A DNA stretch of 64,000 bases. Origin: Candidatus Hydrogenedentota bacterium. Its GTDB lineage: Bacteria; Hydrogenedentota; Hydrogenedentia; Hydrogenedentales; SLHB01. The notes under the pieces were generated by a model. The model was given only the letters and a program-made list of their open reading frames with translations, was not told where the DNA came from and did no database searches. The DNA is taken from contig JADLHJ010000060.1 of assembly GCA_020848835.1 (NCBI GenBank), forward strand, positions 62,001-126,000, read 5' to 3'. Below are positions 1 to 64,000 of this stretch, in pieces; position 1 is the stretch's first letter; each line of letters opens with the position of its first letter. The translations under genes were made by a program, and so were the position numbers.

Positions 1-360
1 ACGTCCGTCATTGCGCGCATCGGCGACATTGATCGATTCCCGTTGCAGGGCCGCCGTGCCGGCAATACCTTCACCAAGTTTTAAGCGAACTTCTCGTTTA
101 AGCGCACTCTGATCGCCCGTTTCACCCAGCGCCACTTCAAAATACAGGTCGTTGGTAATCTCGTCGTATAGCAACAATGAACTCGCCTCGGCCTGCGCGA
201 CTTGCTTGCTTTCATCCAGAATACTGTGAAGCAGCGTGGGGAGGTCGGTAACCAGAGCGACAAGTCGATGCACACGATAGAGTACATCGACTGTCCGGCG
301 CAGATCTTCCGGCGCAAGTTCGTGCAGCCAAGCGGCGGTTTCGAGTGCGTGCTGTGTCAC
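1..360 (-). CDS. GAF domain protein, N-terminal part, runs off window
   Basis: I translated this directly: an uninterrupted frame runs from GTG at 360 to the window edge (120 codons). A TGA lies three codons upstream in the same frame, so GTG 360 is effectively the only start. After a helical N-terminal stretch of about 45 residues comes a GAF-like core: a segment with EASSLLLYDE (near residue 64), then LYFEVALGE, then KLGEGIAGTAA, the usual GAF pattern preceding a conserved turn. GAF domains bind small ligands or act as dimer sensors. The output domain (kinase, GGDEF, phosphatase or other) lies outside the window. The start is one base after the stop of the M28 gene, so it is probably translated from the same message. 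Function beyond sensing is unknown. Confidence 0.72.
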   Translation of the reverse strand, partial: MTQHALETAAWLHELAPEDLRRTVDVLYRVHRLVALVTDLPTLLHSILDESKQVAQAEASSLLLYDEITNDLYFEVALGETGDQSALKREVRLKLGEGIAGTAALQRESINVADARNDGR

Positions 361-361
361 G

Positions 362-1375
362 TTAGTTCAGGCGTGCCTGCGCGTCCAGAGCGCGTTCTAT
401 CGCAGGCAACGCATGGTAGATCACGTCTCCAACAGCCTGCAAACTTGCGGGGCAGACGCGTTCGATGGTGTCGTTGGCGGTGTGCCACGTGTTGGAATGT
501 TCAAGTTGTGATCCGCCGTATTCGTAATCGATCAGATTTATGGCCCGTTTGCCCGCGAGTCGAAACGGCATGTGGTCATCTTCGACAATGCGCGATTCCG
601 CGAGGAAATGCCGTCCATGTCCCAATTCCGCCGCCACTTTCCATATTGCATTCGACAACCACGACGGCGCCCCTGCATCGCGAAAAATGCCCAAGTAGCA
701 ATCGCCTATCATGTCCACGTTGATCAATGCATGGAGATCTGCTAGTTCTTTCGTTTTGCGCATGTGCCGTACCATCTCGCGACTGCCGTAGAGGCTGTCC
801 GTACTGCTCCAGTCTCTCAGCGCTTCTTCGCCGTCAAACCAGATTAGCCATACCGTGCGCCCGTCTCGCATGGGGCCGAGCGCACGTGCCATCTCAATCA
901 TCCATGCCGCCGTCGAGCCTCCGTCGTTCGCGCCAACAAAACGGAACTCTTCAAAATACTTCGTGTCGTAGTGATTGCTAAGCGCGATGATGCCGTCCTG
1001 CGACCCCTTAACAATTGCCACAAGATTGGCCATCGAGCGCTTACCAAGCGGCGTGTCTGCCTCGAACGGAATGACCCGCACCTCAAGCCCCGCGGCTTCG
1101 ACTTCGCTCCGGATGAGCTGCCGCAGGGTTTCCGCCTCGGGTGAACCAGGGGGGCGCGGCCCTATGGCCACTACTTTTTTGAGCGTTTCGAATGCGCGGT
1201 CGCCTCGAAATTCGCTTTTGCCCGTGGCTGCGGTGGCGCGCTGGTTGTTGTCTTTATACGCGATGCGCTTCAGCCCAAACGCGACAAGGAGCAAAAATAT
1301 CAGCGTTCCAACACCCGCAACGCCTATGAAGCGTAGGGAACTACGCCCGATCGTTTCCTGCCAATACATCGCCAC
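362..1375 (-). CDS. M28 family peptidase, glutaminyl-peptide cyclotransferase-like
   Basis: The 337-residue protein has one N-terminal membrane segment (about residues 17-34) followed by an extracytoplasmic M28 domain. Visible zinc and catalytic positions are H135 (SNHYDTK), D151 (GANDGGS), E183/E184 (WFDGEEA), D221 (NVDMIGD), D267/H268 (VEDDHMPF) and W297/H298 (NTWHTAND). The FDGEEA...DSLYGSR and DDHMPF...WHT arrangement is that of glutaminyl cyclases rather than ordinary aminopeptidases; those enzymes turn N-terminal Gln into pyroglutamate. Activity on proteins versus peptides cannot be told from sequence. The start is GTG 1375, three bases after the TAA of the C26 gene; ATG 1369 is an alternative. 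Confidence 0.88.
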   Translation of the reverse strand: MAMYWQETIGRSSLRFIGVAGVGTLIFLLLVAFGLKRIAYKDNNQRATAATGKSEFRGDRAFETLKKVVAIGPRPPGSPEAETLRQLIRSEVEAAGLEVRVIPFEADTPLGKRSMANLVAIVKGSQDGIIALSNHYDTKYFEEFRFVGANDGGSTAAWMIEMARALGPMRDGRTVWLIWFDGEEALRDWSSTDSLYGSREMVRHMRKTKELADLHALINVDMIGDCYLGIFRDAGAPSWLSNAIWKVAAELGHGRHFLAESRIVEDDHMPFRLAGKRAINLIDYEYGGSQLEHSNTWHTANDTIERVCPASLQAVGDVIYHALPAIERALDAQARLN

Positions 1376-1378
1376 GGA

Positions 1379-2107
1379 TTAACTCGGGGTCGTGAAAGCC
1401 GACACGCTGGCACAGTGCCGGACGAATGCCTGCAACAGCCAATCCGGCTGATTCGAATCGCGTTCCGGATGCCATTGCACGCCGATGAGAAAATCTTTGT
1501 CAGGATGCTCGATCGCTTCGATAACACCGTCGGGACTGGTGGCCGCCAATCGGTACGGCGCGGGCACGCCTCGAATCGCCTGATGATGAGAGGAAGTTAT
1601 CTCGACAGTCGACGTTGGCGCGATTTCCGCCAAGCGTGTGCTTGGGTTGATTTCGACGTTATGGCGGTGTAACCGGCTCGGCGTGCCGTGTACCAGCGAG
1701 CCTGGTCGCTGATCCGGTATGTCTTGAATCATCCCGCCGCCGGCTACGACATTCATGATTTGCATGCCGAGGCACACGCCCAGGAGAGGCTTATCCATCG
1801 CCACTGCGGTCGTCAACCAAAGTTTTTCGCTGTCCCAGCGCTCCATCGGCAAGGCCTCGACTTTGGGATGCGCAGGCTCGCCCAGGACTTCGGGGGGAAT
1901 ATCGTTGCCACCGGAAAGAATGATGCCGTCAATTCGCTCCAGTAACGCCTCGCATAAATCTTTAGATGCTAGCGGCAGGAGAACCGGCACGCCTTCTGCA
2001 GAGAGGACCGCCTCAGAGTAACTTGTCAACAGTCGACTGCTGTTCCAAGGTCGGCCTTGGTTGCTTTCGATGGATAGGTCCGTTGTAATTCCGATAATTG
2101 GCTTCAT
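1379..2107 (-). CDS. Class I glutamine amidotransferase-like hydrolase (peptidase C26)
   Basis: A 242-residue cytoplasmic protein. The family (gamma-glutamyl-gamma-aminobutyrate hydrolase, PuuD-like) hydrolyses gamma-glutamyl amide bonds. Seen here: start MKPIIGITTD, oxyanion segment ILSGGNDI (about 63-70), nucleophile elbow GVCLGMQ with C112, the SSHHQA segment typical of the family, and the catalytic QWHPE near the C terminus. Length fits the family. I chose ATG 2107, preceded by CAGGT, over the longer frame beginning at 2254, whose extra N terminus is not family-like. It is the first gene of a three-gene minus-strand run with the M28 and GAF genes. The shared theme of gamma-glutamyl and glutaminyl chemistry is suggestive, but the substrate is unknown. 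Confidence 0.9.
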   Translation of the reverse strand: MKPIIGITTDLSIESNQGRPWNSSRLLTSYSEAVLSAEGVPVLLPLASKDLCEALLERIDGIILSGGNDIPPEVLGEPAHPKVEALPMERWDSEKLWLTTAVAMDKPLLGVCLGMQIMNVVAGGGMIQDIPDQRPGSLVHGTPSRLHRHNVEINPSTRLAEIAPTSTVEITSSHHQAIRGVPAPYRLAATSPDGVIEAIEHPDKDFLIGVQWHPERDSNQPDWLLQAFVRHCASVSAFTTPS

Positions 2108-2415
2108 ATTACCTGTTTGCAACCTGCTGCGACGTATGATTTTCCGCGACATTCCCGCTGCCGCTTTGCGCATTGTCCCATTTATATAAAGAGCGGAACG
2201 AAACCAGAGGTAGCAGTATATCACTACCGGAATCCATGAGCATCTCATCCGCAATAATTGCCGCCAAGGATGCGAAACCTGTGCAAGTGAAGGTCAGTCT
2301 AATACCTGAGTTGAACTATATCTGCGTGCCCGGTTTGCATTTGAACGCCTGTTCAAACATCGGGCCACGTAGTGCGATTCATTCAACTAATTGGGTGCGC
2401 GGGTACGGAGGACAC
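2108..2415. promoter_or_regulatory. Divergent intergenic region with operator candidate
   Basis: This 308-base region separates the minus-strand C26 operon from the plus-strand RND operon and must hold both promoters. No convincing full promoter pair could be fixed. A longer reading frame of the adaptor gene covers it, but the lipoprotein signal at 2416 shows it is untranslated. A short imperfect inverted repeat (GGTAG and CTACC) lies near 2208-2227, and a perfect palindrome lies at 2340-2357. Confidence 0.5.
2340..2357. promoter_or_regulatory. Palindromic operator candidate before RND efflux operon
   Basis: A perfect inverted repeat, TTTGAAC-GCCT-GTTCAAA, sits 58 bases before the adaptor ATG. 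Spacing and symmetry fit a dimeric repressor of the TetR or MarR kind, which commonly controls RND operons. No such regulator gene is next to it, so the repressor would act from elsewhere. Function is inferred. Confidence 0.45.
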
Positions 2416-3630
2416 ATGGCTACTTGGTCAAGAATCGTCGTAATGCTGGCGCTGATCGGCGTGTTTGCCGGTTGCAACAACAGTAATCCGACGGTAAATA
2501 AGTCCGAAGCACAAGCAAAGCGTGTCGAGCAGAAGCCGACCGCAATTCCGGTCGAAGCACAACTCCCAATCCGCGGAGAACTTTCGGAACTCTTTGAGAC
2601 TAACTCGCGTGTCGAAGCAGAGCGCAGCGTCCAGGTTACGTCGGAAGGTATGGGCAAGTGCCTTTCGCTGCATGCCGAAGAGGGCGACGAAGTCACCACG
2701 GGGGATGTATTGGCCGAGTTGGATACCGCCGAGCTGAACACCCAGCTTGCCGCAGCGCGCACGCAGCTAGCGAAAACCAAAGCAGACTACGAACGTTCGC
2801 GGGAAAGTGTGAAAGAGGGTCTTGTTCCTCCGGTTGAGGCGGAAAACGCCCGGTACGCGTATGATCAACAGAAGTCCAACGTGGATCAGCTCGAAGTGCA
2901 GCTCTCGAACCAGACCGTCCGAGCGCCTTTGTCCGGTGTGGTTACAAAAAAACTTGCGCAGACCGGCCAATCCATTACCGCAGGTACCTCTATCTACGAA
3001 ATCATCGATCCTGCAACCTATCTGCTAAATATTAATGCCCCGGAAAAGGGGTACTTGTCTCGCATCAAGGTGGGGCAGAAGGCATCGGTCCAGCTTGATT
3101 CGCTCGATGAGCCGGTCAACGCCAAAGTGCGCCGCATTAATCCGGCGGTGGATCCGGCGTCCGGTACGGTGAAAGTAACGCTCGACTTTGAAAAGGCAGC
3201 ATTGCCCAAACTTCGCAACAACGCGTTTGCGCGCGTGAACCTGATTCTCGCGACGCATGAAAACGCATTGATGGTCCCCAAAAACGCAATCGTCGAAGAA
3301 AATACGCGCAAGTATATTTACGTTGTCGAACGCCCCACCGCGGATGCCGAAGCTACTACGCCGGCGCCCAGTGATCCCGAAAGTGTATACATTGCGACAC
3401 GCAAAGAAATTCAAACCGGTCTTGAAGACAGTACCAATATCGAAGTACTCGAAGGCATCGCCGACGACAACTTGATCGTGACGGTCGGCCAGCAGACTTT
3501 GAAGTCCGGCGCGGAAGTGAAACTGACTTCAGTGCAGGAAGAGTTGCTCGCGAAGTCCGGCCTGAGCGCAGACGAGGCGCTTAAAGCCGCGAAAGAAGAG
3601 CACGACCAGTCCGCTGCGGCCCCGAAATAA
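2416..3630 (+). CDS. RND efflux periplasmic adaptor (HlyD/AcrA family) lipoprotein
   Basis: A 404-residue membrane-fusion protein that links RND pumps to an outer-membrane channel. The N terminus is a lipoprotein signal ending GVFAGC, so it is anchored in the inner membrane. A biotinyl-lipoyl half-motif (GDEVTTGDVLAELDT, about 90-104) is followed by a coiled-coil hairpin (about 105-165), the second lipoyl half (VRAPLSGVVTKKLAQTGQ), and a beta-barrel domain with GQKASVQLDS and GTVKVTLDF. ATG 2416 is chosen because GGAG lies just upstream and the lipobox follows. It heads a plus-strand operon with two RND permeases; the next gene starts 30 bases later. No TolC-like gene is present. Confidence 0.93.
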   Translation: MATWSRIVVMLALIGVFAGCNNSNPTVNKSEAQAKRVEQKPTAIPVEAQLPIRGELSELFETNSRVEAERSVQVTSEGMGKCLSLHAEEGDEVTTGDVLAELDTAELNTQLAAARTQLAKTKADYERSRESVKEGLVPPVEAENARYAYDQQKSNVDQLEVQLSNQTVRAPLSGVVTKKLAQTGQSITAGTSIYEIIDPATYLLNINAPEKGYLSRIKVGQKASVQLDSLDEPVNAKVRRINPAVDPASGTVKVTLDFEKAALPKLRNNAFARVNLILATHENALMVPKNAIVEENTRKYIYVVERPTADAEATTPAPSDPESVYIATRKEIQTGLEDSTNIEVLEGIADDNLIVTVGQQTLKSGAEVKLTSVQEELLAKSGLSADEALKAAKEEHDQSAAAPK

Positions 3631-3660
3631 TCGCGCAACCAACGGCGAAGCACAACACTC

Positions 3661-6600
3661 ATGGGTCAAACTATCCCCGATCTGCCGGAGAAGCACTACA
3701 GCCTACCCGTGCGCCGTCCGGTCACGATCGCGATGGCCTTTGTCACCATGTGCGTGTTCGGTTGGAAATCCTATCAGGAACTTCCGATCAACCTCATGCC
3801 GGATATCTCGTATCCGACGCTGACCGTCCGCACGGAATACGAAGGCGCCGCGCCCGAGGACGTGGAAAAACTCGTCACCCGTCCGCTTGAGGAGCAACTC
3901 AGCATTGTCAGCGGGCTAATCCAATGCAGCAGTACTTCGTCCGCCGGTCTATCCGAGATCGTGCTTGAATTCAATTGGGGCACGGACATGAACGTCGCGC
4001 AGCAGGACGTGCGCGACCGGCTCGATTTGTTCGAACCTCCAAAGGAAGTCACCGAAAAGCCCGTCATCCTGCGCTTTGACCCAACGCTAGATCCGGTATT
4101 CCGAATCGCGATCACTGGGAAAGATCTGTCTTATATTGCTGATCCCAAAGCGCGCGAACGGGAGAACCAAAAGCAACTCACCGAACTGCGCGAAGCCTGC
4201 GAACGCTATATCAAAGGCGATCTCGAATCGGAGCAGGGTATCGCGCAAGCCGAAGTGAAGGGTGGGCGCGAAGCCGAAGTGCAGGTGCTCGTTGATTCGG
4301 AGCGCATCAAGTCATATGGGCTCACGCTCGAAAGCGTCGTAACGGCCCTCCGTCAGCAGAACATTAACTTGAGCGGCGGAAGTCTGCGCGAAGGCAAGGC
4401 CGAGTACCTTGTCCGTACAGTCAACGAATGGCAGCGTGTCGATGAAATCAAAGATTCGATCATCGCAAAAAACACACGCCTGTCTGAGGTGGCCACGGTA
4501 CAACTCGGAGAAAAAGACCGCGAGTCTGTCGTTCGCGTGAACGGGCACGAAGCGGTTGAGCTTCAGATTTACAAGTGGGGCGACGCCAACACCGTCAAAG
4601 TGTGTAATACGGTGCGCGACTTGTTCGGCTTGGAACGCGAAAAATCTACGCTCGAAAAACTCAGTGCGTGGATGAACGCAAACGCCGCACCCCCTGAGAA
4701 CGCGCAGATGCCTGCGGTCGTCGCCATGTACCAGCTTCAGAAGGAACTGGAAGAGGGGCTTACGCTTACCAATCGCCTGCCGCAAGGCGCCGAACTGCAC
4801 GTGGTCAGCGATCAGTCACGGTTCATCAAAGCGGCGATCGACGAAGTGCAAAGCGCGGCCATTTGGGGCAGTGTGCTTGCGGTGCTCGTGCTATACATCT
4901 TCCTGCAGGAGATTCGCGCGACGATCATCATGAACATCGCGCTGCCCATTTCGATTCTCACAACCTTTATCCCAATGTTCCTGCAAGACCTCAGCCTCAA
5001 CATCATGTCGCTCGGCGGTCTCGCAATGGGCGTTGGCATGCTGACGGATAACTCCATCGTCGTGATGGAAAGTATCCAGCGCTGTCACGATGAAGGCGAC
5101 GACCCGAAGGACGCTGTCGAACGCGGCACCCAGGAAGTCTACGGCCCGGTGCTCGCTTCCACGTTAACGACCACCTGCGTGTTCCTGCCGCTCGCATTTG
5201 TACAAGGTGTAGCGGGTCAGCTTTTCAAAGATCACGCGCTGACGGTGACCTACTCCCTGATCGCATCGTTGCTAGTTGCGCTCTATCTGAACCCGATGAT
5301 TGCCGCACGAGAGAAACTGAAGTTTACTGCCGTCGGTGATGGTGTATGGGTTCTTGCCGCATACCGGCGCGGACGTAAGGACGGCAACGATCGGGTCGTC
5401 TCGCTTCTCATGATGCCGGTGAATGCCCTGATCCTAACTGCTGAATGGTTGCTCGACGAATTCTGGCATGACATTCACCCTATCGTGCAATGGTTGAAAA
5501 ACTCCGCGCAAGCCCTTGGAGAAAAGGGAATTCGAGCAGTCCCCGGCTTTCTTCTCGCCCTTGTACTTGCGCCGGTCGCGTTCCTGTGCATGTTGATTCT
5601 ATTTTGTACGCACTGTTTGCTGCGTTCCGTGATTCAATTTTTTGTCACACTGTTCTTCCTCATCACCGTAGTGTTTGGAGCGTTGTTTGGGCTGTTTGGG
5701 TGGACGTTTAATTTGGTTTTCTGGCTGCCGCTTAAGGCATTTAACGTGGCGTTCGATTGGTTCAAGGAAACGTACACGGTTGTCCTCACGAAAGCGTTAA
5801 AGTTCAGTCCTGCAGTGCTTGCCCTGACAATCGTCCTCTTCATCCATGCAATATCGCTCGTGCCCAACCTGGGGGGCGAACTCATCCCGCCGATGAACCA
5901 GGGCGAATTCACAATCCGCATGGAGGCGCCTCCCGGCACGCGGCTCGAGGAAACAGAGCGCCGCGCCGCCACGCTTGAGCGTGTTGTCATGGAAGATCCG
6001 GAAGTAGGCTCCATCGCCGTGGAAATTGGTCAGGAAAAAGATCAAGCGAATGCGGAACGCGGGGAAAACGTAGCCGAATTTGCAGTTATTCTGAAAAATC
6101 CGAAAGAGCAGGTAGCGCGCCAGGCTGAGATTATGGATGCGTTGCGCCAAAAGATTGCTGGCGTCAGTTCCGATCAGGTCACGTTTGCGGTGCCTTCTCT
6201 GTTTAGCTTCAAGACTGCTGTTGAATTGCACGTCAAAGGCGACGATTACAAAGCGCTGCGGGAGGTTGGCAACCGTACCATCGCGGCGATTCGCGATATA
6301 CCCGGTGTGAAAGATCCCGAACTCAACATGCGCCAAGGCTATCCCGAGATTATTGTGGAGCTGGATCGCGATCTCCTTGCCGCGAAAAGCATCACGCCGG
6401 AGCAGGTCGCCACGCGTTTGCGCACCGAAGTGCAGGGCGATCTCCCTACAACGCTGAGCCGGCAGGGCGATAAGGTAGACATTCGGGTGCGCGCGGACCG
6501 CTCTGTCCTAAACAGTGTGGCTGATTTGCGCCGCTTATCCGTGACCGACTCAAACCCACCAATTCCGCTCGAATCGGTTGCGAAGATCACGGTACAGGAC

Positions 6601-7287
6601 GGGCCGAGCGAAGTGCGCCGCATCGACCAGCGTCAGGTTGCCGTGATCTCCGCTAACGTTGAAGGCCGCGATTTGCAGGCCGTGATGGATGACATCCTCG
6701 CCGTACTCCCAACGGTGGAGCGCCCCGTTGATTACACGATCGAAGCGGGCGGACAAGATCGTGAGTTTCGCGCCGCATATTCAAGCCTGAAGTTTGCGTT
6801 GTTGCTCGCCGTGTTTCTTGTGTACGTTGTCATGGCCTGCCAGTTTGAATCATTGCTGCATCCCGCGCTCGTCATGACCACGATTCCAATGGCGGCAATC
6901 GGTGTTGTGTACACACTCGATGTGATGAATATCCCACTGAGTATCCTCGTGTACATTGGCGTCATCTGCCTTGCGGGTATTGTGACGAACAATGCAATTG
7001 TGCTCGTGGACTATACGAATTTGTTGATTGATCGCGGCATGCGCCGCGCTCAAGCCGTCGTCGAAGCAGGCCGAATTCGCATGCGCCCGGTTTTCATGAC
7101 CACGATTACTACCATCCTGGGCCTGCTGCCCATGGCGTTTGCGACGGGCGAAGGCGATGAAATCCGCAGGCCCATGGCGATCACGCTTATCGCCGGCCTT
7201 TGCTCGTCAACGGTGCTCACACTCGTGTTGATTCCCATGGTGTATTACCTCTTCGGAGGCCGCGATGCTAAGCCGCAAGAGGATTAG
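3661..7287 (+). CDS. RND efflux permease 1, with extra membrane insert
   Basis: A 1208-residue inner-membrane proton-driven transporter. It opens with the family start RRPVTIAMAFVTMCVFG and has the usual two halves, each with a large periplasmic loop. The TM4 relay reads GMLTDNSIVVMES (D-N instead of D-D) and the TM10 motif reads GIVTNNAIVLVDY, the type without the TM10 lysine. RND pumps are usually 1020-1070 residues. The excess is an insert between TM6 and TM7 (about residues 555-715) with a charged part and long hydrophobic runs such as FLLALVLAPVAFLCMLILF and FFVTLFFLITVVFGALFGLF. It overlaps the next permease by 23 bases, so the two are probably made together, as MdtB and MdtC are. Substrates are unknown. 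Confidence 0.93.
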   Translation: MGQTIPDLPEKHYSLPVRRPVTIAMAFVTMCVFGWKSYQELPINLMPDISYPTLTVRTEYEGAAPEDVEKLVTRPLEEQLSIVSGLIQCSSTSSAGLSEIVLEFNWGTDMNVAQQDVRDRLDLFEPPKEVTEKPVILRFDPTLDPVFRIAITGKDLSYIADPKARERENQKQLTELREACERYIKGDLESEQGIAQAEVKGGREAEVQVLVDSERIKSYGLTLESVVTALRQQNINLSGGSLREGKAEYLVRTVNEWQRVDEIKDSIIAKNTRLSEVATVQLGEKDRESVVRVNGHEAVELQIYKWGDANTVKVCNTVRDLFGLEREKSTLEKLSAWMNANAAPPENAQMPAVVAMYQLQKELEEGLTLTNRLPQGAELHVVSDQSRFIKAAIDEVQSAAIWGSVLAVLVLYIFLQEIRATIIMNIALPISILTTFIPMFLQDLSLNIMSLGGLAMGVGMLTDNSIVVMESIQRCHDEGDDPKDAVERGTQEVYGPVLASTLTTTCVFLPLAFVQGVAGQLFKDHALTVTYSLIASLLVALYLNPMIAAREKLKFTAVGDGVWVLAAYRRGRKDGNDRVVSLLMMPVNALILTAEWLLDEFWHDIHPIVQWLKNSAQALGEKGIRAVPGFLLALVLAPVAFLCMLILFCTHCLLRSVIQFFVTLFFLITVVFGALFGLFGWTFNLVFWLPLKAFNVAFDWFKETYTVVLTKALKFSPAVLALTIVLFIHAISLVPNLGGELIPPMNQGEFTIRMEAPPGTRLEETERRAATLERVVMEDPEVGSIAVEIGQEKDQANAERGENVAEFAVILKNPKEQVARQAEIMDALRQKIAGVSSDQVTFAVPSLFSFKTAVELHVKGDDYKALREVGNRTIAAIRDIPGVKDPELNMRQGYPEIIVELDRDLLAAKSITPEQVATRLRTEVQGDLPTTLSRQGDKVDIRVRADRSVLNSVADLRRLSVTDSNPPIPLESVAKITVQDGPSEVRRIDQRQVAVISANVEGRDLQAVMDDILAVLPTVERPVDYTIEAGGQDREFRAAYSSLKFALLLAVFLVYVVMACQFESLLHPALVMTTIPMAAIGVVYTLDVMNIPLSILVYIGVICLAGIVTNNAIVLVDYTNLLIDRGMRRAQAVVEAGRIRMRPVFMTTITTILGLLPMAFATGEGDEIRRPMAITLIAGLCSSTVLTLVLIPMVYYLFGGRDAKPQED

Positions 7288-10200
7288 CCCTCCCGGTATC
7301 GCGCTGGCGCGGCCCGTCACCGTATTTATGCTCCTGGTCACAGCCGTGTGCCTGGGCGTGATCTCGATTAACCGCCTGCCCATCGAGTTCTTACCGCCGA
7401 TGGACCTGCCCTTTATCATCTGCCAGATTCCCTACGTCGGCGCAACGCCAGAGCAGGTCGAGAAAGAAGTGGCAATTCCAGCGGAAGGCGAGTTCCGCAC
7501 ACTGTCCAGCCTGAAGCGCATTCAGTCCACTTGCGATTCCAACGGCGCGACCTTCCACATGGTCTTCGAAATGGGCACAAACATGACGACGGCCACCGCG
7601 GACGTGCGCGATCGCATGGAAAGGCTGAAGCTCGTACTGCCTGACGAAATCGAAAACATTTTCCTGCGCCGCTTTAATCTGAACTCAATGCCGGTCATGG
7701 CCTTCAGCATCTATGGACCCGGCGACGAAGAAGAACTCGCCTACCTGGTGCGTACGGTGCTCAAGCCGCGCCTCATGCGCCTCGATGGCGTTGCGGACAT
7801 CACCGTATTTGGCAGGCCCGAGAAGGAAGTCTTGATCGAGTTCGATCAGGACGCGCTCCGCAACCGTGGCGTGGGATTGTTTCAAGTCGTGTCTGCGCTG
7901 CGTCAGAGCAGCATCAACGTCGCGGCGGGTGAAATCGCCGATGGTGGCACCAATTACTATGTGCGTACCCAAGGGGAATTCACCACACCCGAGGAAATCG
8001 GCCGCCTGGTAGTTGGCCCGAATACGATGAGACTGCGCGATGTCGCGCATGTTGGCTATCGCACGCGCGAGATTGACACCGACTTCTCTATCGACGGCAG
8101 ATCGGGCAATTTCATGCTCATCCGCAAAGAAGCGGAAGCGAACGCGATCCAGACCTGCAAAAACGTACACGCCGAACTCGACAAGCTCGCCGCCGACCCA
8201 ATTTTCAAAGACACAAAGACCTTCATGTTCTTTGACCAGTCTGACCTAATCCTCTCCACTTTGGGTAGCCTGAACCAATCCGCGGCCCTCGGCGCCGTGC
8301 TCGCCGTAATCGTGCTCTTCCTGTTCTTGCTTCGTATGCGACCGACCATCGTCGTTGCGACCGCCATCCCGACGTCCGCGGTGTTCGCGATTATCTACAT
8401 GTACTTCTTCGGGATTACCCTCAACCTGGTGACGATGATTTCCTTCATCCTCGCTATCGGTATGTTGATCGACGACTCAATCGTCGTTATCGAAAATATA
8501 TATCGGCACCGCCAGCTAGGTCTCGATCGCAAGCAAAGCGCACTCATCGGAACCGAAGAGGTCATGCTGCCGAACTTTGCATCCTGCCTCACAACGCTTG
8601 CACCCTTCGTGCCGGTCTTCTATCTTGACGCAGGTATTCTCTCAACCTATCTGCGCCAGTTCGCCGTCCCTATCGTGATCTGTCAGTTCTCAAGTTTATT
8701 GATTGGTATTACCTTCATCCCTCTTGCGGTGAGCCGAATCAAACCCCGCCGTGAAACGCAGATTCTGCGTTTCCTGCACAAGCACGGTTTTGCGCGTTTT
8801 ATTTCGATGGACGACGTAATCGGTGGCCAAGGGGCACCGCGGAAACGAAACCCATTCCGCAGACTTGCTTGGTGGTATCTCGTAGCGCTTGGATGGTCCA
8901 TGCGCAACCGTATGCTCGTGCTGGGCATCATTATCATCGTGCTCATCGTGACGTGGTTTGTCCCGTACAGCAACATGCAAATGCAGAACGAACCTTCCGT
9001 GGATACGCGCCAGGTAGAAATTCGCGTACGCCTCGACCAGGGCTACGACCTCGATCGCGCACGCACTTTGTTCGCAGATATCCGTGATCTCGTGGATAAA
9101 CAGCGCACGGAATTGGGCATCAAGAACGTCTTCACCCGTTGCGATCAATATGGCGGCGATATCAATGTATATCTCTACACAGACGATGACCGTGCCGAAG
9201 CGGCGCTGGCGACCGAGCGTCCTCAGGGAATGGACTCAACGTATTCCACCGAACAGGTGATGGATATTCTGTGGCAGCGTCTCCCAAAAACAATTCCCGG
9301 CGGTGAACTGCGTTTCCGTGTCGCCGAAGCCACTGAACAATCCGCCCGATCGTTTGCGCTTCAGTTGCGCGGAGACGACGCGGCGACCTTGCGCGTTTAC
9401 GCCGACCAGCTTGAAAAGCGCATGAAAGACACCATCCCAGACATTACGGAAGTAACCACGGATGTCGAACGCCGGCGAAGCGAAATCCAGCTTGGCGTGC
9501 GCGAAAATATGGCCGATCTCTATGGGTTAACGCCGCTCGGCATTGCGCAGACAGTGGACTTCGCCCTTCGCGGCGTGCGGCTCAGCTACCTCAAGCAAGG
9601 TGGCCGCGAGATCCCGGTATGGGCGCAGTACAACGAAGAGGACCGCAAATCGAGAGCTAACCTTGAGAACGTCTCGCTTATAGGCCAAAGCGGCGGCCAG
9701 GTGTCCCTGAATCAGCTAGTTGAATTCGGCAAGGCGGAAAGCCCGCAGGTGATCAGTCGCGTCAATGGAAAAAACGTAATCACCGTTACTACAAAATTTA
9801 AGGGCCGAGACCTCGGCGGGATAATGACGAACCTAAAGGAAATCCTGCTGACCTTCAATATGGCCCCAGGGTACACCGTCGAATTTGGCGACGAACTCAT
9901 GAACCTCGAAGAAAACAACGCAAACTTTTCCGCGATGCTCATACTCGCCGTGATTCTAATTTACGTCGTTCTTGGTGCGACCTTTGAATCCTTTATCCTG
10001 CCGCTCTCCATCATGGCGACTTTGCCGCTCGCGGCAATTGGATCGTTCTGGTACCTCTATATCACGGATACGCCCTTCGACGTGCTCTGCATGATCGGCT
10101 TCCTTCTCCTGGTCGGTATCATCGTGAAGAACGGTATTGTGCTGATCGACTTCATCAAAATGGAACGCGAGCGCGGCGTCGGCCGATATGAGGCTATTCT

Positions 10201-10489
10201 TTGCGCCGGCCGCGACCGCCTGCGGCCCGTATTAATGACTGCGTCCACGACGATTCTTGGCTCGCTCCCAATCGGTGTTGGCGGCGCGCTCGGTGGCGAA
10301 GTCTCCTTCGATGGCGTAGGCAAAATCCTCATTGGGGGGATGGTCACCGGAACGCTGCTTACGATGATCATTGTGCCGGTTGTATATACTGTCATTGATG
10401 ACATGCGAATCTGGTTCTCCAGCTATTTTGCAAACCTCGGAAAACTGCTCCGCTTTCGCAAGACCGCCGAGAATCGCGGCACGATCTAA
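7265..10489 (+). CDS. RND efflux permease 2
   Basis: A 1074-residue RND transporter of normal length. It starts inside the end of permease 1 (ATG 7265, 23-base overlap). The N terminus has ARPVTVFMLLVTAVCLGVI; TM4 carries the full pair in IGMLIDDSIVVIENI; TM10 has GIIVKNGIVLIDF with the conserved lysine. The complete relay contrasts with the partner, suggesting that proton coupling and substrate handling may be shared unequally in a hetero-oligomer; this is an inference from the MdtBC precedent. Two permeases with one adaptor fits the MdtABC-type arrangement, although both could also form separate homotrimers. Confidence 0.94.
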   Translation: MLSRKRISPPGIALARPVTVFMLLVTAVCLGVISINRLPIEFLPPMDLPFIICQIPYVGATPEQVEKEVAIPAEGEFRTLSSLKRIQSTCDSNGATFHMVFEMGTNMTTATADVRDRMERLKLVLPDEIENIFLRRFNLNSMPVMAFSIYGPGDEEELAYLVRTVLKPRLMRLDGVADITVFGRPEKEVLIEFDQDALRNRGVGLFQVVSALRQSSINVAAGEIADGGTNYYVRTQGEFTTPEEIGRLVVGPNTMRLRDVAHVGYRTREIDTDFSIDGRSGNFMLIRKEAEANAIQTCKNVHAELDKLAADPIFKDTKTFMFFDQSDLILSTLGSLNQSAALGAVLAVIVLFLFLLRMRPTIVVATAIPTSAVFAIIYMYFFGITLNLVTMISFILAIGMLIDDSIVVIENIYRHRQLGLDRKQSALIGTEEVMLPNFASCLTTLAPFVPVFYLDAGILSTYLRQFAVPIVICQFSSLLIGITFIPLAVSRIKPRRETQILRFLHKHGFARFISMDDVIGGQGAPRKRNPFRRLAWWYLVALGWSMRNRMLVLGIIIIVLIVTWFVPYSNMQMQNEPSVDTRQVEIRVRLDQGYDLDRARTLFADIRDLVDKQRTELGIKNVFTRCDQYGGDINVYLYTDDDRAEAALATERPQGMDSTYSTEQVMDILWQRLPKTIPGGELRFRVAEATEQSARSFALQLRGDDAATLRVYADQLEKRMKDTIPDITEVTTDVERRRSEIQLGVRENMADLYGLTPLGIAQTVDFALRGVRLSYLKQGGREIPVWAQYNEEDRKSRANLENVSLIGQSGGQVSLNQLVEFGKAESPQVISRVNGKNVITVTTKFKGRDLGGIMTNLKEILLTFNMAPGYTVEFGDELMNLEENNANFSAMLILAVILIYVVLGATFESFILPLSIMATLPLAAIGSFWYLYITDTPFDVLCMIGFLLLVGIIVKNGIVLIDFIKMERERGVGRYEAILCAGRDRLRPVLMTASTTILGSLPIGVGGALGGEVSFDGVGKILIGGMVTGTLLTMIIVPVVYTVIDDMRIWFSSYFANLGKLLRFRKTAENRGTI

Positions 10490-10620
10490 TCGCTGCAAAA
10501 CTTCTCCTCTGCAGTTTACTTCACTGCACAAATGCGCCTATAATCTGGCGCAGTCTATCTTCCCGGGGTGGGTAGAAATATAGCGAAGTCTGTTTCAGCA
10601 ACTTACGTGAAGTGAGACCG

Positions 10621-12993
10621 ATGCCGCACTCGTCCAACCCTCCCCAGCCTACGACGCTGAAGCCCGAATCGCAGCGACCCGGCGATCACAATTCCGCGCA
10701 TGTTCCTCTTTTCGGGGCGCACCCGCTCCAAAACGAAGCGCAATTTTCGGAGTCCATCCTCGAAAGTATGCCGGGAATCGTGTATTTCTACGACTCCACC
10801 GGCCGATTCTTGCGCTGGAATCGCAACTTCCAAATTGTCTCCGGCTACTCCGCTGAAGAAATCATGCGCATGCATCCGCTTGATTTTTTCTCCGGCTTTG
10901 ACAAGCAACTCGTAGAGAAACGGATCATGGAGGTCTTCTCGCGTGGAGAATCCTTTATTGAAGCAATGTTTATGGCGAAGGACGGCTCAACGAACCCGTA
11001 TTACTTTACCGGGCGCCATGTCACATATGACGGCAAATCCTGCCTGCTTGGCGTCGGCATAGATATTTCAGAACGAACGCGGGCGGAACAGCAACGTATC
11101 GAAAGCGAGCAGAAGTACCGCGAATTGGTCGAACTCGCAAACAGTATCATTCTCCGCTGGAATTCAGACGGCCGCATCACCCTTCTTAACGAGTTTGGCC
11201 AGCGCTTCTTCGGTTACAACGCAGACGAAATCATTGGCAAGCACGTTGTCGGCACTATCGTGCCCGAAACCGAAACCAGCGGGCGCGATCTCGTACAACT
11301 AATGGAACACATATGCGCGGACCCGCGTTCCTTTGAACAGAACATCAACGAAAACATCCGTCGTAATGGTGAACGTGTATGGATCGCTTGGACCAACCGC
11401 ATCGTGTACGACGCGAATGGCAATGTCGCAGAAATTCTAAGTATCGGCACGGACATTACCGAGCGACGGCAAATGGAAGAGACGCTTCGTCTGCAGGATC
11501 GCGCGATTCAGCAAGTGTCGCAGGGCATTGTGATCACCGATCCAAACCTGGCGAGCGATCCAATCGTATACGTCAGCCACGGGTTTGAGAGAATTACCGG
11601 ATACACACAAGAAGAAGCAATAGGCAAAAACTACACGCTATTGTTCGGCGAAAAAACCGACCCGGCCGCAGTTGCCAAGTTACAGGCCGCAATGGCTGCG
11701 GGGCGCGGCTGCGAAGTCGAGTTCCTGAACTATCGAAAAGACGGCGCCGCGATCTGGATCGAATTTTCCGTAAATCCCGTTTTTGATGACGACGGATCGC
11801 TGGCCTATTTTGTCGGCGTTCAGACCGATAGCACTGCCCGAAAACAACTTGAAGACCAACTTCGCCAATCGCAAAAGATGGATGCCATCGGCAAGCTCGC
11901 CGGAGGCGTCGCGCATGACTTCAATAACCTTCTCACTATCATCTCCGGATATAGTAATCTGATACTGGAAACCAGCACATTGTCAGATTCTGATCGAGAT
12001 GCAATCTCGGAAATTAAGACTGCCAGCGAGCGGGCCGCATCGCTAACACGTCAACTCCTCGCATTCAGCCGGCAGACTATCCTTCAACCTGTCGTCCTTG
12101 ATCTGAATGTGGAAATCGCAGAGACGTCGAAAATGCTACAGCGCTTAATCGGCGAAGACGTTGAGTTGCGCCTCACGCTGGATCCCGCGATACCGCATGT
12201 GAAATTCGATCCCGGCCACCTCAACCAAGTGCTTGTAAACCTAGCTGTAAACGCGCGCGACGCAATGCCGAAAGGTGGACTGCTTACCATCCAAACGGCA
12301 CGCGCAAACTTAACCGACGAATACGCTGCTGCCCACATCGACAGTTCAGCGGGTTCACATGTCATGCTCGCCATGTCCGATACCGGTTGCGGAATGACGC
12401 CCGAGGTTCAGGCGAGCATCTTTGAACCATTCTTCACAACAAAAGGTCCCGGCAAAGGGACCGGCCTGGGGCTCTCGACCGTCTTCGGCATTGTTCAACA
12501 AAGCGGCGGATTTCTTCACGTTTATAGCGAAGTTAATTGCGGCACCACGTTTAAAATTTACCTTCCCGCCGTTGCGCAAGAAGCTATTGATCTCGATAGC
12601 GGCGAGACAGCAGTAAATTTAAACGGTACCGAAACCGTCTTGGTCGTCGAAGATGAAGCAGGCGTTCGCGGTTTGGCGTCCCGCGCGCTCATCGCGCGCG
12701 GCTACCGCGTTATGGTCGCGCGCGACGGTTTGGATGCGTTGCGTATTACCAGCACGCTCGTTGGCCCTTTGCACTTGGTCGTAACCGACGTGGTCATGCC
12801 AAATCTGGGCGGCCCTGCAATGGCCGAACAACTCCGCTCCCGCTTCCCGGCGGTCAAGATCCTCTTTACAAGCGGTTACACCGACGACGCGGTAATTCGC
12901 CACGGCTTGCTCAACGCCAATGTGCCATTCCTGCAAAAACCATACTCACCGCTCGCGCTCGCCACACGCGTGCGGTGTCTGCTTGATGAATGA
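10621..12993 (+). CDS. Soluble hybrid sensor histidine kinase (PAS-PAS-PAS-HK-REC)
   Basis: A 790-residue protein with no membrane segment, so a cytoplasmic sensor. Three PAS domains lie at about 40-150, 165-285 and 290-410. The third closely resembles a LOV domain (TGYTQEEAIGKNYTLLF ... NYRKDGAAIWIEFS) but has Tyr where the photoactive Cys of GxNCRFLQ would be. HisKA contains [11 protein letters not shown] with the phosphoacceptor His near 432. The HATPase has NARDAM and GTGLGLSTV. A C-terminal receiver has VVTDVVMP with the phosphorylatable Asp and the conserved Lys in LQKPYS. GTG 10612 is an alternative start; ATG 10621 is preferred because a GTGAG sequence precedes it. No response regulator with an output domain is adjacent. 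Confidence 0.93.
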   Translation: MPHSSNPPQPTTLKPESQRPGDHNSAHVPLFGAHPLQNEAQFSESILESMPGIVYFYDSTGRFLRWNRNFQIVSGYSAEEIMRMHPLDFFSGFDKQLVEKRIMEVFSRGESFIEAMFMAKDGSTNPYYFTGRHVTYDGKSCLLGVGIDISERTRAEQQRIESEQKYRELVELANSIILRWNSDGRITLLNEFGQRFFGYNADEIIGKHVVGTIVPETETSGRDLVQLMEHICADPRSFEQNINENIRRNGERVWIAWTNRIVYDANGNVAEILSIGTDITERRQMEETLRLQDRAIQQVSQGIVITDPNLASDPIVYVSHGFERITGYTQEEAIGKNYTLLFGEKTDPAAVAKLQAAMAAGRGCEVEFLNYRKDGAAIWIEFSVNPVFDDDGSLAYFVGVQTDSTARKQLEDQLRQSQKMDAIGKLAGGVAHDFNNLLTIISGYSNLILETSTLSDSDRDAISEIKTASERAASLTRQLLAFSRQTILQPVVLDLNVEIAETSKMLQRLIGEDVELRLTLDPAIPHVKFDPGHLNQVLVNLAVNARDAMPKGGLLTIQTARANLTDEYAAAHIDSSAGSHVMLAMSDTGCGMTPEVQASIFEPFFTTKGPGKGTGLGLSTVFGIVQQSGGFLHVYSEVNCGTTFKIYLPAVAQEAIDLDSGETAVNLNGTETVLVVEDEAGVRGLASRALIARGYRVMVARDGLDALRITSTLVGPLHLVVTDVVMPNLGGPAMAEQLRSRFPAVKILFTSGYTDDAVIRHGLLNANVPFLQKPYSPLALATRVRCLLDE

Positions 12994-13043
12994 CATCGCT
13001 TAGCTAACAGTAGATGCCAAATTAAAAAGCCTGAACTCCATCC

Positions 13044-13072
13044 TTTTCATTTTGGTTCACCTCTGTTATACT
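13044..13072 (+). promoter_or_regulatory. Promoter candidate for beta-helix gene
   Basis: TTTTCA (13044-13049), a 17-base spacer, then TATACT (13067-13072) lie about 100 bases before the ATG at 13173. The -10 box matches five of six consensus bases and the -35 box four. The region 12994-13172 otherwise shows no gene. Confidence 0.4.
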
Positions 13073-13172
13073 TCTTCAGCTTTCCGGGTCAAAAGGCGCG
13101 GGGGATTTAGCGCCGGCTGGGTTTCTTTTGAGGGGGCGAACGGTTTCCCATTGATGGCCCGGAGTAAGTTTC

Positions 13173-16004
13173 ATGCAGTACCGCCCCGTCACCGCATCAT
13201 ACTTCTTTCTTACCCAAGCATTTCTAATCACGTTTCTTTCGTCCAACGTTCCTGCCGCGGCGGCCACCCTTTATGTCGCCCCGAACGGCAATGACACCTG
13301 GTCCGGTACGCTGGATTCCCCAAACGCAGGAAACACTGACGGGCCCTTGGCGACACTCGAAGGCGCGCGCGATGCGCTCCGCGTGCTGCGTGGATTGGGG
13401 CAACTGACTGCTCCATCAGAAGTGCGCGTGCGCGATGGCAAGTACTACATAACGCAACCCATCGATTTTGCGCCACAAGACAGCGGTACCCCCAGCGCGC
13501 CAATCGCCTTCACCGCGTATCCGAACGAAAAGCCGGTCATCATCGGCGGCGTGCCCATAACTGGTTGGTCACAGGCCGGCGCCGTGTGGACCGCTCAAGC
13601 GCCGGCAGCGTGGGGGGGAAACTATAACTTTCTATCGCTATGGGTGGACGGGAAGCGCGCAACACCCGCGCGAACGCCCAACGCGACCAACGAAGCAGGC
13701 GACTATCCAACGGACAACGATTTCTTTTTTGCAGCAGGTCAAGTGCTCGAAGACGATGGCTTTGGCAATTTCACCGTGCCAAGTACGACGCGCTACGAAT
13801 ATCGCAACGGCGACCTGCAGAATTGGGCGTCCCTCAATGACGCGCACGTCGTCGTGTTTCACGCTTGGGCGACCTCATTGTTGCGCGTGAACAACCTCGA
13901 CCAGCCCAACCGTATTGTCGAATTTACCGGGCCGGCAGGCTGGCATTTCGGCCGCTGGCGTTCCGATCAATGGTATTACGTCGAACACCTGCGCGAGGCA
14001 CTCGACCAACCTGGCGAATGGCACGTCAATCGCTCTACCGGCCTCGTCACGTATATGCCGCGCGTGGGCGAGGATATGATCACCGCGGAGGTCATAGCGC
14101 CAGTTACGGATCGCCTGCTTCGCCTCCAGGGTAATCCAACTGCGGGACAGTACGTCTCATGGCTCACCTTTCGCGGGCTGTCCTTCCAATACACGCACCT
14201 GACATTGCCCACCTCGGGAATAACGGACGGGCAAGCCTCATCAAGCACAAACGCGTCAATTGAAGCCGTCGGCGCGCGCAACGTCACCTTCGACCGCTGC
14301 GAGATCATGCACACTGGCAATCATGCTTTCTGGTTGCGGCGCGGTAGTCAGGACAACACGCTTTCCCACAGCGAGCTTTATGATCTCGGCGCGGGAGGCG
14401 TGCGCGTGGGGGAGACGACGACGGCGGTATTGCCGAACGATGAAATAATGCGGAACACGATCGATAACAATTACATTCATGACGGTGGGCGCGTACTTCG
14501 TTCCGCCGTGGGAGTTTGGATTGGCCGCGCCTCGCACAACACCGTTTCCCACAACGAGATTTCCGACTTTCGGTTTACTGGCGTCTCCGTGGGTTGGCAG
14601 TGGAACTATCTCGCGTCGTCTGCACACGACAATGTAATCGAGTACAACCACATCCATGAGTGCGGCAAAGAGCAGCTCAATGACGTCGGTGGCGTATATA
14701 CCCTCGGCGTATCGCCAGGGACCGTCGTGCGCAACAACCGCATTCACAATATCTTCAGCAATCCTAAACTCTACGGCGGTTGGGGACTTTACACCGACGA
14801 AGGAAGCTCGAACATCGCCTTCGAGAACAACATCGTGTACAACACAGAGACTGGTGGCTTTCATCAGCACTACGGCCAGGACAATTTAGTTCGCAACAAC
14901 ATCTTCGCATTCTCGCGCAACGCGCAGATCATGCGGACCCTCAACGAACCAGGGAACTCGTTCAACTTCGAGCGCAACATTGTCTATTTCAACAGCGGCG
15001 CGCTACTCGGTGATGAATGGGGCGACGACCATTTTTTCTTTGACTACAACACCTATTGGGATGATTCGATGCGTCCCCTCGATTTCGCTGGGCGCGACTG
15101 GACGCAATGGCGCGCGGCAGGCCACGATGCGCATTCAATCGTTGCAAACCCGATGCTTACCGATCCCGACGAGGCGGACTTCGATGTAGGCGCAGGCTCG
15201 CCTGCATTCGCGATGGGTTTTACTGTAATTGATGATTCCAACATCGGCCTCTACGGAGAGCAGGAATGGGTCGAGAAACCACTGGGCATTACTCGTCCCG
15301 AATTCGAGCCACCAGACTTGTCCAAAATAGTAGAGGATTTTGAGACAACTGCATTGGGCGGAGTCGCAATAAACGCAGGCACGCATGGAGAATCGACAAC
15401 GGCGACCGTTCGGGTAACCGACGAAGAAGCCCACAACAGCGCGCGCAGTCTAAAATTCATTGACGAACCGGGACTGCCGCAGACTTTCTATCCTTACGTA
15501 GACTATCGTCCCATCACGACAGAAGGTATTGCGCGCGGTACAGTCGCATTGCGCTTCTCACCCGGGGCACTGCTCTATCACGAATGGCGCGATGACCATA
15601 TTCCCTACCGCCTGGGCCCAAATCTCTGGATCGATGCTGCCGGCAATTTAAAAGTCAACGGCGTCAGCATTATGACTGTCCCGTCCGAGACTTGGATCGT
15701 CTTTGAAATTACGTGCGGCCTTGGCTACGACGCCGATGGAACATTCGATCTCGACGTGACAGTCGAAGGACAGCCAACGGTACACTTCGAAGATCTGGCC
15801 GTCGGTAATCCCGCATTTAACCGCGTGAACTGGTTTGGTTTTGTATCAGACGCGACGTGGTCTCAAACCTTCTACGTGGATGACATACACCTCGAAGCTA
15901 CTCCAACCGGTTCGGGCCCGAGTATGCCAATTGGTCTTGTACCGATGGTAGTGTGTGTAGCGGGCATCGCCATATTTGCGTCGCGCAAGCTCATTCGACG
16001 TTGA
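13173..16004 (+). CDS. Secreted right-handed beta-helix protein with C-terminal anchor
   Basis: A 943-residue protein with a signal peptide (about 1-31, ending PAAAA before TLYVAPNGND). The opening LYVAPNGNDTWSGT is typical of secreted parallel beta-helix proteins. The centre (about 370-640) holds many coil repeats such as NTIDNNYIHDGG, HNTVSHNEIS and NVIEYNHIHECG, the hallmark of polysaccharide lyase/epimerase-like helices. A separate beta-sandwich-like domain covers about 720-915. The C terminus is Gly-Ser-rich, then one hydrophobic helix (IGLVPMVVCVAGIAIFA), then basic SRKLIRR: a tripartite surface-sorting or membrane-anchor tail. The substrate is unknown, probably a polysaccharide. A second helix-type gene follows. 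Confidence 0.85.
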   Translation: MQYRPVTASYFFLTQAFLITFLSSNVPAAAATLYVAPNGNDTWSGTLDSPNAGNTDGPLATLEGARDALRVLRGLGQLTAPSEVRVRDGKYYITQPIDFAPQDSGTPSAPIAFTAYPNEKPVIIGGVPITGWSQAGAVWTAQAPAAWGGNYNFLSLWVDGKRATPARTPNATNEAGDYPTDNDFFFAAGQVLEDDGFGNFTVPSTTRYEYRNGDLQNWASLNDAHVVVFHAWATSLLRVNNLDQPNRIVEFTGPAGWHFGRWRSDQWYYVEHLREALDQPGEWHVNRSTGLVTYMPRVGEDMITAEVIAPVTDRLLRLQGNPTAGQYVSWLTFRGLSFQYTHLTLPTSGITDGQASSSTNASIEAVGARNVTFDRCEIMHTGNHAFWLRRGSQDNTLSHSELYDLGAGGVRVGETTTAVLPNDEIMRNTIDNNYIHDGGRVLRSAVGVWIGRASHNTVSHNEISDFRFTGVSVGWQWNYLASSAHDNVIEYNHIHECGKEQLNDVGGVYTLGVSPGTVVRNNRIHNIFSNPKLYGGWGLYTDEGSSNIAFENNIVYNTETGGFHQHYGQDNLVRNNIFAFSRNAQIMRTLNEPGNSFNFERNIVYFNSGALLGDEWGDDHFFFDYNTYWDDSMRPLDFAGRDWTQWRAAGHDAHSIVANPMLTDPDEADFDVGAGSPAFAMGFTVIDDSNIGLYGEQEWVEKPLGITRPEFEPPDLSKIVEDFETTALGGVAINAGTHGESTTATVRVTDEEAHNSARSLKFIDEPGLPQTFYPYVDYRPITTEGIARGTVALRFSPGALLYHEWRDDHIPYRLGPNLWIDAAGNLKVNGVSIMTVPSETWIVFEITCGLGYDADGTFDLDVTVEGQPTVHFEDLAVGNPAFNRVNWFGFVSDATWSQTFYVDDIHLEATPTGSGPSMPIGLVPMVVCVAGIAIFASRKLIRR

Positions 16005-16065
16005 TTGATTCGACTGGAGTACATGGACCGTTCTACTAATCCTGCAAGTAGCATGGTGTTGCGCC

Positions 16066-16084
16066 GTGACAATTTGCTTGTCAC
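16066..16084. promoter_or_regulatory. Small inverted repeat before pectate-lyase-like gene
   Basis: GTGACA and TGTCAC form a perfect 6-base inverted repeat with a 7-base centre, 33 bases before the ATG at 16117. It may be an operator or an mRNA hairpin. Short enough to be chance. Confidence 0.25.
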
Positions 16085-16116
16085 AATTCGCGTTAAATTT
16101 CCTTGAGGGATTTACC

Positions 16117-17622
16117 ATGAAAAAGATCGTCGCCGTACTCCTGTATTTTATCGCGCTAAATTGCGCGCAGGCTCAAGTCCACTCCGAACTATGGGGAAAA
16201 GACGGGGAACCCTGGACTCCAGAAAGCAGATTGCCGGATTTCTCTTTCGCCGGGTTCCATCGTGGAGAAGCGCCATTGCCAAGTCCGCAGGTTACGCACA
16301 ACGTGCGCGATTATGGCGCAGTGGGTGATGGGAAAACGGATGACAGCGATTCGTTCCTCAAGGCGCTCGCGGACATGCGCGAAGGCGTACTATCGGTGCC
16401 GGAGGGGCGCTACGTCATTACAAAGATTCTGGTCGTCGATAAGTCCCGACTGGTGATTCGAGGCGAAGATCCTTCGAAAACAACGCTCTATTTCCCGAAG
16501 CCATTAAACGACATAAAGCCAAACCAGGGCGAGACAACCAGCGGAAGGCCAACGTCGAACTACTCTTGGTCTGGTGGATTCATCTGGTTGCAGGGCGATA
16601 TTAATCGCAAAAAAGTTGCTGCGGTTACCGCGCCGGCGAAGCGCGGCGCTACAGCCATCACTATTGATGACACCTCGAAGGTTTCCGTAGGCCAAGAACT
16701 GGAATTGCGCTTGGATGACGAAGAAACCAACAGCCTCGCGAACCACCTCTATTCGAACGATCCCCGCATCAGTATGGAAAAAATACTCGGCCGCACGCGC
16801 GTAACAATGCTATCCAGGGTTACAAAGATCGATGGACAAACAATTACACTCGATCGCCCGTTGCGCTGGGACATTGAGTTGCGGTGGAAGCCTATTGTAA
16901 GCAGTGTCGCCCCGACAGTCACAGAGTCCGGTATTGAGAATCTGCGATTTGAGTTTCCAAACACCCCATATGAAGGTCATTTCACGGAACTTGGCAACAA
17001 TGCATTTGCGTTGTCAAACACCGTGCATTGTTGGGTGCGAAACATTCACGTACACAACGCGGATAGCGGCGGTTTTGTATCCGGGATGTTCAATACCATT
17101 GATGGGATGCGGTGTAGCTCTGAGCGCAAAGTCGACAAGACGCGCAAGTCCACGGGGCATCATGGCGTGACCTTGGGCGGCGCGGACAACCTAATGACCA
17201 ACTTCGACTTTCAGACCGAATTCATTCACGACTTGACCGTCAGCAATTCCGCTGGCAACGTCTTTTCTGAAGGGCGTGGCGTGGATCTGTCGCTGGATCA
17301 TCACCGCCGCGCGCCGCACGAAAACCTGTTCGCGAATATCGATGTGGGCAAAGGCACGCGCATATGGATGTGCGGCGGCGGCGCCGACCTCGGCGCACAC
17401 TGCGGAGCGCGCGGCACCTTTTGGAACATTCGCGCTGCCAATCCGATTGAACCACCTGACAAGAACTTCGGGCCTTGGTCCATGAACTTCGTAGGACTCA
17501 AGATGGACATAGCGCCCGAAACCAACGCGGAAGGCCGCTGGTTCGAGCATACAGACGTCGGCGCCGTGCAACCTGCAAATCTGCATCAAGCGCAATTGGC
17601 TAGGCGACTAGGCGCGAAGTAA
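16117..17622 (+). CDS. Secreted pectate-lyase-like (beta-helix) protein
   Basis: A 501-residue exported protein. The signal peptide MKKIVAVLLYFIALNCAQA ends before QVHSEL. The segment NVRDYGAVGDGKTDDSDSF (about 60-78) is the N-terminal signature of the pectate lyase 3 / polygalacturonase-like beta-helix superfamily. Later parts contain helix-like turns such as GIENLRFEFPN, NIHVHNADSGGF and HHGVTLGGADN. ATG 16117 is chosen over an upstream in-frame ATG at 16066 because GAGGGA lies six bases before it and the signal peptide starts there. It probably cleaves or modifies a polysaccharide together with the preceding gene; no substrate can be assigned. Confidence 0.85.
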   Translation: MKKIVAVLLYFIALNCAQAQVHSELWGKDGEPWTPESRLPDFSFAGFHRGEAPLPSPQVTHNVRDYGAVGDGKTDDSDSFLKALADMREGVLSVPEGRYVITKILVVDKSRLVIRGEDPSKTTLYFPKPLNDIKPNQGETTSGRPTSNYSWSGGFIWLQGDINRKKVAAVTAPAKRGATAITIDDTSKVSVGQELELRLDDEETNSLANHLYSNDPRISMEKILGRTRVTMLSRVTKIDGQTITLDRPLRWDIELRWKPIVSSVAPTVTESGIENLRFEFPNTPYEGHFTELGNNAFALSNTVHCWVRNIHVHNADSGGFVSGMFNTIDGMRCSSERKVDKTRKSTGHHGVTLGGADNLMTNFDFQTEFIHDLTVSNSAGNVFSEGRGVDLSLDHHRRAPHENLFANIDVGKGTRIWMCGGGADLGAHCGARGTFWNIRAANPIEPPDKNFGPWSMNFVGLKMDIAPETNAEGRWFEHTDVGAVQPANLHQAQLARRLGAK

Positions 17623-17639
17623 AGGTGCGCAGGCTCCGG

Positions 17640-18872
17640 TTACGGAAACCATAGAACCGGAAGCGGCAACCCTGTATTTCCGTTGGCGTCGGTCTTTATC
17701 GTGTACATGGACCAATCATCGGTGCTCCCGTTGTATTGGGATCCGACCACGCAGTATCCGCCCGTGGCGGACTCAACAACACCGGCGCCTTCCGAACGCA
17801 ATGACCCTGTACCGCCAAAACGGCGTGACCATTCTTGCACGCCATCCTCGTCACATCTTAGCAACAGCACAGCATTGCCTTGATCGCCAGCGAAGACGTA
17901 ACCGCCGTCGCTGGTCTGCTTGACGCCGCGTAGCCAGCACCGTTCGGCCGGACTTTCGTACTCGAGTGACCAGGCCAGATTGCCGTCCGCGTCGGTTTTA
18001 ACCGCGAAACCGTTGTCTTCCTCCAACGGATCCGCCAGCCAGCCCGCCGATGCTCCAGCGATGATGTACCCCCCGTCGGCCGTTCGTACCAAATCCATTC
18101 CGGCGCTAAACTCCCCATATTCTTTCATCCACTTCGGGTTTCCGCTTGCATCTGTGCGAACCAGACAGAAACGCTCGGTGTATCCAAGGAGCAGATCGCT
18201 GTCTATCTTTTCGTCTCCCAGAATCGCAATGCGTTCACCGCAAACAGCGTACCCGTTGGGAGTTTCCACAACGCTTGTCGCCATTTCGTATCCACCATAA
18301 TCGATTTGCGTTGACCACTCTTCAGCACCAAACTCATCGGTCTTCACAAGGTAGATGTCGTAGGTTTCGTCTTGGCTGTTTTCGGTGCTGCCCGCCAGTA
18401 CATACCCACCGTCGCTGCATTTGGCAAGGCCCATCGCCAAGTCATCGCCCTCGCCGCCATACGTATGATCCCACTCGAAAGCCCCTGTGGCGCTCACTTT
18501 CACGAGGCACGCATTTACATCACCCGCGCCAGGGCTCGTTGTACCGGCCATTACATAGCCGCCGTCATCGGCTTGGACCACACGGTAACCATGCTCGAAG
18601 TCGAACCCGCCGTACGTGTAATACCATGAGATATAGCCATTGGCATTTGTCTTGACGAGATACAAGTCGCCATTGAATGTACCGTACGAGTGTGTCGTTC
18701 CAGCGAATACATATCCGCCATCAGTTGTCTGCTGCACGCTGTACCCATAGTCGCTTCCATCACCGCCGTGCAGGCGCACCCAACCCGTAGAAGACGGCGG
18801 ACATCCGGTTAACGCAAGAACGAAAAGCATCAGAACGATGGGCAATAGCGCAGCGGAAATAGAAGTTTTCAT
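17640..18872 (-). CDS. Lipoprotein of DGGYVxAG repeats (propeller-like)
   Basis: A 410-residue lipoprotein; the signal peptide ends in LALTGC followed by PPSS. The mature part is about seven imperfect repeats of about 50 residues, each built around T-DGGYV-AG (QQTTDGGYVFAGTT, QADDGGYVMAGTT, KCSDGGYVLAGST, RTADGGYIIAGAS, QTSDGGYVFAGDQ and others) and a strand such as YLVKTDANG. This pattern is found in secreted proteins predicted to fold as beta-propellers; a biochemical role is not known. A Shine-Dalgarno run of eight G precedes the ATG, and a promoter candidate is placed at 18919-18952. It ends 17 bases from the convergent lyase gene. Confidence 0.8.
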   Translation of the reverse strand: MKTSISAALLPIVLMLFVLALTGCPPSSTGWVRLHGGDGSDYGYSVQQTTDGGYVFAGTTHSYGTFNGDLYLVKTNANGYISWYYTYGGFDFEHGYRVVQADDGGYVMAGTTSPGAGDVNACLVKVSATGAFEWDHTYGGEGDDLAMGLAKCSDGGYVLAGSTENSQDETYDIYLVKTDEFGAEEWSTQIDYGGYEMATSVVETPNGYAVCGERIAILGDEKIDSDLLLGYTERFCLVRTDASGNPKWMKEYGEFSAGMDLVRTADGGYIIAGASAGWLADPLEEDNGFAVKTDADGNLAWSLEYESPAERCWLRGVKQTSDGGYVFAGDQGNAVLLLRCDEDGVQEWSRRFGGTGSLRSEGAGVVESATGGYCVVGSQYNGSTDDWSMYTIKTDANGNTGLPLPVLWFP

Positions 18873-18918
18873 ATCCCCCCCCTAACCGGCGAGATTGATC
18901 AATTTGCCCCCTATAATT

Positions 18919-18952
18919 GGTATAAACCCGTTGCAAGCGTTTGTAAACGGGT
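18919..18952 (-). promoter_or_regulatory. Promoter with overlapping inverted repeat for DGGYV lipoprotein
   Basis: On the minus strand, TTTACA (18947-18942), a 17-base spacer and TATACC (18924-18919) form a plausible promoter ending about 45 bases before the ATG. An inverted repeat, ACCCGTT (18926-18932) and AACGGGT (18946-18952), overlaps the -35 box and spacer and could be an operator. On the plus strand a perfect TATAAT is present at 18912-18917, but without a good -35 box. Confidence 0.4.
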
Positions 18953-19141
18953 ACTTCACATCTTACTTACGTTTTACGGAAAGATGGATCGCAGCCACAT
19001 GTAGGACGTGTGTGGGCAATATCCGACGCTTTCTCTGGTGCTTTGCCGATTAGTGCTACGCCAGTTTTCTGCCAGAGTGAATGCCTGCGGTGTTTCGCAG
19101 AGAAAAGTCTGCCCCCAAACCAACCCCCAAGGAGTCCTGCC

Positions 19142-19909
19142 ATGTTACGCAACGTTATTCTCGGTGCAGCTGTGTTCTCTATTGTCTGTATTCCAATTGC
19201 GCGTGCCGACGACGCTAAAAACGCGCAAACTCCTGCCGCCGATGCTAAAGGAAAACAGGCCAACGATCCTGGAGCGAATCAATCCATCACATTGGAAAAG
19301 TTCCTCAACAAGCTGCACGCGGGAAACCAGAAAGAAATTGAACTTGGCAAGCTCGCGCAGGAAAAAGGCCAAAGCCAGGAAGTGAAGGACTATGGCAAGA
19401 CGTTGGTTCAAGACCATCAAAATGCGGATAAACAGGTGATGGACCTCGCAAAAGCGCAGAACATCCAACTCATGGATCCCAAGCAGTGGGAAGCTCAGCA
19501 TAAGAAAGACGCTGAAGCTAACAAGGATCAAAACACAAGATCGGACCACGCCGATAAACACGAAGATGCGCAGGCAAAACTCAGCGGGTTAAGCGGCGCG
19601 GAATTCGACAAAGAGTTCGTGACCTGCATGGTCAAAGATCATAGTAAGACCTTGGACCTGCTGGACAAGGCACGCACAGATAGCCAACTTGCCCCCGCAA
19701 AAGATCTCGCGGAAAAATTGCGCGGCCCGATTCAGAAGCACACGCAAAACGCCGAGCGCATGGCAAGCAATATGGGAATCCAAATTCCTGGCACAACAAA
19801 AAGCGCCCGCGCAAACACAGACCAGGACGCCGACTCGCAGCGTAACGCCAATCCGAATGCAAGCCAGAACCAGAACTCGACCAACAGCCCGAGCCAGCAA
19901 GCCAAGTAG
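19142..19909 (+). CDS. DUF4142 family exported protein
   Basis: A 255-residue protein with a signal peptide (MLRNVILGAAVFSIVCIPIA, cut before DDAKN). The body (about 45-215) is helical, with the DUF4142 pattern: KFLNKLHAGNQKEIELGKLA, then VKDYGKTLVQDHQNADKQVM, and later FDKEFVTCMVKDHSKTLDLL. The last 45 residues are low-complexity Gln/Asn/Ser. The family resembles four-helix bundles (ferritin-like) and is described as a predicted outer-membrane or periplasmic protein; its function is unsettled. ATG 19142 follows AAGGAG (19129-19134). A terminator lies 20 bases after the stop, so it is probably a single-gene unit. Confidence 0.85.
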   Translation: MLRNVILGAAVFSIVCIPIARADDAKNAQTPAADAKGKQANDPGANQSITLEKFLNKLHAGNQKEIELGKLAQEKGQSQEVKDYGKTLVQDHQNADKQVMDLAKAQNIQLMDPKQWEAQHKKDAEANKDQNTRSDHADKHEDAQAKLSGLSGAEFDKEFVTCMVKDHSKTLDLLDKARTDSQLAPAKDLAEKLRGPIQKHTQNAERMASNMGIQIPGTTKSARANTDQDADSQRNANPNASQNQNSTNSPSQQAK

Positions 19910-19927
19910 CTTTTTCGCAGCCTACGT

Positions 19928-19966
19928 GCGGCCGTCCAGGTTTTCTTGGGCGGCTGCTTTAATTTT
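19928..19966 (+). terminator. Rho-independent terminator after DUF4142 gene
   Basis: A ten-pair stem (19928-19937 with 19948-19957, two G-U pairs) around a 10-base loop is followed by TTTAATTTT. Confidence 0.75.
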
Positions 19967-20107
19967 GAAAATTCCTGATATTTGTCTCGCACGCGAGTAG
20001 ATTTTTTCCGATGATCAACCCAAAATAGCCTGCATCCGATTCCCTCCGAACAAAAAGAACTGGCGCGCTACGAGTGCAGCACGCCAATTAGAGTAACTGC
20101 GGGGAAG

Positions 20108-20986
20108 TTAGTCGTCCCAATCTTCTTCATCTTCGTCGTCAGTGTAGGAACCGCCTCGCGACCGGGAACTGGCAAATTGCCCGTACTCGTCCCGCTGCTG
20201 CGATTGCGAGTAGCGTTGCCCGCCGCGCCCGCGGTTTTCGTATGTACCGCGGCCACGGCCGCCGCCATTGTCTTCATCGTCATCGTCATAATCTTCGTCG
20301 TTGTAACCGCTGCGACCCTGATAGTTCTCCTCGTCATCGTCGTAGTCTTCATCCCAGTCGCGGTTCCGCCCGCTGCTGCTTCCACGCGAGCCGGTGAACT
20401 GCCCGTGTTCGTCGCGATCCTGCATCTGCGCAGAACGCTGTCCACCGCGCGAACGGACTTCATAGGAACCGCGTCCGCGATCGTCATCTTCTTCCCAATG
20501 ACCACGACCGCCGCCGTTATAACCGCTTACTTCACGGCCACGACCGCCACTGCTGTACCCGCGTTCTTCACTGCGGCCACGACCGCCGCTGCGGTTGCCA
20601 GAAAACTGTCCGTACTCGTCGCGTTCCTGCATCTGCGCCGAATGTTCGCCGCTTCGAGAACGGCCTTCATACGATCCGCGTTCACCACTGCGGCCACCGC
20701 CGCGCTGTCCGCCACCGTTTCCACTGGAACCTCCTGAACGATTGCCGCTGCGCCCGCTCATTTGGCGGCTTTGACCCTGGCGCCCGCCTTGACCACCTTG
20801 GCCGCCACTGCCACTGCGCGAACTGCTTCGGCTTCCGCCGCGTTCCTCATGTCCCACGAAATGGCCCATTTCGTCTCGCTCTTGGCTGCGGGCCGAATTG
20901 CGGCCACCCCGCGCCCGGTCTTCGGAGGATAAATTGCTTGTGCGTCCGGCCCCCTGCCGACCTTTGCCTCGTGATTGCGTTGGCAT
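20108..20986 (-). CDS. Gly/Arg-rich acidic repeat protein with RDEYGQF motifs
   Basis: A 292-residue hydrophilic, low-complexity protein made mostly of Gly, Arg, Ser, Asp and Glu, with no signal peptide. Four copies of a unit end in a conserved core: RDEMGHF (38-43 region), RDEYGQF (122-128), RDEHGQF (191-197) and RDEYGQF (265-271). The last three are preceded by SYE-RSR-G-RSAQMQ-like sequence and spaced about 70 residues apart, separated by Asp/Glu-rich blocks. Its opening (SSEDRARGGRNSA) recalls the bacterial stress-induced KGG/acidophilic-repeat proteins, but no full KGG motif is seen. GGAG precedes ATG 20986. Probably disordered; RNA or DNA binding by the RGG-like parts is a guess. Confidence 0.75.
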   Translation of the reverse strand: MPTQSRGKGRQGAGRTSNLSSEDRARGGRNSARSQERDEMGHFVGHEERGGSRSSSRSGSGGQGGQGGRQGQSRQMSGRSGNRSGGSSGNGGGQRGGGRSGERGSYEGRSRSGEHSAQMQERDEYGQFSGNRSGGRGRSEERGYSSGGRGREVSGYNGGGRGHWEEDDDRGRGSYEVRSRGGQRSAQMQDRDEHGQFTGSRGSSSGRNRDWDEDYDDDEENYQGRSGYNDEDYDDDDEDNGGGRGRGTYENRGRGGQRYSQSQQRDEYGQFASSRSRGGSYTDDEDEEDWDD

Positions 20987-21295
20987 ACTACAGGCTCCTT
21001 CTTTCTATATGGTTGACTGATGCGCCGCACCAGTTGGCTGCATCAAAACTCAGTCTGGCATTAAACGCGTAGAAGGCGAATAGGTCATGGAATGAAGGCC
21101 CGGTAGGACAGGTCCGAGCGAGAATCCGCAGGAAAAAACCGCGATAAATGAGTATCTTTTCGGCGTAATGCTGTCTTGCGTTTTCTCTTGTTTAATTAGA
21201 CAATTCTCCCGGCGCTTGTCGTTCGGGTGCGAATGACATTCCCCTGCTATTTGACTAGTCTGCGGTATTTATAAGACTTAATAGGTGCTTTTCCA
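20987..21295. other. Intergenic region, divergent genes
   Basis: This 309-base region lies between the divergent repeat-protein gene and the caspase-like gene. It should hold two promoters, but I see no confident -35/-10 pair: TATAAG at 21270 lacks a well-placed -35. No coding or RNA structure is evident. Confidence 0.4.
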
Positions 21296-22024
21296 ATGGT
21301 AAAGTTCGAAATAGATCAGCGCGTCATTTTTTCTATGAATGGTTCTTCTTACTGCGGACGAGTGACTTCCAAGGCTCCCCGCCTCAGGCGCATCGTTACC
21401 GATTCCGGTAAGCGATTCGTTGTGCCTGTCACCAAACTCAAAGCGTCACCGGATCGCGCTCTCTTATTGGAAACGCGGCTTGATCGCAGTCTTCGATCGT
21501 CGCGCGCGCACGGGCCAATGATGCAACAATGGCTGCACACCTTCGGCGTGGAAGCGCATTATGAACGCATGCACACCATCGACGATTTCCGCCACTTTCT
21601 AAAGCAGGAGGGCCGACGCCCCGCTACCCGCTACATCCATATCATGGGGCATGGTCGCAGCAATTTAGGCCGGGGAAACGCCGTTTTGCAGCTTACGTTC
21701 GGTCGCATACGCCTGCTCGATCATCTTGATGTGTTTGCCGCACTCAACGGCAAAATAATTATCTTCTCCTGTTGCGAAATTGGCGCGGACCGTTCCGCCC
21801 TCGAATCCATCAAAGAGGCCTCCGGGGCGGCCGCAATTATCGCCTACCGAACGCCGGTCAATGATTGGTACACCAACCTCGTCGAGGTAATGCTCTACGA
21901 ACGCCTCATCAATACACGCATGACCCCTCGCTCCGCTGTCGAGACCGTTTCAAGCGCCATCCGCTCACTGGGCGTGCGCATGGAACTCGCCAAGACGCGC
22001 ATGCCGATACTGGTTTGCATCTAA
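21296..22024 (+). CDS. Small protein with caspase/CHAT-like His-Cys dyad
   Basis: A 242-residue cytoplasmic protein I do not recognise as a named family. Residues 1-52 look like a small beta domain (RVIFSMNGSSYCGRVTS ... VVPVTKLKAS). Residues 110-200 follow the pattern of clan CD peptidases: strand RYIHIM, then GHG with H119, then after a helix a strand KIIIFSCC with C159/C160, then EIGAD and AIIAYRTPVND. In CHAT, caspase and gingipain-like enzymes the His after a strand and the Cys after the next form the catalytic dyad. The protein would therefore be a compact peptidase or a dead homologue. No TPR, NACHT or effector gene is adjacent. The assignment is pattern-based. Confidence 0.6.
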   Translation: MVKFEIDQRVIFSMNGSSYCGRVTSKAPRLRRIVTDSGKRFVVPVTKLKASPDRALLLETRLDRSLRSSRAHGPMMQQWLHTFGVEAHYERMHTIDDFRHFLKQEGRRPATRYIHIMGHGRSNLGRGNAVLQLTFGRIRLLDHLDVFAALNGKIIIFSCCEIGADRSALESIKEASGAAAIIAYRTPVNDWYTNLVEVMLYERLINTRMTPRSAVETVSSAIRSLGVRMELAKTRMPILVCI

Positions 22025-22119
22025 TGCCCGCGCCCTGAATCGCACAGTACCGATTGCACAACATTGAATATCCCGGCCCTTTCACAAGTCTTTTCTATCG
22101 AGACTTTGGAGCTTCTCCT

Positions 22120-23058
22120 ATGCTCATTCGCATCACGCGCATGTTTCGCCCGAAATTGTGGATGGCCGTTGCATTTGCGATGGCTACAGCGGGTTGTCCG
22201 CCGGGCGTCTTGCCAACGAATACCGTCGAAGTGACGAACGACGTCGAATACGGTCTCGGTTATGTTCGAGACAATTCCGAGGCCACGTACACGTTGGCGC
22301 CTTTGCATATGGACGTCTATCGTCCCGCGAATGCAGACGAACCAAAGCCGGCCGTAATCATCATGCACGGCGGCGGCTTCGTTGAAGGAGGCAGGGGAGA
22401 GGAGCGCATTATCGACTTCGCGAAGTACTTCGCTTCACGCGGATACGTGGCGTTTGCAATTGATTACCGTCTGCTGCAAGACAATCCCCCCGCGCCTGAC
22501 CTTTGGGGGGCGCTATCTTTTCCTGCCGTGGTACATGCCGCGATCGTGGACGCAAAAGCCGCCGTTCGGCATATTCGCGCGAATGCGAACGAATATGGCG
22601 TGGACCCGGACAATATCGCGTTCATCGGCGAATCTGCCGGCGCCATCGCAGGCGTGGCCGTGGCCGTGACAAATGCGGATCAGTATTCCGCGGACGGTGA
22701 GGACTTCCCCATCCCGCAGCAGAATGAACCGAACGAATCGGCGCGCGTGCAAGCCTACGTGCATCTCTGGGGCAGCGCAGACCATGTACTCACATCGGTC
22801 AGTGCGGAAGACCCGCCAACCATGATTCTCCACGGCGAAGAAGACGATGTGATACTCACGCCCTTCGCTGCCGCCGAGCGATTGCACTTCGCGCTCGAAC
22901 TGCGCGGCGTCCCACATGAGTTCTACGCCGCGGAAGACTTCGGTCACGCTGCCTGGAACTATCGCCTGCGGGGCAAATCACTTGAACGGTTGACCCTCGA
23001 TTTTCTTAACGAACACCTTCTTGGCAAGTCGAATAGAATCGGGCCGATTCTGCACTAG
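22120..23058 (+). CDS. Alpha/beta hydrolase lipoprotein (esterase-like)
   Basis: A 312-residue hydrolase with a lipoprotein signal ending ATAGC, followed by PPGV. It shows the oxyanion motif HGGGF (HSL/carboxylesterase type), the nucleophile elbow GESAGA, the acid in HGEEDDV and the catalytic His in DFGHAAW. It would therefore hydrolyse esters or act as a peptidase-like BD-FAE family member at the membrane surface facing the periplasm. ATG 22120 is chosen because GGAG lies upstream and the signal peptide starts there; an upstream in-frame ATG at 22054 would bury the signal. It stands 95 bases after the caspase-like gene. Substrate unknown. Confidence 0.88.
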   Translation: MLIRITRMFRPKLWMAVAFAMATAGCPPGVLPTNTVEVTNDVEYGLGYVRDNSEATYTLAPLHMDVYRPANADEPKPAVIIMHGGGFVEGGRGEERIIDFAKYFASRGYVAFAIDYRLLQDNPPAPDLWGALSFPAVVHAAIVDAKAAVRHIRANANEYGVDPDNIAFIGESAGAIAGVAVAVTNADQYSADGEDFPIPQQNEPNESARVQAYVHLWGSADHVLTSVSAEDPPTMILHGEEDDVILTPFAAAERLHFALELRGVPHEFYAAEDFGHAAWNYRLRGKSLERLTLDFLNEHLLGKSNRIGPILH

Positions 23059-23139
23059 CCTGCCCGGCCTAAAGCCCTGCGCAATATACTTTTCCCCGTT
23101 TCGTGGCGTACAGTGTGCCCCAAGGAACTTTAGTAACAC

Positions 23140-24591
23140 ATGGACGAAAAGCTAGCGCGTTTTCTTGGGTTGCCGACCGAGGCAGAGAAGGCAGTCCAAC
23201 GCGATCAGTTTGAGACAAAGCTGAAGGAACTCTTTCAGACTACGCAGCCGGACACCACCGGTCCCGAATTGCTGCGCAATTTCGTGGAGTCAGATTGGTT
23301 TGTCGCGATTAAAGCGGATACGCCGCACGATGCGGCACTGACCAAAGAATCCTTGGAAATTCGTAACGTTCCAAAAGGTAAATATCGGCTCGCCATAGCG
23401 TCCCAGGGCCAGTCCAGTACCAAATCTAAAGGCGGTCAAGGCGGCTGCCTATTGCCGGTCTTTCGGAATGCTCCGGATCAAGCATCGCGCCAAATGGACG
23501 GACGTTCGCTCGTGAGAATGTTGCCCGGCGAAATAAGCGGCTTGTTGCTGCACCTGCCCGACCAACCTCCCAAAGAACTTGGCAACGGGTATTTTGTGGA
23601 CCTGCTTGGATTGGCAGATGCCTTGGACTTGGAAGAGATAATTCTGCATCCAGCAGCAGATCAGATAGAGAAGTTAAAGTGTGCGACGTGGCTGGTGGCA
23701 AGCAAAGAAAGCAAGTTACGCATCGAGATCATCGATGGACGAAATGTCGTCCCCGTATACACCCACCGGGATCGCATTGCTTATTCAAGCCAAGAAATAA
23801 GACCTATATGCGGCGATGAACTATTCAGATACATTTCAGAATGCAGCGACACCGACGGCATCGTAATCAATCGACAACGTGTTCTGAAGCAGACAGGCGA
23901 CAGCCTAAATGCCCCCATGTTTTCGCCAGGAATCGCTTGTCGCCTGCTCGCCGGCACAGACATGCGCCCGGGAGCGCAGCCCCTGCCCTCGCGCAACCTG
24001 TGCGAAATCGAATTGTGGTTACAGCTTCGCGGTTTTCCGCTAGACGATGCGAAGTATATCGATGCCCCTTACCCGGAAGGGCCGCTTATTCGCGCGAAGT
24101 CACCGCGCCCTTCTACTTGGCGTATGCAGGAAACGCTGCATGAGAATGGACTCAATGACGACGACTGCACATGGAGTCCAGTGTTTGTGCTACCACCGCT
24201 GGCGACCTTGCAGAAGAACATGGAAACGCGCACCGAAATCGCTCCGGGAGAAACGCGCATTCTATGCGCAGGATTGTTGGCGAAAGCGCTATACGCGAAT
24301 CTCTGGGACGCGACGGAACCAACCCATGCGTGGCAGCCCGGTCGTAATTTTTTGATAGGTCGATACGTTCCCAAATGGGCGCGGGAGCATTCGCAATACC
24401 GTTTGGCAATCGCCAACGAGTTGCTAAAGTTTCTGCCGCCCAACGCCGATACGATTCCGCGCGATGCCATTCTCACCGTGGAAGGCGCTGCTATTTTGCG
24501 AAATCATCCCCACGCAGCGCAGCGTGCCTGGATTGAATCGACCATCCGTCAAGCTAAACGGTTCACTCGGCCTTGGGTGTGGTGGGGATGA
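23140..24591 (+). CDS. Hypothetical protein, possibly two SseB-like domains
   Basis: A 483-residue soluble protein with no signal peptide and no firm family. Two stretches resemble the SseB N-terminal fold: one about 48-165 (SDWFVAIKAD ... LLPVFRNAPDQASR ... VRMLPGE ... GYFVDLL) and one about 185-265 (ATWLVASKES ... VVPVYTHRDRIAYSS ... GDELFRYIS ... DGIVIN). In SseB-like proteins a value-like strand is followed by a line on a named parameter and an N-P-type end. The C-terminal 200 residues are unassigned and end in WVWWG. AAGGAAC lies upstream of the ATG. It converges on the LRR-like gene with a hairpin between the stops. Confidence 0.55.
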   Translation: MDEKLARFLGLPTEAEKAVQRDQFETKLKELFQTTQPDTTGPELLRNFVESDWFVAIKADTPHDAALTKESLEIRNVPKGKYRLAIASQGQSSTKSKGGQGGCLLPVFRNAPDQASRQMDGRSLVRMLPGEISGLLLHLPDQPPKELGNGYFVDLLGLADALDLEEIILHPAADQIEKLKCATWLVASKESKLRIEIIDGRNVVPVYTHRDRIAYSSQEIRPICGDELFRYISECSDTDGIVINRQRVLKQTGDSLNAPMFSPGIACRLLAGTDMRPGAQPLPSRNLCEIELWLQLRGFPLDDAKYIDAPYPEGPLIRAKSPRPSTWRMQETLHENGLNDDDCTWSPVFVLPPLATLQKNMETRTEIAPGETRILCAGLLAKALYANLWDATEPTHAWQPGRNFLIGRYVPKWAREHSQYRLAIANELLKFLPPNADTIPRDAILTVEGAAILRNHPHAAQRAWIESTIRQAKRFTRPWVWWG

Positions 24592-24612
24592 CTAAGTGCC
24601 GAGCCACTTAGT
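24591..24612. terminator. Hairpin between convergent stop codons
   Basis: ACTAAGTG and CACTTAGT form a perfect 8-base stem with a CCGAGC loop, overlapping both stop codons. It has no U-tract, so intrinsic termination is uncertain; it may protect 3' ends. Confidence 0.35.
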
Positions 24613-25081
24613 AATTCACGTCCTCTATTACTAATTTCTCCAATTGCGGTAGTGCCTTGCGTAATTCGTGCCCCAAGTCATCGGAAAACTCCTGATTCCG
24701 AATTTCCAGCACGCGCAACCGCTTCGCGCGCGGATTCGTTTTCAGCACATTGACATGTTCGCTTCCCAGCGTGCTCCAAACATACTTTGGTCCAGCCCAA
24801 TCCCAGGACTCGCCACCGGCGATTCGTAGTTCCTTCAGGGCGGGCATGCGCAATAAGTCTTCCAATTGTTTTGCCGAAAAACCAACGTCAGAAAACTCCA
24901 GCCGCTGAATCGTCTGCGCGTGGCGCGAATTCACGATTGCATTGCTCGCTATTCCCTCCAATGACGTATTGGCCGAAAACGAGATGCCCTTGCAGGCGGG
25001 AGATTTCTTGTCCGCCAGCCATTCCAAGATCTGCCGCGTCATTCCCGCGGCGTCTTGGTAAGAATAAAAGCTATTCTCCAC
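24608..25081 (-). CDS. LRR-like hypothetical protein
   Basis: A 157-residue protein. Two leucine-rich-repeat-like units are visible: IQRLEFSDVGFSAKQLEDLL with PALKELRIAGG, and LRVLEIRNQEFSDDLGHELR with PQLEKLVIEDV. The repeat spacing is that of curved solenoid proteins used for protein contacts. No signal peptide is present. It is short for an LRR protein and could be a fragment, but both ends look natural. The product's partner and role are unknown. It diverges from the CPBP gene. Confidence 0.6.
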   Translation of the reverse strand: MENSFYSYQDAAGMTRQILEWLADKKSPACKGISFSANTSLEGIASNAIVNSRHAQTIQRLEFSDVGFSAKQLEDLLRMPALKELRIAGGESWDWAGPKYVWSTLGSEHVNVLKTNPRAKRLRVLEIRNQEFSDDLGHELRKALPQLEKLVIEDVNY

Positions 25082-25265
25082 AAAAATCCTTTTACTACCC
25101 TATGCCGTGCTGCAGTGCGCTTTATTGTCGCCCGCGAAGTGTGCCCTATCATTTACCCACGGCGTTGCGCTGAGCATCGATTCTCGCTCGCGCTTGAAGC
25201 CGGATTCGATTGAGACGATTGTGTACACTGCGCGCATACGTTGCTGCAAGGAGTCCGTCGCGCAC

Positions 25266-26282
25266 ATGGATGTGGAAAAAGAAATTGCTGATGTGAATTC
25301 TGCCGACCCACTGCAGAGACAGGAGTCCATTGCGTTTCGGGACGCGCATTGGGCGACGCGCTCCATCGCCGTAGGAATCGGTACGCTGGTCCTGTGGCGC
25401 TGCATCGCATTCGTCAACCCCGATCTGATGATGCTCGTCCCACAGTGGTTGATCGTTCTGCTTTTCGGGCTTGCGCCGCAAGTGTTTCTGCTGGCGTTTC
25501 CGTTTTTCGCACGGCGACCGCGTGTAACCATGCGGGCGATTCCCGGGGCGAAACAAATAGCCACCGAGTTCTTGATCGCGGTACCGATCGTGATCCTCGC
25601 AGTAGTGGCGCAGGCAGCGGTAAGTTATGCAATCGAACGCTTGGCGCCCGGCAATTCGCTTCCGACGGACAGCATGAAAGAAATGGCCAAAGCCATGGAT
25701 CAGACCTCCGTCTATGTGATGTTGGCGTTTGCAATTACCTTTGCGCCAATCGCCGAGGAAACCTTCTTCCGGGGCTTTCTCTACAACGCATTTCGCGCCA
25801 GAATGCCGCTGGTCATCGCTGTCACGCTTCAATCGTTCATCTTTGGCTTCGGACACTTCTTCGGCACTTCACATGCCATAGTCGCAACGGGCCTCGGCCT
25901 CATCATGACTTTAGTCTACGAATGGCGAAAGACGTTGGTAACGCCAATCTTCGTACATATGGGCAACAACCTCCTGGCCTCGATTGGCGTGCTCTTCCTA
26001 TTGGCGCAACACGCAAACGGCCCGGTGCTCGGCATTGGGGGTGACCCGCGCGACACCGAATGCGTAATACACTCCGTGATGCCTGGCTCTGGCGCAGACG
26101 AAGCCGAGCTCTTCGAGGGCGACGTCATCATTGAATTTGGTGGCACACCGGTTCGTGACTTCACACAATTCATAGACGTCATCCAGCAGTACCAGCCCGG
26201 CGACGCCGTGCCAATAACCATTCGTCGCCACGACATCGAAATGAATCGCACCGTCGTGCTGCAGAAGAGAGGCGATCCGTAA
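25266..26282 (+). CDS. CPBP intramembrane protease fused to PDZ domain
   Basis: A 338-residue membrane protein. Several hydrophobic segments (about 33-50, 60-82, 103-123, 150-165, 183-200, 205-245) carry the CPBP (Abi/CaaX protease-like) motifs: E164-E165 with R169 in AEETFFRGF, H197 in GFGHFFGTSH, and the third motif in FVHMGNNLLAS. A PDZ domain fills about 255-335 (MPGSGADEAELFEGDVIIEFGGTPV). Glutamic intramembrane proteases of this family process prenylated or membrane peptides; the PDZ would position a substrate. AAGGAG lies 12 bases before ATG 25266; the upstream ATG at 25107 would add an unlikely N terminus. Substrate unknown. Confidence 0.9.
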   Translation: MDVEKEIADVNSADPLQRQESIAFRDAHWATRSIAVGIGTLVLWRCIAFVNPDLMMLVPQWLIVLLFGLAPQVFLLAFPFFARRPRVTMRAIPGAKQIATEFLIAVPIVILAVVAQAAVSYAIERLAPGNSLPTDSMKEMAKAMDQTSVYVMLAFAITFAPIAEETFFRGFLYNAFRARMPLVIAVTLQSFIFGFGHFFGTSHAIVATGLGLIMTLVYEWRKTLVTPIFVHMGNNLLASIGVLFLLAQHANGPVLGIGGDPRDTECVIHSVMPGSGADEAELFEGDVIIEFGGTPVRDFTQFIDVIQQYQPGDAVPITIRRHDIEMNRTVVLQKRGDP

Positions 26283-26360
26283 GGCATTCGGTGCAATCGC
26301 ATTTGCGCGTGAATCATTCCGGATACGTGCACCACTCAGCGTCTTTGATTCGCAAGGTGC

Positions 26361-27413
26361 TCACAACTTCACAAATATATTCTTCTTGTAGAGCGTATAT
26401 GCCGTCCCGTAACAGATGACATAAAAGACCAGGAATCCGCCGAGTATCCCAAACCAGTTCGTGGTGTCCATGGGGATGAAACGATGGGAAGACTCCATAA
26501 GGCACCATTGCAGAATGTAGATGACCAGCGGGTTCATTCCCAGCACCGTGAGATGAGGGATGCGAACCTTTAATAAATCGCACACCACATAAAACGCGAG
26601 CATCGTAAAGAAACACAACCCTGAAGCCCATAGCGCGTACGGGGCGGTCATGTAGTACTTCGAGAAGGGCCATGCCTCTTTCACGCCAGGCCACGGACAA
26701 TGCAAGGCCCAACCGGCCGCAGACAGGACAAGGCCCCAGACGACGCAGCCCAAGATAATCTTGCGCGTGTCGCGCGTCGCCATGATGTCATACGCGACCG
26801 TCCCGCTTATCAACATCAACAACCAACTCCAATGCCCAATCGGGCCGCCATTGATATTGCAATCGACCAGTTCCGGTCCAATGGGTATGAGCTTCCAGAT
26901 CAACGGCATCGTCGCCTCTGTATATTTCACCGTGCCAAGCAACCAGCCCCCATATGATGTCATGGAGAATATCGCTTGGTACGCCACTACAAACAACAGT
27001 GCCGCCGTAATCCGGACGCCAGGCTTCCGATCGACAATCCAGATCGCGAGCAACCCCGCCAGCCCGATATTCATCAGCGCATCCCACAGATATCCCGTGT
27101 AAAGCAGGAAGGCGATGAGCACCAAGGTTACATAACGCTTCAACAATTCGCGCCGCGCGCTCGCAACGCCATCGTGCTCAGCGCGCCGCTTCATCGAAAG
27201 CCGCAAACCCATCCCAACCACAAACAAAAACAGCGGCGCAATGGTGTCCGCATAGGTCATATAGTCTCGATGGTGGTGCAACTGCTCTGTGATCACCTTG
27301 AACGCTTCAAAGTAATCCACCAGCAGCATGCCGAGAATGGCATATCCCCGAATCTGATCCATGGATGCAATGCGCGCTTTCGGCGCGGCATTCGAATGAA
27401 CGTCGCTCGACAC
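26361..27413 (-). CDS. DUF5009/DUF1624-like multi-pass membrane acyltransferase
   Basis: A protein of about 350 residues with roughly ten membrane segments. It starts its core with SMDQIRGYAILGMLLVDYFE, the SLDxxRG-type opening of the heparan-glucosaminide acetyltransferase-like families (DUF1624, DUF5009), followed by FLFVVGMGL and, at the end, LGMNPLVIYIL, another family motif. Such proteins move acetyl groups to sugars across the membrane. I place the start at GTG 27413, which has GGGGGA upstream; ATG 27362 (SMDQIRG) is possible, and a longer frame reaches 27530. It lies downstream of the serine hydrolase gene on the same strand. The donor and acceptor are unknown. Confidence 0.82.
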   Translation of the reverse strand: MSSDVHSNAAPKARIASMDQIRGYAILGMLLVDYFEAFKVITEQLHHHRDYMTYADTIAPLFLFVVGMGLRLSMKRRAEHDGVASARRELLKRYVTLVLIAFLLYTGYLWDALMNIGLAGLLAIWIVDRKPGVRITAALLFVVAYQAIFSMTSYGGWLLGTVKYTEATMPLIWKLIPIGPELVDCNINGGPIGHWSWLLMLISGTVAYDIMATRDTRKIILGCVVWGLVLSAAGWALHCPWPGVKEAWPFSKYYMTAPYALWASGLCFFTMLAFYVVCDLLKVRIPHLTVLGMNPLVIYILQWCLMESSHRFIPMDTTNWFGILGGFLVFYVICYGTAYTLYKKNIFVKL

Positions 27414-27575
27414 TTGTGAGTCCCCCAATTTCCCCTGCGCGCCAGCTTCCCCTTGCTCAATTGCGATTGGCCGATAGGCACGCCGTACAATGATAGTAAT
27501 TTTCGACCGGCGTTGAACAATGCGGCACACCTGGGGCTCACGGACGCGATCGTTTGACGCAAACGTGGGAGGCAG

Positions 27576-28670
27576 CTAAGCCGGGAAAATGCGCCGCCAT
27601 TTGAGCACGGGGTGCTCTCCGGGGACGCCAAGTGGAAGGACTTCACCGCACACGCGAAGGCCTGCGCCTGCATTGGTCATGATCACAACGCCGTCGCCGG
27701 TGGTCGGGCATCCGTCCACGAAACTGGTATTCGCGTCGTTGTTATTGCCCCACTGGAAGAAAAGTGGCGGCGCGGCGTCCGGCGTTTCCAGACCGACGCC
27801 CAGTCCCCATTGGACGCCTGGCGCCGCAACAACCCGCGGCGTCAACATCTGCTGCACCGATTCCGGTTTCAGATGAAACTTGTCCGCAGGCGGCGGCTTC
27901 AACAGTGCCGTGACAAAGCGCGCGTAATCCTCCGCGGTACACACCAGACTCGACGCCGCATTCGCCGTGCGGATCGGAAAGCGCGCAGGCTTTCCACTCT
28001 TGCCGTGACCGAAGGCCTGCCGCTTTTCGTAATCTTCGCGCGCGATCATGCTCGCGCTGGTCATGCCGAACGGCGTGAAGACCCGCTCTTGCAACAAAAC
28101 ATCGAGTGCAGCCCCGGTCTTCTTCTCAATCACCTTCTGCAAGTAAACGTAGGCCATCCCGGAGTAAGAGAACTGCGTCCCCTGCGAGCGCCCAAGCGTA
28201 AGCGGTTTGCTGGAAACATGCCAGTTCGGAAACCCGGTTGTGTGCGACAAAATCATCTTCGCGGTTATCGCCTCGACAAGCTCGGAGGGACCATTCGCAG
28301 GCGGCCTATCGATGGTGTACAACGGCGCGTCCAGATCAATCACGCCGTCCTCAGCCAGCTTCATCACCAAATATGCGAACACCGGTTTCGAAAGCGAAGC
28401 CGCCTCAAACACAGTCTCATTGGTAACCGCGTCCCGCGTCTCCGCATTGACAACCCCAAACGATTTGAACAGCGCGATCTCGCCATCACGAATAACCGCA
28501 ATCTGAAGCCCAGGCACCCCCTCGCGCTCCATCACGGGAGGAATAGCAGCGAGTAGTTCCTCGAAACCCCCATTGCTCTGCTGCGCAAACGCGGGACGAT
28601 GTAGCATGACGCTTGCGGCAACGCCGCATAATTGAAAGAATTTCCGCCGCGAAATCGGTCTAGCTCGCAT
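27576..28670 (-). CDS. Serine hydrolase, class C beta-lactamase family, Tat-exported
   Basis: A 364-residue exported enzyme. The N terminus has the twin-arginine motif SRRKFFQ and a hydrophobic stretch ending PAFA. The beta-lactamase/D-Ala-D-Ala carboxypeptidase fold is shown by S92-x-x-K95 (SLSK), a YSGMAY segment in the place of YxN, and HTTGFPNW. The C terminus contains VVIMTNAGAG. Such proteins are esterases, peptidases or PBP-like enzymes; a true beta-lactam activity is unlikely to be predictable. GAGGTGAC precedes ATG 28670. The membrane acyltransferase gene follows 162 bases downstream. Confidence 0.9.
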   Translation of the reverse strand: MRARPISRRKFFQLCGVAASVMLHRPAFAQQSNGGFEELLAAIPPVMEREGVPGLQIAVIRDGEIALFKSFGVVNAETRDAVTNETVFEAASLSKPVFAYLVMKLAEDGVIDLDAPLYTIDRPPANGPSELVEAITAKMILSHTTGFPNWHVSSKPLTLGRSQGTQFSYSGMAYVYLQKVIEKKTGAALDVLLQERVFTPFGMTSASMIAREDYEKRQAFGHGKSGKPARFPIRTANAASSLVCTAEDYARFVTALLKPPPADKFHLKPESVQQMLTPRVVAAPGVQWGLGVGLETPDAAPPLFFQWGNNNDANTSFVDGCPTTGDGVVIMTNAGAGLRVCGEVLPLGVPGEHPVLKWRRIFPA

Positions 28671-28841
28671 GTCACCTCACCTGTACTCAAAATCGTTATT
28701 AAATGGTGGAGAGATATCCTCTAAGACAGTTTAGTCGAGGTGCTGATAGAACGGAAGCTGCTCCTGTATGATGGTGGAACGGTGACTGTGGTTTAGTGAG
28801 TTTCAGTGCGTGTTGTGTCATCCAATCTGGAGGCTACGTCA

Positions 28842-29888
28842 ATGACCCGGATAGCACAAGTGCTGATTATAACTGCCGTGAATTTGGCAGTAATTTCGTG
28901 TGCGCGCTCAACCAAGGCGCTTCCAGAAACAGGTCCCAATTATCAGGCAACTACCACCGTCCCGGAGATCCAGCCGTCTCCGCCTACGCTCAATCGCTCT
29001 GTCGTCGGACGCGTGACCGACGAAGCACAAAATCCAATCGCCGGTGCGCGTGTGCTCGCCGTCCTCACTAAAGAGGAGACCGCGCCGTTTCGCTCGGACC
29101 GATTAAGCGTGAATTACATGCAGCGTTCGCGCGTAACAGAGACTGTGACGACAGCCGATGGCAGTTATGCGATAAACGGCTTCGCACACAAGGACGAAAT
29201 AGAACTATCCATACAGGCAAAAGGCTTCGCAGACAATCGACGAAGTGCGCGCCTGGACTCCGGATATGAAAAGACCGTGCGAGACGTAGTGTTGACACCC
29301 GGTCTTAAATTGCAGGGAAGGGTTACCGCGCCAGACGGATCTCCGGTTAATGACGCAATTATCGATGTGGATTATGCGTGGATGGCAAAAGGACACAGAC
29401 AGTTGCCTTGGGCCTACACGTTGACGGATGACGATGGAAGATTTCTCTTAGGAATAGACCGTGAAACGGACTGGATATCGCTCCATGTCATCTCAGAGCG
29501 GAACGGTCTATATTTTTTCATCAAACAGGAAGCTAAAGGCGAAATGTTGCTGAAAATGGAAGAACGCGCGAGTTTGAGCGGAAAGGTCGTCGCGCCCCCA
29601 GGAACCGCTCTGGACGATCTGGTCATCTTTGTAGACGGTGAAGTGCCGGAACCGCCAATGTACGCACCGAGGACCGGCCTGCGTGCGAGTGACCCTCGGT
29701 TCATAACGCTGGACAGCGATGGCCACTTTGAATTCACGGAGTTGTATCCTGGGCTCAAATACAGGGCAAACGTGTTGCGTCCAGTAGTTGAGAAAACAAG
29801 GCGATTTGACAAACTGCTTGCAGAAGACGTCTACCACGCGTTAAAGCCAGAAAGCAAGGGGGAGTGGAACCCAAGCGTTCCCGAGTAA
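28842..29888 (+). CDS. Lipoprotein with carboxypeptidase-regulatory-like domains
   Basis: A 348-residue lipoprotein (signal MTRIAQVLIITAVNLAVISC). Two or three beta-sandwich units of the carboxypeptidase regulatory-like type are seen: VVGRVTDEAQNPIAGARVLAV (about 63-83) with TADGSYAINGF, then LQGRVTAPDGSPVNDAIIDV with DDDGRFLLGID, then LSGKVVAPPGTALDDLVIFV with DSDGHFEFTELYPG. These domains mediate adhesion or carbohydrate contact. No catalytic residues are recognised. GGAGG (28829-28833) sets ATG 28842. A 308-base gap separates it from tpiA. Confidence 0.8.
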   Translation: MTRIAQVLIITAVNLAVISCARSTKALPETGPNYQATTTVPEIQPSPPTLNRSVVGRVTDEAQNPIAGARVLAVLTKEETAPFRSDRLSVNYMQRSRVTETVTTADGSYAINGFAHKDEIELSIQAKGFADNRRSARLDSGYEKTVRDVVLTPGLKLQGRVTAPDGSPVNDAIIDVDYAWMAKGHRQLPWAYTLTDDDGRFLLGIDRETDWISLHVISERNGLYFFIKQEAKGEMLLKMEERASLSGKVVAPPGTALDDLVIFVDGEVPEPPMYAPRTGLRASDPRFITLDSDGHFEFTELYPGLKYRANVLRPVVEKTRRFDKLLAEDVYHALKPESKGEWNPSVPE

Positions 29889-30196
29889 TGATTTCACTTG
29901 GTCCACAAAGTGGGAACGGACTATGCCAGCATTCGAGATCATACTAGCGAGAAGCGGGCGAATTACCAGATACTAGTTAAAGCTGTTACTGCGAAAATGC
30001 GCTGAAATCCAAGCGTTCAGAAGTAAAACGTACCGTGAAAAAGCGCACGCTTAACGTGCTTTGCGGCTAGTGATTCCATTTTCCTGCTGACGGCTTATTT
30101 GGCCCTGTCCACCTTTGTTTGCTATCCTATATCGATTTTTGCTCGATAAATATTGGACTTTTTTACTTGAATTAGCGAACCGAGAAGGGGGGACAT
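29889..30196. promoter_or_regulatory. Intergenic region before tpiA with palindrome
   Basis: A 308-base region. TATCGA (30130-30135) and TCGATA (30143-30148) form a 6-base inverted repeat with a 7-base centre about 50 bases before tpiA, with AT-rich promoter-like sequence around it. A weak hairpin (GCACG-CTTAA-CGTGC) lies near 30050 and may end the upstream message. No small gene is evident. Confidence 0.4.
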
Positions 30197-30955
30197 ATGA
30201 GTCGTAAGCCTTTAATAGCAGGAAACTGGAAACTCAACCATCTAACCGGCCCAGCCGTGGAAACGGCGGCGGCGTTGAAGGGGATGGTTGCGGGGGTGAC
30301 TGGGACGGAGATCGTGATCTGTCCGGTGTTTACGGTGTTGGACGCGGTGGGGACGGCCATTGCGGGGTCGAACATCGCGCTGGGCGGGCAGAATTGTTAC
30401 ACGAAGGAGTCCGGCGCGTTTACGGGCGAGATTAGCCCGCAGATGTTGGCGGACGTGGGTTGTACCTGGGTGATCATCGGGCACAGCGAACGCCGGCAGT
30501 ATTTCGGCGAGACGGACGCGTTGCTCAACGAGAAGGCGAAGTTCGCGCGCGCCTCGGGATTGAAGGTGATGTTCTGCATCGGCGAGACGCTCGAGGAGCG
30601 CAACGGCGGTCAGATGAACGCCGTGCTCGAGCGGCAAGTATCCAAGGGTCTCGAAGGCCTCAGCGACGCAGACTTCGACGGGCTGGCGATTGCGTATGAG
30701 CCGGTGTGGGCGATTGGCACGGGCGTGGTCGCGTCGCCGGAGCAGGCGCAGGAGGCGCACGCATTTGTGCGCGGGCTGGTGAAGAAGCAGTTTTCCGCCG
30801 CCATAGCAGACGCGGTTCGCATCCAGTACGGCGGCAGCGTGAAGCCTGACAACGCTAAAGAGCTGATGGGCAAGCCGGACGTGGACGGCTTTCTCGTCGG
30901 CGGCGCGGCGCTGAAGGCGGACAGTTTCGCGGCGATCGTGAAGAACGCGCTATAA
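30197..30955 (+). CDS. tpiA: Triosephosphate isomerase
   Basis: A 252-residue glycolytic enzyme interconverting dihydroxyacetone phosphate and glyceraldehyde 3-phosphate in the cytoplasm. Family landmarks are all present: GNWKLN with K12, the electrophilic His in IIGHSERR (H96), the catalytic base in AYEPVWAIGTG (E168), the flexible loop right after it, and the phosphate-binding YGGSVKPDN and FLVGGAALK. Length is normal. The start is preceded by AAGGGGGGA. It is alone here; the usual gap-pgk neighbours are absent. A strong terminator lies 46 bases after the stop, shared with the convergent mscS-like gene. Confidence 0.98.
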   Translation: MSRKPLIAGNWKLNHLTGPAVETAAALKGMVAGVTGTEIVICPVFTVLDAVGTAIAGSNIALGGQNCYTKESGAFTGEISPQMLADVGCTWVIIGHSERRQYFGETDALLNEKAKFARASGLKVMFCIGETLEERNGGQMNAVLERQVSKGLEGLSDADFDGLAIAYEPVWAIGTGVVASPEQAQEAHAFVRGLVKKQFSAAIADAVRIQYGGSVKPDNAKELMGKPDVDGFLVGGAALKADSFAAIVKNAL

Positions 30956-31001
30956 GAATTTGCCGCGAAAGATCGCAAAGAACACAAAGGAAAATATTTC
31001 T

Positions 31002-31060
31002 GGTGGCGCCGGCATCAGCGCGCATAACGCTTTGCGGTCCGGCGCCACCTCTTTATTATT
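31002..31060. terminator. Terminator between tpiA and mscS-like gene
   Basis: A perfect 11-base stem, GGTGGCGCCGG (31002-31012) with CCGGCGCCACC (31039-31049), is followed by TCTTTATTATTT and preceded by AAAATATTTC. It could work in both directions between the convergent genes. Confidence 0.75.
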
Positions 31061-31073
31061 TCATCAGCGCGGA

Positions 31074-33182
31074 TTACTGCGCGTGCGCTTTTTGTGCGGC
31101 GCGGGCGTTCGGCTCCGTTACGGAAGATAAGCCGTCCGCGTGCCCATTTCCGTTCCCACCGCGCAGGTAGAGTGTCTGCGTTGGGAAGGCAAACTCGATG
31201 CCGTGCTTCTCCGCCAGCCGGATAATATCGAGAAATAGACGTTCCCGCTCGCGCAGTTCGGTTCCCCACACTTTTACATCCAGGAAGCAATAGACCAGGA
31301 TGTCCAGCGAATGCGGGCCCAATTCGTTGAGATGCACGTAGTATTCGTCTTGCCGTATGGACGGTTGGGAGGCGATGATCTGGCGAATGCCTTCGCAGAA
31401 GATTTCTATCTTGTCCGGCGGAGTATCGTAAGCAATGGATACAATCGTCCGAATGCGGCGATACCTGCGCGCCCCGTAGTTATCGACGGTCGCCGTTATC
31501 ACTTCGGAGTTTGGAACGGAGACGACGGACTCGTAGAACGTGCGAATGCGCGTGCTGCGCATGCCCACATGTTCGACCAACCCTTCGATGTCTCTCACTT
31601 TCACCCAATCACCAATCTGAAACGGGCGATCGAAGAGTATCGTCAGCGAGCCGAAGACGTTGCTCAACGTGTCTTTCGCGGCAAGTGCGATCGCCAATCC
31701 ACCAAGCCCAAGCCCGGCGAGCAGGCTCATGTAATCGATATCGAGCGCATCGGCGATGGCGACAAATCCCGCAACAACGAAAACTAATTTAAAACAACGC
31801 GCGAGAAGCGGAACGAACAAATCGTCGAAGCGGCTGCTTTTGCCTTTTGCCTTATCGAGGAGATAGGCCTGGATAATGTCCGTAATCCGGAAAAGCGCCC
31901 AAATTATCGACACCACCGTTACAAGCTGCGCCGCGGCATCCAGCACGACGTACGCGCGCGACGGCAGGCCGAGCAAACTCAAGCCGAACAGCCAGCCCCA
32001 TGCGGTAATGGCCAATCGAATTGCGCGTTGGAGACCATCGACCGATTCGGCGCGAATTTCAAAGTTCCGGCGCGAAGACATTCGGCGCGCTATAATCGCC
32101 GCGCAGCGTGCGACGATACGCCCGAGCACAATGCTTGCGACGACCGTCGCGAGCATGCCGAACCATTGCCAATTTTCCAGGTAAAAGCTGCGGCGCAACA
32201 ACACCGGGGCGCGCCGATCGATCGCATCGCGTATGCTCATGGAAAGGAGCGTAGGCGTGCTGTCGCGTGAGATACCCTGTGCAAGCGGGCGATCCTTGTA
32301 CGTGTCGTAAAGCCCCGGCAAGTTTTCAATCGTTTTCGCGGTGAATTTCCAGGTCCGCAGGCCGGTATCCGGATCGAGGACACTATCGATCACAATGTTA
32401 CCCGCGGGCGCGAGCAGATGGACGTACGGATCTCCCGCGGAATAGCTGGGGATGTCTGCAATCTGCACTTTGCGGTCGCGGTCAAGCACGCGTTTCAGCA
32501 TCACCGCGAGTTCGCGCCCCATTTGCGCGCGGACGTTTTTACTGATTGCAGATAGGTCTAGTGCGCTCGTGGCCTTTTCCATGCCGCCCTGGCGCCAGGT
32601 GTTCATGCCGTTGATGAATGCCGCCATCGCATCGCGCGGCGACTTTAGCTGCGGGTCGAGTTCTTCGGCGGGCGGGGCTGCCTGCGGCTGTTCCGACACG
32701 GCCGCTTCTATCTGATCGACCACCTTCAGCGTCTGGTCGTAGCTGAATCGCCACAGGTTATCGTCATACTGACGCAACACGATTTTGTGCGTGGAATCGT
32801 TTGGCAGATCGATCGCTATCGATCGGCCTTCCGGCTTCTCCGGAATGCTGTCTAGCTTCACGCCCGCCTTTTCCAGCACGTCGTATAACTGGTTGGCAAG
32901 TTCTGCGCCGCGCGTGGCGCGTTGTCCCTCGGGAATCTCATCGAGGTAAAGGCACTTCAGCGCGTCGACTAGCCGTGATTCGTCGTTTGCACGAAGGGCA
33001 GTCATCGCGTCCGTAAAGCTGTTGAGCGCGCTTCTCGGACTTGTAAGATCGACCGGAGCGGGTGCAGCTTCGTCGCCGCGAGATGCAGGAATTACGATAG
33101 CGGTGAGTGCAAACGCTACTAAGAACGAAGCGACCCAGCCACGCGTGTAAAAAATACCGATTGGAGTTTTCGTTGTGTTCAT
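31074..33182 (-). CDS. MscS-family mechanosensitive channel, large form
   Basis: A 702-residue inner-membrane channel that releases solutes under hypo-osmotic stress. A signal-like N terminus is followed by a periplasmic region of about 330 residues, four membrane segments (about 365-385, 415-440, 450-470, 490-520) and the MscS core: GLGLGGLAIALAAKDTLSNVFG (pore helix), then PFQIGDWVKV and EHVGMRSTRIRT (beta domain) and VPNSEVITATVDNY. The C-terminal domain has the alpha-beta pattern of the MscS cage. The long periplasmic domain makes it a larger relative. GGGAGAA precedes ATG 33182. It diverges from the DUF4380-like gene. Confidence 0.93.
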   Translation of the reverse strand: MNTTKTPIGIFYTRGWVASFLVAFALTAIVIPASRGDEAAPAPVDLTSPRSALNSFTDAMTALRANDESRLVDALKCLYLDEIPEGQRATRGAELANQLYDVLEKAGVKLDSIPEKPEGRSIAIDLPNDSTHKIVLRQYDDNLWRFSYDQTLKVVDQIEAAVSEQPQAAPPAEELDPQLKSPRDAMAAFINGMNTWRQGGMEKATSALDLSAISKNVRAQMGRELAVMLKRVLDRDRKVQIADIPSYSAGDPYVHLLAPAGNIVIDSVLDPDTGLRTWKFTAKTIENLPGLYDTYKDRPLAQGISRDSTPTLLSMSIRDAIDRRAPVLLRRSFYLENWQWFGMLATVVASIVLGRIVARCAAIIARRMSSRRNFEIRAESVDGLQRAIRLAITAWGWLFGLSLLGLPSRAYVVLDAAAQLVTVVSIIWALFRITDIIQAYLLDKAKGKSSRFDDLFVPLLARCFKLVFVVAGFVAIADALDIDYMSLLAGLGLGGLAIALAAKDTLSNVFGSLTILFDRPFQIGDWVKVRDIEGLVEHVGMRSTRIRTFYESVVSVPNSEVITATVDNYGARRYRRIRTIVSIAYDTPPDKIEIFCEGIRQIIASQPSIRQDEYYVHLNELGPHSLDILVYCFLDVKVWGTELRERERLFLDIIRLAEKHGIEFAFPTQTLYLRGGNGNGHADGLSSVTEPNARAAQKAHAQ

Positions 33183-33434
33183 AGTGAGGTTCTCCCGCTA
33201 TGCCCACACGCAAAACAGCGCGCACGCAATGGATTGGATTGTGCTTTGCACCCTATCAAATTGCCGGAAGTTGTTCAAATTTCAACTGATTGTTTGATTC
33301 GAACTCTTGAAAGTTTCGTTGCCTTTCGATGTGAAGCGCCGGGCATCGAAATCCACTGAATACGATCCTGCGACGTTGCAAGCGGTATGGCCTTGCTCTC
33401 ACAATGCTGGTCTTCAATTGTTCGGAGTGTGCCG

Positions 33435-34265
33435 ATGACCTGCATGATGCTGACACTCGCAACCGTCATTTGCGCGGACACCACCTATGCTCTGGAAAAT
33501 GCAGCGTTGAGAATCGAAGTCGAGCCGCGTCTGTTTGCGGTGCGCTTTGTCGGTTTCAAGGGGAAGGAAAACTTCGTCGCACCGCTGCCAGTAATAGAAG
33601 CCGAAGCGGCAAATGCCACATGGGTAGACGCGGGAGGGTTGCAGACCGACGTACTGCCTTTTGCTGGAAAGGATGCGGCAGTTCGTCGTGGACCTGCGGA
33701 GATTGTCGAGCAACGCGACGACTACATCGCCATGCTGGGGCCGCCATCGGAGGTCAGTGGCGTTCGGTTGAAGAAGGAAATCCAACTCGATGCGGATGCG
33801 CCGCGCGCGCATTTCCGCGTGACGGCGCAACGCGTCGCGACCGAACCGGGAAATTGCGCGATTCGCAATACGATTCGCCTGCCGGAGAAGAACACAGTAC
33901 GCCTTGAACGTACCGACGGCGACGTGCGCGTGCTGGCGGGTTCAGACGTGCCGTATACCGGTGTGGTGAAATCGCGGCGATATTGGTTGATTCCTGTTCC
34001 ACCCACGAAGGATCTGCGCGGGGTGGTGTTGGGTGCTGACGCGACGCAAATGATCGTGGCGAACGATTCGGGTACGTGGACTCGGAAGATCGTCGAGCCG
34101 CCCGCAGATAAAACCAAGGTGCCGAATGCGAGTTCGTTTTTGTGTCTGCTGGATTCGCGTACGAATAGCTACGGCGCGGCACTACAGGGTGCGACAAGTG
34201 AGATTAAGAATGGGGAGTTCATTACGTTTGAGGAAGAGTGGACGTTCGAAAAACGGGGAAAATGA
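33435..34265 (+). CDS. Secreted DUF4380-like protein
   Basis: A 276-residue protein with a signal peptide (MTCMMLTLATVICADTTYA). The mature part is all-beta: NAALRIEVEPRLFAVRFVGF, DAGGLQTDVLPFAG, SGVRLKKEIQLDADAPRAHF, YWLIPVPPTKDLRGVVLG. The pattern resembles DUF4380, a sugar-mutarotase-like beta-sandwich, but no His/Glu catalytic pair is clear. ATG 33435 is preferred because GGAG lies nine bases upstream; ATG 33387 would add 16 residues. It lies 39 bases before the permease gene on the same strand, so it may belong to the sugar-uptake operon. The substrate is unknown. Confidence 0.6.
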   Translation: MTCMMLTLATVICADTTYALENAALRIEVEPRLFAVRFVGFKGKENFVAPLPVIEAEAANATWVDAGGLQTDVLPFAGKDAAVRRGPAEIVEQRDDYIAMLGPPSEVSGVRLKKEIQLDADAPRAHFRVTAQRVATEPGNCAIRNTIRLPEKNTVRLERTDGDVRVLAGSDVPYTGVVKSRRYWLIPVPPTKDLRGVVLGADATQMIVANDSGTWTRKIVEPPADKTKVPNASSFLCLLDSRTNSYGAALQGATSEIKNGEFITFEEEWTFEKRGK

Positions 34266-34304
34266 TGTGGTCTTGGAAAAGAGTGACATAGGGGAGTCGA
34301 TGAA

Positions 34305-35267
34305 GTGGGCCTAAAGGTGCGGCAATGGCTGCGGCCTTTCGCGACACTCATTGCCGTTGTTGCGCTGGCGACGATCTTTTCGCCGACGCGCGATGGATTT
34401 CCAATCTTTTGGAACGCGGACAATCAACTCAACATTTTGCGGCAGGTTTCAGAGATAGGCATTCTAGCAACGGCAATGACGCTCGTAATCATCTGCGGCG
34501 GAATCGATTTGTCCGTCGGATCATTACTTGCCTTGTCGGGAACAATCTTTGCCTATACCTTCGCACGCAAGGACTGGCCATTGGCAATGGCTGTCGGCTC
34601 CGCGCTCTTTGCCACGACCGCGTTTGGACTTGCCAGCGGCGCAATCATCGCGCGGCTACGCATGCAACCGTTCATCGTGACGCTTGCGGCAATGATCGGC
34701 AGCCGCGGTTTTGCGCGCTGGGTGGTGGACAACGCGACGATCGATGTCGGATTCGGTACGGGCTACGTCGATCGTGTAGTCGGATTCATCGCGTTGAAGC
34801 GCGTAGTTGTGCCGGCATTTCTTGTGGTGGCGATGTTCGGCTACGGGTTGCTGCGCTTCACCCGCTTTGGCCGTTACCTTGTGGCAGTGGGAGGGAGCGA
34901 AGTCGCGGCGCGGCTGTCCGGAATAAATGTTTCGTGGGTGAAGCTGCGCGTGTACGCGCTATCCGGCTTCCTTGCGGGTATCGCAGGCATCATTCACGCC
35001 TGCCAAAACCACCAAGGCAGCCCGAATGCTGGTGTAGCCTACGAACTGGACGCTATCGCAGCGGCAGTCATCGGGGGCACGAGCCTGGCCGGAGGCAAGG
35101 GCGGGATCGTAGGAACCGTCGTCGGCACACTCGCGCTCGGCATCCTGTCCAATCTGCTGGGACTCAACAATGTTGATGAAAACACGCAATGGATGCTGAA
35201 AGCGCTGATCATCGTCGGGGCAGTCTGGTTGCAAAGTGTGGGGGCAAGGAAGGAAACTCTTGCGTAG
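34305..35267 (+). CDS. Sugar ABC transporter permease (RbsC family)
   Basis: A 320-residue inner-membrane permease of the carbohydrate uptake transporter 2 family. About nine to ten hydrophobic segments are present, with the family motifs LVIICGGIDLSVGSLLALSG (about 60-79) and, near the end, YELDAIAAAVIGGTSLAGGKG. The start is GTG 34305: GGGGAG lies eight bases upstream and the overlapping ATG at 34300 is out of frame and stops at once. It is followed 22 bases later by the binding protein. The matching ATPase (RbsA type) is not in this window. Confidence 0.93.
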   Translation: MGLKVRQWLRPFATLIAVVALATIFSPTRDGFPIFWNADNQLNILRQVSEIGILATAMTLVIICGGIDLSVGSLLALSGTIFAYTFARKDWPLAMAVGSALFATTAFGLASGAIIARLRMQPFIVTLAAMIGSRGFARWVVDNATIDVGFGTGYVDRVVGFIALKRVVVPAFLVVAMFGYGLLRFTRFGRYLVAVGGSEVAARLSGINVSWVKLRVYALSGFLAGIAGIIHACQNHQGSPNAGVAYELDAIAAAVIGGTSLAGGKGGIVGTVVGTLALGILSNLLGLNNVDENTQWMLKALIIVGAVWLQSVGARKETLA

Positions 35268-35289
35268 GCGGAGTCACAAGGGGAGTGTA

Positions 35290-36306
35290 ATGAAAACAAA
35301 GTCTCTATTCGCGCTATGCGCCGTCGCGATGGCGGTGCTTTCTGGATGCGGACCCGAACAGACCGCAAAGCCGGAAACGCCAGCGCAACCTGTATCGAGC
35401 ACGAGCGAAACGGCAGCACCCGCGAAAAAGGTGTTCAAGATCGCATTCTCCCAGTGCAATAGTGCGGAGCCTTATCGCACCGTGCAGAACAACATCTTCA
35501 AACAGAACGCGAAGAAGTACGAAGGCGAGATCGAACTTTCGATTCAAGACGCTCAGCAGGACAACGCGAAACAAGTAAGCCAGATTGAAAACATCATTCA
35601 ACAAGGCGTTGATTTATTGATCGTAGCGCCGAATGAGGCCGCGCCGCTCACGCCCGTAGTGAAGAAGGCGCATGACGCAGGCATAAAGGTCATATGCCTT
35701 GAGCGTGATCTGGTTGAACCGGTCTACGACGTATTCGTCGGCGCGGACAACGTGAAGATCGGCGAGATGGCCGGACAGTTCGTCAAAGAGTACCTCGAAG
35801 CAAAGAAAGTTGAAGTGCCTGTAGTCGTAGAAATCAAGGGACTAATCGGCACCAAACCGCAGGAAGAACGCCACAACGGCGCGCGCAAGTTCATTGATAC
35901 CGTTCCAAATGTAAAGGTGATTGAAGAAGTCGGAAACTGGCTGCAGGACGAAGGCCGCAAGCGCATGGAAACCTTGCTCCAAGCCAATCCCAAAATCGAC
36001 GTTGTATATGGTCACAACGATCCGATGGCTATCGGCGCATACATCGCCGCGCGCGACGCAGGCCGCGAAAAGGAAATGAACTTCGTCGGCGTGGACGGGC
36101 TAGGCGGTCCCGACGGCGGTATCAAAAAGGTAATGGATGGCGTGCTGGCATGCACGTTTGTGTATCCGCCCTGCGCGGCGGAAGCGCTGGATATCGCGGT
36201 AAAGTTGCTGCACGGAGAACAAGTTGAGCCGCGCGTGATTCTGGAACCAACAAAAGTGTCGCCGGAAAACGCCGCCGATGTTTACGCCAAGGCAACGGTC
36301 GAATAA
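35290..36306 (+). CDS. Sugar-binding lipoprotein of ABC transporter (RbsB-like)
   Basis: A 338-residue periplasmic binding protein anchored as a lipoprotein (MAVLSGC). It has the periplasmic-binding 4 fold: FKIAFSQCNSAEPYRTVQNN, DAQQDNAKQVSQIENIIQQGVD, LIVAPNEAAPLTPVVKKAHDAG, then VFVGADNVKIGEMAG and VVYGHNDPMAIGA. It would bind a monosaccharide, as in ribose, xylose or rhamnose systems; the ligand cannot be told. GGGGAG precedes ATG 35290, which is chosen over 35236. It is followed by an ankyrin lipoprotein that overlaps or abuts it. Confidence 0.92.
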   Translation: MKTKSLFALCAVAMAVLSGCGPEQTAKPETPAQPVSSTSETAAPAKKVFKIAFSQCNSAEPYRTVQNNIFKQNAKKYEGEIELSIQDAQQDNAKQVSQIENIIQQGVDLLIVAPNEAAPLTPVVKKAHDAGIKVICLERDLVEPVYDVFVGADNVKIGEMAGQFVKEYLEAKKVEVPVVVEIKGLIGTKPQEERHNGARKFIDTVPNVKVIEEVGNWLQDEGRKRMETLLQANPKIDVVYGHNDPMAIGAYIAARDAGREKEMNFVGVDGLGGPDGGIKKVMDGVLACTFVYPPCAAEALDIAVKLLHGEQVEPRVILEPTKVSPENAADVYAKATVE

Positions 36307-36925
36307 ATTGCATCCGCGCATTCAACCTACTTTTGCCAGCGTTGCACTGGTGGCGGCAGTCCTGTTTTCCGGATGCGAGGAGTCAATTCACGACGCCGCA
36401 TTGAAGGGGGATGTTGAGACTGCTCGCCGCATGCTTGACGCCAATCCACAACTAATCAATGAGCGTAACAAGCTCGGGAAGACCCCACTTCACCAATCAC
36501 TCACCGGCGGCAACGACGAAATCATCAAACTCCTCATCGAGCGCGGGGCTGACGTAAACGCGCAGGACAACACCGGCCTGACGCCGCTGCACATCGCAGC
36601 TTGGTGGTCAGTGACCGCGCGCGCAAAAATTTTGATCGACCACGGCGCCAATGTGAATGCAATTGACAAATTCGGCGACACACCGCTCCACACGGCTGCC
36701 ATGAATGGCCGGGGGAAAATGTGCCAGTTCCTAATTACGAGCGGCGCCGTCATTGATGCGATGAATAAGGACAGTAAGACCCCACTCGACTTGGCGAAGC
36801 GAGAAGGGCAACAGGAATCGATTCGAGTAATTGAATACTACGAAAAGCAGAAAACAGCTATAAACGAAGAAGAAAAATTTAACTTGGGCTACCTCTGTTA
36901 CGCGGCACCGCCAGATCCGCTATAG
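36278..36925 (+). CDS. Ankyrin-repeat lipoprotein
   Basis: A protein of about 205-215 residues. The N terminus carries a lipoprotein signal ending LFSGC, and the mature part has about five ankyrin repeats: DAALKGDVETARRMLDANP, GKTPLHQSLTGGNDEIIKLL, GLTPLHIAAWWSVTARAKIL, GDTPLHTAAMNGRGKMCQFL and SKTPLDLAKREGQ. Ankyrins make protein contacts. The start is uncertain: ATG 36278 overlaps the binding-protein gene by 29 bases and gives a long N region, while TTG 36308, immediately after the stop, gives a better signal peptide. A role next to a sugar transporter is not known. Confidence 0.8.
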   Translation: MFTPRQRSNKLHPRIQPTFASVALVAAVLFSGCEESIHDAALKGDVETARRMLDANPQLINERNKLGKTPLHQSLTGGNDEIIKLLIERGADVNAQDNTGLTPLHIAAWWSVTARAKILIDHGANVNAIDKFGDTPLHTAAMNGRGKMCQFLITSGAVIDAMNKDSKTPLDLAKREGQQESIRVIEYYEKQKTAINEEEKFNLGYLCYAAPPDPL

Positions 36926-36991
36926 TTTTCTTGCGTCAAAACAGGCAGCAAAACCGAGCATAAAGCACGCGTTAAGTTAAGATCTTAAGAT

Positions 36992-37843
36992 CTAATGTTG
37001 TTCCGCGGGGCTCTTCGAGCCGCCGCCATGCAGGTGTTCCACCTGGTGCTGTTTCCCTTTTTTGATGAGTCCGGGGATTATATTGCCGCCGAGTCCGGGG
37101 AACATCGCGGACACCTTGGAGAGCCACGCGCGCGACCACGGCACGGCAACCTCAAGTTCCTTATTCTCCAACACCCGCGTCATGATCACATCCCCAATTT
37201 CGTTTAGATTGAGCAGCCGCGGCCCTGAAAACACCATGGCGCCCGCGTCCGTTCGCGCGCACTGCTCAACAAGCGGCGTGCGGATCGCGTCGGGGCATAC
37301 GACCGTGACATTCAATCCAAATTGATTCAATTCGTTCGCGACAGCCAAGGTGAATCCGCGAACACCATGCTTCGATGCAGCGTACACTGCAATGCCTGGA
37401 ATAGGCGCGATGCCCGCGAGCGACGCGATGTTCACGATATGCCCACGCTTGTTGGCGACCATGTGCTTTGCGGCAACCTGCGTGCCCCAGATAACACCCT
37501 TCAGGTTGATGTCGATCTGCATATCGACCTCTTTTTGCGGCTGCTCGTGGATCCATCCGCCGATCATTACGCCCGCGATATTCATAGTCACGTCGATGCT
37601 GCCAAATGCGCTGACTGCACGCGCGAAAACCTCTTCCCACGCTTCCAGCTTGCGCACGTCGAGCGTGTCCAATTTCACGCGGTCTTCAGGCCAACCCGCC
37701 TCCTTCGCGTGGCGCGCCAGCGCCTCCATATTCACGTCGGTCGCGTAAACGCGCGCGCCTTGTTTCACAAGGCGATCGGTGACATGTTGCGCGATACCGC
37801 TTGCGCAGCCGGTGATGAAATAAGTCGCGTTGCCCGTGCTCAT
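36992..37843 (-). CDS. SDR family NAD(P)-dependent oxidoreductase
   Basis: A 283-residue cytoplasmic oxidoreductase. Seen: TGCASGIA near residue 11 (glycine-rich cofactor loop; the last Gly is Ala), DVNMEAL after strand 2, LDTLDVRK, NIAGVMIGG and the catalytic YAASKHG (Tyr/Lys), preceded by the conserved Ser in NIASLAG. It may oxidise an alcohol or reduce a ketone. The start ATG 37843 overlaps the stop of the MBL-fold gene in an ATGA, so both are translated from one message. A longer frame to 37918 is less likely. The substrate is unknown. Confidence 0.92.
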   Translation of the reverse strand: MSTGNATYFITGCASGIAQHVTDRLVKQGARVYATDVNMEALARHAKEAGWPEDRVKLDTLDVRKLEAWEEVFARAVSAFGSIDVTMNIAGVMIGGWIHEQPQKEVDMQIDINLKGVIWGTQVAAKHMVANKRGHIVNIASLAGIAPIPGIAVYAASKHGVRGFTLAVANELNQFGLNVTVVCPDAIRTPLVEQCARTDAGAMVFSGPRLLNLNEIGDVIMTRVLENKELEVAVPWSRAWLSKVSAMFPGLGGNIIPGLIKKGKQHQVEHLHGGGSKSPAEQH

Positions 37844-38928
37844 TGCCTTGCCCCCTGCGGTGCGCCGAATTTCACCGGCCCAAAGGTGAATGTCGGGACG
37901 ATCCCCGGAAACATCCAATAGGCCGTAAGTTCGGACGAGTTGACCACATTATAAAAATCAGGATTGCGCTGCGAGGTCCCAGCGATCTCGCGCTCCTGAA
38001 TCATCGAAATGAATTGATCGAGTCCGCGTTCAAGCGTGTTGCTGTTGAGAATTACATCGATTCCCGAAGTCTCCGCATATTTGCGCAAACCGGGAATGCG
38101 CGACTTCCGCGGCGCGTAAGAATCCGCGCCAACGCCGTTCTCGCTCGTCACAAATAACCCCTCAGGCGTCCGTACAACGATGGAATGATTCCCTTCCGTG
38201 TGTCCAGGCGTTTGAACCAAGGCGACACCCCGACCGAGGATCACATCGTTGTCCAAGAGAACAATCTTATCTATCGACACACCCGCGATGCCCTCAGGGC
38301 AATACCATTGCTTTTGTGGTGGTAACAGCGCCTTCGTCGATTCCCACTCCTGACGCATCACCAACAGCTTTGCATTCGGAAAATACGCCGGCGTGTCCGC
38401 AGTGCCAAGCCAACGGCGGATATCCTGCGTGTGCAGATGATCGTAGGTGATGTAATCCACCTGCTCCGGCAAAATGCCGACCTGCGCCAGCGACGACTCA
38501 ACCGTCCCGAGTTCCGGCGCCATGAGTGGTTGAAGCTGATCCTTTAGCGCACCGAAGCTCAAAGTCATCTGTTTGAAGAAAGGCGTATCCGAATTCCGCC
38601 GGTGATCTGACGGCGAAACAAGCATCGTCTTCAGTCCGTCATCGCTTTGGAATTGCACGACGAACACCCGATTGAGGATGTGTACATACGGAATCGGCAC
38701 CGAACACGCATCCTTCAGCGCGTAGCGTCGCGGATAGGGCACACGGACCAAATCAAACGATTGATAGTAGGGGACAGGCTCATGCGCCAGCAGTTCTTCG
38801 CGGAACGGTTTGCAAGCCTCAACGATTGCATTGAGACGATCCTGCGGCGCGGCGTGTTCACGCGCGCCCGAAAAATGCTCGCAGGTTTGAATGACCGGAT
38901 CGTCGTAGCCCGTCGTCACGATAGCCAT
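37840..38928 (-). CDS. MBL-fold metallo-hydrolase-like protein
   Basis: A 362-residue protein with metallo-beta-lactamase-fold features: YDHLHTQD with H164, H166 and D169 in place of HxHxDH, TPGHTEGNH (H243) as the second metal site, and LFVTSENGVGAD (about 258-269) as the third. The N-terminal part (about 80-130) has strands VHILNRVFVVQF and MLVSPSD typical of the fold. Such enzymes hydrolyse esters, lactones or phosphodiesters. It is upstream of and coupled with an SDR gene, suggesting that a small metabolite is worked on by both. No signal peptide is seen. Confidence 0.82.
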   Translation of the reverse strand: MAIVTTGYDDPVIQTCEHFSGAREHAAPQDRLNAIVEACKPFREELLAHEPVPYYQSFDLVRVPYPRRYALKDACSVPIPYVHILNRVFVVQFQSDDGLKTMLVSPSDHRRNSDTPFFKQMTLSFGALKDQLQPLMAPELGTVESSLAQVGILPEQVDYITYDHLHTQDIRRWLGTADTPAYFPNAKLLVMRQEWESTKALLPPQKQWYCPEGIAGVSIDKIVLLDNDVILGRGVALVQTPGHTEGNHSIVVRTPEGLFVTSENGVGADSYAPRKSRIPGLRKYAETSGIDVILNSNTLERGLDQFISMIQEREIAGTSQRNPDFYNVVNSSELTAYWMFPGIVPTFTFGPVKFGAPQGARQ

Positions 38929-39000
38929 CAGGGAGTCTCCCTACCGGTAATTATACGGAATGCAAGGCGAATCGCAAGCGCCAAAGGTTGTTCAGAATTG

Positions 39001-39029
39001 GTGACAAGTAGAGGTCTTGGTGGTATATT
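39001..39029 (+). promoter_or_regulatory. Promoter for mini-lipoprotein array
   Basis: GTGACA (39001-39006; five of six consensus bases), exactly 17 bases, then TATATT (39024-39029; five of six). The first mini-lipoprotein ATG is 61 bases downstream. This is one of the best sigma-70-type sites in the window. Confidence 0.65.
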
Positions 39030-39089
39030 GAGCGACGGTTGTTCTGGTGTGCCTGATTCTTTGTTCAAAAAAAACGAAGGGAGAAGTGT

Positions 39090-39203
39090 ATGTTGAAGGG
39101 ATTGCGTTATGTGGCGTTGGCGGTGTTGCTTGCGATGACGGTTCTTACGGCGCAGGGTTGCCCGCGCACGTTGAACACGTCGGCGGTCGCGGAAGCGAAG
39201 TAG
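39090..39203 (+). CDS. Mini-lipoprotein 1 of tandem array (37 aa)
   Basis: A 37-residue protein: a hydrophobic signal (LKGLRYVALAVLLAMTVLTA) then QGC-PR, with a 14-residue mature peptide after cleavage (C plus PRTLNTSAVAEAK). Lipobox LTAQGC is acceptable (AQGC). AGGGAGA lies upstream of ATG 39090. First of six tandem genes with the shared core A-L...GCPR and a Ser/Glu/Ala-rich end finishing in Lys. The family is not recognised. Entericidins are similar in size and lipidation but differ in sequence. Confidence 0.75.
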   Translation: MLKGLRYVALAVLLAMTVLTAQGCPRTLNTSAVAEAK

Positions 39204-39229
39204 TTGCCGAAACATCGGGAGGGCCTGAA

Positions 39230-39355
39230 ATGAACCGTTTCATTGCACTCGTGATGCTTCTCGCAATCACTGCGATCATATCGACAGGTTGTCCGCGCTT
39301 GCGTCCGGTTGAGCGGACGCTAGCCGATATCCCTGTCGAAACGGCTGCGAAGTAG
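39230..39355 (+). CDS. Mini-lipoprotein 2 of tandem array (41 aa)
   Basis: A 41-residue protein, 26 bases after the first. The signal is MNRFIALVMLLAITAIISTGC; the mature part is 21 residues, CPR followed by LRPVERTLADIPVETAAK. GGGAGGG lies eight bases upstream of the ATG. The longer frame begun at 39047 overlaps gene 1 and lacks a signal, so ATG 39230 is preferred. Together with copies 3 and 4 it has an R-x-V-P/E segment just after the Cys. Confidence 0.75.
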   Translation: MNRFIALVMLLAITAIISTGCPRLRPVERTLADIPVETAAK

Positions 39356-39402
39356 CTGTCAACAAATCATTTTCAACCTTTACAAAAAAGGGAAAATTAA
39401 AG

Positions 39403-39525
39403 ATGATTAGGTACGTCGCGTTAGCGGTGCTGCTGTGCACAATTGCGACAACGGTAATGGGTTGTCCACGTCGCGTTCCGCTTCGCCAGGCAGTAGAAAC
39501 GTCGGTGGAATCGGTCGCGAAATAA
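39403..39525 (+). CDS. Mini-lipoprotein 3 of tandem array (40 aa)
   Basis: A 40-residue protein with signal MIRYVALAVLLCTIATTVMGC and a mature 20-residue peptide CPRRVP... ending VESVAK. It is very close to copy 4 (MGCPRRVP, VESxx end), suggesting recent duplication. AAGGGA lies about ten bases upstream of ATG 39403. Confidence 0.75.
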   Translation: MIRYVALAVLLCTIATTVMGCPRRVPLRQAVETSVESVAK

Positions 39526-39560
39526 GTCGCGGCATAACCTGTATTCAAGGAGATGTTGAG

Positions 39561-39683
39561 ATGCTTCGCATTGTCGCATTGGCATTGTTGTTGTGCGCTG
39601 TTGCAACTTCGGCGATGGGATGCCCTCGGCGGGTTCCAATCTCAAAGATAGTTGAAGCGCCCGTTGAGTCCATCAGGAATTAA
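39561..39683 (+). CDS. Mini-lipoprotein 4 of tandem array (40 aa)
   Basis: A 40-residue protein with signal MLRIVALALLLCAVATSAMGC and a mature 20-residue peptide CPRRVPISKIVEAPVESIRN. It shares MGCPRRVP and VES with copy 3. AAGGAG (39547-39552) precedes ATG 39561. It is the only copy that ends in Asn instead of Lys. Confidence 0.75.
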   Translation: MLRIVALALLLCAVATSAMGCPRRVPISKIVEAPVESIRN

Positions 39684-39750
39684 GGTCGATTCTGAACAGT
39701 ATGGCGGTGCATGTGCGCCGGCGTATTACTACAACAAAAAGGAAAACAAC

Positions 39751-39876
39751 ATGAGCTTCATGGCACGTGGAATTGCGTTGGCGTTGGCGGTGGTGGCGAT
39801 TGCGGTCTCGGCGCAGGGTTGTCCGCGCGTGCCGAAGTCGGGTGGGTTCACGGCTTCCCACGCGGAATCGAAGTAA
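39751..39876 (+). CDS. Mini-lipoprotein 5 of tandem array (41 aa)
   Basis: A 41-residue protein with signal MSFMARGIALALAVVAIAVS then AQGC and a mature 18-residue peptide (CPRVPKSGGFTASHAESK). It is closest to copy 6: the shared IALALAVVAIA and GFTAS. AAAAAGGAAAA precedes the ATG. The spacer before it contains GTGCGCCGGC (39713-39722), repeated before copy 6. Confidence 0.75.
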   Translation: MSFMARGIALALAVVAIAVSAQGCPRVPKSGGFTASHAESK

Positions 39877-39894
39877 CTCAGTTTTCTGGCCTGG

Positions 39895-39918
39895 ATGCCG
39901 GCGTACGTGCGCCGGCAT
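39895..39918 (+). promoter_or_regulatory. Hairpin between mini-lipoproteins 5 and 6
   Basis: ATGCCGGCG (39895-39903) and CGCCGGCAT (39910-39918) form a perfect 9-base stem with a TACGTG loop. No U-tract follows, so it may be an mRNA-stability or attenuation element. The right arm lies within a 10-base direct repeat (GTGCGCCGGC) shared with the spacer before copy 5. Confidence 0.5.
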
Positions 39919-39947
39919 TTGTGGATAAATCGACGAAGGAGATCATG

Positions 39948-40070
39948 ATGCGTTTGATGGTACGTAGCATTGCATTGGCATTGGCTGTAGTGGCGATCGC
40001 GGCATCCGCATCGGGATGCCCACGCAAAGGCTTTACGGCTTCGCCAGTTGTCGAAAGCAACACGAAGTAG
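39948..40070 (+). CDS. Mini-lipoprotein 6 of tandem array (40 aa)
   Basis: A 40-residue protein with signal MRLMVRSIALALAVVAIAAS then ASGC and a mature 17-residue peptide (CPRKGFTASPVVESNTK). Two adjacent ATGs exist (39945 and 39948); the second has the better spacing from AAGGAG (39936-39941). It is close to copy 5 in signal and GFTAS segment. A strong terminator begins 22 bases after the stop. Confidence 0.75.
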   Translation: MRLMVRSIALALAVVAIAASASGCPRKGFTASPVVESNTK

Positions 40071-40091
40071 TTGGCTATTGATTGTTCTGTG

Positions 40092-40121
40092 AGCGCCGGG
40101 GCGCAAGTCCCGGCGCTTTTT
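40092..40121 (+). terminator. Terminator of mini-lipoprotein array
   Basis: AGCGCCGGG (40092-40100) and CCCGGCGCT (40109-40117) form a perfect 9-base stem with an 8-base loop, followed by TTTTT. It sits next to the stop codon of the convergent DUF1569 gene. Confidence 0.85.
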
Positions 40122-40578
40122 ATATTCCGAACTGTTCGAAGTGGTGTTCGAAATGCCGCGCGTGCATGAAGGTCCAGTAATCGAGCGTGAGACCTCCGAA
40201 TAGCACGTGGTTGGTTTTGCGGTTCGGTGTCGATGCAGCCGCCCGCACGAATCGTTCAAATGCAGCAGCACACTTTGCGCGTTCTTCTTCGAATTCAGCC
40301 GTCGATTCCGGCGTGAATTCCGATGGAGCCTTAATCTTGCCTTTGGGCCAACTCGGCAAAACGTGAAACGCAAGCACGCGCAAGATATTTCGCGAGTACC
40401 ACGTGCTTCGATCCTGAAATGCAGTTTCTTCCAATGACATCTCGATTAAGAGACGTAAGTGAATGAGCAGGCGAGTGGAGGAGAGGCTACCCCATCTGGG
40501 CGCCGTATCCGATGTGAGCCTTTCGATGCGTGAAATAAAGATCGGAAGGTTATCACTGGTAAGCCGCGCCAAGGCCAT
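40120..40578 (-). CDS. DUF1569 family (DinB-like) protein
   Basis: A 152-residue helical protein. The DUF1569 pattern is seen in the N-terminal MALARLTSDNLPIFISRIERL, LIHLRLLIEMSLEE and the family's C-terminal end HARHFEHHFEQFGI. DinB-superfamily members are four-helix bundles that often bind metal through His; conserved His residues here are in MHARHFEHH. The function is unknown. ATG 40578 is chosen because GGGGGGA lies seven bases upstream; 40596 would overlap that site. It follows the HesB gene by 26 bases. Confidence 0.82.
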   Translation of the reverse strand: MALARLTSDNLPIFISRIERLTSDTAPRWGSLSSTRLLIHLRLLIEMSLEETAFQDRSTWYSRNILRVLAFHVLPSWPKGKIKAPSEFTPESTAEFEEERAKCAAAFERFVRAAASTPNRKTNHVLFGGLTLDYWTFMHARHFEHHFEQFGI

Positions 40579-40604
40579 GAAACATCCCCCCGACAACAGT
40601 TTCG

Positions 40605-40961
40605 CTATACGCTAAATGATTCCCCGCAACCGCAGGTGCTGGTTGCGTTTGGATTTTGAAACACGATGCCTTTACTGTTCAGGCCTTCCTTATAGTCGAG
40701 CACAATACCTTTCAAATAGATCGAAGACTTGCGATCCATCAGAAACCGGATGCCATCTTGCTCTACGATATTGTCCCCGTCGCGCTGCTGTCCAAATTCG
40801 ATCACATAGGACAACCCCGAACAACCGCCGCCCTTCACAGCCAAGCGAACGCCATTGACATCCGGCGATTCTTTGCCAAGCAGGCGCTTCAACTCCGCAA
40901 TAGCGCCGGACGTAGCGCTAACAAGCGGTTTGGCAGGTGCTGGTGCAAATTCGGTTGTCAT
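40605..40961 (-). CDS. HesB/IscA-type iron-sulfur assembly protein
   Basis: A 118-residue A-type carrier that receives and hands on Fe-S clusters. The three cluster Cys are present: GGGCSGLSY (C47) and the end motif STCGCGESFSV (C110, C112). The domain begins at VSATSGAIAELKRLL. The length is normal, with a short extra N terminus. ATG 40961 is used; a TTG at 40973 close to AGGAG would add four residues. It lies downstream of the DUF1858 gene. Isc or Suf cysteine-desulfurase genes are not in the window. Confidence 0.93.
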   Translation of the reverse strand: MTTEFAPAPAKPLVSATSGAIAELKRLLGKESPDVNGVRLAVKGGGCSGLSYVIEFGQQRDGDNIVEQDGIRFLMDRKSSIYLKGIVLDYKEGLNSKGIVFQNPNATSTCGCGESFSV

Positions 40962-40978
40962 GGTACTACTCAAAACTC

Positions 40979-41464
40979 CTATGCCTTCGCCGGTTCAGCA
41001 GGTTTCATCAGGCCTTCGAGTACCTCTATCAACATGTCACCGTCCACACCGTAGCCGGCGCAGACTTGACCGATAGTTTCATACTGATTGATGCCGCAGT
41101 GCGAGCACCCCCCGAGGTGGAACGCCGCGAACACCTCGCCTACGCGAGGGTGAAGCCCCATTGCCTCGCCAATCGTCATATCGAGGCTAAAATAAGAAAC
41201 ACCGTGTTCGCCGCTGTGCTCGAAATCCGCAACCTCTTTAATGTGCTCATCCGACCAGTGGCTGTTGAACTCTTCCACGGATGATTTCGTCATGTACGCC
41301 ATGTTCGTCATCTTCTTCACGAGCGGGTTCGGCACGCAGTCCACCTCACCCGTCGCGGGTATGACGGTCATCTGGCGCTGGATGGCGAAGGTATCGTCAC
41401 ATTCGTAGTACACCCAGGCGTCGCCCTTGCCGGGAACGGGCTGGCTGATCTTGTAATAAAGCAT
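40979..41464 (-). CDS. DUF1858-domain protein with unknown N terminus
   Basis: A 161-residue cytoplasmic protein. The C terminus (about 92-152) is a DUF1858-type domain: SLDMTIGEAMGLHPRVGEVF, then GGCSHCGIN with a CxxC, then TIGQVCAGYGVDGDMLIEVL. This domain is found in disulfide-reductase-like and ScdA/RIC iron-sulfur repair proteins. The first 90 residues (MLYYKISQPVPGKGDAWVYY ... VIPATGEVDCVPNP) are unfamiliar. GAGGAG precedes ATG 41464; a frame to 41545 exists but lacks the site. Encoded before HesB, so a role in iron-sulfur or redox handling is plausible. Confidence 0.8.
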   Translation of the reverse strand: MLYYKISQPVPGKGDAWVYYECDDTFAIQRQMTVIPATGEVDCVPNPLVKKMTNMAYMTKSSVEEFNSHWSDEHIKEVADFEHSGEHGVSYFSLDMTIGEAMGLHPRVGEVFAAFHLGGCSHCGINQYETIGQVCAGYGVDGDMLIEVLEGLMKPAEPAKA

Positions 41465-41557
41465 GCGAAATCTCCTCGCAAACAGGGATCGAAAGACGCG
41501 TGAATGCGTGTCCGTCCCCAATTGAACACCGCAGGAGTTTAGCATATTTCGCGGAAG

Positions 41558-42580
41558 TTACTCGACAATGGGAAATTCTTGGGCGAGTTCCAGCGGGGCC
41601 TTCGGCGGCTCGCATTGCGCGAGCAATTCGTTGAACCATTCGTAGGCCGTGGTGTTGTCTGGCTCGGCCAGTGACGCGAAGGCAACCACACAAAAGGTCA
41701 GACGCAAAACCTCGCCCTTGGGCACCACCGTCACGTCCGGCTGCAACTCCGGTTTCTTCGCTCCGGTCATGGCCTTCTTGCCGAACGGGTTCGCGACGAC
41801 TAATCCGTAGTCGCGCGAGTGATACCAGGAAGGACGAAAATTCTTCGGCCCCGGCATAAGGGTCACGCCGCAGTAAGCATCATCAGCCTTGCCATAGTAG
41901 CTGCACCAGTCCGCGGGGAAACCCCAAGTGCCGAGTTCGTTGCGCCCTTTATTCGTATTTAGAATGGCCCCTGAACCGAACTTTACAGTTAGCGGGGTCT
42001 GAAGACGCACGCCAAAACCCATCTCTTCCTGATCCCCAAAGCGGATTTCGCCCTTGCTTGTTTGAAATGCAGACTGCGCGATCAGATACCAGCCGATGTC
42101 GAGTGCGAAAACATCGTAGCGGCAGGTCTCGTAAAAGGCACTATCGGACGGACCTTCGATAGGCTCGTAAGCGTTCAAGACGGTAAACGTCGCGTGATCG
42201 TCCTCGCCAGTAGGCTGTTGCACAAAACGCAGGTTCCGCACGCGCGCCTTGTTCCGCCAGAAGTCGAGTCCGTTCGCATCGCCAAACGACAACCACAATC
42301 CAGGATGGAACGTATCGTGATCGTCGTTGTCCTTGTTCAACACCGGATCGATGGGGTAGGAGCGGGTCACTTGCACACCATTAGGCGCGTGCACGTTCGC
42401 GAAATAAGGCCTAGGAATTTTGGGATCAGACCAGACATAGGTAGCGAACGGTTTATCGCCGATGTGAATATCAAGTTTATTATCGGCTTTATTGACGCCT
42501 ACTTCTCCTTGCGCGAAAGTTGCGGCAAGAATGAGCGGCAATGCCAAATTCATGCACACGTTTTTTGTGCGAAAACTCAT
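41558..42580 (-). CDS. DUF6807 (PmoA-like) secreted protein
   Basis: A 340-residue exported protein. The signal peptide covers about 1-25 (NLALPLILAATFAQG). The body matches DUF6807, a family common in planctomycete-like genomes: KPFATYVWSDPKIPRPYFANV, APNGVQVTRSYP, DHDTFHPGLWLSFGDANGLDFW and a later FGVRLQTPLTVKFG. The family is thought to be a beta-sandwich acting on sugars, but no activity is settled. The ATG overlaps the stop of the preceding gene (ATGA). A 93-base gap follows before the DUF1858 gene. Confidence 0.85.
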   Translation of the reverse strand: MSFRTKNVCMNLALPLILAATFAQGEVGVNKADNKLDIHIGDKPFATYVWSDPKIPRPYFANVHAPNGVQVTRSYPIDPVLNKDNDDHDTFHPGLWLSFGDANGLDFWRNKARVRNLRFVQQPTGEDDHATFTVLNAYEPIEGPSDSAFYETCRYDVFALDIGWYLIAQSAFQTSKGEIRFGDQEEMGFGVRLQTPLTVKFGSGAILNTNKGRNELGTWGFPADWCSYYGKADDAYCGVTLMPGPKNFRPSWYHSRDYGLVVANPFGKKAMTGAKKPELQPDVTVVPKGEVLRLTFCVVAFASLAEPDNTTAYEWFNELLAQCEPPKAPLELAQEFPIVE

Positions 42581-43329
42581 GGTTTTGTCTCGATATAACC
42601 TGGATCATTTGAAGTGCGCTGAGTAGATTTTTGTTTCGTTGTTTCCATAATATCCTTGATCTGATTTGCGTCGGCAACGCCGTCAAATGGATATACTTGG
42701 TCCGCAGTTTCTGCGTGGACAAGTATATCTGGTTTGAATTTCGCTACGCTCCATGAATCGCCCCAGTTCTTGGTCGAACAGGTATACACGCCGCGAGGAA
42801 ATCCAAAAACCGAACCGTCTACGTCGTCTTCAGAGTAGAACGACAATTCACCCTTGCCCTCAGCATCCATGCGAAATGCATGCAGATGCATATGGTAGTG
42901 AGGCTTCCTTATCTTTTGTTGCCGCCATTCCCGACCGCCATCGTGAGAAATATAGACAACCAAATGCCAGTCGCAGCCTTCAGGGCAATGCTCCGTTACC
43001 GCCCAAACATGTTTTGAATCTTCCGATTGATACGCTCCTACCCAATTCCCCGCATCCGGAAGTTTTACATACTTCCAGACGCCCTCTACAAACGCGATGA
43101 TGATTGGCTGCTGCGCATCTTGCCCTGGAGGTTCCGCCGTCGCCTGGCCGAAAAGAAATGGAACTTTGCCATCGCGAAGTTGAATTTGCGCCGTCCAGTC
43201 CGGGGGCACCACTGTGACTGCATTATCGGGTCTTAGAATTATTGGTGGAGCTAACGCAATGGCGTGAACACTGACCAAGCAGCCGACGGCCGTTAGCGAT
43301 ATGCGGATTGACGTTGTTGGGTATTTCAC
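42577..43329 (-). CDS. Exported BNR/sialidase-like protein
   Basis: A 250-residue exported protein. The signal peptide ends near VHAIALA. Two Asp-box-like units are seen, ISHDGGREW (about 130-138) and STKNWGDSW (about 190-198), as in sialidase-type beta-propellers. The length is too short for a whole propeller (usually six blades), so it would form half or fewer blades, or only resemble it. GTG 43329 follows GGGGAACC. It is between a HEAT protein gene and the DUF6807 gene on one strand. Confidence 0.55.
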   Translation of the reverse strand: MKYPTTSIRISLTAVGCLVSVHAIALAPPIILRPDNAVTVVPPDWTAQIQLRDGKVPFLFGQATAEPPGQDAQQPIIIAFVEGVWKYVKLPDAGNWVGAYQSEDSKHVWAVTEHCPEGCDWHLVVYISHDGGREWRQQKIRKPHYHMHLHAFRMDAEGKGELSFYSEDDVDGSVFGFPRGVYTCSTKNWGDSWSVAKFKPDILVHAETADQVYPFDGVADANQIKDIMETTKQKSTQRTSNDPGYIETKP

Positions 43330-43347
43330 ACGGTTCCCCTGTGGTTG

Positions 43348-44544
43348 CTACGGAATGAAGGGAAATCCTCCCTCCGGAAAACCCACCGGCACCCCGGCAT
43401 CTGCATCGGTGTTCGCCCGCGCGGATTCCGGTTTCTCGCGCGCTTGTTTCGCAGGCAGATAGTACTCGTTATACCAATCGAGCCAATGCCCGCGGTGCAA
43501 CCCTTGCGGCAGCCCGAGTATCGCTGCCAGCGCATCCGATGATGGCCGCACCAATCCCGCGTCCGCGCGAATCAAATCGATCAAGTACTCAACCACTTCT
43601 TCGTTCGGCACACTCGCAAGCTGGCGAATCGCAAACTTGCGTGCGTTTGAGTCTGGCTCTGTCGCGCCACGCGCGGCGGGCAATAACACCGCGCGCGCGT
43701 CATCTCCGCCAATGCGAGCCAGGCCACGATACGCCGCCGTACGAACTTGCACCTGAGGGTGTTGCGCCATGCGCACGTATTGTCGCAACAAAGCGGGGTC
43801 CTCAATGGATGCGAGCGCCTCCGCGCAATACAACGCCAGCGCGAGGTCGTCATCCCAAACTTCGTCCGCGAGTGATTCAGCCCCACGGACGCTACCCATT
43901 CTGCCCAAGCAGTAGGCGGCAACCATGCGTTCGACGCGCGGCGCTTCTGGGTTCGTGAAACGGCCAAGCATCGGTGCATCGAGCGCGCTGCGCAAATTCG
44001 GCAACGATGCGTCGACTGCCTGCGCGATGACCGGATCGCCCCAACCCAGTGCGCCAACAATCGATTCAAGCAAGGCGTCCTGCGGAACCACCAATAGGGC
44101 CTTGATTGCCGCGTCTCGTACCATGGCCTCCTGATCCGCCAATGCGATAAAAAGCAGGGGACAAGCATCCTCGTTTCCTTCACTGCCGAGCCCTTCCACT
44201 GCGCGCAACCGAACCGCTGGATCGGGGGATTGGATCATTTGCATCAACAAATCTGATGCATCGTCTTTCCTTTCAACAGGCTTTGCTTTCTTTTCTTCTG
44301 GAACGGAAGTTTTCTGCTTCTTGCCAGACGGAAACAGCTTGTCGAGTTCTTCGAGCGTGGGAGGGCCGAGTGGTGTAAAAACGAGGATTTCTTGAACATT
44401 TCCGAGATCTGGCTTTTCCAGATCGGGCGATTCCGCCCAAACGAGAGGCATGCAGAACAGAAGGAATAGCAATGAGCATCGGATACCATAAAGGTACGTT
44501 TGGTAATTTGTCGGACGCGGAAATGCCTGTGCATTACTGGACAT
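43348..44544 (-). CDS. HEAT-repeat exported protein
   Basis: A protein of about 397 residues with a signal peptide (LFLLFCMPLVWA near residues 25-38), an acidic/basic linker (KKQKTSVPEEKKAKPVERK), then HEAT repeats: SPDPAVRLRAVEGLGSEG, DQEAMVRDAAIKALLVV, WGDPVIAQAVDASLPNLR, EDPALLRQYVRMAQHPQVQ, VRTAAYRGLARIGGDDAR and PDSNARKFAIRQLASVPNEE. HEAT solenoids bind other proteins; no catalytic site is seen. ATG 44544 is chosen so that the signal peptide starts near the N terminus; ATG 44613 is an in-frame alternative. The start is weakly supported. Confidence 0.78.
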   Translation of the reverse strand: MSSNAQAFPRPTNYQTYLYGIRCSLLFLLFCMPLVWAESPDLEKPDLGNVQEILVFTPLGPPTLEELDKLFPSGKKQKTSVPEEKKAKPVERKDDASDLLMQMIQSPDPAVRLRAVEGLGSEGNEDACPLLFIALADQEAMVRDAAIKALLVVPQDALLESIVGALGWGDPVIAQAVDASLPNLRSALDAPMLGRFTNPEAPRVERMVAAYCLGRMGSVRGAESLADEVWDDDLALALYCAEALASIEDPALLRQYVRMAQHPQVQVRTAAYRGLARIGGDDARAVLLPAARGATEPDSNARKFAIRQLASVPNEEVVEYLIDLIRADAGLVRPSSDALAAILGLPQGLHRGHWLDWYNEYYLPAKQAREKPESARANTDADAGVPVGFPEGGFPFIP

Positions 44545-44627
44545 AGGGGCGCCATTTTGAAGCAGAAGTCCAGAACTGTCAAAATGCGAATAATGCGCCC
44601 GCGTGATTATCATTTTTAGCTGGGGAA

Positions 44628-44656
44628 TAGACTTTTTCAGAATTTGTTGATATAAT
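44628..44656 (+). promoter_or_regulatory. Promoter of the small RNA gene
   Basis: TAGACT (44628-44633), 17 bases, then a perfect TATAAT (44651-44656). Transcription should start near 44663, at the base of the first hairpin. This is the strongest -10 box with a well-spaced -35 that I can find in the window. Confidence 0.65.
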
Positions 44657-44662
44657 CACAAT

Positions 44663-44781
44663 GACGAAGGAGAGTCCTTCCCCCAGGCTTCTCCTTCGGG
44701 TACAGTCAGCAATGACTGGTTCCCACCACCGGCGAGTGCGACGAGGCAGTTCCCCCGCTGCCCGCACTCGCCTCTTTTATT
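44663..44781 (+). ncRNA. Candidate C-rich-loop small RNA, three hairpins
   Basis: An intergenic transcript of about 119 bases with no reading frame. Hairpin 1: CGAAGGAGA (44665-44673) with TCTCCTTCG (44690-44698), nine perfect pairs, and an inner loop holding CCTTCCCCCAGG. Hairpin 2: CAGTCA (44703-44708) with TGACTG (44713-44718), closed by a GCAA tetraloop. Hairpin 3: GGCGAGTGCG (44731-44740) with CGCACTCGCC (44763-44772), and an inner GGCAG/CTGCC stem around a TTCCCCC loop; TCTTTTATT follows. Promoter, structure and terminator all fit a dedicated RNA gene. Two loops show UUCCCCC, which could pair to GGGGGA ribosome-binding sites. No known family (SRP, 6S, tmRNA, RNase P) is matched. Confidence 0.72.
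44731..44781 (+). terminator. Rho-independent terminator of small RNA
   Basis: A ten-base perfect stem, an ACGA bulge, then five more pairs around an 8-base C-rich loop (15 pairs in all), followed by TCTTTTATT (44773-44781). Confidence 0.85.
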
Positions 44782-44824
44782 GCCAAACGGCATATATTTG
44801 TTGACATACCGCAGAAAACTGCTA

Positions 44825-44853
44825 TTGACTTTATTGTTTCACTTCATTATACT
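44825..44853 (+). promoter_or_regulatory. Promoter for TIM-barrel isomerase gene
   Basis: TTGACT (44825-44830), 17 bases, then TATACT (44848-44853); both boxes match five of six consensus bases. The ATG lies 169 bases downstream, giving a leader of about 160 bases without a clear riboswitch fold. A second, weaker TTGACA is at 44801. Confidence 0.65.
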
Positions 44854-45021
44854 TTGCGCACGAGCACGCCTATCCGACTATGTGTATAACGCTTGCACGT
44901 ACAAGACCTTACGGGCACAGGTACACCTGGATTTACCCTGCGGAAGATTGAGAGGCATCGGCTTCCTGTCAATTCGGCGGATGTTTGCGGACGAAGCCCT
45001 GCTTCGAACTAGGAGAATTTA

Positions 45022-46002
45022 ATGGCACTGCGTTTGTCGATGTCCCTGGATGTATTTGGGTCCTCGCCTGATCGATTCTGTCCACAGGGCTTCCGCGACC
45101 CAATGCGTCCCCAGGAAAAGATTTCTCTCGCGGCCAAAATTAAAGGCATTAAAGCGATCGAGGTCAGCCAAAAGGACATCACTCCCGAGTTCCCTGTAAA
45201 AGAACTCAAACGGATTCTGAAAGATTACGGCCTGCTTTGTTCGGGTGTCACTGCGGACTTGTCGGCGGATCGGCGGTTTGCGTGGGGCGCGTTTGGACAT
45301 CAACACCCCAAGACTCGCAACGCCGCAATCGACGAAGGCCGCAAGGCCGTTGACATGGCGCGCAGCCTCGCCGCCACCGAAGTCACCCTGAAACTCTTCA
45401 GTGATGGTTTCGATTACCCCTTCCATATCGATTACACCACGCACTGGAACACCGTCATCTCCTCGATCAAAACGATCGCAAAATACGCATCGCCTGACAT
45501 CAATGTCGCCATCTCCTACAAGCCCCGCGAGCCGCGGAAGTTTGCGACCGTCTCGAGTGTTGGTAAGGCATTGTCGTTGTGTCAAGAGATTGCGATGAAG
45601 AACGTGGGCGTGGCGATGAATTTCTCGCACGCGCTGATGGCCGGCGAAACGCCTGCGGAGTCCATCGCGTTCCTGACGCGCGCAAGCAAATTGTTCACGG
45701 TGTACTTCAGCGACAACTACCGCATGTGGGACGACATGATGCTCCCGGGCAGTGTTCACATGTGGGAGTTGCTGGAAGCGTTATTCTATTTGAAGACCAC
45801 GAAGTTCAAGGGCTGGAGTACGATCGACATGCTGCCGCAGCGCATTGACCCCGCGCAGGCCTGTCAGATCGCAATTGGCAACCTGGCGATCTTCTGGAAG
45901 AAGTTGGAGAAGCTCGATCCGAATGAATTGCGCAAAGCGCAAAAGACGCTCGACGCGGTCGAAAGCCAGCGCATTATCCGCCGCATCATGTTGCAAGGAT
46001 AA
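45022..46002 (+). CDS. Sugar-phosphate isomerase/epimerase-type TIM-barrel protein
   Basis: A 326-residue cytoplasmic protein with the AP-endonuclease-2 / xylose-isomerase-like TIM-barrel pattern: MALRLSMSLDVFGSSPDRFC, KIKGIKAIEVSQKD near strand 2, VTADLSADRRFAWG, a GRKAVDMARSLAATEVTLKL helix-strand, VAISYKPREPRKFATV, and VAMNFSHALMAG. The metal ligands (Glu/Asp/His) of active family members are partly discernible (DLSAD, H202-like FSHALM). It may isomerise a sugar. AGGAG precedes ATG 45022, and a terminator lies 39 bases after the stop. No sugar kinase neighbours it. Confidence 0.8.
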   Translation: MALRLSMSLDVFGSSPDRFCPQGFRDPMRPQEKISLAAKIKGIKAIEVSQKDITPEFPVKELKRILKDYGLLCSGVTADLSADRRFAWGAFGHQHPKTRNAAIDEGRKAVDMARSLAATEVTLKLFSDGFDYPFHIDYTTHWNTVISSIKTIAKYASPDINVAISYKPREPRKFATVSSVGKALSLCQEIAMKNVGVAMNFSHALMAGETPAESIAFLTRASKLFTVYFSDNYRMWDDMMLPGSVHMWELLEALFYLKTTKFKGWSTIDMLPQRIDPAQACQIAIGNLAIFWKKLEKLDPNELRKAQKTLDAVESQRIIRRIMLQG

Positions 46003-46041
46003 CGCGACGTCGATTTCAGTCTATAGCCTCGGTAGTTTTTC

Positions 46042-46080
46042 AAACCGGGACTTCCTCGCAAAGGGAAGTCCCGGTTTTTC
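46042..46080 (+). terminator. Strong terminator between isomerase and hflX
   Basis: AAACCGGGACTTCC (46042-46055) and GGAAGTCCCGGTTT (46064-46077) form a perfect 14-base stem with an 8-base loop, and TTTTT follows. It ends just 10 bases before the hflX start. Confidence 0.9.
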
Positions 46081-46089
46081 GTTATTGGA

Positions 46090-47778
46090 GTGCGGACTAT
46101 TCGCATAGAAGGTAATACCCACGGGCTCCGGACCCAGCCGCTGCGCCGCCTGGAAAAGTTGGCAAACCGCCGCACACCCGCGGATTCCATCATCTCGCCG
46201 GAGTTTGCGCGCGCATTAACGGAAACCTCGCGGGAGCTCGAACGTCAAGTTGGCGTATTGATAGACCGCCGTGGAGAAACACGCAAGCTGATCGTCGGCG
46301 ACGCCAAGGCGCTGTTCCTGCCCGACCTGCGCGAATACCGCCAAAGCCGCGATCGCCTTTGCGGCTTGCGCCTCGTGCATACCCATCTCAACGGCGAACC
46401 GCTCACCGACGACGACCTCACCGACCTCGCAGTGTTACGCCTTGATCTTATTGCGGCCGTTGGCACACTTGAAGACGGTTTGCCGGGCGCCGTGCACGTC
46501 GCGCATTTGCTGCCCAACAATGATGCTGGGCAACCTTGGGAATTATTGAAATACCGGACGGTACACGAACTCCCTTCGGATTTTCCGGAGATGATCGGCG
46601 CACTCGAAGAAGAGTTTGCGCGCTTGCGCAAGCCACGTGCGGTGGGCGATACACGCGAACGCGGCATACTTGTCCACGTGTCTCAAGATCGATTGGTTGA
46701 TGCCGAAGACTCAATACTCGAATTAAAAGACCTCGCGCGCGCAGCGGGCATCGACTGTGTCCACGAAATTATTCAACGCCGCGAGATCGATCCGAAATAC
46801 GTGATGGGGAAGGGGAAGCTGCAGACGGCTGTCATCAAGGCCATGCAACTCGGCGCGGAAGCATTGGTCTTCGATCAAAACCTTACGCCCGCGCAAGTCA
46901 ACGCACTCTCCGAATTCACCGATCTAAAAATTCTCGATCGCACACAAGTCATTCTCGACATCTTCGCGCAACGCGCACAAACGCGAGAAGGCAAAATCCA
47001 GGTCGAGCTCGCGCAATTGCGCTATATGCTCCCACGCCTCGGATCGAAACAAACCGCGCTCGCCTATTCGCGCCTCACCGGCGGAATCGGCGGTCGCGGC
47101 CCTGGCGAAACCAAACTGGAAATCGACCGCCGCCGCGCACAGGAACGCGCCGCAATGCTGGAACGCGAAGTAACCAAACTCGGCGAACGCCGCAAACTAC
47201 GCCGCAACGTACGCATAGAAAAACGCATCCCAACCGTCGCAATCGTTGGCTACACCAACGCCGGCAAATCGACCCTCTTAAACAACCTCACCAAGAGCAG
47301 CGTCACTGCCGAAGACATGCTCTTCGCAACGCTGAACCCCGTGTCCCGACGCCTGCGCTTCCCCGAAGACCGCGAAGTAATCATCACCGACACGGTGGGG
47401 TTCATCCGCAAACTCCCCAAAGAACTCATGGCCGCATTCCGCACCACCCTAGAAGAACTCGACGACGCAGACCTCTTGCTTCACGTCGTCGACGCCTCCA
47501 CCGATGGCTTCGAAGAACGCAAAGCCGCCGTTGAATCCGTCTTAGACGAACTCGGCCTATCACAAACCTCCCGTCTGTTAGTGCTGAATAAGGCCGATCT
47601 CTGCAACCTCGACGAGCTCACCGGTCTTGCCCAACAGACTGGGGGAGTACCCATCTCCGCACTGGACCGTTCCAGCTTTGACGTTCTCATGCACGCAATC
47701 GTAGTCGCATTGTGGGAACGCGCCAACGTCCGGCAGGAGCGAACGGAAACGGCCCTCGCCAATTTGCTCGCCGACTAG
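46090..47778 (+). CDS. hflX: GTPase HflX
   Basis: A 562-residue ribosome-associated GTPase that splits stalled or stressed 70S ribosomes. The N-terminal part (about 1-180) is an extended form. The HflX core starts near ILVHVSQDRLVDAEDS and contains EIDPKYVMGKGKLQ, DQNLTPAQVNAL and GPGETKLEIDRRR. The G domain has GYTNAGKST (G1, about 382-390), DTVGF (G3) and NKAD (G4). Bacterial HflX is usually 420-450 residues; the extra N terminus is like that of other deep-branching forms. The start GTG 46090 has only TTGGAG-like sequence upstream and is 10 bases after a strong terminator, so the start may be imperfectly placed. Confidence 0.95.
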   Translation: MRTIRIEGNTHGLRTQPLRRLEKLANRRTPADSIISPEFARALTETSRELERQVGVLIDRRGETRKLIVGDAKALFLPDLREYRQSRDRLCGLRLVHTHLNGEPLTDDDLTDLAVLRLDLIAAVGTLEDGLPGAVHVAHLLPNNDAGQPWELLKYRTVHELPSDFPEMIGALEEEFARLRKPRAVGDTRERGILVHVSQDRLVDAEDSILELKDLARAAGIDCVHEIIQRREIDPKYVMGKGKLQTAVIKAMQLGAEALVFDQNLTPAQVNALSEFTDLKILDRTQVILDIFAQRAQTREGKIQVELAQLRYMLPRLGSKQTALAYSRLTGGIGGRGPGETKLEIDRRRAQERAAMLEREVTKLGERRKLRRNVRIEKRIPTVAIVGYTNAGKSTLLNNLTKSSVTAEDMLFATLNPVSRRLRFPEDREVIITDTVGFIRKLPKELMAAFRTTLEELDDADLLLHVVDASTDGFEERKAAVESVLDELGLSQTSRLLVLNKADLCNLDELTGLAQQTGGVPISALDRSSFDVLMHAIVVALWERANVRQERTETALANLLAD

Positions 47779-47833
47779 CCTGTTAGTGCGATTTTCAGCA
47801 TCCCTGATTCGTCCATTTCATGTTTTTTGAATA

Positions 47834-47854
47834 CTATATTGTAATGCTATATAG
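47834..47854 (+). promoter_or_regulatory. Putative PadR operator over promoter
   Basis: CTATAT (47834-47839) and ATATAG (47849-47854) form an inverted repeat with a 9-base centre, 22 bases before the padR ATG and over its AT-rich promoter (TATATT, TATATA). PadR proteins often repress their own gene through such A/T-rich dyads, so autoregulation is likely. Confidence 0.45.
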
Positions 47855-47876
47855 ATTGTGTTAAAGTGTAGATGCG

Positions 47877-48239
47877 ATGACCAATAATGGCGACAATTTC
47901 AATGTGGACAATTGGTCCACACAGCTCCGTAAGGGCATTGTCGAACTCTGTATTCTTAACTTGCTTGAACAAAGAGAGTTATACGGATACGACCTGGTCC
48001 GGCAATTGACCCAAATGCCGGGCTTGGGGATCGCCGAAGGATCGGTATACCCGCTGCTCGCGCGGATGCGCAAGGTAGGACTATTGACTGCTCGCCTTGA
48101 AGAATCGCCAAACGGCCCAGTGCGTAAGTACTACGCGCTCACACCCGCAGGCCAGCGCTGTTGGGAAACGATGAATGCCCATTGGCAGGAACTCGTCCGG
48201 GGAGTGGATCGGCTGAAACTTCCAGGCGAAAGGGGGTAG
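47877..48239 (+). CDS. PadR-family transcriptional regulator
   Basis: A 120-residue winged-helix repressor. The family pattern is clear: LRKGIVELCILNLLEQRELYGYDLVRQL, then IAEGSVYPLLARMRKVGLLTAR, then NGPVRKYYALTPAGQ (wing), and a short C-terminal helix for dimer formation. PadR proteins often act with a membrane HAAS-domain partner; the next gene supplies one, starting 3 bases after this stop. GTAGATGCG upstream shows no clear Shine-Dalgarno site. The inducer is unknown. Confidence 0.95.
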   Translation: MTNNGDNFNVDNWSTQLRKGIVELCILNLLEQRELYGYDLVRQLTQMPGLGIAEGSVYPLLARMRKVGLLTARLEESPNGPVRKYYALTPAGQRCWETMNAHWQELVRGVDRLKLPGERG

Positions 48240-48242
48240 GCC

Positions 48243-49397
48243 ATGAAGACGTGGACCGATGATGCAACGGCACAGGTAAAGCGCTATCTGCGTCAGGTAC
48301 AAGTCCGTTTAGAAGAATCGGGCGCCGATGCTCATGAAGTCGTGGAAGACCTGAGCCGCCATATTCACCAGCGCGCAAACGATTCGCCGCTGGTTGTCAT
48401 TACACTCGACGAGGCCAACCGTATTATCGCCACGATGGGCACACCGGACGAAGTTGCGCTCTCGTGGAAACAGCTTGGCGGCGAAGACAAATCGGAAGGA
48501 TGGGACTCGCCTGCGCTGAATCCGCCACCATCGGCGCAAAAGCTTTCTCAACGCACGTTGTGGGTCATGCTGGGAATTGTATTTGCTTTACTTGCTGCGT
48601 TACTCGTCGTCCCGTGGATGGTCTGGTCCATCTCCACAGCGCCCGACCGCGTTACCACGGCTGGCTCAACGGAAACTAAGAATGAGCTAATAGAGGCCGC
48701 ACGCAACGGCCATCCTGAAACGCTCCAATCTTTACTGGACCACGGCGCGTTGATCGACGCGCAGGACGCGCAAGGCATGACGGCCCTGCATCACGCAGCG
48801 AAAAACGGGCATAACGGCGTGGTAGAAGTACTCGTACAAAATGGCGCGAACAAGACGATCCGCGATCGAATGGGGAAAACTGCCGCCGACTATGCCGCAT
48901 CGGGAGGACACCAGGCGACGCTCGAAGCAATAGTGGGGAAATTGCAGTCCCAACCGGCGGAAACGCTCACTGCACTGCCGCCCACTTGGTTTCAGGCCGG
49001 TAACGATCATATGAACTACGTTACAGGCGTCAAAATGTTAAAAGGCATTCCGGGTGAGGCCATGTTCATTCAATCCACAAATGCAAAGCCAGCCGGCTTC
49101 TCTACAGTGATGACCGAGCAACCGGCTGACCAATTTCGCGGACGCAGAATCACCATGACGGGAACAATAAGCGCGAATGTGCGCGACGGCTGGGCAGGGA
49201 TGTGGTTGAGAATCGACGGGCCGCAAGGCGAAGCGCTGGGATTTGACAACATGCAAGATCGGCCAATCAAAGGGACAATTGCCCCGACCCCATATTCGAT
49301 CACGCTCGACGTACCGGATACCGCTGCACAACTGGCATATGGCGTACTTTTCGAGGGTCAGGGCGAGATTTGTTTTGGCGATATCTCGGTGCGATAA
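48243..49397 (+). CDS. HAAS-TM-ankyrin protein with AraC-type C-terminal sensor domain
   Basis: A 384-residue membrane protein combining four parts. Residues 1-85 resemble the HAAS domain encoded next to PadR genes (VKRYLRQVQVRLEESGADAH ... EANRIIATMGTPDEVALSW). One membrane helix follows (about 105-127). Residues 140-230 hold three ankyrin repeats (TALHHAAKNGHNGVVEVLVQ and neighbours). The last 130 residues hold a beta domain with FRGRRITMTGTISA, GMWLRIDG, LGFDNM and RPIKGT, also found at the C terminus of some AraC-like regulators. The membrane protein may sequester or signal to PadR; this is inferred from the pairing. Confidence 0.8.
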   Translation: MKTWTDDATAQVKRYLRQVQVRLEESGADAHEVVEDLSRHIHQRANDSPLVVITLDEANRIIATMGTPDEVALSWKQLGGEDKSEGWDSPALNPPPSAQKLSQRTLWVMLGIVFALLAALLVVPWMVWSISTAPDRVTTAGSTETKNELIEAARNGHPETLQSLLDHGALIDAQDAQGMTALHHAAKNGHNGVVEVLVQNGANKTIRDRMGKTAADYAASGGHQATLEAIVGKLQSQPAETLTALPPTWFQAGNDHMNYVTGVKMLKGIPGEAMFIQSTNAKPAGFSTVMTEQPADQFRGRRITMTGTISANVRDGWAGMWLRIDGPQGEALGFDNMQDRPIKGTIAPTPYSITLDVPDTAAQLAYGVLFEGQGEICFGDISVR

Positions 49398-49406
49398 CCG
49401 TCCGAA

Positions 49407-51893
49407 CTACGCCCGTGCCGCTTCCATCACTCGATCGAGTATCGATCGCACCTTGCGCGACAGCGCATCCGGCGTGAACGGCTTCGGCAGGAAGGCAATA
49501 CCCGGTTCCAACTCCCCGTGATGGACGACCGCATCCTCCGTGTAGCCGGACATGAACAGCACTTTCAGATCGGAATAGCGCAGCTTCAGCTCATCGGCAA
49601 TTTCGCGTCCGCTCATTTTAGGCATGACGACGTCTGTTAGGACGAGGTCGATGTTGCCTTCATGTTGCGCGGCCAGATCCAGCGCTTCCTCGCCACCCGT
49701 CGCTTCGAGCACGGTGTAGCCGCGTTCGATCAAGGTCTGGACTGTAATCGCGCGCACCAGCGATTCGTCTTCAATCAAGAGAATCGTTTCACTGCCGCCC
49801 TTGGCGGGGACTTGCTTCTTGCGGCCCAGCGTATTGGTTGCTTCGCCATACACGCGCGGCAGATACACTTTGAAGGTCGTGCCATGACCGATCTCGCTAT
49901 ATACCCAAATGTGCCCGCCAACCTGCTTCACAATGCCATAGCATGTAGCGAGTCCAAGCCCCGTGCCTTTACCGTCTTCCTTCGTCGTGAAGAACGGTTC
50001 GAAGATATGCATGCGCACGTCGTCCGTCATGCCAACACCCGTATCGCTCACCGCGAGCATCACGTATTCGCCCGGCTTTACCTCGGGATGGAACGCGACA
50101 TAGTCACTGTCGAGTTGCTCGGTCGATATTTCGATGGTGAGTTTACCGCCGCGAGGCATTGCGTCGCGCGCGTTTACAACAAGGTTTACAAGCACCTGCT
50201 CGAACTGTCCGGGATCAACATAGGCAATTGGCGATTCGTCAGACGTACAGGTCTTCAACTCGATGTCCTCGCCGATCAACCTCCGGAACAGTTTCTCGAG
50301 GTTGAGCGTGAGGATATTGAGATCCACATTGCGCGGTTCCGCAATCTGTTTCCTCGCGAATGCGAGCAACTGCCGCGTCAGCTCCGCCGCGCGCGCGGAC
50401 GCCTGCATGATCTGCTCCATCTGCCCATGCAATTTGCTGCCTTCGTCCACGTCGCCAATGGCAAACTCACAATACCCCATGATCGCGGTGAGCAAGTTGT
50501 TGAAGTCGTGCGCTACGCCGCCTGCGAGACGGCCGATACCTTCCATCTTCTGTGACTGAAGGAGTTGACGCTCGAGCGAGTCACGCTCGGATATGTCGCG
50601 CGAGTTGATCACTGCGCCGTCAATTCCCGAATCCAGCGACATGACGCGCCCGATCGATTCAAGCTTGTGCCAGGTGCCATCGGCATGCTTGCAGCGATAC
50701 ACCGTGCGATGTGCCATGGCAGGATCCTCGAAACCACCCGTAAGCGTCTCAAGGACGCGGGCGCGATCATCGGCGTGGATCAATTCGAATACATTACGAC
50801 CGATGAGTTCATCAAGTTCGTAGCCCAGCATGCTCTTGATCGATGGGCTCTGATAGCGAATTGTGCCATCAAGATTGAGTACTGTGATCAAGTCTTGAGC
50901 GTTTTCGGTGAGCGCGCGGAAGTAGCGTTCGTTGCGCTGTATTGCTTCATCTTCCCGGTGGCGGTTGGTTACGTCAACCATAAGTCCGACAGTCGCCGTC
51001 GCAATCCCGTCCGCGCCAATCACTTCAACGGAACTGTCGCTAATCCACTTCTCTTCTCCGGATCGCGTGTGAATACGGTATTCCCGATGCCAGTTGCGCA
51101 CTGCCCGATTTTGAATGAGTTCGCGTACTTCATCTGCCGGCATTCCCGCGAGAGGCCCGATGTAACGGACTTCTTCTGGCATGGTTTGCAAAGCATCAAA
51201 TGTCAGTTCGTCGTGCGTGTAACCGGTGAGTTTGTGAATTTGATCGTCAAAGAATGTGTAGCTTCGTGCGTTCCAATCGATGCGATAGGGGATCGCACCC
51301 GCCTGCGCAATGGCCGCGCGGTATACGTTGTCCTGTTCGGCAAGCGCTTCCGTGAGTTGTTTGCGGCGTTCGACCTCGCTCAAGAGTTCCGCACGCTCAC
51401 GCTGCAAAGCCCCCTCGGCGCGCACGCTGTTGAGCAAGCCGAAGTATAAGCTGGCCAGCCAGAGAACCAGTCCGAAGACGAGCGAACTCCAACGCGTTAC
51501 GTCGTGACCCACGGTATCGTTTCCGAGCACCGGCATGTCGGCAAAATAGCTGATATGGGCCGTTACTTGGACAAGCTGCGACATTACCAGTAACACCGAT
51601 CCGCCGATCATCATGTAACGAAGCGCATTCGATCCTCGCAGCCCCAATATCAGATAGAGCCCGGGAGACAGAACAGTGAGCACAGCGAACGTGCTGATGA
51701 TGCCATCCGCAATCGGATACTGTGGATACGCGATCTTTACGGCGTGAGAAACAAGCTCAATCAAAATCGCCGCAAGGAGGACTGCAATGATTTTGAATCC
51801 CGCCCATTGTGACGCGGCAGATTTGAATGGCGTGGATGGAGTTCCTATTCGCGCGACCGAGTAGAAACGTTCGCTCTTCGGGATTGAAGCCAT
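49407..51893 (-). CDS. Membrane hybrid sensor histidine kinase (4TM-PAS-PAS-HK-REC)
   Basis: An 828-residue inner-membrane sensor. Four hydrophobic segments (about 33-52, 66-84, 92-112, 134-155) form a membrane sensory domain. A short coiled coil and two PAS domains follow (about 200-310 and 325-440, with [16 protein letters not shown]). HisKA contains [17 protein letters not shown] with the phosphoacceptor His; the HATPase has NARDAM and [14 protein letters not shown]. The receiver has LVLTDVVMP with the Asp and LPKPFTP with the Lys. GGGG precedes ATG 51893. The REC-only output means a separate phosphotransfer or effector protein must exist. It converges on the ankyrin gene. Confidence 0.94.
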
Positions 51894-52299
51894 ACTTACC
51901 CCAAGTTTGTTTGCTATCGGAAACGTGTCAGGAGATTAGCCCAACTCCGACACGAGTGCAGGATAATTTCCTACAGTTGCTCGGAATTTAAATTCCGTAT
52001 ATGCCGTGTTTCAATAAAATACAGAATCATCGCGGCAAATATTCGCATAACAGGCCTGCTCTCGTCAACAGAAAACTCCTGTAGAATTTTGGTGATTATT
52101 CGCATCTTAAACCAGAAGACATAAACCATTGCTATTAAATGCGTTGCATTGTGCGAGATTCAAAAAGGCAGGGCGAAGGCCGTCCTGTGTCCTACTGACC
52201 TGTTCCTCCAATCGAATCCACACCAGCTTTAGTTGCAGCCGCAACCCGCGAACAGACACAATGCACCTATCGGTGCGCCAGAGGAATCAACGGGCCAAT
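51894..52299. promoter_or_regulatory. Intergenic region with hairpin and 16-base palindrome
   Basis: A 406-base region between the divergent kinase and TPR genes. It holds a hairpin, CGTGTCAGGAG (51924-51934) with CTCCGACACG (51945-51954; one bulged A), in the kinase mRNA leader, and a perfect palindrome CGGAATTTAAATTCCG (51982-51997). AT-rich tracts follow (TTCAATAAAATAC, GGTGATTATTCGC). An upstream in-frame ATG at 52129 makes a longer TPR reading frame but shows no coding character. Promoters could not be fixed. Confidence 0.45.
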
Positions 52300-53439
52300 A
52301 TGAGAACGATTTATTCACTGTTCACGACAGCGTCGTTTTGTCTAACGGCGGCGTTTCCGCAAAGCACAACTGGCCTGCGGGAGAAAGTTGCGGAGGGCCT
52401 AAAAGCGCGCGATGCGAGTGCGGCGGCTTTCGCAAAAGGCCAGGCGGACGAGGGCCGTAAGCTGGGCGAGACCAGCGAAATGCTCTTGCGCGAAGCGCGC
52501 GATGCATATGACGCCATGGGTGCCGCAGAATCAGGCGACTTTGATTTACTGATGGCGTATGCCGATCTGCTTGTGGAACAAGGCGACCATGACCTCGCGG
52601 AGAAGGCTTTGCTGCGCGCGGTGGAAATCGACCGCGAGAGCGCGATTGCGTGGCTCAAGCTGGGGCAAACGGAAGCTCGGCTCGGACCGCGCAGCGAAAC
52701 GCGCGCCATTCAATCGCTGCGACAGGCGGCTGCTATCGAGCCGAAAAGCGAAGCCACGGTACAGGCCTATGCGTCGCTCGGCGCCTTGTATCAGCAAGCC
52801 GGCCTGTACGATTTCGCACGCGAGACCTACGGGAAAGCCCTCGAACAAGACCCCAAACATGTAGGGTCGAAGCTGGCCATCGCTGCGCTTGACGCACGTG
52901 ACGGTGAAGTAGTGAAGGCAAACACCGCGTACCAGGAAGTCGAAAAAGAATCGACCGAGTATCGCGGCTTCATCAAGAATACGCTCGGCATCGCCCTTCA
53001 GGATTTCGAACAGTCCCGCCGTTGGCTCAACGACTCAGCCGAAGACCACCTTGCCTACGCTGAATTGCTGGTGCGCGCGGAACGCTTGGAAGATGCGATC
53101 TGGCCCCTGAACCGCTCACTCAAACTCGACGGTTCAAATTATGTCGCATGGAACCTGATGGGTTCGGCCTTGCGCGCAATAAATCAGATCAAACCTGCGC
53201 GCGATGCCTTCGCGAAATCGTTGGAACTCAACCCCGATCAACCGCGCACCCGCGAGGCGATCGACGCTATCGACAAGGTGCTGCCCCCAACCGCGCCCGC
53301 GCTTGAGGCGCCACCAGCACCGGATGCCCAAGCTGTGCCTGCCCCATCGACTGCTCCGCAAGATAACGGCCAGCTCTCGCCCACGGCGCCATCCGCCCCT
53401 GTGGCAGACTCCACATCCGCACCATCGCCCACAAATTAG
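52300..53439 (+). CDS. TPR-repeat protein, exported
   Basis: A 379-residue protein. The signal peptide is MRTIYSLFTTASFCLTAAF then PQ. About six to seven tetratricopeptide units are seen: DFDLLMAYADLLVEQGDHDLAEKALLRA, SAIAWLKLGQTEARLG, VQAYASLGALYQQAGLYDFAR, ETYGKALEQDPKHVGSKLAI, YVAWNLMGSALRAINQIKPA. The C-terminal 60 residues are Ala/Pro-rich, linker-like. TPRs scaffold protein complexes; none is suggested by context. ATG 52300 is chosen for the signal peptide; the upstream ATG at 52129 would hide it. Confidence 0.85.
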   Translation: MRTIYSLFTTASFCLTAAFPQSTTGLREKVAEGLKARDASAAAFAKGQADEGRKLGETSEMLLREARDAYDAMGAAESGDFDLLMAYADLLVEQGDHDLAEKALLRAVEIDRESAIAWLKLGQTEARLGPRSETRAIQSLRQAAAIEPKSEATVQAYASLGALYQQAGLYDFARETYGKALEQDPKHVGSKLAIAALDARDGEVVKANTAYQEVEKESTEYRGFIKNTLGIALQDFEQSRRWLNDSAEDHLAYAELLVRAERLEDAIWPLNRSLKLDGSNYVAWNLMGSALRAINQIKPARDAFAKSLELNPDQPRTREAIDAIDKVLPPTAPALEAPPAPDAQAVPAPSTAPQDNGQLSPTAPSAPVADSTSAPSPTN

Positions 53440-53606
53440 CGGCTCATCCAGCCAATTTTCCCATTACTGTATCTTGCGGGAAACCCAACTCGGCATCGAG
53501 TCTCCGTTGGAATAATCACGCCTTTAACGGTTAAACTATTCGCAACTCTTCTTTCGCGTGACTTGTCCGGCCCTCTATCCGCGGGCACTACTGTGTGGGG
53601 GACTGA

Positions 53607-55418
53607 ATGGGCTGGGAAGCCTATCTGACGCTCGGCGTCGTGGTTGTCATTTTTATCGGCCTGGCAAAGGAACTGGCCCCGGACGCGCTTCTGCTCGGCG
53701 GCGCGGTCGTACTTGCTGTTGCCGGGATCATCTCGCCCAAAGAAGCGCTCAGCGGTTTCTCCAACGAAGGCATGATTACGGTAGCGGCACTCTTCATTGT
53801 CGCCGCGGCGTTAAAAGAAACGGGAGCACTCGAACACATCGGACGTCTCTTGCTGGGCCGCGCGACAAATGAAAAAGGCGTAATCGCGCGGATGGGAGTC
53901 ATCGTCACCAGCATCTCCGCGCTGATGAATAACACCCCCGTTGTCGCGATGATGCTACCTGTACTCGTGAGTTGGTGCCGCAAACATCGCGTCTCGCCAT
54001 CGCGTGTTCTCATCCCGCTCTCGTACCTCACTATCCTCGGAGGCGTGTGTACGCTTATCGGCACCAGCACGAACATCGTAGTCAATGGTCTCCTCGAAAA
54101 AGCGTTCGTAACACCCATTGAAGGTTTTCCAAACGGCCGGCCGGATATGCACCCCATGGGTCTATTCGAGATCGCATGGGTCGGAGTGCCTTGCGCAATC
54201 GTCGGCACCCTGTTTCTCGTGTTCATCGGTCGACGACTCTTACCGGAACGCAAAGACCTTCTCGATCAACTTGGTGAGTCGATGCGCGAATACATGGTTG
54301 ACATGCGCGTCGAAACCGGCTGCCGCCTCTCGGGCCAGCGCGTCGAAGAAGCCGGCCTGCGTCATCTTCCTGGATTGTTCCTCGTGGAACTTGTGCGCGG
54401 AGAACAAGTCATTTCGCCGGTCGCGCCCGATCAATTGATCGAAGCAGGCGACGTGCTCGCATTTACAGGCAGCGTCTCGACCATCGTCGATCTTGAACGA
54501 ATACCGGGACTGGTTCCTGTTGCCGACGAAGGTTACGTGCGCGAAGCCGCCGAACGCCGCGGACGCTTGCTGAGCGAGGCGGTCGTATCCAACAAATCTC
54601 CCCTGATTGGGAAAAGCATCCGCGATGCAAACTTTCGGGCTACTTACAACGCCGCCGTTGTCGCTGTACATCGCGGAGGTGAACGCCTAAAGGGCCGCGT
54701 GGGGGACATCGTGCTCCGCAATGGCGATACGCTGCTGCTACAAACAGGCCCGCATTTCTCTCGCGCGCATCGCGACAACCCGGACTTCTTCCTTGTCAGC
54801 GACGTTCACGACTCGCGCCCCACGCGACACGAACGTTCTACTTTGTCGCTTATCTTTCTCGCCGTGCTAATGGCGCTACTCGTCACCGAAAAATGGGGGA
54901 CGGCAATCGCCGCGCTGGTCGTCGCAGGATTAATGATCGCCACGCGCTGCATTTCCACCACCGACGCGCGCCTCAGCATCGACTGGCAAACCCTAATCAC
55001 CATCGGCGCATCGTTTGCAATCGGGACCGCAATGGAAAACTCGGGATTGGTCGCGTCAATCAGCGGCACCCTTGTGCCCGATCCAAAGGCATTGTCGCCG
55101 TTCGTGGTACTTGTTATTTTGTACGTGATGACCAATGTCGCAACGGAACTCATCAGCAACAACGCCGCCGCAGTCCTGATGTTTCCGTTCGCCGTGCGCT
55201 TCGCAGACAATCTCGGCGTAGAGCCGCGCCCCTTTATCATCGCAATTGTCATTGCCGCGTCCGCCGCGTTTGCCCTTCCCCTCGGCTATCAAACGCACCT
55301 CATGGTCTACGGCCCCGGCGGCTACAAGCTCGGCGATTTCCTGCGCGTCGGCCTGTTCATGGATGTGCTCATCGGCATCTGCGCGCTACTTGTGATCCCA
55401 CTAGTTTGGAAATTCTAA
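53607..55418 (+). CDS. SLC13-family permease with TrkA-C domains
   Basis: A 603-residue inner-membrane transporter. The first half (1-205) has several membrane segments with the ArsB/CitM-like pattern (FSNEGMITVAALFIVAAAL, SALMNNTPVVAMMLPVLVSW, GGVCTLIGTSTNIVVNGLL). Two TrkA-C domains (about 215-300 and 305-380) lie in the central cytoplasmic loop: ETGCRLSGQRVEEAGLRHLP and SPLIGKSIRDANFRATYNAAV. The second half has TVVTEKWGTA-like segments and ends with a similar motif, SNNAAAVLMFPFAV. These transporters handle dicarboxylates, sulfate, arsenite or other anions; the ligand is not predictable. GGGGGA precedes the ATG. Confidence 0.92.
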   Translation: MGWEAYLTLGVVVVIFIGLAKELAPDALLLGGAVVLAVAGIISPKEALSGFSNEGMITVAALFIVAAALKETGALEHIGRLLLGRATNEKGVIARMGVIVTSISALMNNTPVVAMMLPVLVSWCRKHRVSPSRVLIPLSYLTILGGVCTLIGTSTNIVVNGLLEKAFVTPIEGFPNGRPDMHPMGLFEIAWVGVPCAIVGTLFLVFIGRRLLPERKDLLDQLGESMREYMVDMRVETGCRLSGQRVEEAGLRHLPGLFLVELVRGEQVISPVAPDQLIEAGDVLAFTGSVSTIVDLERIPGLVPVADEGYVREAAERRGRLLSEAVVSNKSPLIGKSIRDANFRATYNAAVVAVHRGGERLKGRVGDIVLRNGDTLLLQTGPHFSRAHRDNPDFFLVSDVHDSRPTRHERSTLSLIFLAVLMALLVTEKWGTAIAALVVAGLMIATRCISTTDARLSIDWQTLITIGASFAIGTAMENSGLVASISGTLVPDPKALSPFVVLVILYVMTNVATELISNNAAAVLMFPFAVRFADNLGVEPRPFIIAIVIAASAAFALPLGYQTHLMVYGPGGYKLGDFLRVGLFMDVLIGICALLVIPLVWKF

Positions 55419-55430
55419 GGGATTAAAAGG

Positions 55431-55496
55431 ATCACGGGCGTCCCGCCCGTGATGTATTCAATCGTCAGCACCAACAATCACGGGCGAAACGCCCGT
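55431..55496. repeat. Two REP-like palindromes
   Basis: Two short palindromic elements in tandem between convergent genes. The first is ATCACGGGCG-TCC-CGCCCGTGAT (55431-55453; ten-base perfect stem). The second has the same left arm and a shorter right arm: ATCACGGGCG-AAA-CGCCCGT (55477-55496, counting the left arm from 55477). They look like a dispersed extragenic palindrome (REP-like) family; a U-tract is absent. They may act as mRNA 3' stabilisers for the permease gene. Confidence 0.7.
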
Positions 55497-55503
55497 CCTC
55501 CCT

Positions 55504-56187
55504 TCATACCGTCTTGCAGACAAAGACTGAACTGAAGCTCGCGACGAAATCCCGGCTCACATCCTCAGGCGACGGAGGAGAGGGCATCAACTGCTTTAAC
55601 GACGTCACCGGTTTGTCCGAAATACCGCACGGAATGATCAACCCGAAATGCGCCATGTTCGGATCGACGTTCAACGCGATACCATGAAACGTCACCCAAT
55701 TGTGCAGACCAATACCAATCGCAGCGACCTTTGCGCCTCCCACCCAAACGCCCGTATAACCTTCGAGTCGCTCCCCTTGCAAACCATACCGCGCAAGCAG
55801 CGTGATGAGTACTTCCTCCAACGAGCGCAAATACCACTTGATTGAAGGCGTCCATTCATTGAGATTCAATATCGGGTATGCCACCAGTTGCCCAGGCCCG
55901 TGATACGTTGCGTCCCCGCCGCGATCCACTTCGCAAACATCCACACCAATCTTGGCCAAATGCTCACGCGTCTTGAGCAAGCTCGTGGATTGAAAGTTCC
56001 GGCCAAGCGTGATAACTGGTTCGTGCTCGACAATGAATAGCGCGTTGCCCGTTTCGCCACGCTCCACCGCGCGGCGCCGCTCGATCTGCATTGCGTAAAC
56101 TTCCGTATACGGCATCCGGCCTGCAAAGCGGACGATTTCTATTTCGCGCAAAGCGGTATTCCGCATCGTGTGGCTGCTAATGCTCAT
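55504..56187 (-). CDS. lipB: Octanoyltransferase LipB
   Basis: A 227-residue enzyme that transfers octanoyl from acyl carrier protein to lipoyl domains, the first step of lipoic acid synthesis. Seen: EHEPVITLGRNFQ, VDRGGDATYHGPGQLVAYPI (the family signature), GYTGVWVGGAKVAAIGIGLHNW (conserved Lys), and the catalytic Cys in GLIIPCGISDKPVTSLK. The length is normal. The start ATG 56187 overlaps the previous gene by 11 bases; ATG 56166 is an alternative. It is the last gene of a minus-strand run that contains dnaE. lipA is not in the window. Confidence 0.95.
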   Translation of the reverse strand: MSISSHTMRNTALREIEIVRFAGRMPYTEVYAMQIERRRAVERGETGNALFIVEHEPVITLGRNFQSTSLLKTREHLAKIGVDVCEVDRGGDATYHGPGQLVAYPILNLNEWTPSIKWYLRSLEEVLITLLARYGLQGERLEGYTGVWVGGAKVAAIGIGLHNWVTFHGIALNVDPNMAHFGLIIPCGISDKPVTSLKQLMPSPPSPEDVSRDFVASFSSVFVCKTV

Positions 56188-56446
56188 TGATATAATTGAA
56201 GATTGCGTGCAGCAGTTTTGGTCCGGCGATCGCGAAGAACACGGCGACTACGGCCGCGAATACCATCCAGCCATAAAATGCTTCGTCAAAACGCTCTCCG
56301 ATATTGCCCTCGCCATAGCGCGCGAAACGCACCGCACGCGGGCAACCTAAAAGCACAACACCACCCCCGACGGCAGCGCAGATGATGCGAACGACAACAA
56401 ATGCCGCGCTCTCCACAAACCAGTCTTCGAACTTCTTCCAATTCAC
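56177..56446 (-). CDS. Small two-helix membrane protein
   Basis: An 89-residue hydrophobic protein with two membrane segments (FVVVRIICAAVGGGVVLLG, about 16-34, and AFYGWMVFAAVVAVFFAIAG, about 56-75) and short charged ends. It has no family I recognise. The GTG start lies 9 bases downstream of the DCC gene stop with TGAGG overlapping it, so translation is probably coupled. It sits between DCC and lipB, overlapping lipB. Confidence 0.7.
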   Translation of the reverse strand: MNWKKFEDWFVESAAFVVVRIICAAVGGGVVLLGCPRAVRFARYGEGNIGERFDEAFYGWMVFAAVVAVFFAIAGPKLLHAIFNYINEH

Positions 56447-56455
56447 GCAACGGCC

Positions 56456-56914
56456 TCAGGCAAGAAATCGGTCGCGCACATCCGGCGTGGGCACGATGCA
56501 TGCCTCCTGCTTGCCCCACCATTTGTAGCGGTTGCGCGCAATGAAATCGTAGCCAATATCGCGAATGGCGCGCGGCAGAATGCGTAGGAGAACAGCAAAC
56601 TTTGCGATGCCGCTCATGTGCGGCGCGATACGAATCGTAACATCGGTCTTGGTGTATGCCTTACCATTTTCGATCAGCACAACCGAATCCAGCATGTCGC
56701 GCGGAAATCCGTATTGCTCCAGCAAATCCTGCCCCGCATTCGATTGCAGATGGGCGAAACGGAACCGCTTCTTGTGGTCGTGCTTGATGATGTAATTCAG
56801 AATCGAATTGCAGTAATTGCACACGCCATCAAAAAGAATAATGGGATGCTCGGCAGTGGCCGCGTCAACATGTGGCGCGCCCGTCATCCCGGCTGAAGTA
56901 GTGGTGGCCATCAT
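56456..56914 (-). CDS. DCC-family (DUF393) thiol-disulfide oxidoreductase-like protein
   Basis: A 152-residue protein with a DCC domain: HPIILFDGVCNYCNSILNYI (CxxC pair in DGVCNYC), RFRFAHLQSNAGQDLLEQYG, VVLIENGKAYTKTDVTIRI, and the end HMSGIAKFAVLLRILPRAIRD with RNRYKWWGK. DCC proteins are thioredoxin-like and may handle disulfides or heme/lipid intermediates; the substrate is unclear. ATG 56914 overlaps the TGA of dnaE in an ATGA, so translation is likely coupled; ATG 56911 also fits. The reading frame extends further upstream, within dnaE, but that part is shadow. Confidence 0.85.
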   Translation of the reverse strand: MMATTTSAGMTGAPHVDAATAEHPIILFDGVCNYCNSILNYIIKHDHKKRFRFAHLQSNAGQDLLEQYGFPRDMLDSVVLIENGKAYTKTDVTIRIAPHMSGIAKFAVLLRILPRAIRDIGYDFIARNRYKWWGKQEACIVPTPDVRDRFLA

Positions 56915-59900
56915 TCGTGCCTCGGCAGCCCATTCGCCCCGGAAAACCAGAGTGTGTCCTCTCCTAATAAACTCTCCACCTGCTCGCATAATTCCTGCGT
57001 CGGCGCGACCTTGCAAGCCGATGTGGCATGCACTGTCACGTCCTCATGCTCTGGCGTCACACAGTGCAAATACACGTCGCATTTACCCGGGCGCTCGCCG
57101 AGTATCTCCGCCAACTTTTCGATCAGCGTTTCATCCAACCCGATCGTCGTCAGACGGATATGCACCGCGCGCGTAAGCCGGTCCGGCGCTTCGTCAATCG
57201 GTATAAAATCCGACGCGATCAACCCCGGTTCGTCGTTACGGAAACTAATTCGCGCGGGAACCATCACCGCCATATCACTAACGATTAGTCCGGCCTTTTG
57301 TTCATACAAATCCGGAAACACCGTAATTTCGCACGGGCCTTCCAAAGTTTCCAGCGTGATGAACGCCATCTTTTTATTGCCGCGCTGCGTGATGTGTTGC
57401 TTTACCGTGCCGATGAGTCCACCAACAACTACGTCCGTACCATCGCGCATATCCGCAAACGTCGCGATGCTGTGCGAGGTATATCGCTCCAGGATCTTTC
57501 CGTATCGCGCGAGCGGATGGCTGCTGACGTAAAGCCCCATCATTTCCTTCTCAAACTGAAGCAGCTCATTCTCCGGCCATTCGCCAATGTTCGGTCTTGT
57601 GTGGATCGGAGTCGGTTCCGATTCGTCGCCCATCATATCGAGCAGCGAGGTCTGTCCCGAATCGCGATCGCGTTGGCTCACTTGCCCTTCGCTCAATGCG
57701 GCATCCAGCACCTGCTCGACCTGTTTTCGATTCCATCCCGTACTTGCAAAAGCGCCGGCCTTGTTAAGACTCTCGATCACGCGACGGTTTATTTGTCGGC
57801 TGTCGATGCGTTTGCAGAAATCGAAGATATCTCTATAGGGACCGCTCGCGTCACGCTCGGAAGTTATTGCCTCAACCGGACCCGCTCCGACGTTCTTAAT
57901 TGCGCCCATCCCAAAGCGAATGCTGTTCCCTTCCACTGTGAATCCCTGGTAGCTGGAATTCACATCCGGCGGCAGCACATCGATGTTCAGTCTGCGGGAT
58001 TCTTCGACGTAAATGCCCACCTTGTCCAAATTGCCCGATTCGCTGGTGAGCAGCGCGGCCATGAATTCCGCGGGATAGTTCGCTTTCAGGAATGCCGTCT
58101 GATACGCAACAAACGCGTATGCCATACTGTGCGATTTATTAAACCCATAACCCGCGAACTGCTCGATCTTGTTGAACAAATTCACAGCGACGCTCTTGTC
58201 GATGCCGTTCTTCACCGCGCCGTCGACAAACTTGTCGCGCTGTTCGGCCATCAGGTCGGCCTTCTTTTTACCCATTGCGCGGCGGAGAATATCGGCCTGC
58301 CCGAGCGTAAAGCCGGCAACCGCCTGCACAATCTGCATGACCTGTTCCTGATAAAGCGCCACGCCGTAGGTTTCGCGCAGGATCGGCTCCAACAGCGGAT
58401 GATCGTACTGGATTTTCTTTTTGTTGTGCTTGTTCTCGATGTACTGATCTTTGAGCTGCATCGGGCCCGGACGATACAGCGCAACCAAAGCGCAGATCTC
58501 TTCGAGACTTTCCAGCCCTATGCGCTTGGCAAGGTCGCGCATCCCCGAACTCTCCAGCTGGAAAATCCCCATCGTCTTTCCAGACCGCAGCACGGCGTAG
58601 GCATTCGCATCCGTCGGTTCGATGAAATCGATATCGATCTCGACACCGCGATTTTCCTTGATGAAGCGCACTGCATCGTGCACGACTGTCAGCGTGCGCA
58701 GCCCGAGGAAGTCCATCTTTAACAGACCGACTTCTTCAACACCCTTCATCTCGAACTGCGTCGCGACAACGTCGCTGCCCGCAGCCTGGAACAAGGGCAC
58801 GTGCTCAACCAAAGGCTGATCGCAAATCACCACGCCGGCCGCGTGCGTACCGCAGTTGCCGATGGTTCCCTCAAGCCGCGTCGCAAGCTGCCACAAACGT
58901 TTCACATTCGGATCGGACTTGATTAGCCGTTCGAGTTCCGGCTCCTGCTTGGCCGCTTCCGTAAGCGTGATCTTCACAGCCGGATCATCGGAGATCATTT
59001 TCGCGATGCGATCGACTTCGCCATACGGCATGCCGAGCACACGGCCCACGTTGCGCACCGCCTGCCGCGCCTTCATGCGTCCGAAGGTGATGATCTGGCT
59101 AACGTTTTCCTGCCCGTATTTTGCGCGCGCGTACTCGATAACCTCGCCACGCCGGTTGTAGCAAAAGTCCAGATCGAAGTCCGGCATCGAAATACGTTCA
59201 GGATTGAGGAAACGCTCGAAAAGCAATGCGTAGCGCATTGGATCGATGTTCGTAATCTGCAGCGCGAACGCGACCAGACTGCCCGCACCCGATCCACGCC
59301 CCGGCCCCACCGGAATGCCGTTTTTCCGCGCGAACGCGATAAGGTCCCACACCACGAGGAAGTAGTCCGTGAACCCCATCTGCACGATTACGTCGAGCTC
59401 GAAGTTCGCGCGTTTCACGTGCTCCTCGGATGGCGCATTGTTGTACCGATCCTTCAACCCTTCGTGTACCAGGTGGCGCAGATACGCTTCTTTCGTAAAC
59501 TCTTCTGGAGGGGTATAGCTGGGAATCAGGTGGCTGCCCAGTTTCAACTCGACGTTGCAACGCGCCGCCACTTTCTCCGTGTTAGTAACGGCATCTGGAT
59601 AGTCCTTGAACTTCTCCGCCATCTCCTCGCCGCTGCGGATGTAAAACTCCGGCGTGGGGAAGCGGAAGCGATCTTCCTGATCGAGCGTCGCCGCTGTCTG
59701 AATAGCGAGCAAGGCCTCGTGCGATACCGCATCTTCCTTGTCCGTGTAGTGGCAATCGTTCGTTGCGATAATCATCAAGCCGTGATGTTCGGCAAGTTCC
59801 GCGAGCATCGGGTTCACCTTTACCTGCTCGGGGATCCCGTGGTCCATCAACTCGATCAAAAAATTATCGCGGCCATACAGCTCGATGAATTTCTTGATCG

Positions 59901-60411
59901 ACTCATTCGCCGCATCGCGGTCGTCGTTCAACAAGAACTGCGGTATCTCGCCAGCCAGGCACGCGCTCGTCGCGATAAGGCCCTCCTTGTACTTCGCGAG
60001 CAACTCAAAATCCACGCGCGGCTTGTAGTGAAAGCCTTCGGTGTACCCGAGCGAACTCAGCTTGCACAGGTTGTGATAACCGATTTCGTTTTCACAGAGC
60101 AGCAGAAAGTGATTGCTCGACGCCCCGGCCGATCGCCCCGTCTTGTCAAAACGGCTGTTTTTCGCGACATAGAGCTCTGATCCAATAATCGGCTTGATAC
60201 CCGCCTTCCGCGCCGCCTGGTAAAACTCCAGCGCACCAAACAACGCGCCGTGGTCCGTCAACGCACAGGCCCGCATCCCGTACTTCTGGCAGCGCTCAAT
60301 AATCTCCTTTATCTTGCTCTGCCCATCCAGCACGCTGTACTCGGAGTGCATGTGCAGGTGCACGAAGGGGGAGTGGTGATGCCCCGTTTCTTGTTTCTCG
60401 GTAGTGCTCAA
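56911..60411 (-). CDS. dnaE: DNA polymerase III alpha subunit DnaE
   Basis: A 1166-residue replicative polymerase subunit. The N-terminal PHP domain starts [13 protein letters not shown] (about 18-30). The palm has the catalytic aspartates in PDFDLDF near residue 410, with [12 protein letters not shown] just before. The fingers include [13 protein letters not shown] and [13 protein letters not shown]; a helix-hairpin-helix and OB-fold follow ([22 protein letters not shown]). Length and order match DnaE of type 1 (no exonuclease insert as in PolC). The start is TTG 60411: GGAG lies nine bases upstream, and TTGA overlaps the pncC stop. DCC, a small membrane protein and lipB follow in an overlapping row. 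Confidence 0.98.
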
Positions 60412-60881
60412 CGCAATTGCTCCAACAAAAGTTCCAACGCCGCGTCGGCGGTTTGTTCTTTAATCGCTTCCCGCGTACCTGTAAAAAATTTCTTCGTCAC
60501 GATCGTATCACGCGGGCCAGCAACAGCGATGTACACAAGACCGACCGGTTTCTCCGGCGTTCCGCCCCCAGGCCCGGCAATACCGGTCACGCCAATCGCA
60601 TGGTCCGTACCGAACACCCCCCGCGCCCCCTCCGCCATGGCCCGCGCCACCGGCTCGCTGACTGCACCATGAGCGCTCAGTGCGCTGTGCGGGACGCCTA
60701 GAAGTCGTTCTTTCGCGTCATTGCTGTAACTCACAACGCCCCCTAGAAAACACGCGGACGAACCCGGTACATTCGTAATGCGGTGCGCGATGAGCCCTCC
60801 ACTGCATGACTCCGCGCTGGACACGGTTAAGCCTTTTACCATCAAGCACTTAACGAGAGAGGATTCAGAAGGTTCATTCAT
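60408..60881 (-). CDS. pncC: CinA-family nicotinamide-nucleotide amidase
   Basis: A 157-residue single-domain CinA C-terminal-type enzyme. It removes the amide from nicotinamide mononucleotide to recover NMN for NAD synthesis. Seen: [22 protein letters not shown] (about 21-42), [14 protein letters not shown]-type segment, and [24 protein letters not shown], both family signatures. It has no CinA N-terminal (COG1058) domain. It heads the cluster pncC-dnaE-DCC-membrane protein-lipB, with its TGA overlapping the dnaE TTG. Confidence 0.94.
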
Positions 60882-60963
60882 GCGTTAGGAACACCCACAC
60901 TTGACCCTTACCGTAACACGCCCATTGCTGGCGAGCAAGAGCGGAAGTTATCCACATCAGCAC

Positions 60964-60977
60964 TTTACAAATGTAAA
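60964..60977. promoter_or_regulatory. Palindromic operator candidate
   Basis: TTTACA-AA-TGTAAA is a perfect 6-base inverted repeat with a 2-base centre, in the divergent region between pncC and the unknown gene at 61173 and just upstream of the promoter candidate at 60996. It may bind a dimeric regulator. Confidence 0.4.
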
Positions 60978-60995
60978 ATCGTTTTTATGGAATTC

Positions 60996-61024
60996 TTGCC
61001 AAGTTGGAGAAAATCTGGCACAAT
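60996..61024 (+). promoter_or_regulatory. Promoter candidate for structured leader
   Basis: TTGCCA (60996-61001), 17 bases, then CACAAT (61019-61024; four of six). Transcription would begin near 61031, just before the first hairpin of the leader. Confidence 0.45.
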
Positions 61025-61037
61025 GGAGTTGTGATTT

Positions 61038-61157
61038 GAGCCATCCTTGCGGTGGATAGGCTCAGGAGGTGTGGTGTCTTTGCGCGGGGGCGCAGCGCTT
61101 GGCGTGTGTATTCTGCCAAGGTGGCGGTGGAACTAGCCCGCTCGGCTTGGTTCCACC
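61038..61157 (+). promoter_or_regulatory. Four-hairpin structured 5' leader
   Basis: Four consecutive hairpins lie between the promoter candidate and ATG 61173. H1: GAGCCATCC (61038-61046) with GGAT-A-GGCTC (61054-61063). H2: TGCGC (61081-61085) with GCGCA (61090-61094), loop GGGG. H3: CTTGGC (61098-61103) with GCCAAG (61115-61120). H4: GGTGGAAC (61126-61133) with GTTCCACC (61150-61157), and an inner AGCC/GGCT stem. The Shine-Dalgarno AGGAG is at 61165-61169. No U-tract follows H4. It may be a translation-control leader, riboswitch or RNA-binding site. It does not match a riboswitch I know. Confidence 0.55.
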
Positions 61158-61172
61158 TTGAAGTAGGAGCCG

Positions 61173-61670
61173 ATGATGTTGCAGCAAAAGCCGATCGAAT
61201 GGCGGCGCTTTGAACGCGTGCAATTGGAAGGCGATGTTGCCAAACCCGCAACTTCGCAGCCATCCAACTTGCCTCCAGCAGCAGCGGCTCCCAAGCCCGC
61301 CCATTCGCCTGCGACCACCGCGCCATCCCTCTTACATGAGTTTGAACGCGTTCTGCGCGAGAACGAGCGATTGCGTATGGACTTGTCGAAGCTGCGCGAA
61401 AGGCTCGCAGGAAACAGCAACGGAACACCAGAGCGCCGCAAAGAACAGCGCCGCCGCCCCGATATTTCGATCCTCGCTAGCGACCACGAATTGTTGGCCG
61501 CTGCCCTGATGGAGGAAGAGAAAGCAGAAACGCCTGAAGCACGTACACCAGCAGCGCCGAAGGAATCTGTCGCGCAAGTGGTCGCAGGCTACATTTTCGA
61601 AAAGCCCACCGAGCAGCAAATCCGCCTGATTTCGGACGCGCTTCGAGGCCGCGGAATAACGCTCGACTAG
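61173..61670 (+). CDS. Hypothetical coiled-coil protein
   Basis: A 165-residue protein without a recognisable family. After a Pro/Ala-rich stretch (about 25-52) there is a coiled-coil-like helix (LLHEFERVLRENERLRMDLSKLRE) followed by a very basic patch (RRKEQRRR), then an acidic linker and a C-terminal helical segment (SVAQVVAGYIFEKPTEQQIRLISDAL). No signal or membrane segment is present. AGGAG precedes ATG 61173 (a second ATG follows at once). The mRNA has the four-hairpin leader. It converges on hisB five bases away. Confidence 0.7.
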   Translation: MMLQQKPIEWRRFERVQLEGDVAKPATSQPSNLPPAAAAPKPAHSPATTAPSLLHEFERVLRENERLRMDLSKLRERLAGNSNGTPERRKEQRRRPDISILASDHELLAAALMEEEKAETPEARTPAAPKESVAQVVAGYIFEKPTEQQIRLISDALRGRGITLD

Positions 61671-61675
61671 GAGAA

Positions 61676-62269
61676 TTATTTCTCCAGCATCCCCTTCGTA
61701 GAAGGTACGCCCGTCACCCGCGGGTCAAGCTGCGTCGCCCGGTCCAATGCGCGCGCGAAGGCCTTGAAAATGCCCTCAATGCAGTGGTGGGTGTTCGAGC
61801 CGTAACGCAGGACGATATGCAGGGTCGTGCGGCTGTTCACTGCGAAGGCGCGGAAAAACTCTTCGGTAAGCTCTGAATCGAATTCACCAACCATCCCGCG
61901 CGGCAACTCCGCCTCGAACACGAGGAAGGGGCGCCCGCTGAAATCGATCGCAACCTCTGCCAGCGCCTCATCCATGGGAATTACCGCATGGCCGTAACGC
62001 GTGATCCCTTTCATGTCGCCAAGCGCCTGCGCAAACGCCTTGCCGAGACATATGCCGACGTCTTCGACCGTGTGGTGCGCGTCAATTTCTAGGTCACCCT
62101 TGGCATCTACCTTCAGATCGAATAAGCCATGCTTCGCAATGTGCGTGAGCATGTGGTCAAAGAAACCAATGCCGGTCTTCGCATCGATTGAACCTGTTCC
62201 GTCAATGGCAACGGAAAGCTTAATCTGAGTCTCTTTAGTTTCGCGGGATATTTCAGCGCTGCGTGACAA
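61676..62269 (-). CDS. hisB: Imidazoleglycerol-phosphate dehydratase
   Basis: A 197-residue enzyme of histidine biosynthesis that dehydrates imidazoleglycerol phosphate in the cytoplasm. The family motifs are all there: [27 protein letters not shown], the Glu/His manganese ligands in MDEALAEV, and [17 protein letters not shown]. The length fits the single-function enzyme (no phosphatase domain). The start is TTG 62269 with AGGAAA upstream. It is isolated from other his genes; a 42-residue membrane-protein gene lies upstream on the same strand. Confidence 0.97.
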
Positions 62270-62326
62270 GTGTGTTTCCTAAAAGTATTGCCTTAGTGAA
62301 TATAGGTGCTGCTAAAACATCAACTG

Positions 62327-62455
62327 CTAAAGCAGGATTGGCGAGGGATCGATCAAATTAAGGATAAACTGCGGTAATTCAAGGCCAAAAAACGAAAAAA
62401 GAATACTGATGAGAATCAATACGATCGGCGGAATGTTTACTACCAGCTTATCCAT
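62327..62455 (-). CDS. 42-residue single-pass membrane protein
   Basis: A short gene I found by translating the gap. ATG 62455 to TAG 62327 encodes 42 residues: MDKLVVNIPPIV, then a hydrophobic helix (ILISILFSFFGLELPQFIL) and the end NLIDPSPILL. GGGAGAG lies eight bases upstream of the ATG. Basic start, hydrophobic core and clean ribosome-binding site argue for a real small protein. It sits 44 bases downstream of the phosphoesterase gene and upstream of hisB on the same strand. No family is recognised. Confidence 0.6.
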   Translation of the reverse strand: MDKLVVNIPPIVLILISILFSFFGLELPQFILNLIDPSPILL

Positions 62456-62499
62456 CGCTGAATCTCTCCCGTAGGCGTACAACGCGTCCGTATACGAAC

Positions 62500-63225
62500 T
62501 TAGCGACCCATCGTGAGACGTTCCGCCAAAAACGGGGGCAAACCCGCCTGGCGAATCCTGTCCGCAGCAGCGTTCACGTCGTAGTCCACGCGAACGATCT
62601 CGTACTCATTCTTCTCCGAATCGTACAAACCAAATGCCGCTCGCGCATCCCCGTCGCGCGGTTGGCCCACAGAACCCGGATTGATGAAAAACGTCTTGCC
62701 ATCACCCAACTGAAACTTCCCGTTATCGTCCACGCTGTACATACCATCTGCCGAGAATATCCCCGGACTATGCGTATGCCCGAAGAAGCAAAGCCGGTAG
62801 TTCTGGTCAGTCACATACTGAAGGTGGGGGAGAACGTCTTCCCATGTAAACAAATAGCAATCACGGTCCGTCGGCGAACCGTGCGCCGCGAGGAAGTGCG
62901 GGAACTGCATGTTGTCCGGCAATTTGCGCAGCCACTCCAGATTCGAGGGAGACAAATGCTCCCGCGTCCACAGCGCCGCCTGCAACGCCACCGGGTTAAA
63001 ACCCCACGGCTCCTCAATCCCGCAGGCCACCGCGTCATGGTTGCCGCAAATCGTCGGCATGCCGCTCTCGCGCACGATGTCCGCGCACTCGTTCGGGTTG
63101 GCGTTGTACCCCACAACATCCCCGAGACAGACGATCTGGTCGATGGATAGTTCTTTGATCCGTGCGAGTACGGCCTGCAAGGCTTCAAGATTCGCATGAA
63201 TGTCACTGATTATCGCGTATCGCAA
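62500..63225 (-). CDS. Metallophosphoesterase (YfcE/MJ0936-like)
   Basis: A 241-residue cytoplasmic phosphoesterase of the calcineurin-like superfamily. Motifs in order: SDIHAN (D8, H10), CLGDVVGYNANP, GNHDAVACG, AAHGSP and FFGHTH, ending NPGSVGQPRDG, which is typical of the small bacterial diesterases. It would use two metals to cleave phosphodiesters or phosphomonoesters. The start is TTG 63225 (AAGG 12 bases upstream); no better ATG is near. The 42-residue gene follows on the same strand. Confidence 0.94.
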   Translation of the reverse strand: MRYAIISDIHANLEALQAVLARIKELSIDQIVCLGDVVGYNANPNECADIVRESGMPTICGNHDAVACGIEEPWGFNPVALQAALWTREHLSPSNLEWLRKLPDNMQFPHFLAAHGSPTDRDCYLFTWEDVLPHLQYVTDQNYRLCFFGHTHSPGIFSADGMYSVDDNGKFQLGDGKTFFINPGSVGQPRDGDARAAFGLYDSEKNEYEIVRVDYDVNAAADRIRQAGLPPFLAERLTMGR

Positions 63226-63415
63226 ACAAGAAACCTTGAGTGGTTATGGCCGCGGTATAGGGGCGGACCCAGCCTTTGGACCCCTCGCTCCTGGGCCGCC
63301 AAGGCGATATTCTGCACGGTAATGAGAAAGGGATCAAGCCGACCGCATAAAAAGCTAACTTGGCATCTGCAGCAAACTGTTATAAAGTGAAAGTCCCTCA
63401 GAAGGAGTAAGACTT

Positions 63416-64000
63416 ATGAAATCGTATACTTGTTCGCGCCGCGACTTTCTGAAAACCGGAGCCATTGCTGCCGGTGCGTATATAGCTGCGCCGGCGTTTG
63501 CGGATGAAGAAGCCCCGTTGCCCGGAGTGACAGTATCAACCGCATATCCGGAAACCTCGACCCAACTGAAAATCGGCGATCCCGCACGATTTACTGTCCT
63601 GCAATTTACCGACGCGCACTTCTTCCTCGACCGACCCGAAGTCCCCGGCGTGGACGACCACACCCGCGCCGACTGGAAGAAAATGGTCGATGTCTACAAA
63701 CCCGATCTCGTTGCAATGACCGGCGACCTCTGGCACGACAACCCAGAAGGTCGCGGTGCCGAGTACCAAACCAGCTGCATTCAAACACTCGAAAGCCTCG
63801 GCGTGCCGTGGGTCTACACCTGGGGCAATCACGATCAGATGAATGACTTCGTGAAAGGCCACGACGCATTTCACGACGCGAAAAACTCGCTCTACCGCGG
63901 CGGCGCAACCGGCGGCAATTACACAATCGATATCGTGAACAGCGAAGGCAAGCGCGTCTGGGAATTGCTCTGCCTGAACACCCACCGCCACGGCGTCCAC
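63416..64000 (+). CDS. Tat-exported metallophosphoesterase, N-terminal part
   Basis: I translated this from ATG 63416 to the window end (195 codons, no stop). The N terminus has the twin-arginine motif SRRDFLKTG followed by a hydrophobic stretch ending PAFA, so a folded protein is exported. Next come calcineurin-like metallophosphoesterase motifs: FTDAHFFLD (Asp and His), MTGDLWHDN (GD) and WGNHDQ (GNHD). The family includes purple-acid-like phosphatases and phospholipases. AAGGAG (63402-63407) lies eight bases before the ATG. The C terminus, with the remaining metal ligands, lies outside the window. Confidence 0.9.
   Translation, partial: MKSYTCSRRDFLKTGAIAAGAYIAAPAFADEEAPLPGVTVSTAYPETSTQLKIGDPARFTVLQFTDAHFFLDRPEVPGVDDHTRADWKKMVDVYKPDLVAMTGDLWHDNPEGRGAEYQTSCIQTLESLGVPWVYTWGNHDQMNDFVKGHDAFHDAKNSLYRGGATGGNYTIDIVNSEGKRVWELLCLNTHRHGVH

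What the first reader, a model, noticed from the sequence alone, without database searches (positions are those of the whole stretch)
39090..40070. Tandem array of six mini-lipoprotein genes with a GCPR lipobox
Six consecutive short genes (37, 41, 40, 40, 41 and 40 residues) each have a signal peptide ending in GCPR and a mature peptide of only 14-21 residues, often Ser/Glu-rich at the end. Copies 3 and 4, and copies 5 and 6, form close pairs, so the array grew by duplication. All have sensible Shine-Dalgarno sites, with a strong promoter before and a strong terminator after. I know no family with this pattern; entericidins are the nearest in size. The mature peptides would be displayed on the membrane, perhaps as a variable surface or toxin-like set.
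Basis: partly seen in the sequence, partly recalled or inferred. Interest (0 to 1): 0.88.

Follow-up and report, generated by a model that had tools for sequence, protein, structure and literature searches.

The report
Six-gene mini-lipoprotein array, envelope operon
An uncultured bacterium (phylum Hydrogenedentota) carries one small operon of six related genes, each predicted to make a tiny fat-anchored positively charged peptide of 14-21 residues; smaller versions sit at the same chromosomal spot in two relatives, so it is a real, previously undescribed gene family of unknown job, most likely a part of the cell envelope.

Summary
Six same-strand ORFs (37, 41, 40, 40, 41, 40 aa) each carry a lipoprotein signal peptide ending G|CPR. 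No 1-kb stretch of shuffled window holds more than one such ORF. They lie between a sigma70-type promoter (39001-39029) and a strong terminator (40091-40118). Arrays of two and three homologues occupy the same gap, between the same two genes, in a same-genus and a same-family genome, with the same promoter (GTGACA-17-TAnTnT, TGn) and a terminator. GCPR is invariant in all 11 peptides although its codons vary freely, and synonymous change exceeds non-synonymous change in the signal peptides (clearly) and the mature tails (modestly). No Pfam, NCBIfam, PHROGs, PADLOC, PDB or Rfam match. The strict family was found in 3 of 68 genomes of the phylum. All 11 mature peptides are net cationic (+1 to +3), not amphipathic, and mostly end in Lys/Arg. 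This argues against an entericidin-like lytic toxin and against a diversifying surface set. My best reading is a housekeeping set of minimal cationic envelope lipopeptides, multiplied for dosage; location, binding partner and function are inferred. It is a new variant of a known kind (small bacterial lipoproteins), of moderate interest.

The parts
39001..39029 (+). promoter GTGACA-17-TATATT with TG before the -10; counterparts GTGACA-17-TATTAT (L046) and GTGACA-17-TACTAT (L047)
   Evidence: sequences
39090..39203 (+). gene 1, 37 aa MLKGLRYVALAVLLAMTVLTAQG|CPRTLNTSAVAEAK; likely orthologue of L046 11144-11013(-) by position and sequence
39230..39355 (+). gene 2, 41 aa MNRFIALVMLLAITAIISTG|CPRLRPVERTLADIPVETAAK
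39403..39525 (+). gene 3, 40 aa MIRYVALAVLLCTIATTVMG|CPRRVPLRQAVETSVESVAK; pair with gene 4
39561..39683 (+). gene 4, 40 aa MLRIVALALLLCAVATSAMG|CPRRVPISKIVEAPVESIRN
39698..39727 (+). GC-rich hairpin in the spacer before gene 5; part of a 33-nt repeat shared with the spacer before gene 6; no T run follows
39751..39876 (+). gene 5, 41 aa MSFMARGIALALAVVAIAVSAQG|CPRVPKSGGFTASHAESK; pair with gene 6
39893..39920 (+). GC-rich hairpin in the spacer before gene 6 (possible remnant of a duplicated terminator or an mRNA processing/attenuation element)
39948..40070 (+). gene 6, 40 aa MRLMVRSIALALAVVAIAASASG|CPRKGFTASPVVESNTK (alternative start 39945); orthologue of L046 10819-10694(-)
40091..40118 (+). 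intrinsic terminator, 12-bp stem plus T run; counterparts end the arrays in L046 and L047
37840..38928 (-). upstream syntenic neighbour: 362-aa metallo-beta-lactamase-fold, lactonase-like hydrolase, divergently transcribed (anchor, not part of the operon)
40120..40596 (-). downstream syntenic neighbour: DUF1569 protein, convergent (anchor, not part of the operon)

Best explanation
The six genes form one constitutive-looking operon that makes minimal lipoproteins. Each precursor is exported by Sec, lipidated on the invariant Cys and cut by signal peptidase II, leaving an acylated cationic peptide of 14-21 residues starting Cys-Pro-Arg and usually ending in Lys or Arg. I propose that these lipopeptides sit in the cell envelope as abundant small structural components. 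The acyl chains would anchor them in a membrane, and the Arg at +3 and the basic C-terminus would bind anionic envelope material (LPS, phospholipid or peptidoglycan). Tandem duplication raised dosage and allowed mild specialisation, with the terminal gene kept as a distinct class. Shown: ORFs, lipobox rule, operon signals, synteny, purifying selection, charge. Inferred: lipidation, membrane, partner, role and dosage.
For: Six lipobox ORFs in 1 kb against at most one per kb in shuffles. Conserved arrays in the same gap in L046 (2 copies) and L047 (3 copies). Conserved sigma70-type promoter with the same -35 GTGACA and 17-nt spacer in all three, and a terminator in all three, with no regulator in the unit. 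GCPR invariant in 11 of 11 peptides with four Gly, two Cys, three Pro and three Arg codons in use. dN<dS: signal p about 1e-5, mature tail beyond CPR p 0.05 or 0.008 depending on the pairs pooled. Mature net charge +1 to +3 in all 11. C-terminal Lys in 7 of 11 and Lys/Arg in 9 of 11, against about 12% and 21% of ORFs in the genome. LolA-like protein present in two of the three genomes and L,D-transpeptidases in all three.
Against: No transcript, peptide or lipidation data. Position -3 of the lipobox is Ala/Ser/Val rather than the preferred Leu, so processing by signal peptidase I or poor processing is possible. C-terminal Lys is not universal (Arg, Gln and Asn occur). The family is absent or unrecognised in most of the phylum, so it is not an essential envelope part of the group. 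The paralogues are not independent, so the C-terminal binomial figures overstate significance. The mature-tail selection signal is modest and rests on protein-guided alignments.
Confidence: 0.45

Rival explanations
1. Entericidin-like bacteriolytic lipopeptides with self-antidote paralogues: some copies damage the membrane and others neutralise them.
For: Entericidins are also tandem paralogous mini-lipoproteins; ecnA is reported as antidote to the toxin ecnB (PMC5105897, PMC7296081). Small size and positive charge fit.
Against: No Entericidin (PF08085) match for any of the 11 peptides at E<=1. Mature tails show no helical amphipathicity beyond shuffles (fractions 0.13-0.85) and contain 1-4 Pro/Gly each. 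Promoter looks housekeeping. Even a true entericidin homologue, Atu8019, was not lytic (PMC7296081).
Confidence: 0.12
2. Accessory lipopeptides of an outer-membrane machine, acting like LptM: the acylated N-terminus docks into a translocon or assembly complex, with several paralogues for several clients.
For: Strongest constraint is at the N-terminus of the mature protein (Cys-Pro-Arg), with looser tails. LptM is a short lipoprotein with a conserved N-terminal motif (PMC10567701).
Against: No LptM (PF13627) match. CPR also occurs in unrelated larger lipoproteins of this genome, so it may be a general sorting/lipobox flavour. No linked machine gene.
Confidence: 0.15
3. Short Braun-type tethers: the C-terminal Lys is joined to peptidoglycan by L,D-transpeptidases.
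For: C-terminal Lys in 7 of 11 peptides, and the last gene of each array always ends in Thr-Lys. Three to four L,D-transpeptidase genes in each genome.
Against: No Pfam match to the LPP family. Four of 11 lack the Lys. 14-21 residues is very short to reach peptidoglycan from the outer membrane.
Confidence: 0.1
4. Signal or secreted peptides: the precursors release free peptides (mature or signal-peptide derived) used for communication.
For: Very short products; tandem variants; the neighbouring hydrolase resembles quorum-quenching lactonases, though well below their cut-offs.
Against: Invariant Cys in a lipobox argues for anchoring; no receptor, protease or transporter in the unit; the neighbour is divergently transcribed and occurs widely without the array.
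Confidence: 0.08
5. Surface-variation cassette set.
For: Copy number differs between relatives (6, 2, 3) and tails differ between copies.
Against: dN<dS in signal and tail; no recombination sites or silent copies; single shared promoter.
Confidence: 0.06
6. Chance ORFs.
For: Short ORFs are easy to over-call; an antisense frame of 214 aa is open across genes 5-6.
Against: Homologous frames at the same spot in two other genomes; codon-level constraint; conserved promoter and terminator.
Confidence: 0.02

Closest known systems
Entericidin A/B (EcnAB, PF08085)
   Same: Tandem, paralogous, very small lipoproteins from one locus; similar precursor length.
   Different: No profile match; no amphipathic helix; 2-6 copies; mature part 14-21 residues (Atu8019, an EcnB homologue, has 32).
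LptM (YifL, PF13627)
   Same: Short lipoprotein whose conserved part is the mature N-terminus.
   Different: No profile match; Cys-Pro-Arg motif; tandem array; no disulfide-maturation partner seen.
Braun lipoprotein Lpp
   Same: Small lipoprotein, C-terminal Lys in most copies.
   Different: No profile match; far too short for the trimeric coiled coil; Lys not universal.
Tandem lipoprotein clusters of Staphylococcus aureus (csa1, PMC7360770)
   Same: Tandem lipoprotein paralogues whose copy number varies by duplication and deletion.
   Different: From general knowledge: full-size lipoproteins of a single-membrane Gram-positive species; unrelated sequence.

Membership tests
Bacterial lipoproteins (prolipoprotein rule, PS51257-like) | K/R in the first residues, hydrophobic stretch, lipobox, Cys at 15-35 | tested here: met
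   All six window copies pass the rule
Bacterial lipoproteins (prolipoprotein rule, PS51257-like) | Actual lipidation and signal peptidase II cleavage | not testable with these tools
   Needs labelling or mass spectrometry
Entericidin | Match to PF08085 | tested here: not met
   No hit at E<=1 for any of 11 members
Entericidin | Amphipathic helical mature peptide | tested here: not met
   Helical moment not above shuffles in any member
Entericidin | Bacteriolysis on overexpression | not testable with these tools
   Needs expression in a laboratory strain
LptM | Match to PF13627 | tested here: not met
   No hit at E<=1
Braun lipoprotein | Match to the Pfam LPP family | tested here: not met
   No hit at E<=1
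Braun lipoprotein | C-terminal Lys | tested here: inconclusive
   7 of 11 peptides
Braun lipoprotein | L,D-transpeptidase available | tested here: met
   YkuD matches: 4, 4 and 3 in the three genomes
Phage or defence peptide | Match to PHROGs or PADLOC profiles | tested here: not met
   Only weak PHROGs hits (best E 0.11); no PADLOC hit

The most novel reading that the evidence does not exclude
The array makes the shortest known covalent membrane-to-wall tethers: a set of 14-21-residue lipopeptides whose C-terminal Lys is attached to peptidoglycan by L,D-transpeptidases, with the Arg/Gln/Asn-ended copies as free partners.
Probability: 0.08. Interest if true: 0.78.

Novelty: new variant of a known kind. 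Interest (0 to 1): 0.5.

Why it matters
Mini-lipoproteins of this size are usually missed by annotation, and few have a known job. A syntenic array conserved across two genera of an uncultured phylum gives a clean, constraint-tested family for asking what the smallest useful lipoprotein is and why a cell would keep six. It also points to a lineage habit of Pro at +2 of lipoproteins, which bears on how sorting rules differ outside Proteobacteria.

Tried and rejected
Scan of genome contigs with the flanking hydrolase: 80 loci in many phyla; a lipobox-Cys-Pro scan found no array within the flanks held. Second hydrolase copy in G008 and the G024 copy: no array beside them. Hits in G024 (308-aa frame) and G059 were not array members; the first is a large lipoprotein sharing only the GCPR signal region. 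Profile search of 294 genomes of another phylum (centred on L070's genome, a Planctomycetota MAG) and 12 genomes carrying the hydrolase found nothing, but few candidates per genome were scored, so this is weak evidence. Viral scan not possible, alignment too variable. Promoter pattern search across the window was uninformative. Rfam: nothing. Structure prediction was not run: 40-residue peptides of this composition would not give a useful model. Literature: no report of this family found.

Full report
What is there. The stretch 39090-40070 holds six same-strand ORFs of 37, 41, 40, 40, 41 and 40 residues. Each has a short basic N-terminus, a hydrophobic core, G|C at the end of the signal peptide, and Pro-Arg after the Cys. 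The six pass a PROSITE-style lipoprotein rule; only three other ORFs of 30-60 aa in the 64-kb window do, scattered. Twenty Markov-1 shuffles of the window averaged 2.9 such ORFs and never had more than one in a kilobase. In 864 kb sampled from the same genome no second cluster was seen.

Where it lies. The nearest named genome in a scan with the flanking protein is a Candidatus Hydrogenedentota MAG (L048); its sequence coincides with a locus of G024, which the genome search places in the window's own family. The array occupies the gap between a divergent metallo-beta-lactamase-fold, lactonase-like hydrolase (38928-37840) and a convergent DUF1569 gene (40596-40120).

Relatives. A profile of the six found homologues in a same-genus genome (G001) and a same-family genome (G008). 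Both lie in exactly the same gap between the same two genes, in the same relative orientation: two copies in L046 (11144-11013 and 10819-10694, minus strand) and three in L047 (1896/1908-2024, 2084-2203, 2244-2363). With an 11-row profile, convincing members were found in only these 3 of 25 family genomes and 3 of 68 genomes of the phylum. The terminal gene 6 groups with the terminal gene of G001 (95/89 support) with gene 5 outside them (100/98), so the gene 5/6 duplication may predate the split of the two species; the tree has long branches and is only a guide.

Transcription unit. Upstream of all three arrays is GTGACA, 17 nt, TATATT/TATTAT/TACTAT with TG before the -10. All three end in a GC-rich hairpin followed by T-rich sequence. 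In the window, spacers before genes 5 and 6 share a 33-nt repeat that folds into a GC-rich hairpin without a T run; this looks like a terminator duplicated with the gene and then worn down, or a processing element (inference).

Selection. The GCPR tetrapeptide is identical in 11 of 11 peptides while its codons vary. Pooled over close pairs, the proportion of synonymous against non-synonymous change is 0.56 v 0.22 (signal, p about 1e-5) and 0.56 v 0.35 (mature tail without CPR, p 0.05); another choice of pairs gives 0.62 v 0.29 and 0.61 v 0.33 (p 4e-5 and 0.008). So the peptides are under purifying selection, the tails less strictly than the signal.

Chemistry. Mature peptides are 14-21 residues, net charge +1 to +3 in every one, and 9 of 11 end in Lys or Arg against about 21% of ORFs (paralogues are not independent). 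None shows a helical hydrophobic moment above its own shuffles. GCPR is partly a habit of the lineage: Pro is the commonest +2 residue among 23 lipoproteins found in 864 kb (6, one of them gene 2), and two larger ones have Cys-Pro-Arg; large lipoproteins of relatives have it too. In E. coli some +2 residues change membrane sorting, but the rule differs between species (PMC6469965), so location cannot be read from Pro here.

Known families. No match in NCBIfam (six window copies), PHROGs, PADLOC, PDB sequences or Rfam beyond chance-level scores. In Pfam the only relevant hit is one member at E 0.14 to LPAM_1, the generic lipoprotein attachment motif; Entericidin, LptM and Lpp do not match. Works-like candidates are entericidins, LptM and Lpp; it is a tested member of none.

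Mechanism. Best supported: an operon of minimal cationic lipopeptides acting as small envelope components, multiplied for dosage (0.45). A LolA-like protein (two of three genomes) and L,D-transpeptidases (three of three) are present, so outer-membrane delivery and wall linkage are possible, not shown. A useful precedent for a non-toxic role is Atu8019, an entericidin-like small lipoprotein that is surface exposed, not lytic, and helps vesicle docking (PMC7296081). Rivals and their tests are listed in the fields.

Verdict. The array is real, conserved and undescribed in the sources searched; the function is open. It is a new variant of a known kind rather than a new category.

Noticed in passing
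37840-38928 (-) and L046, L047, L049-L127: 362-aa metallo-beta-lactamase-fold protein distantly like AHL lactonases (below their cut-offs, no Pfam hit) found in scattered bacteria of many phyla at 50-89% identity; function unknown.
   Followed up: partly
20108-20986 (-): Low-complexity Gly/Arg/Ser/Glu-rich ORF with repeated 'RDE-x-GQF' units, possibly a stress-type repeat protein.
   Followed up: no
39693-39727 and 39884-39920: Two related GC-rich hairpins in the spacers before genes 5 and 6, resembling the array's terminator without the T run.
   Followed up: partly
window and G000 stretches L163-L182, L205-L224: Pro is the commonest +2 residue of predicted lipoproteins (6 of 23); Asp, the E. 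coli inner-membrane signal, was not seen among the +2 residues listed.
   Followed up: partly
21296-22024 (+): 242-aa protein that looks by eye like a CHAT/caspase-like domain (SCCEIG motif), standing alone.
   Followed up: no
40979-41545 (-): Protein with a C-terminal hybrid-cluster-protein-associated redox disulfide domain (TIGR03980) beside an IscA/HesB-type Fe-S assembly gene; the pair is kept in the same-genus relative beside SUF genes.
   Followed up: partly
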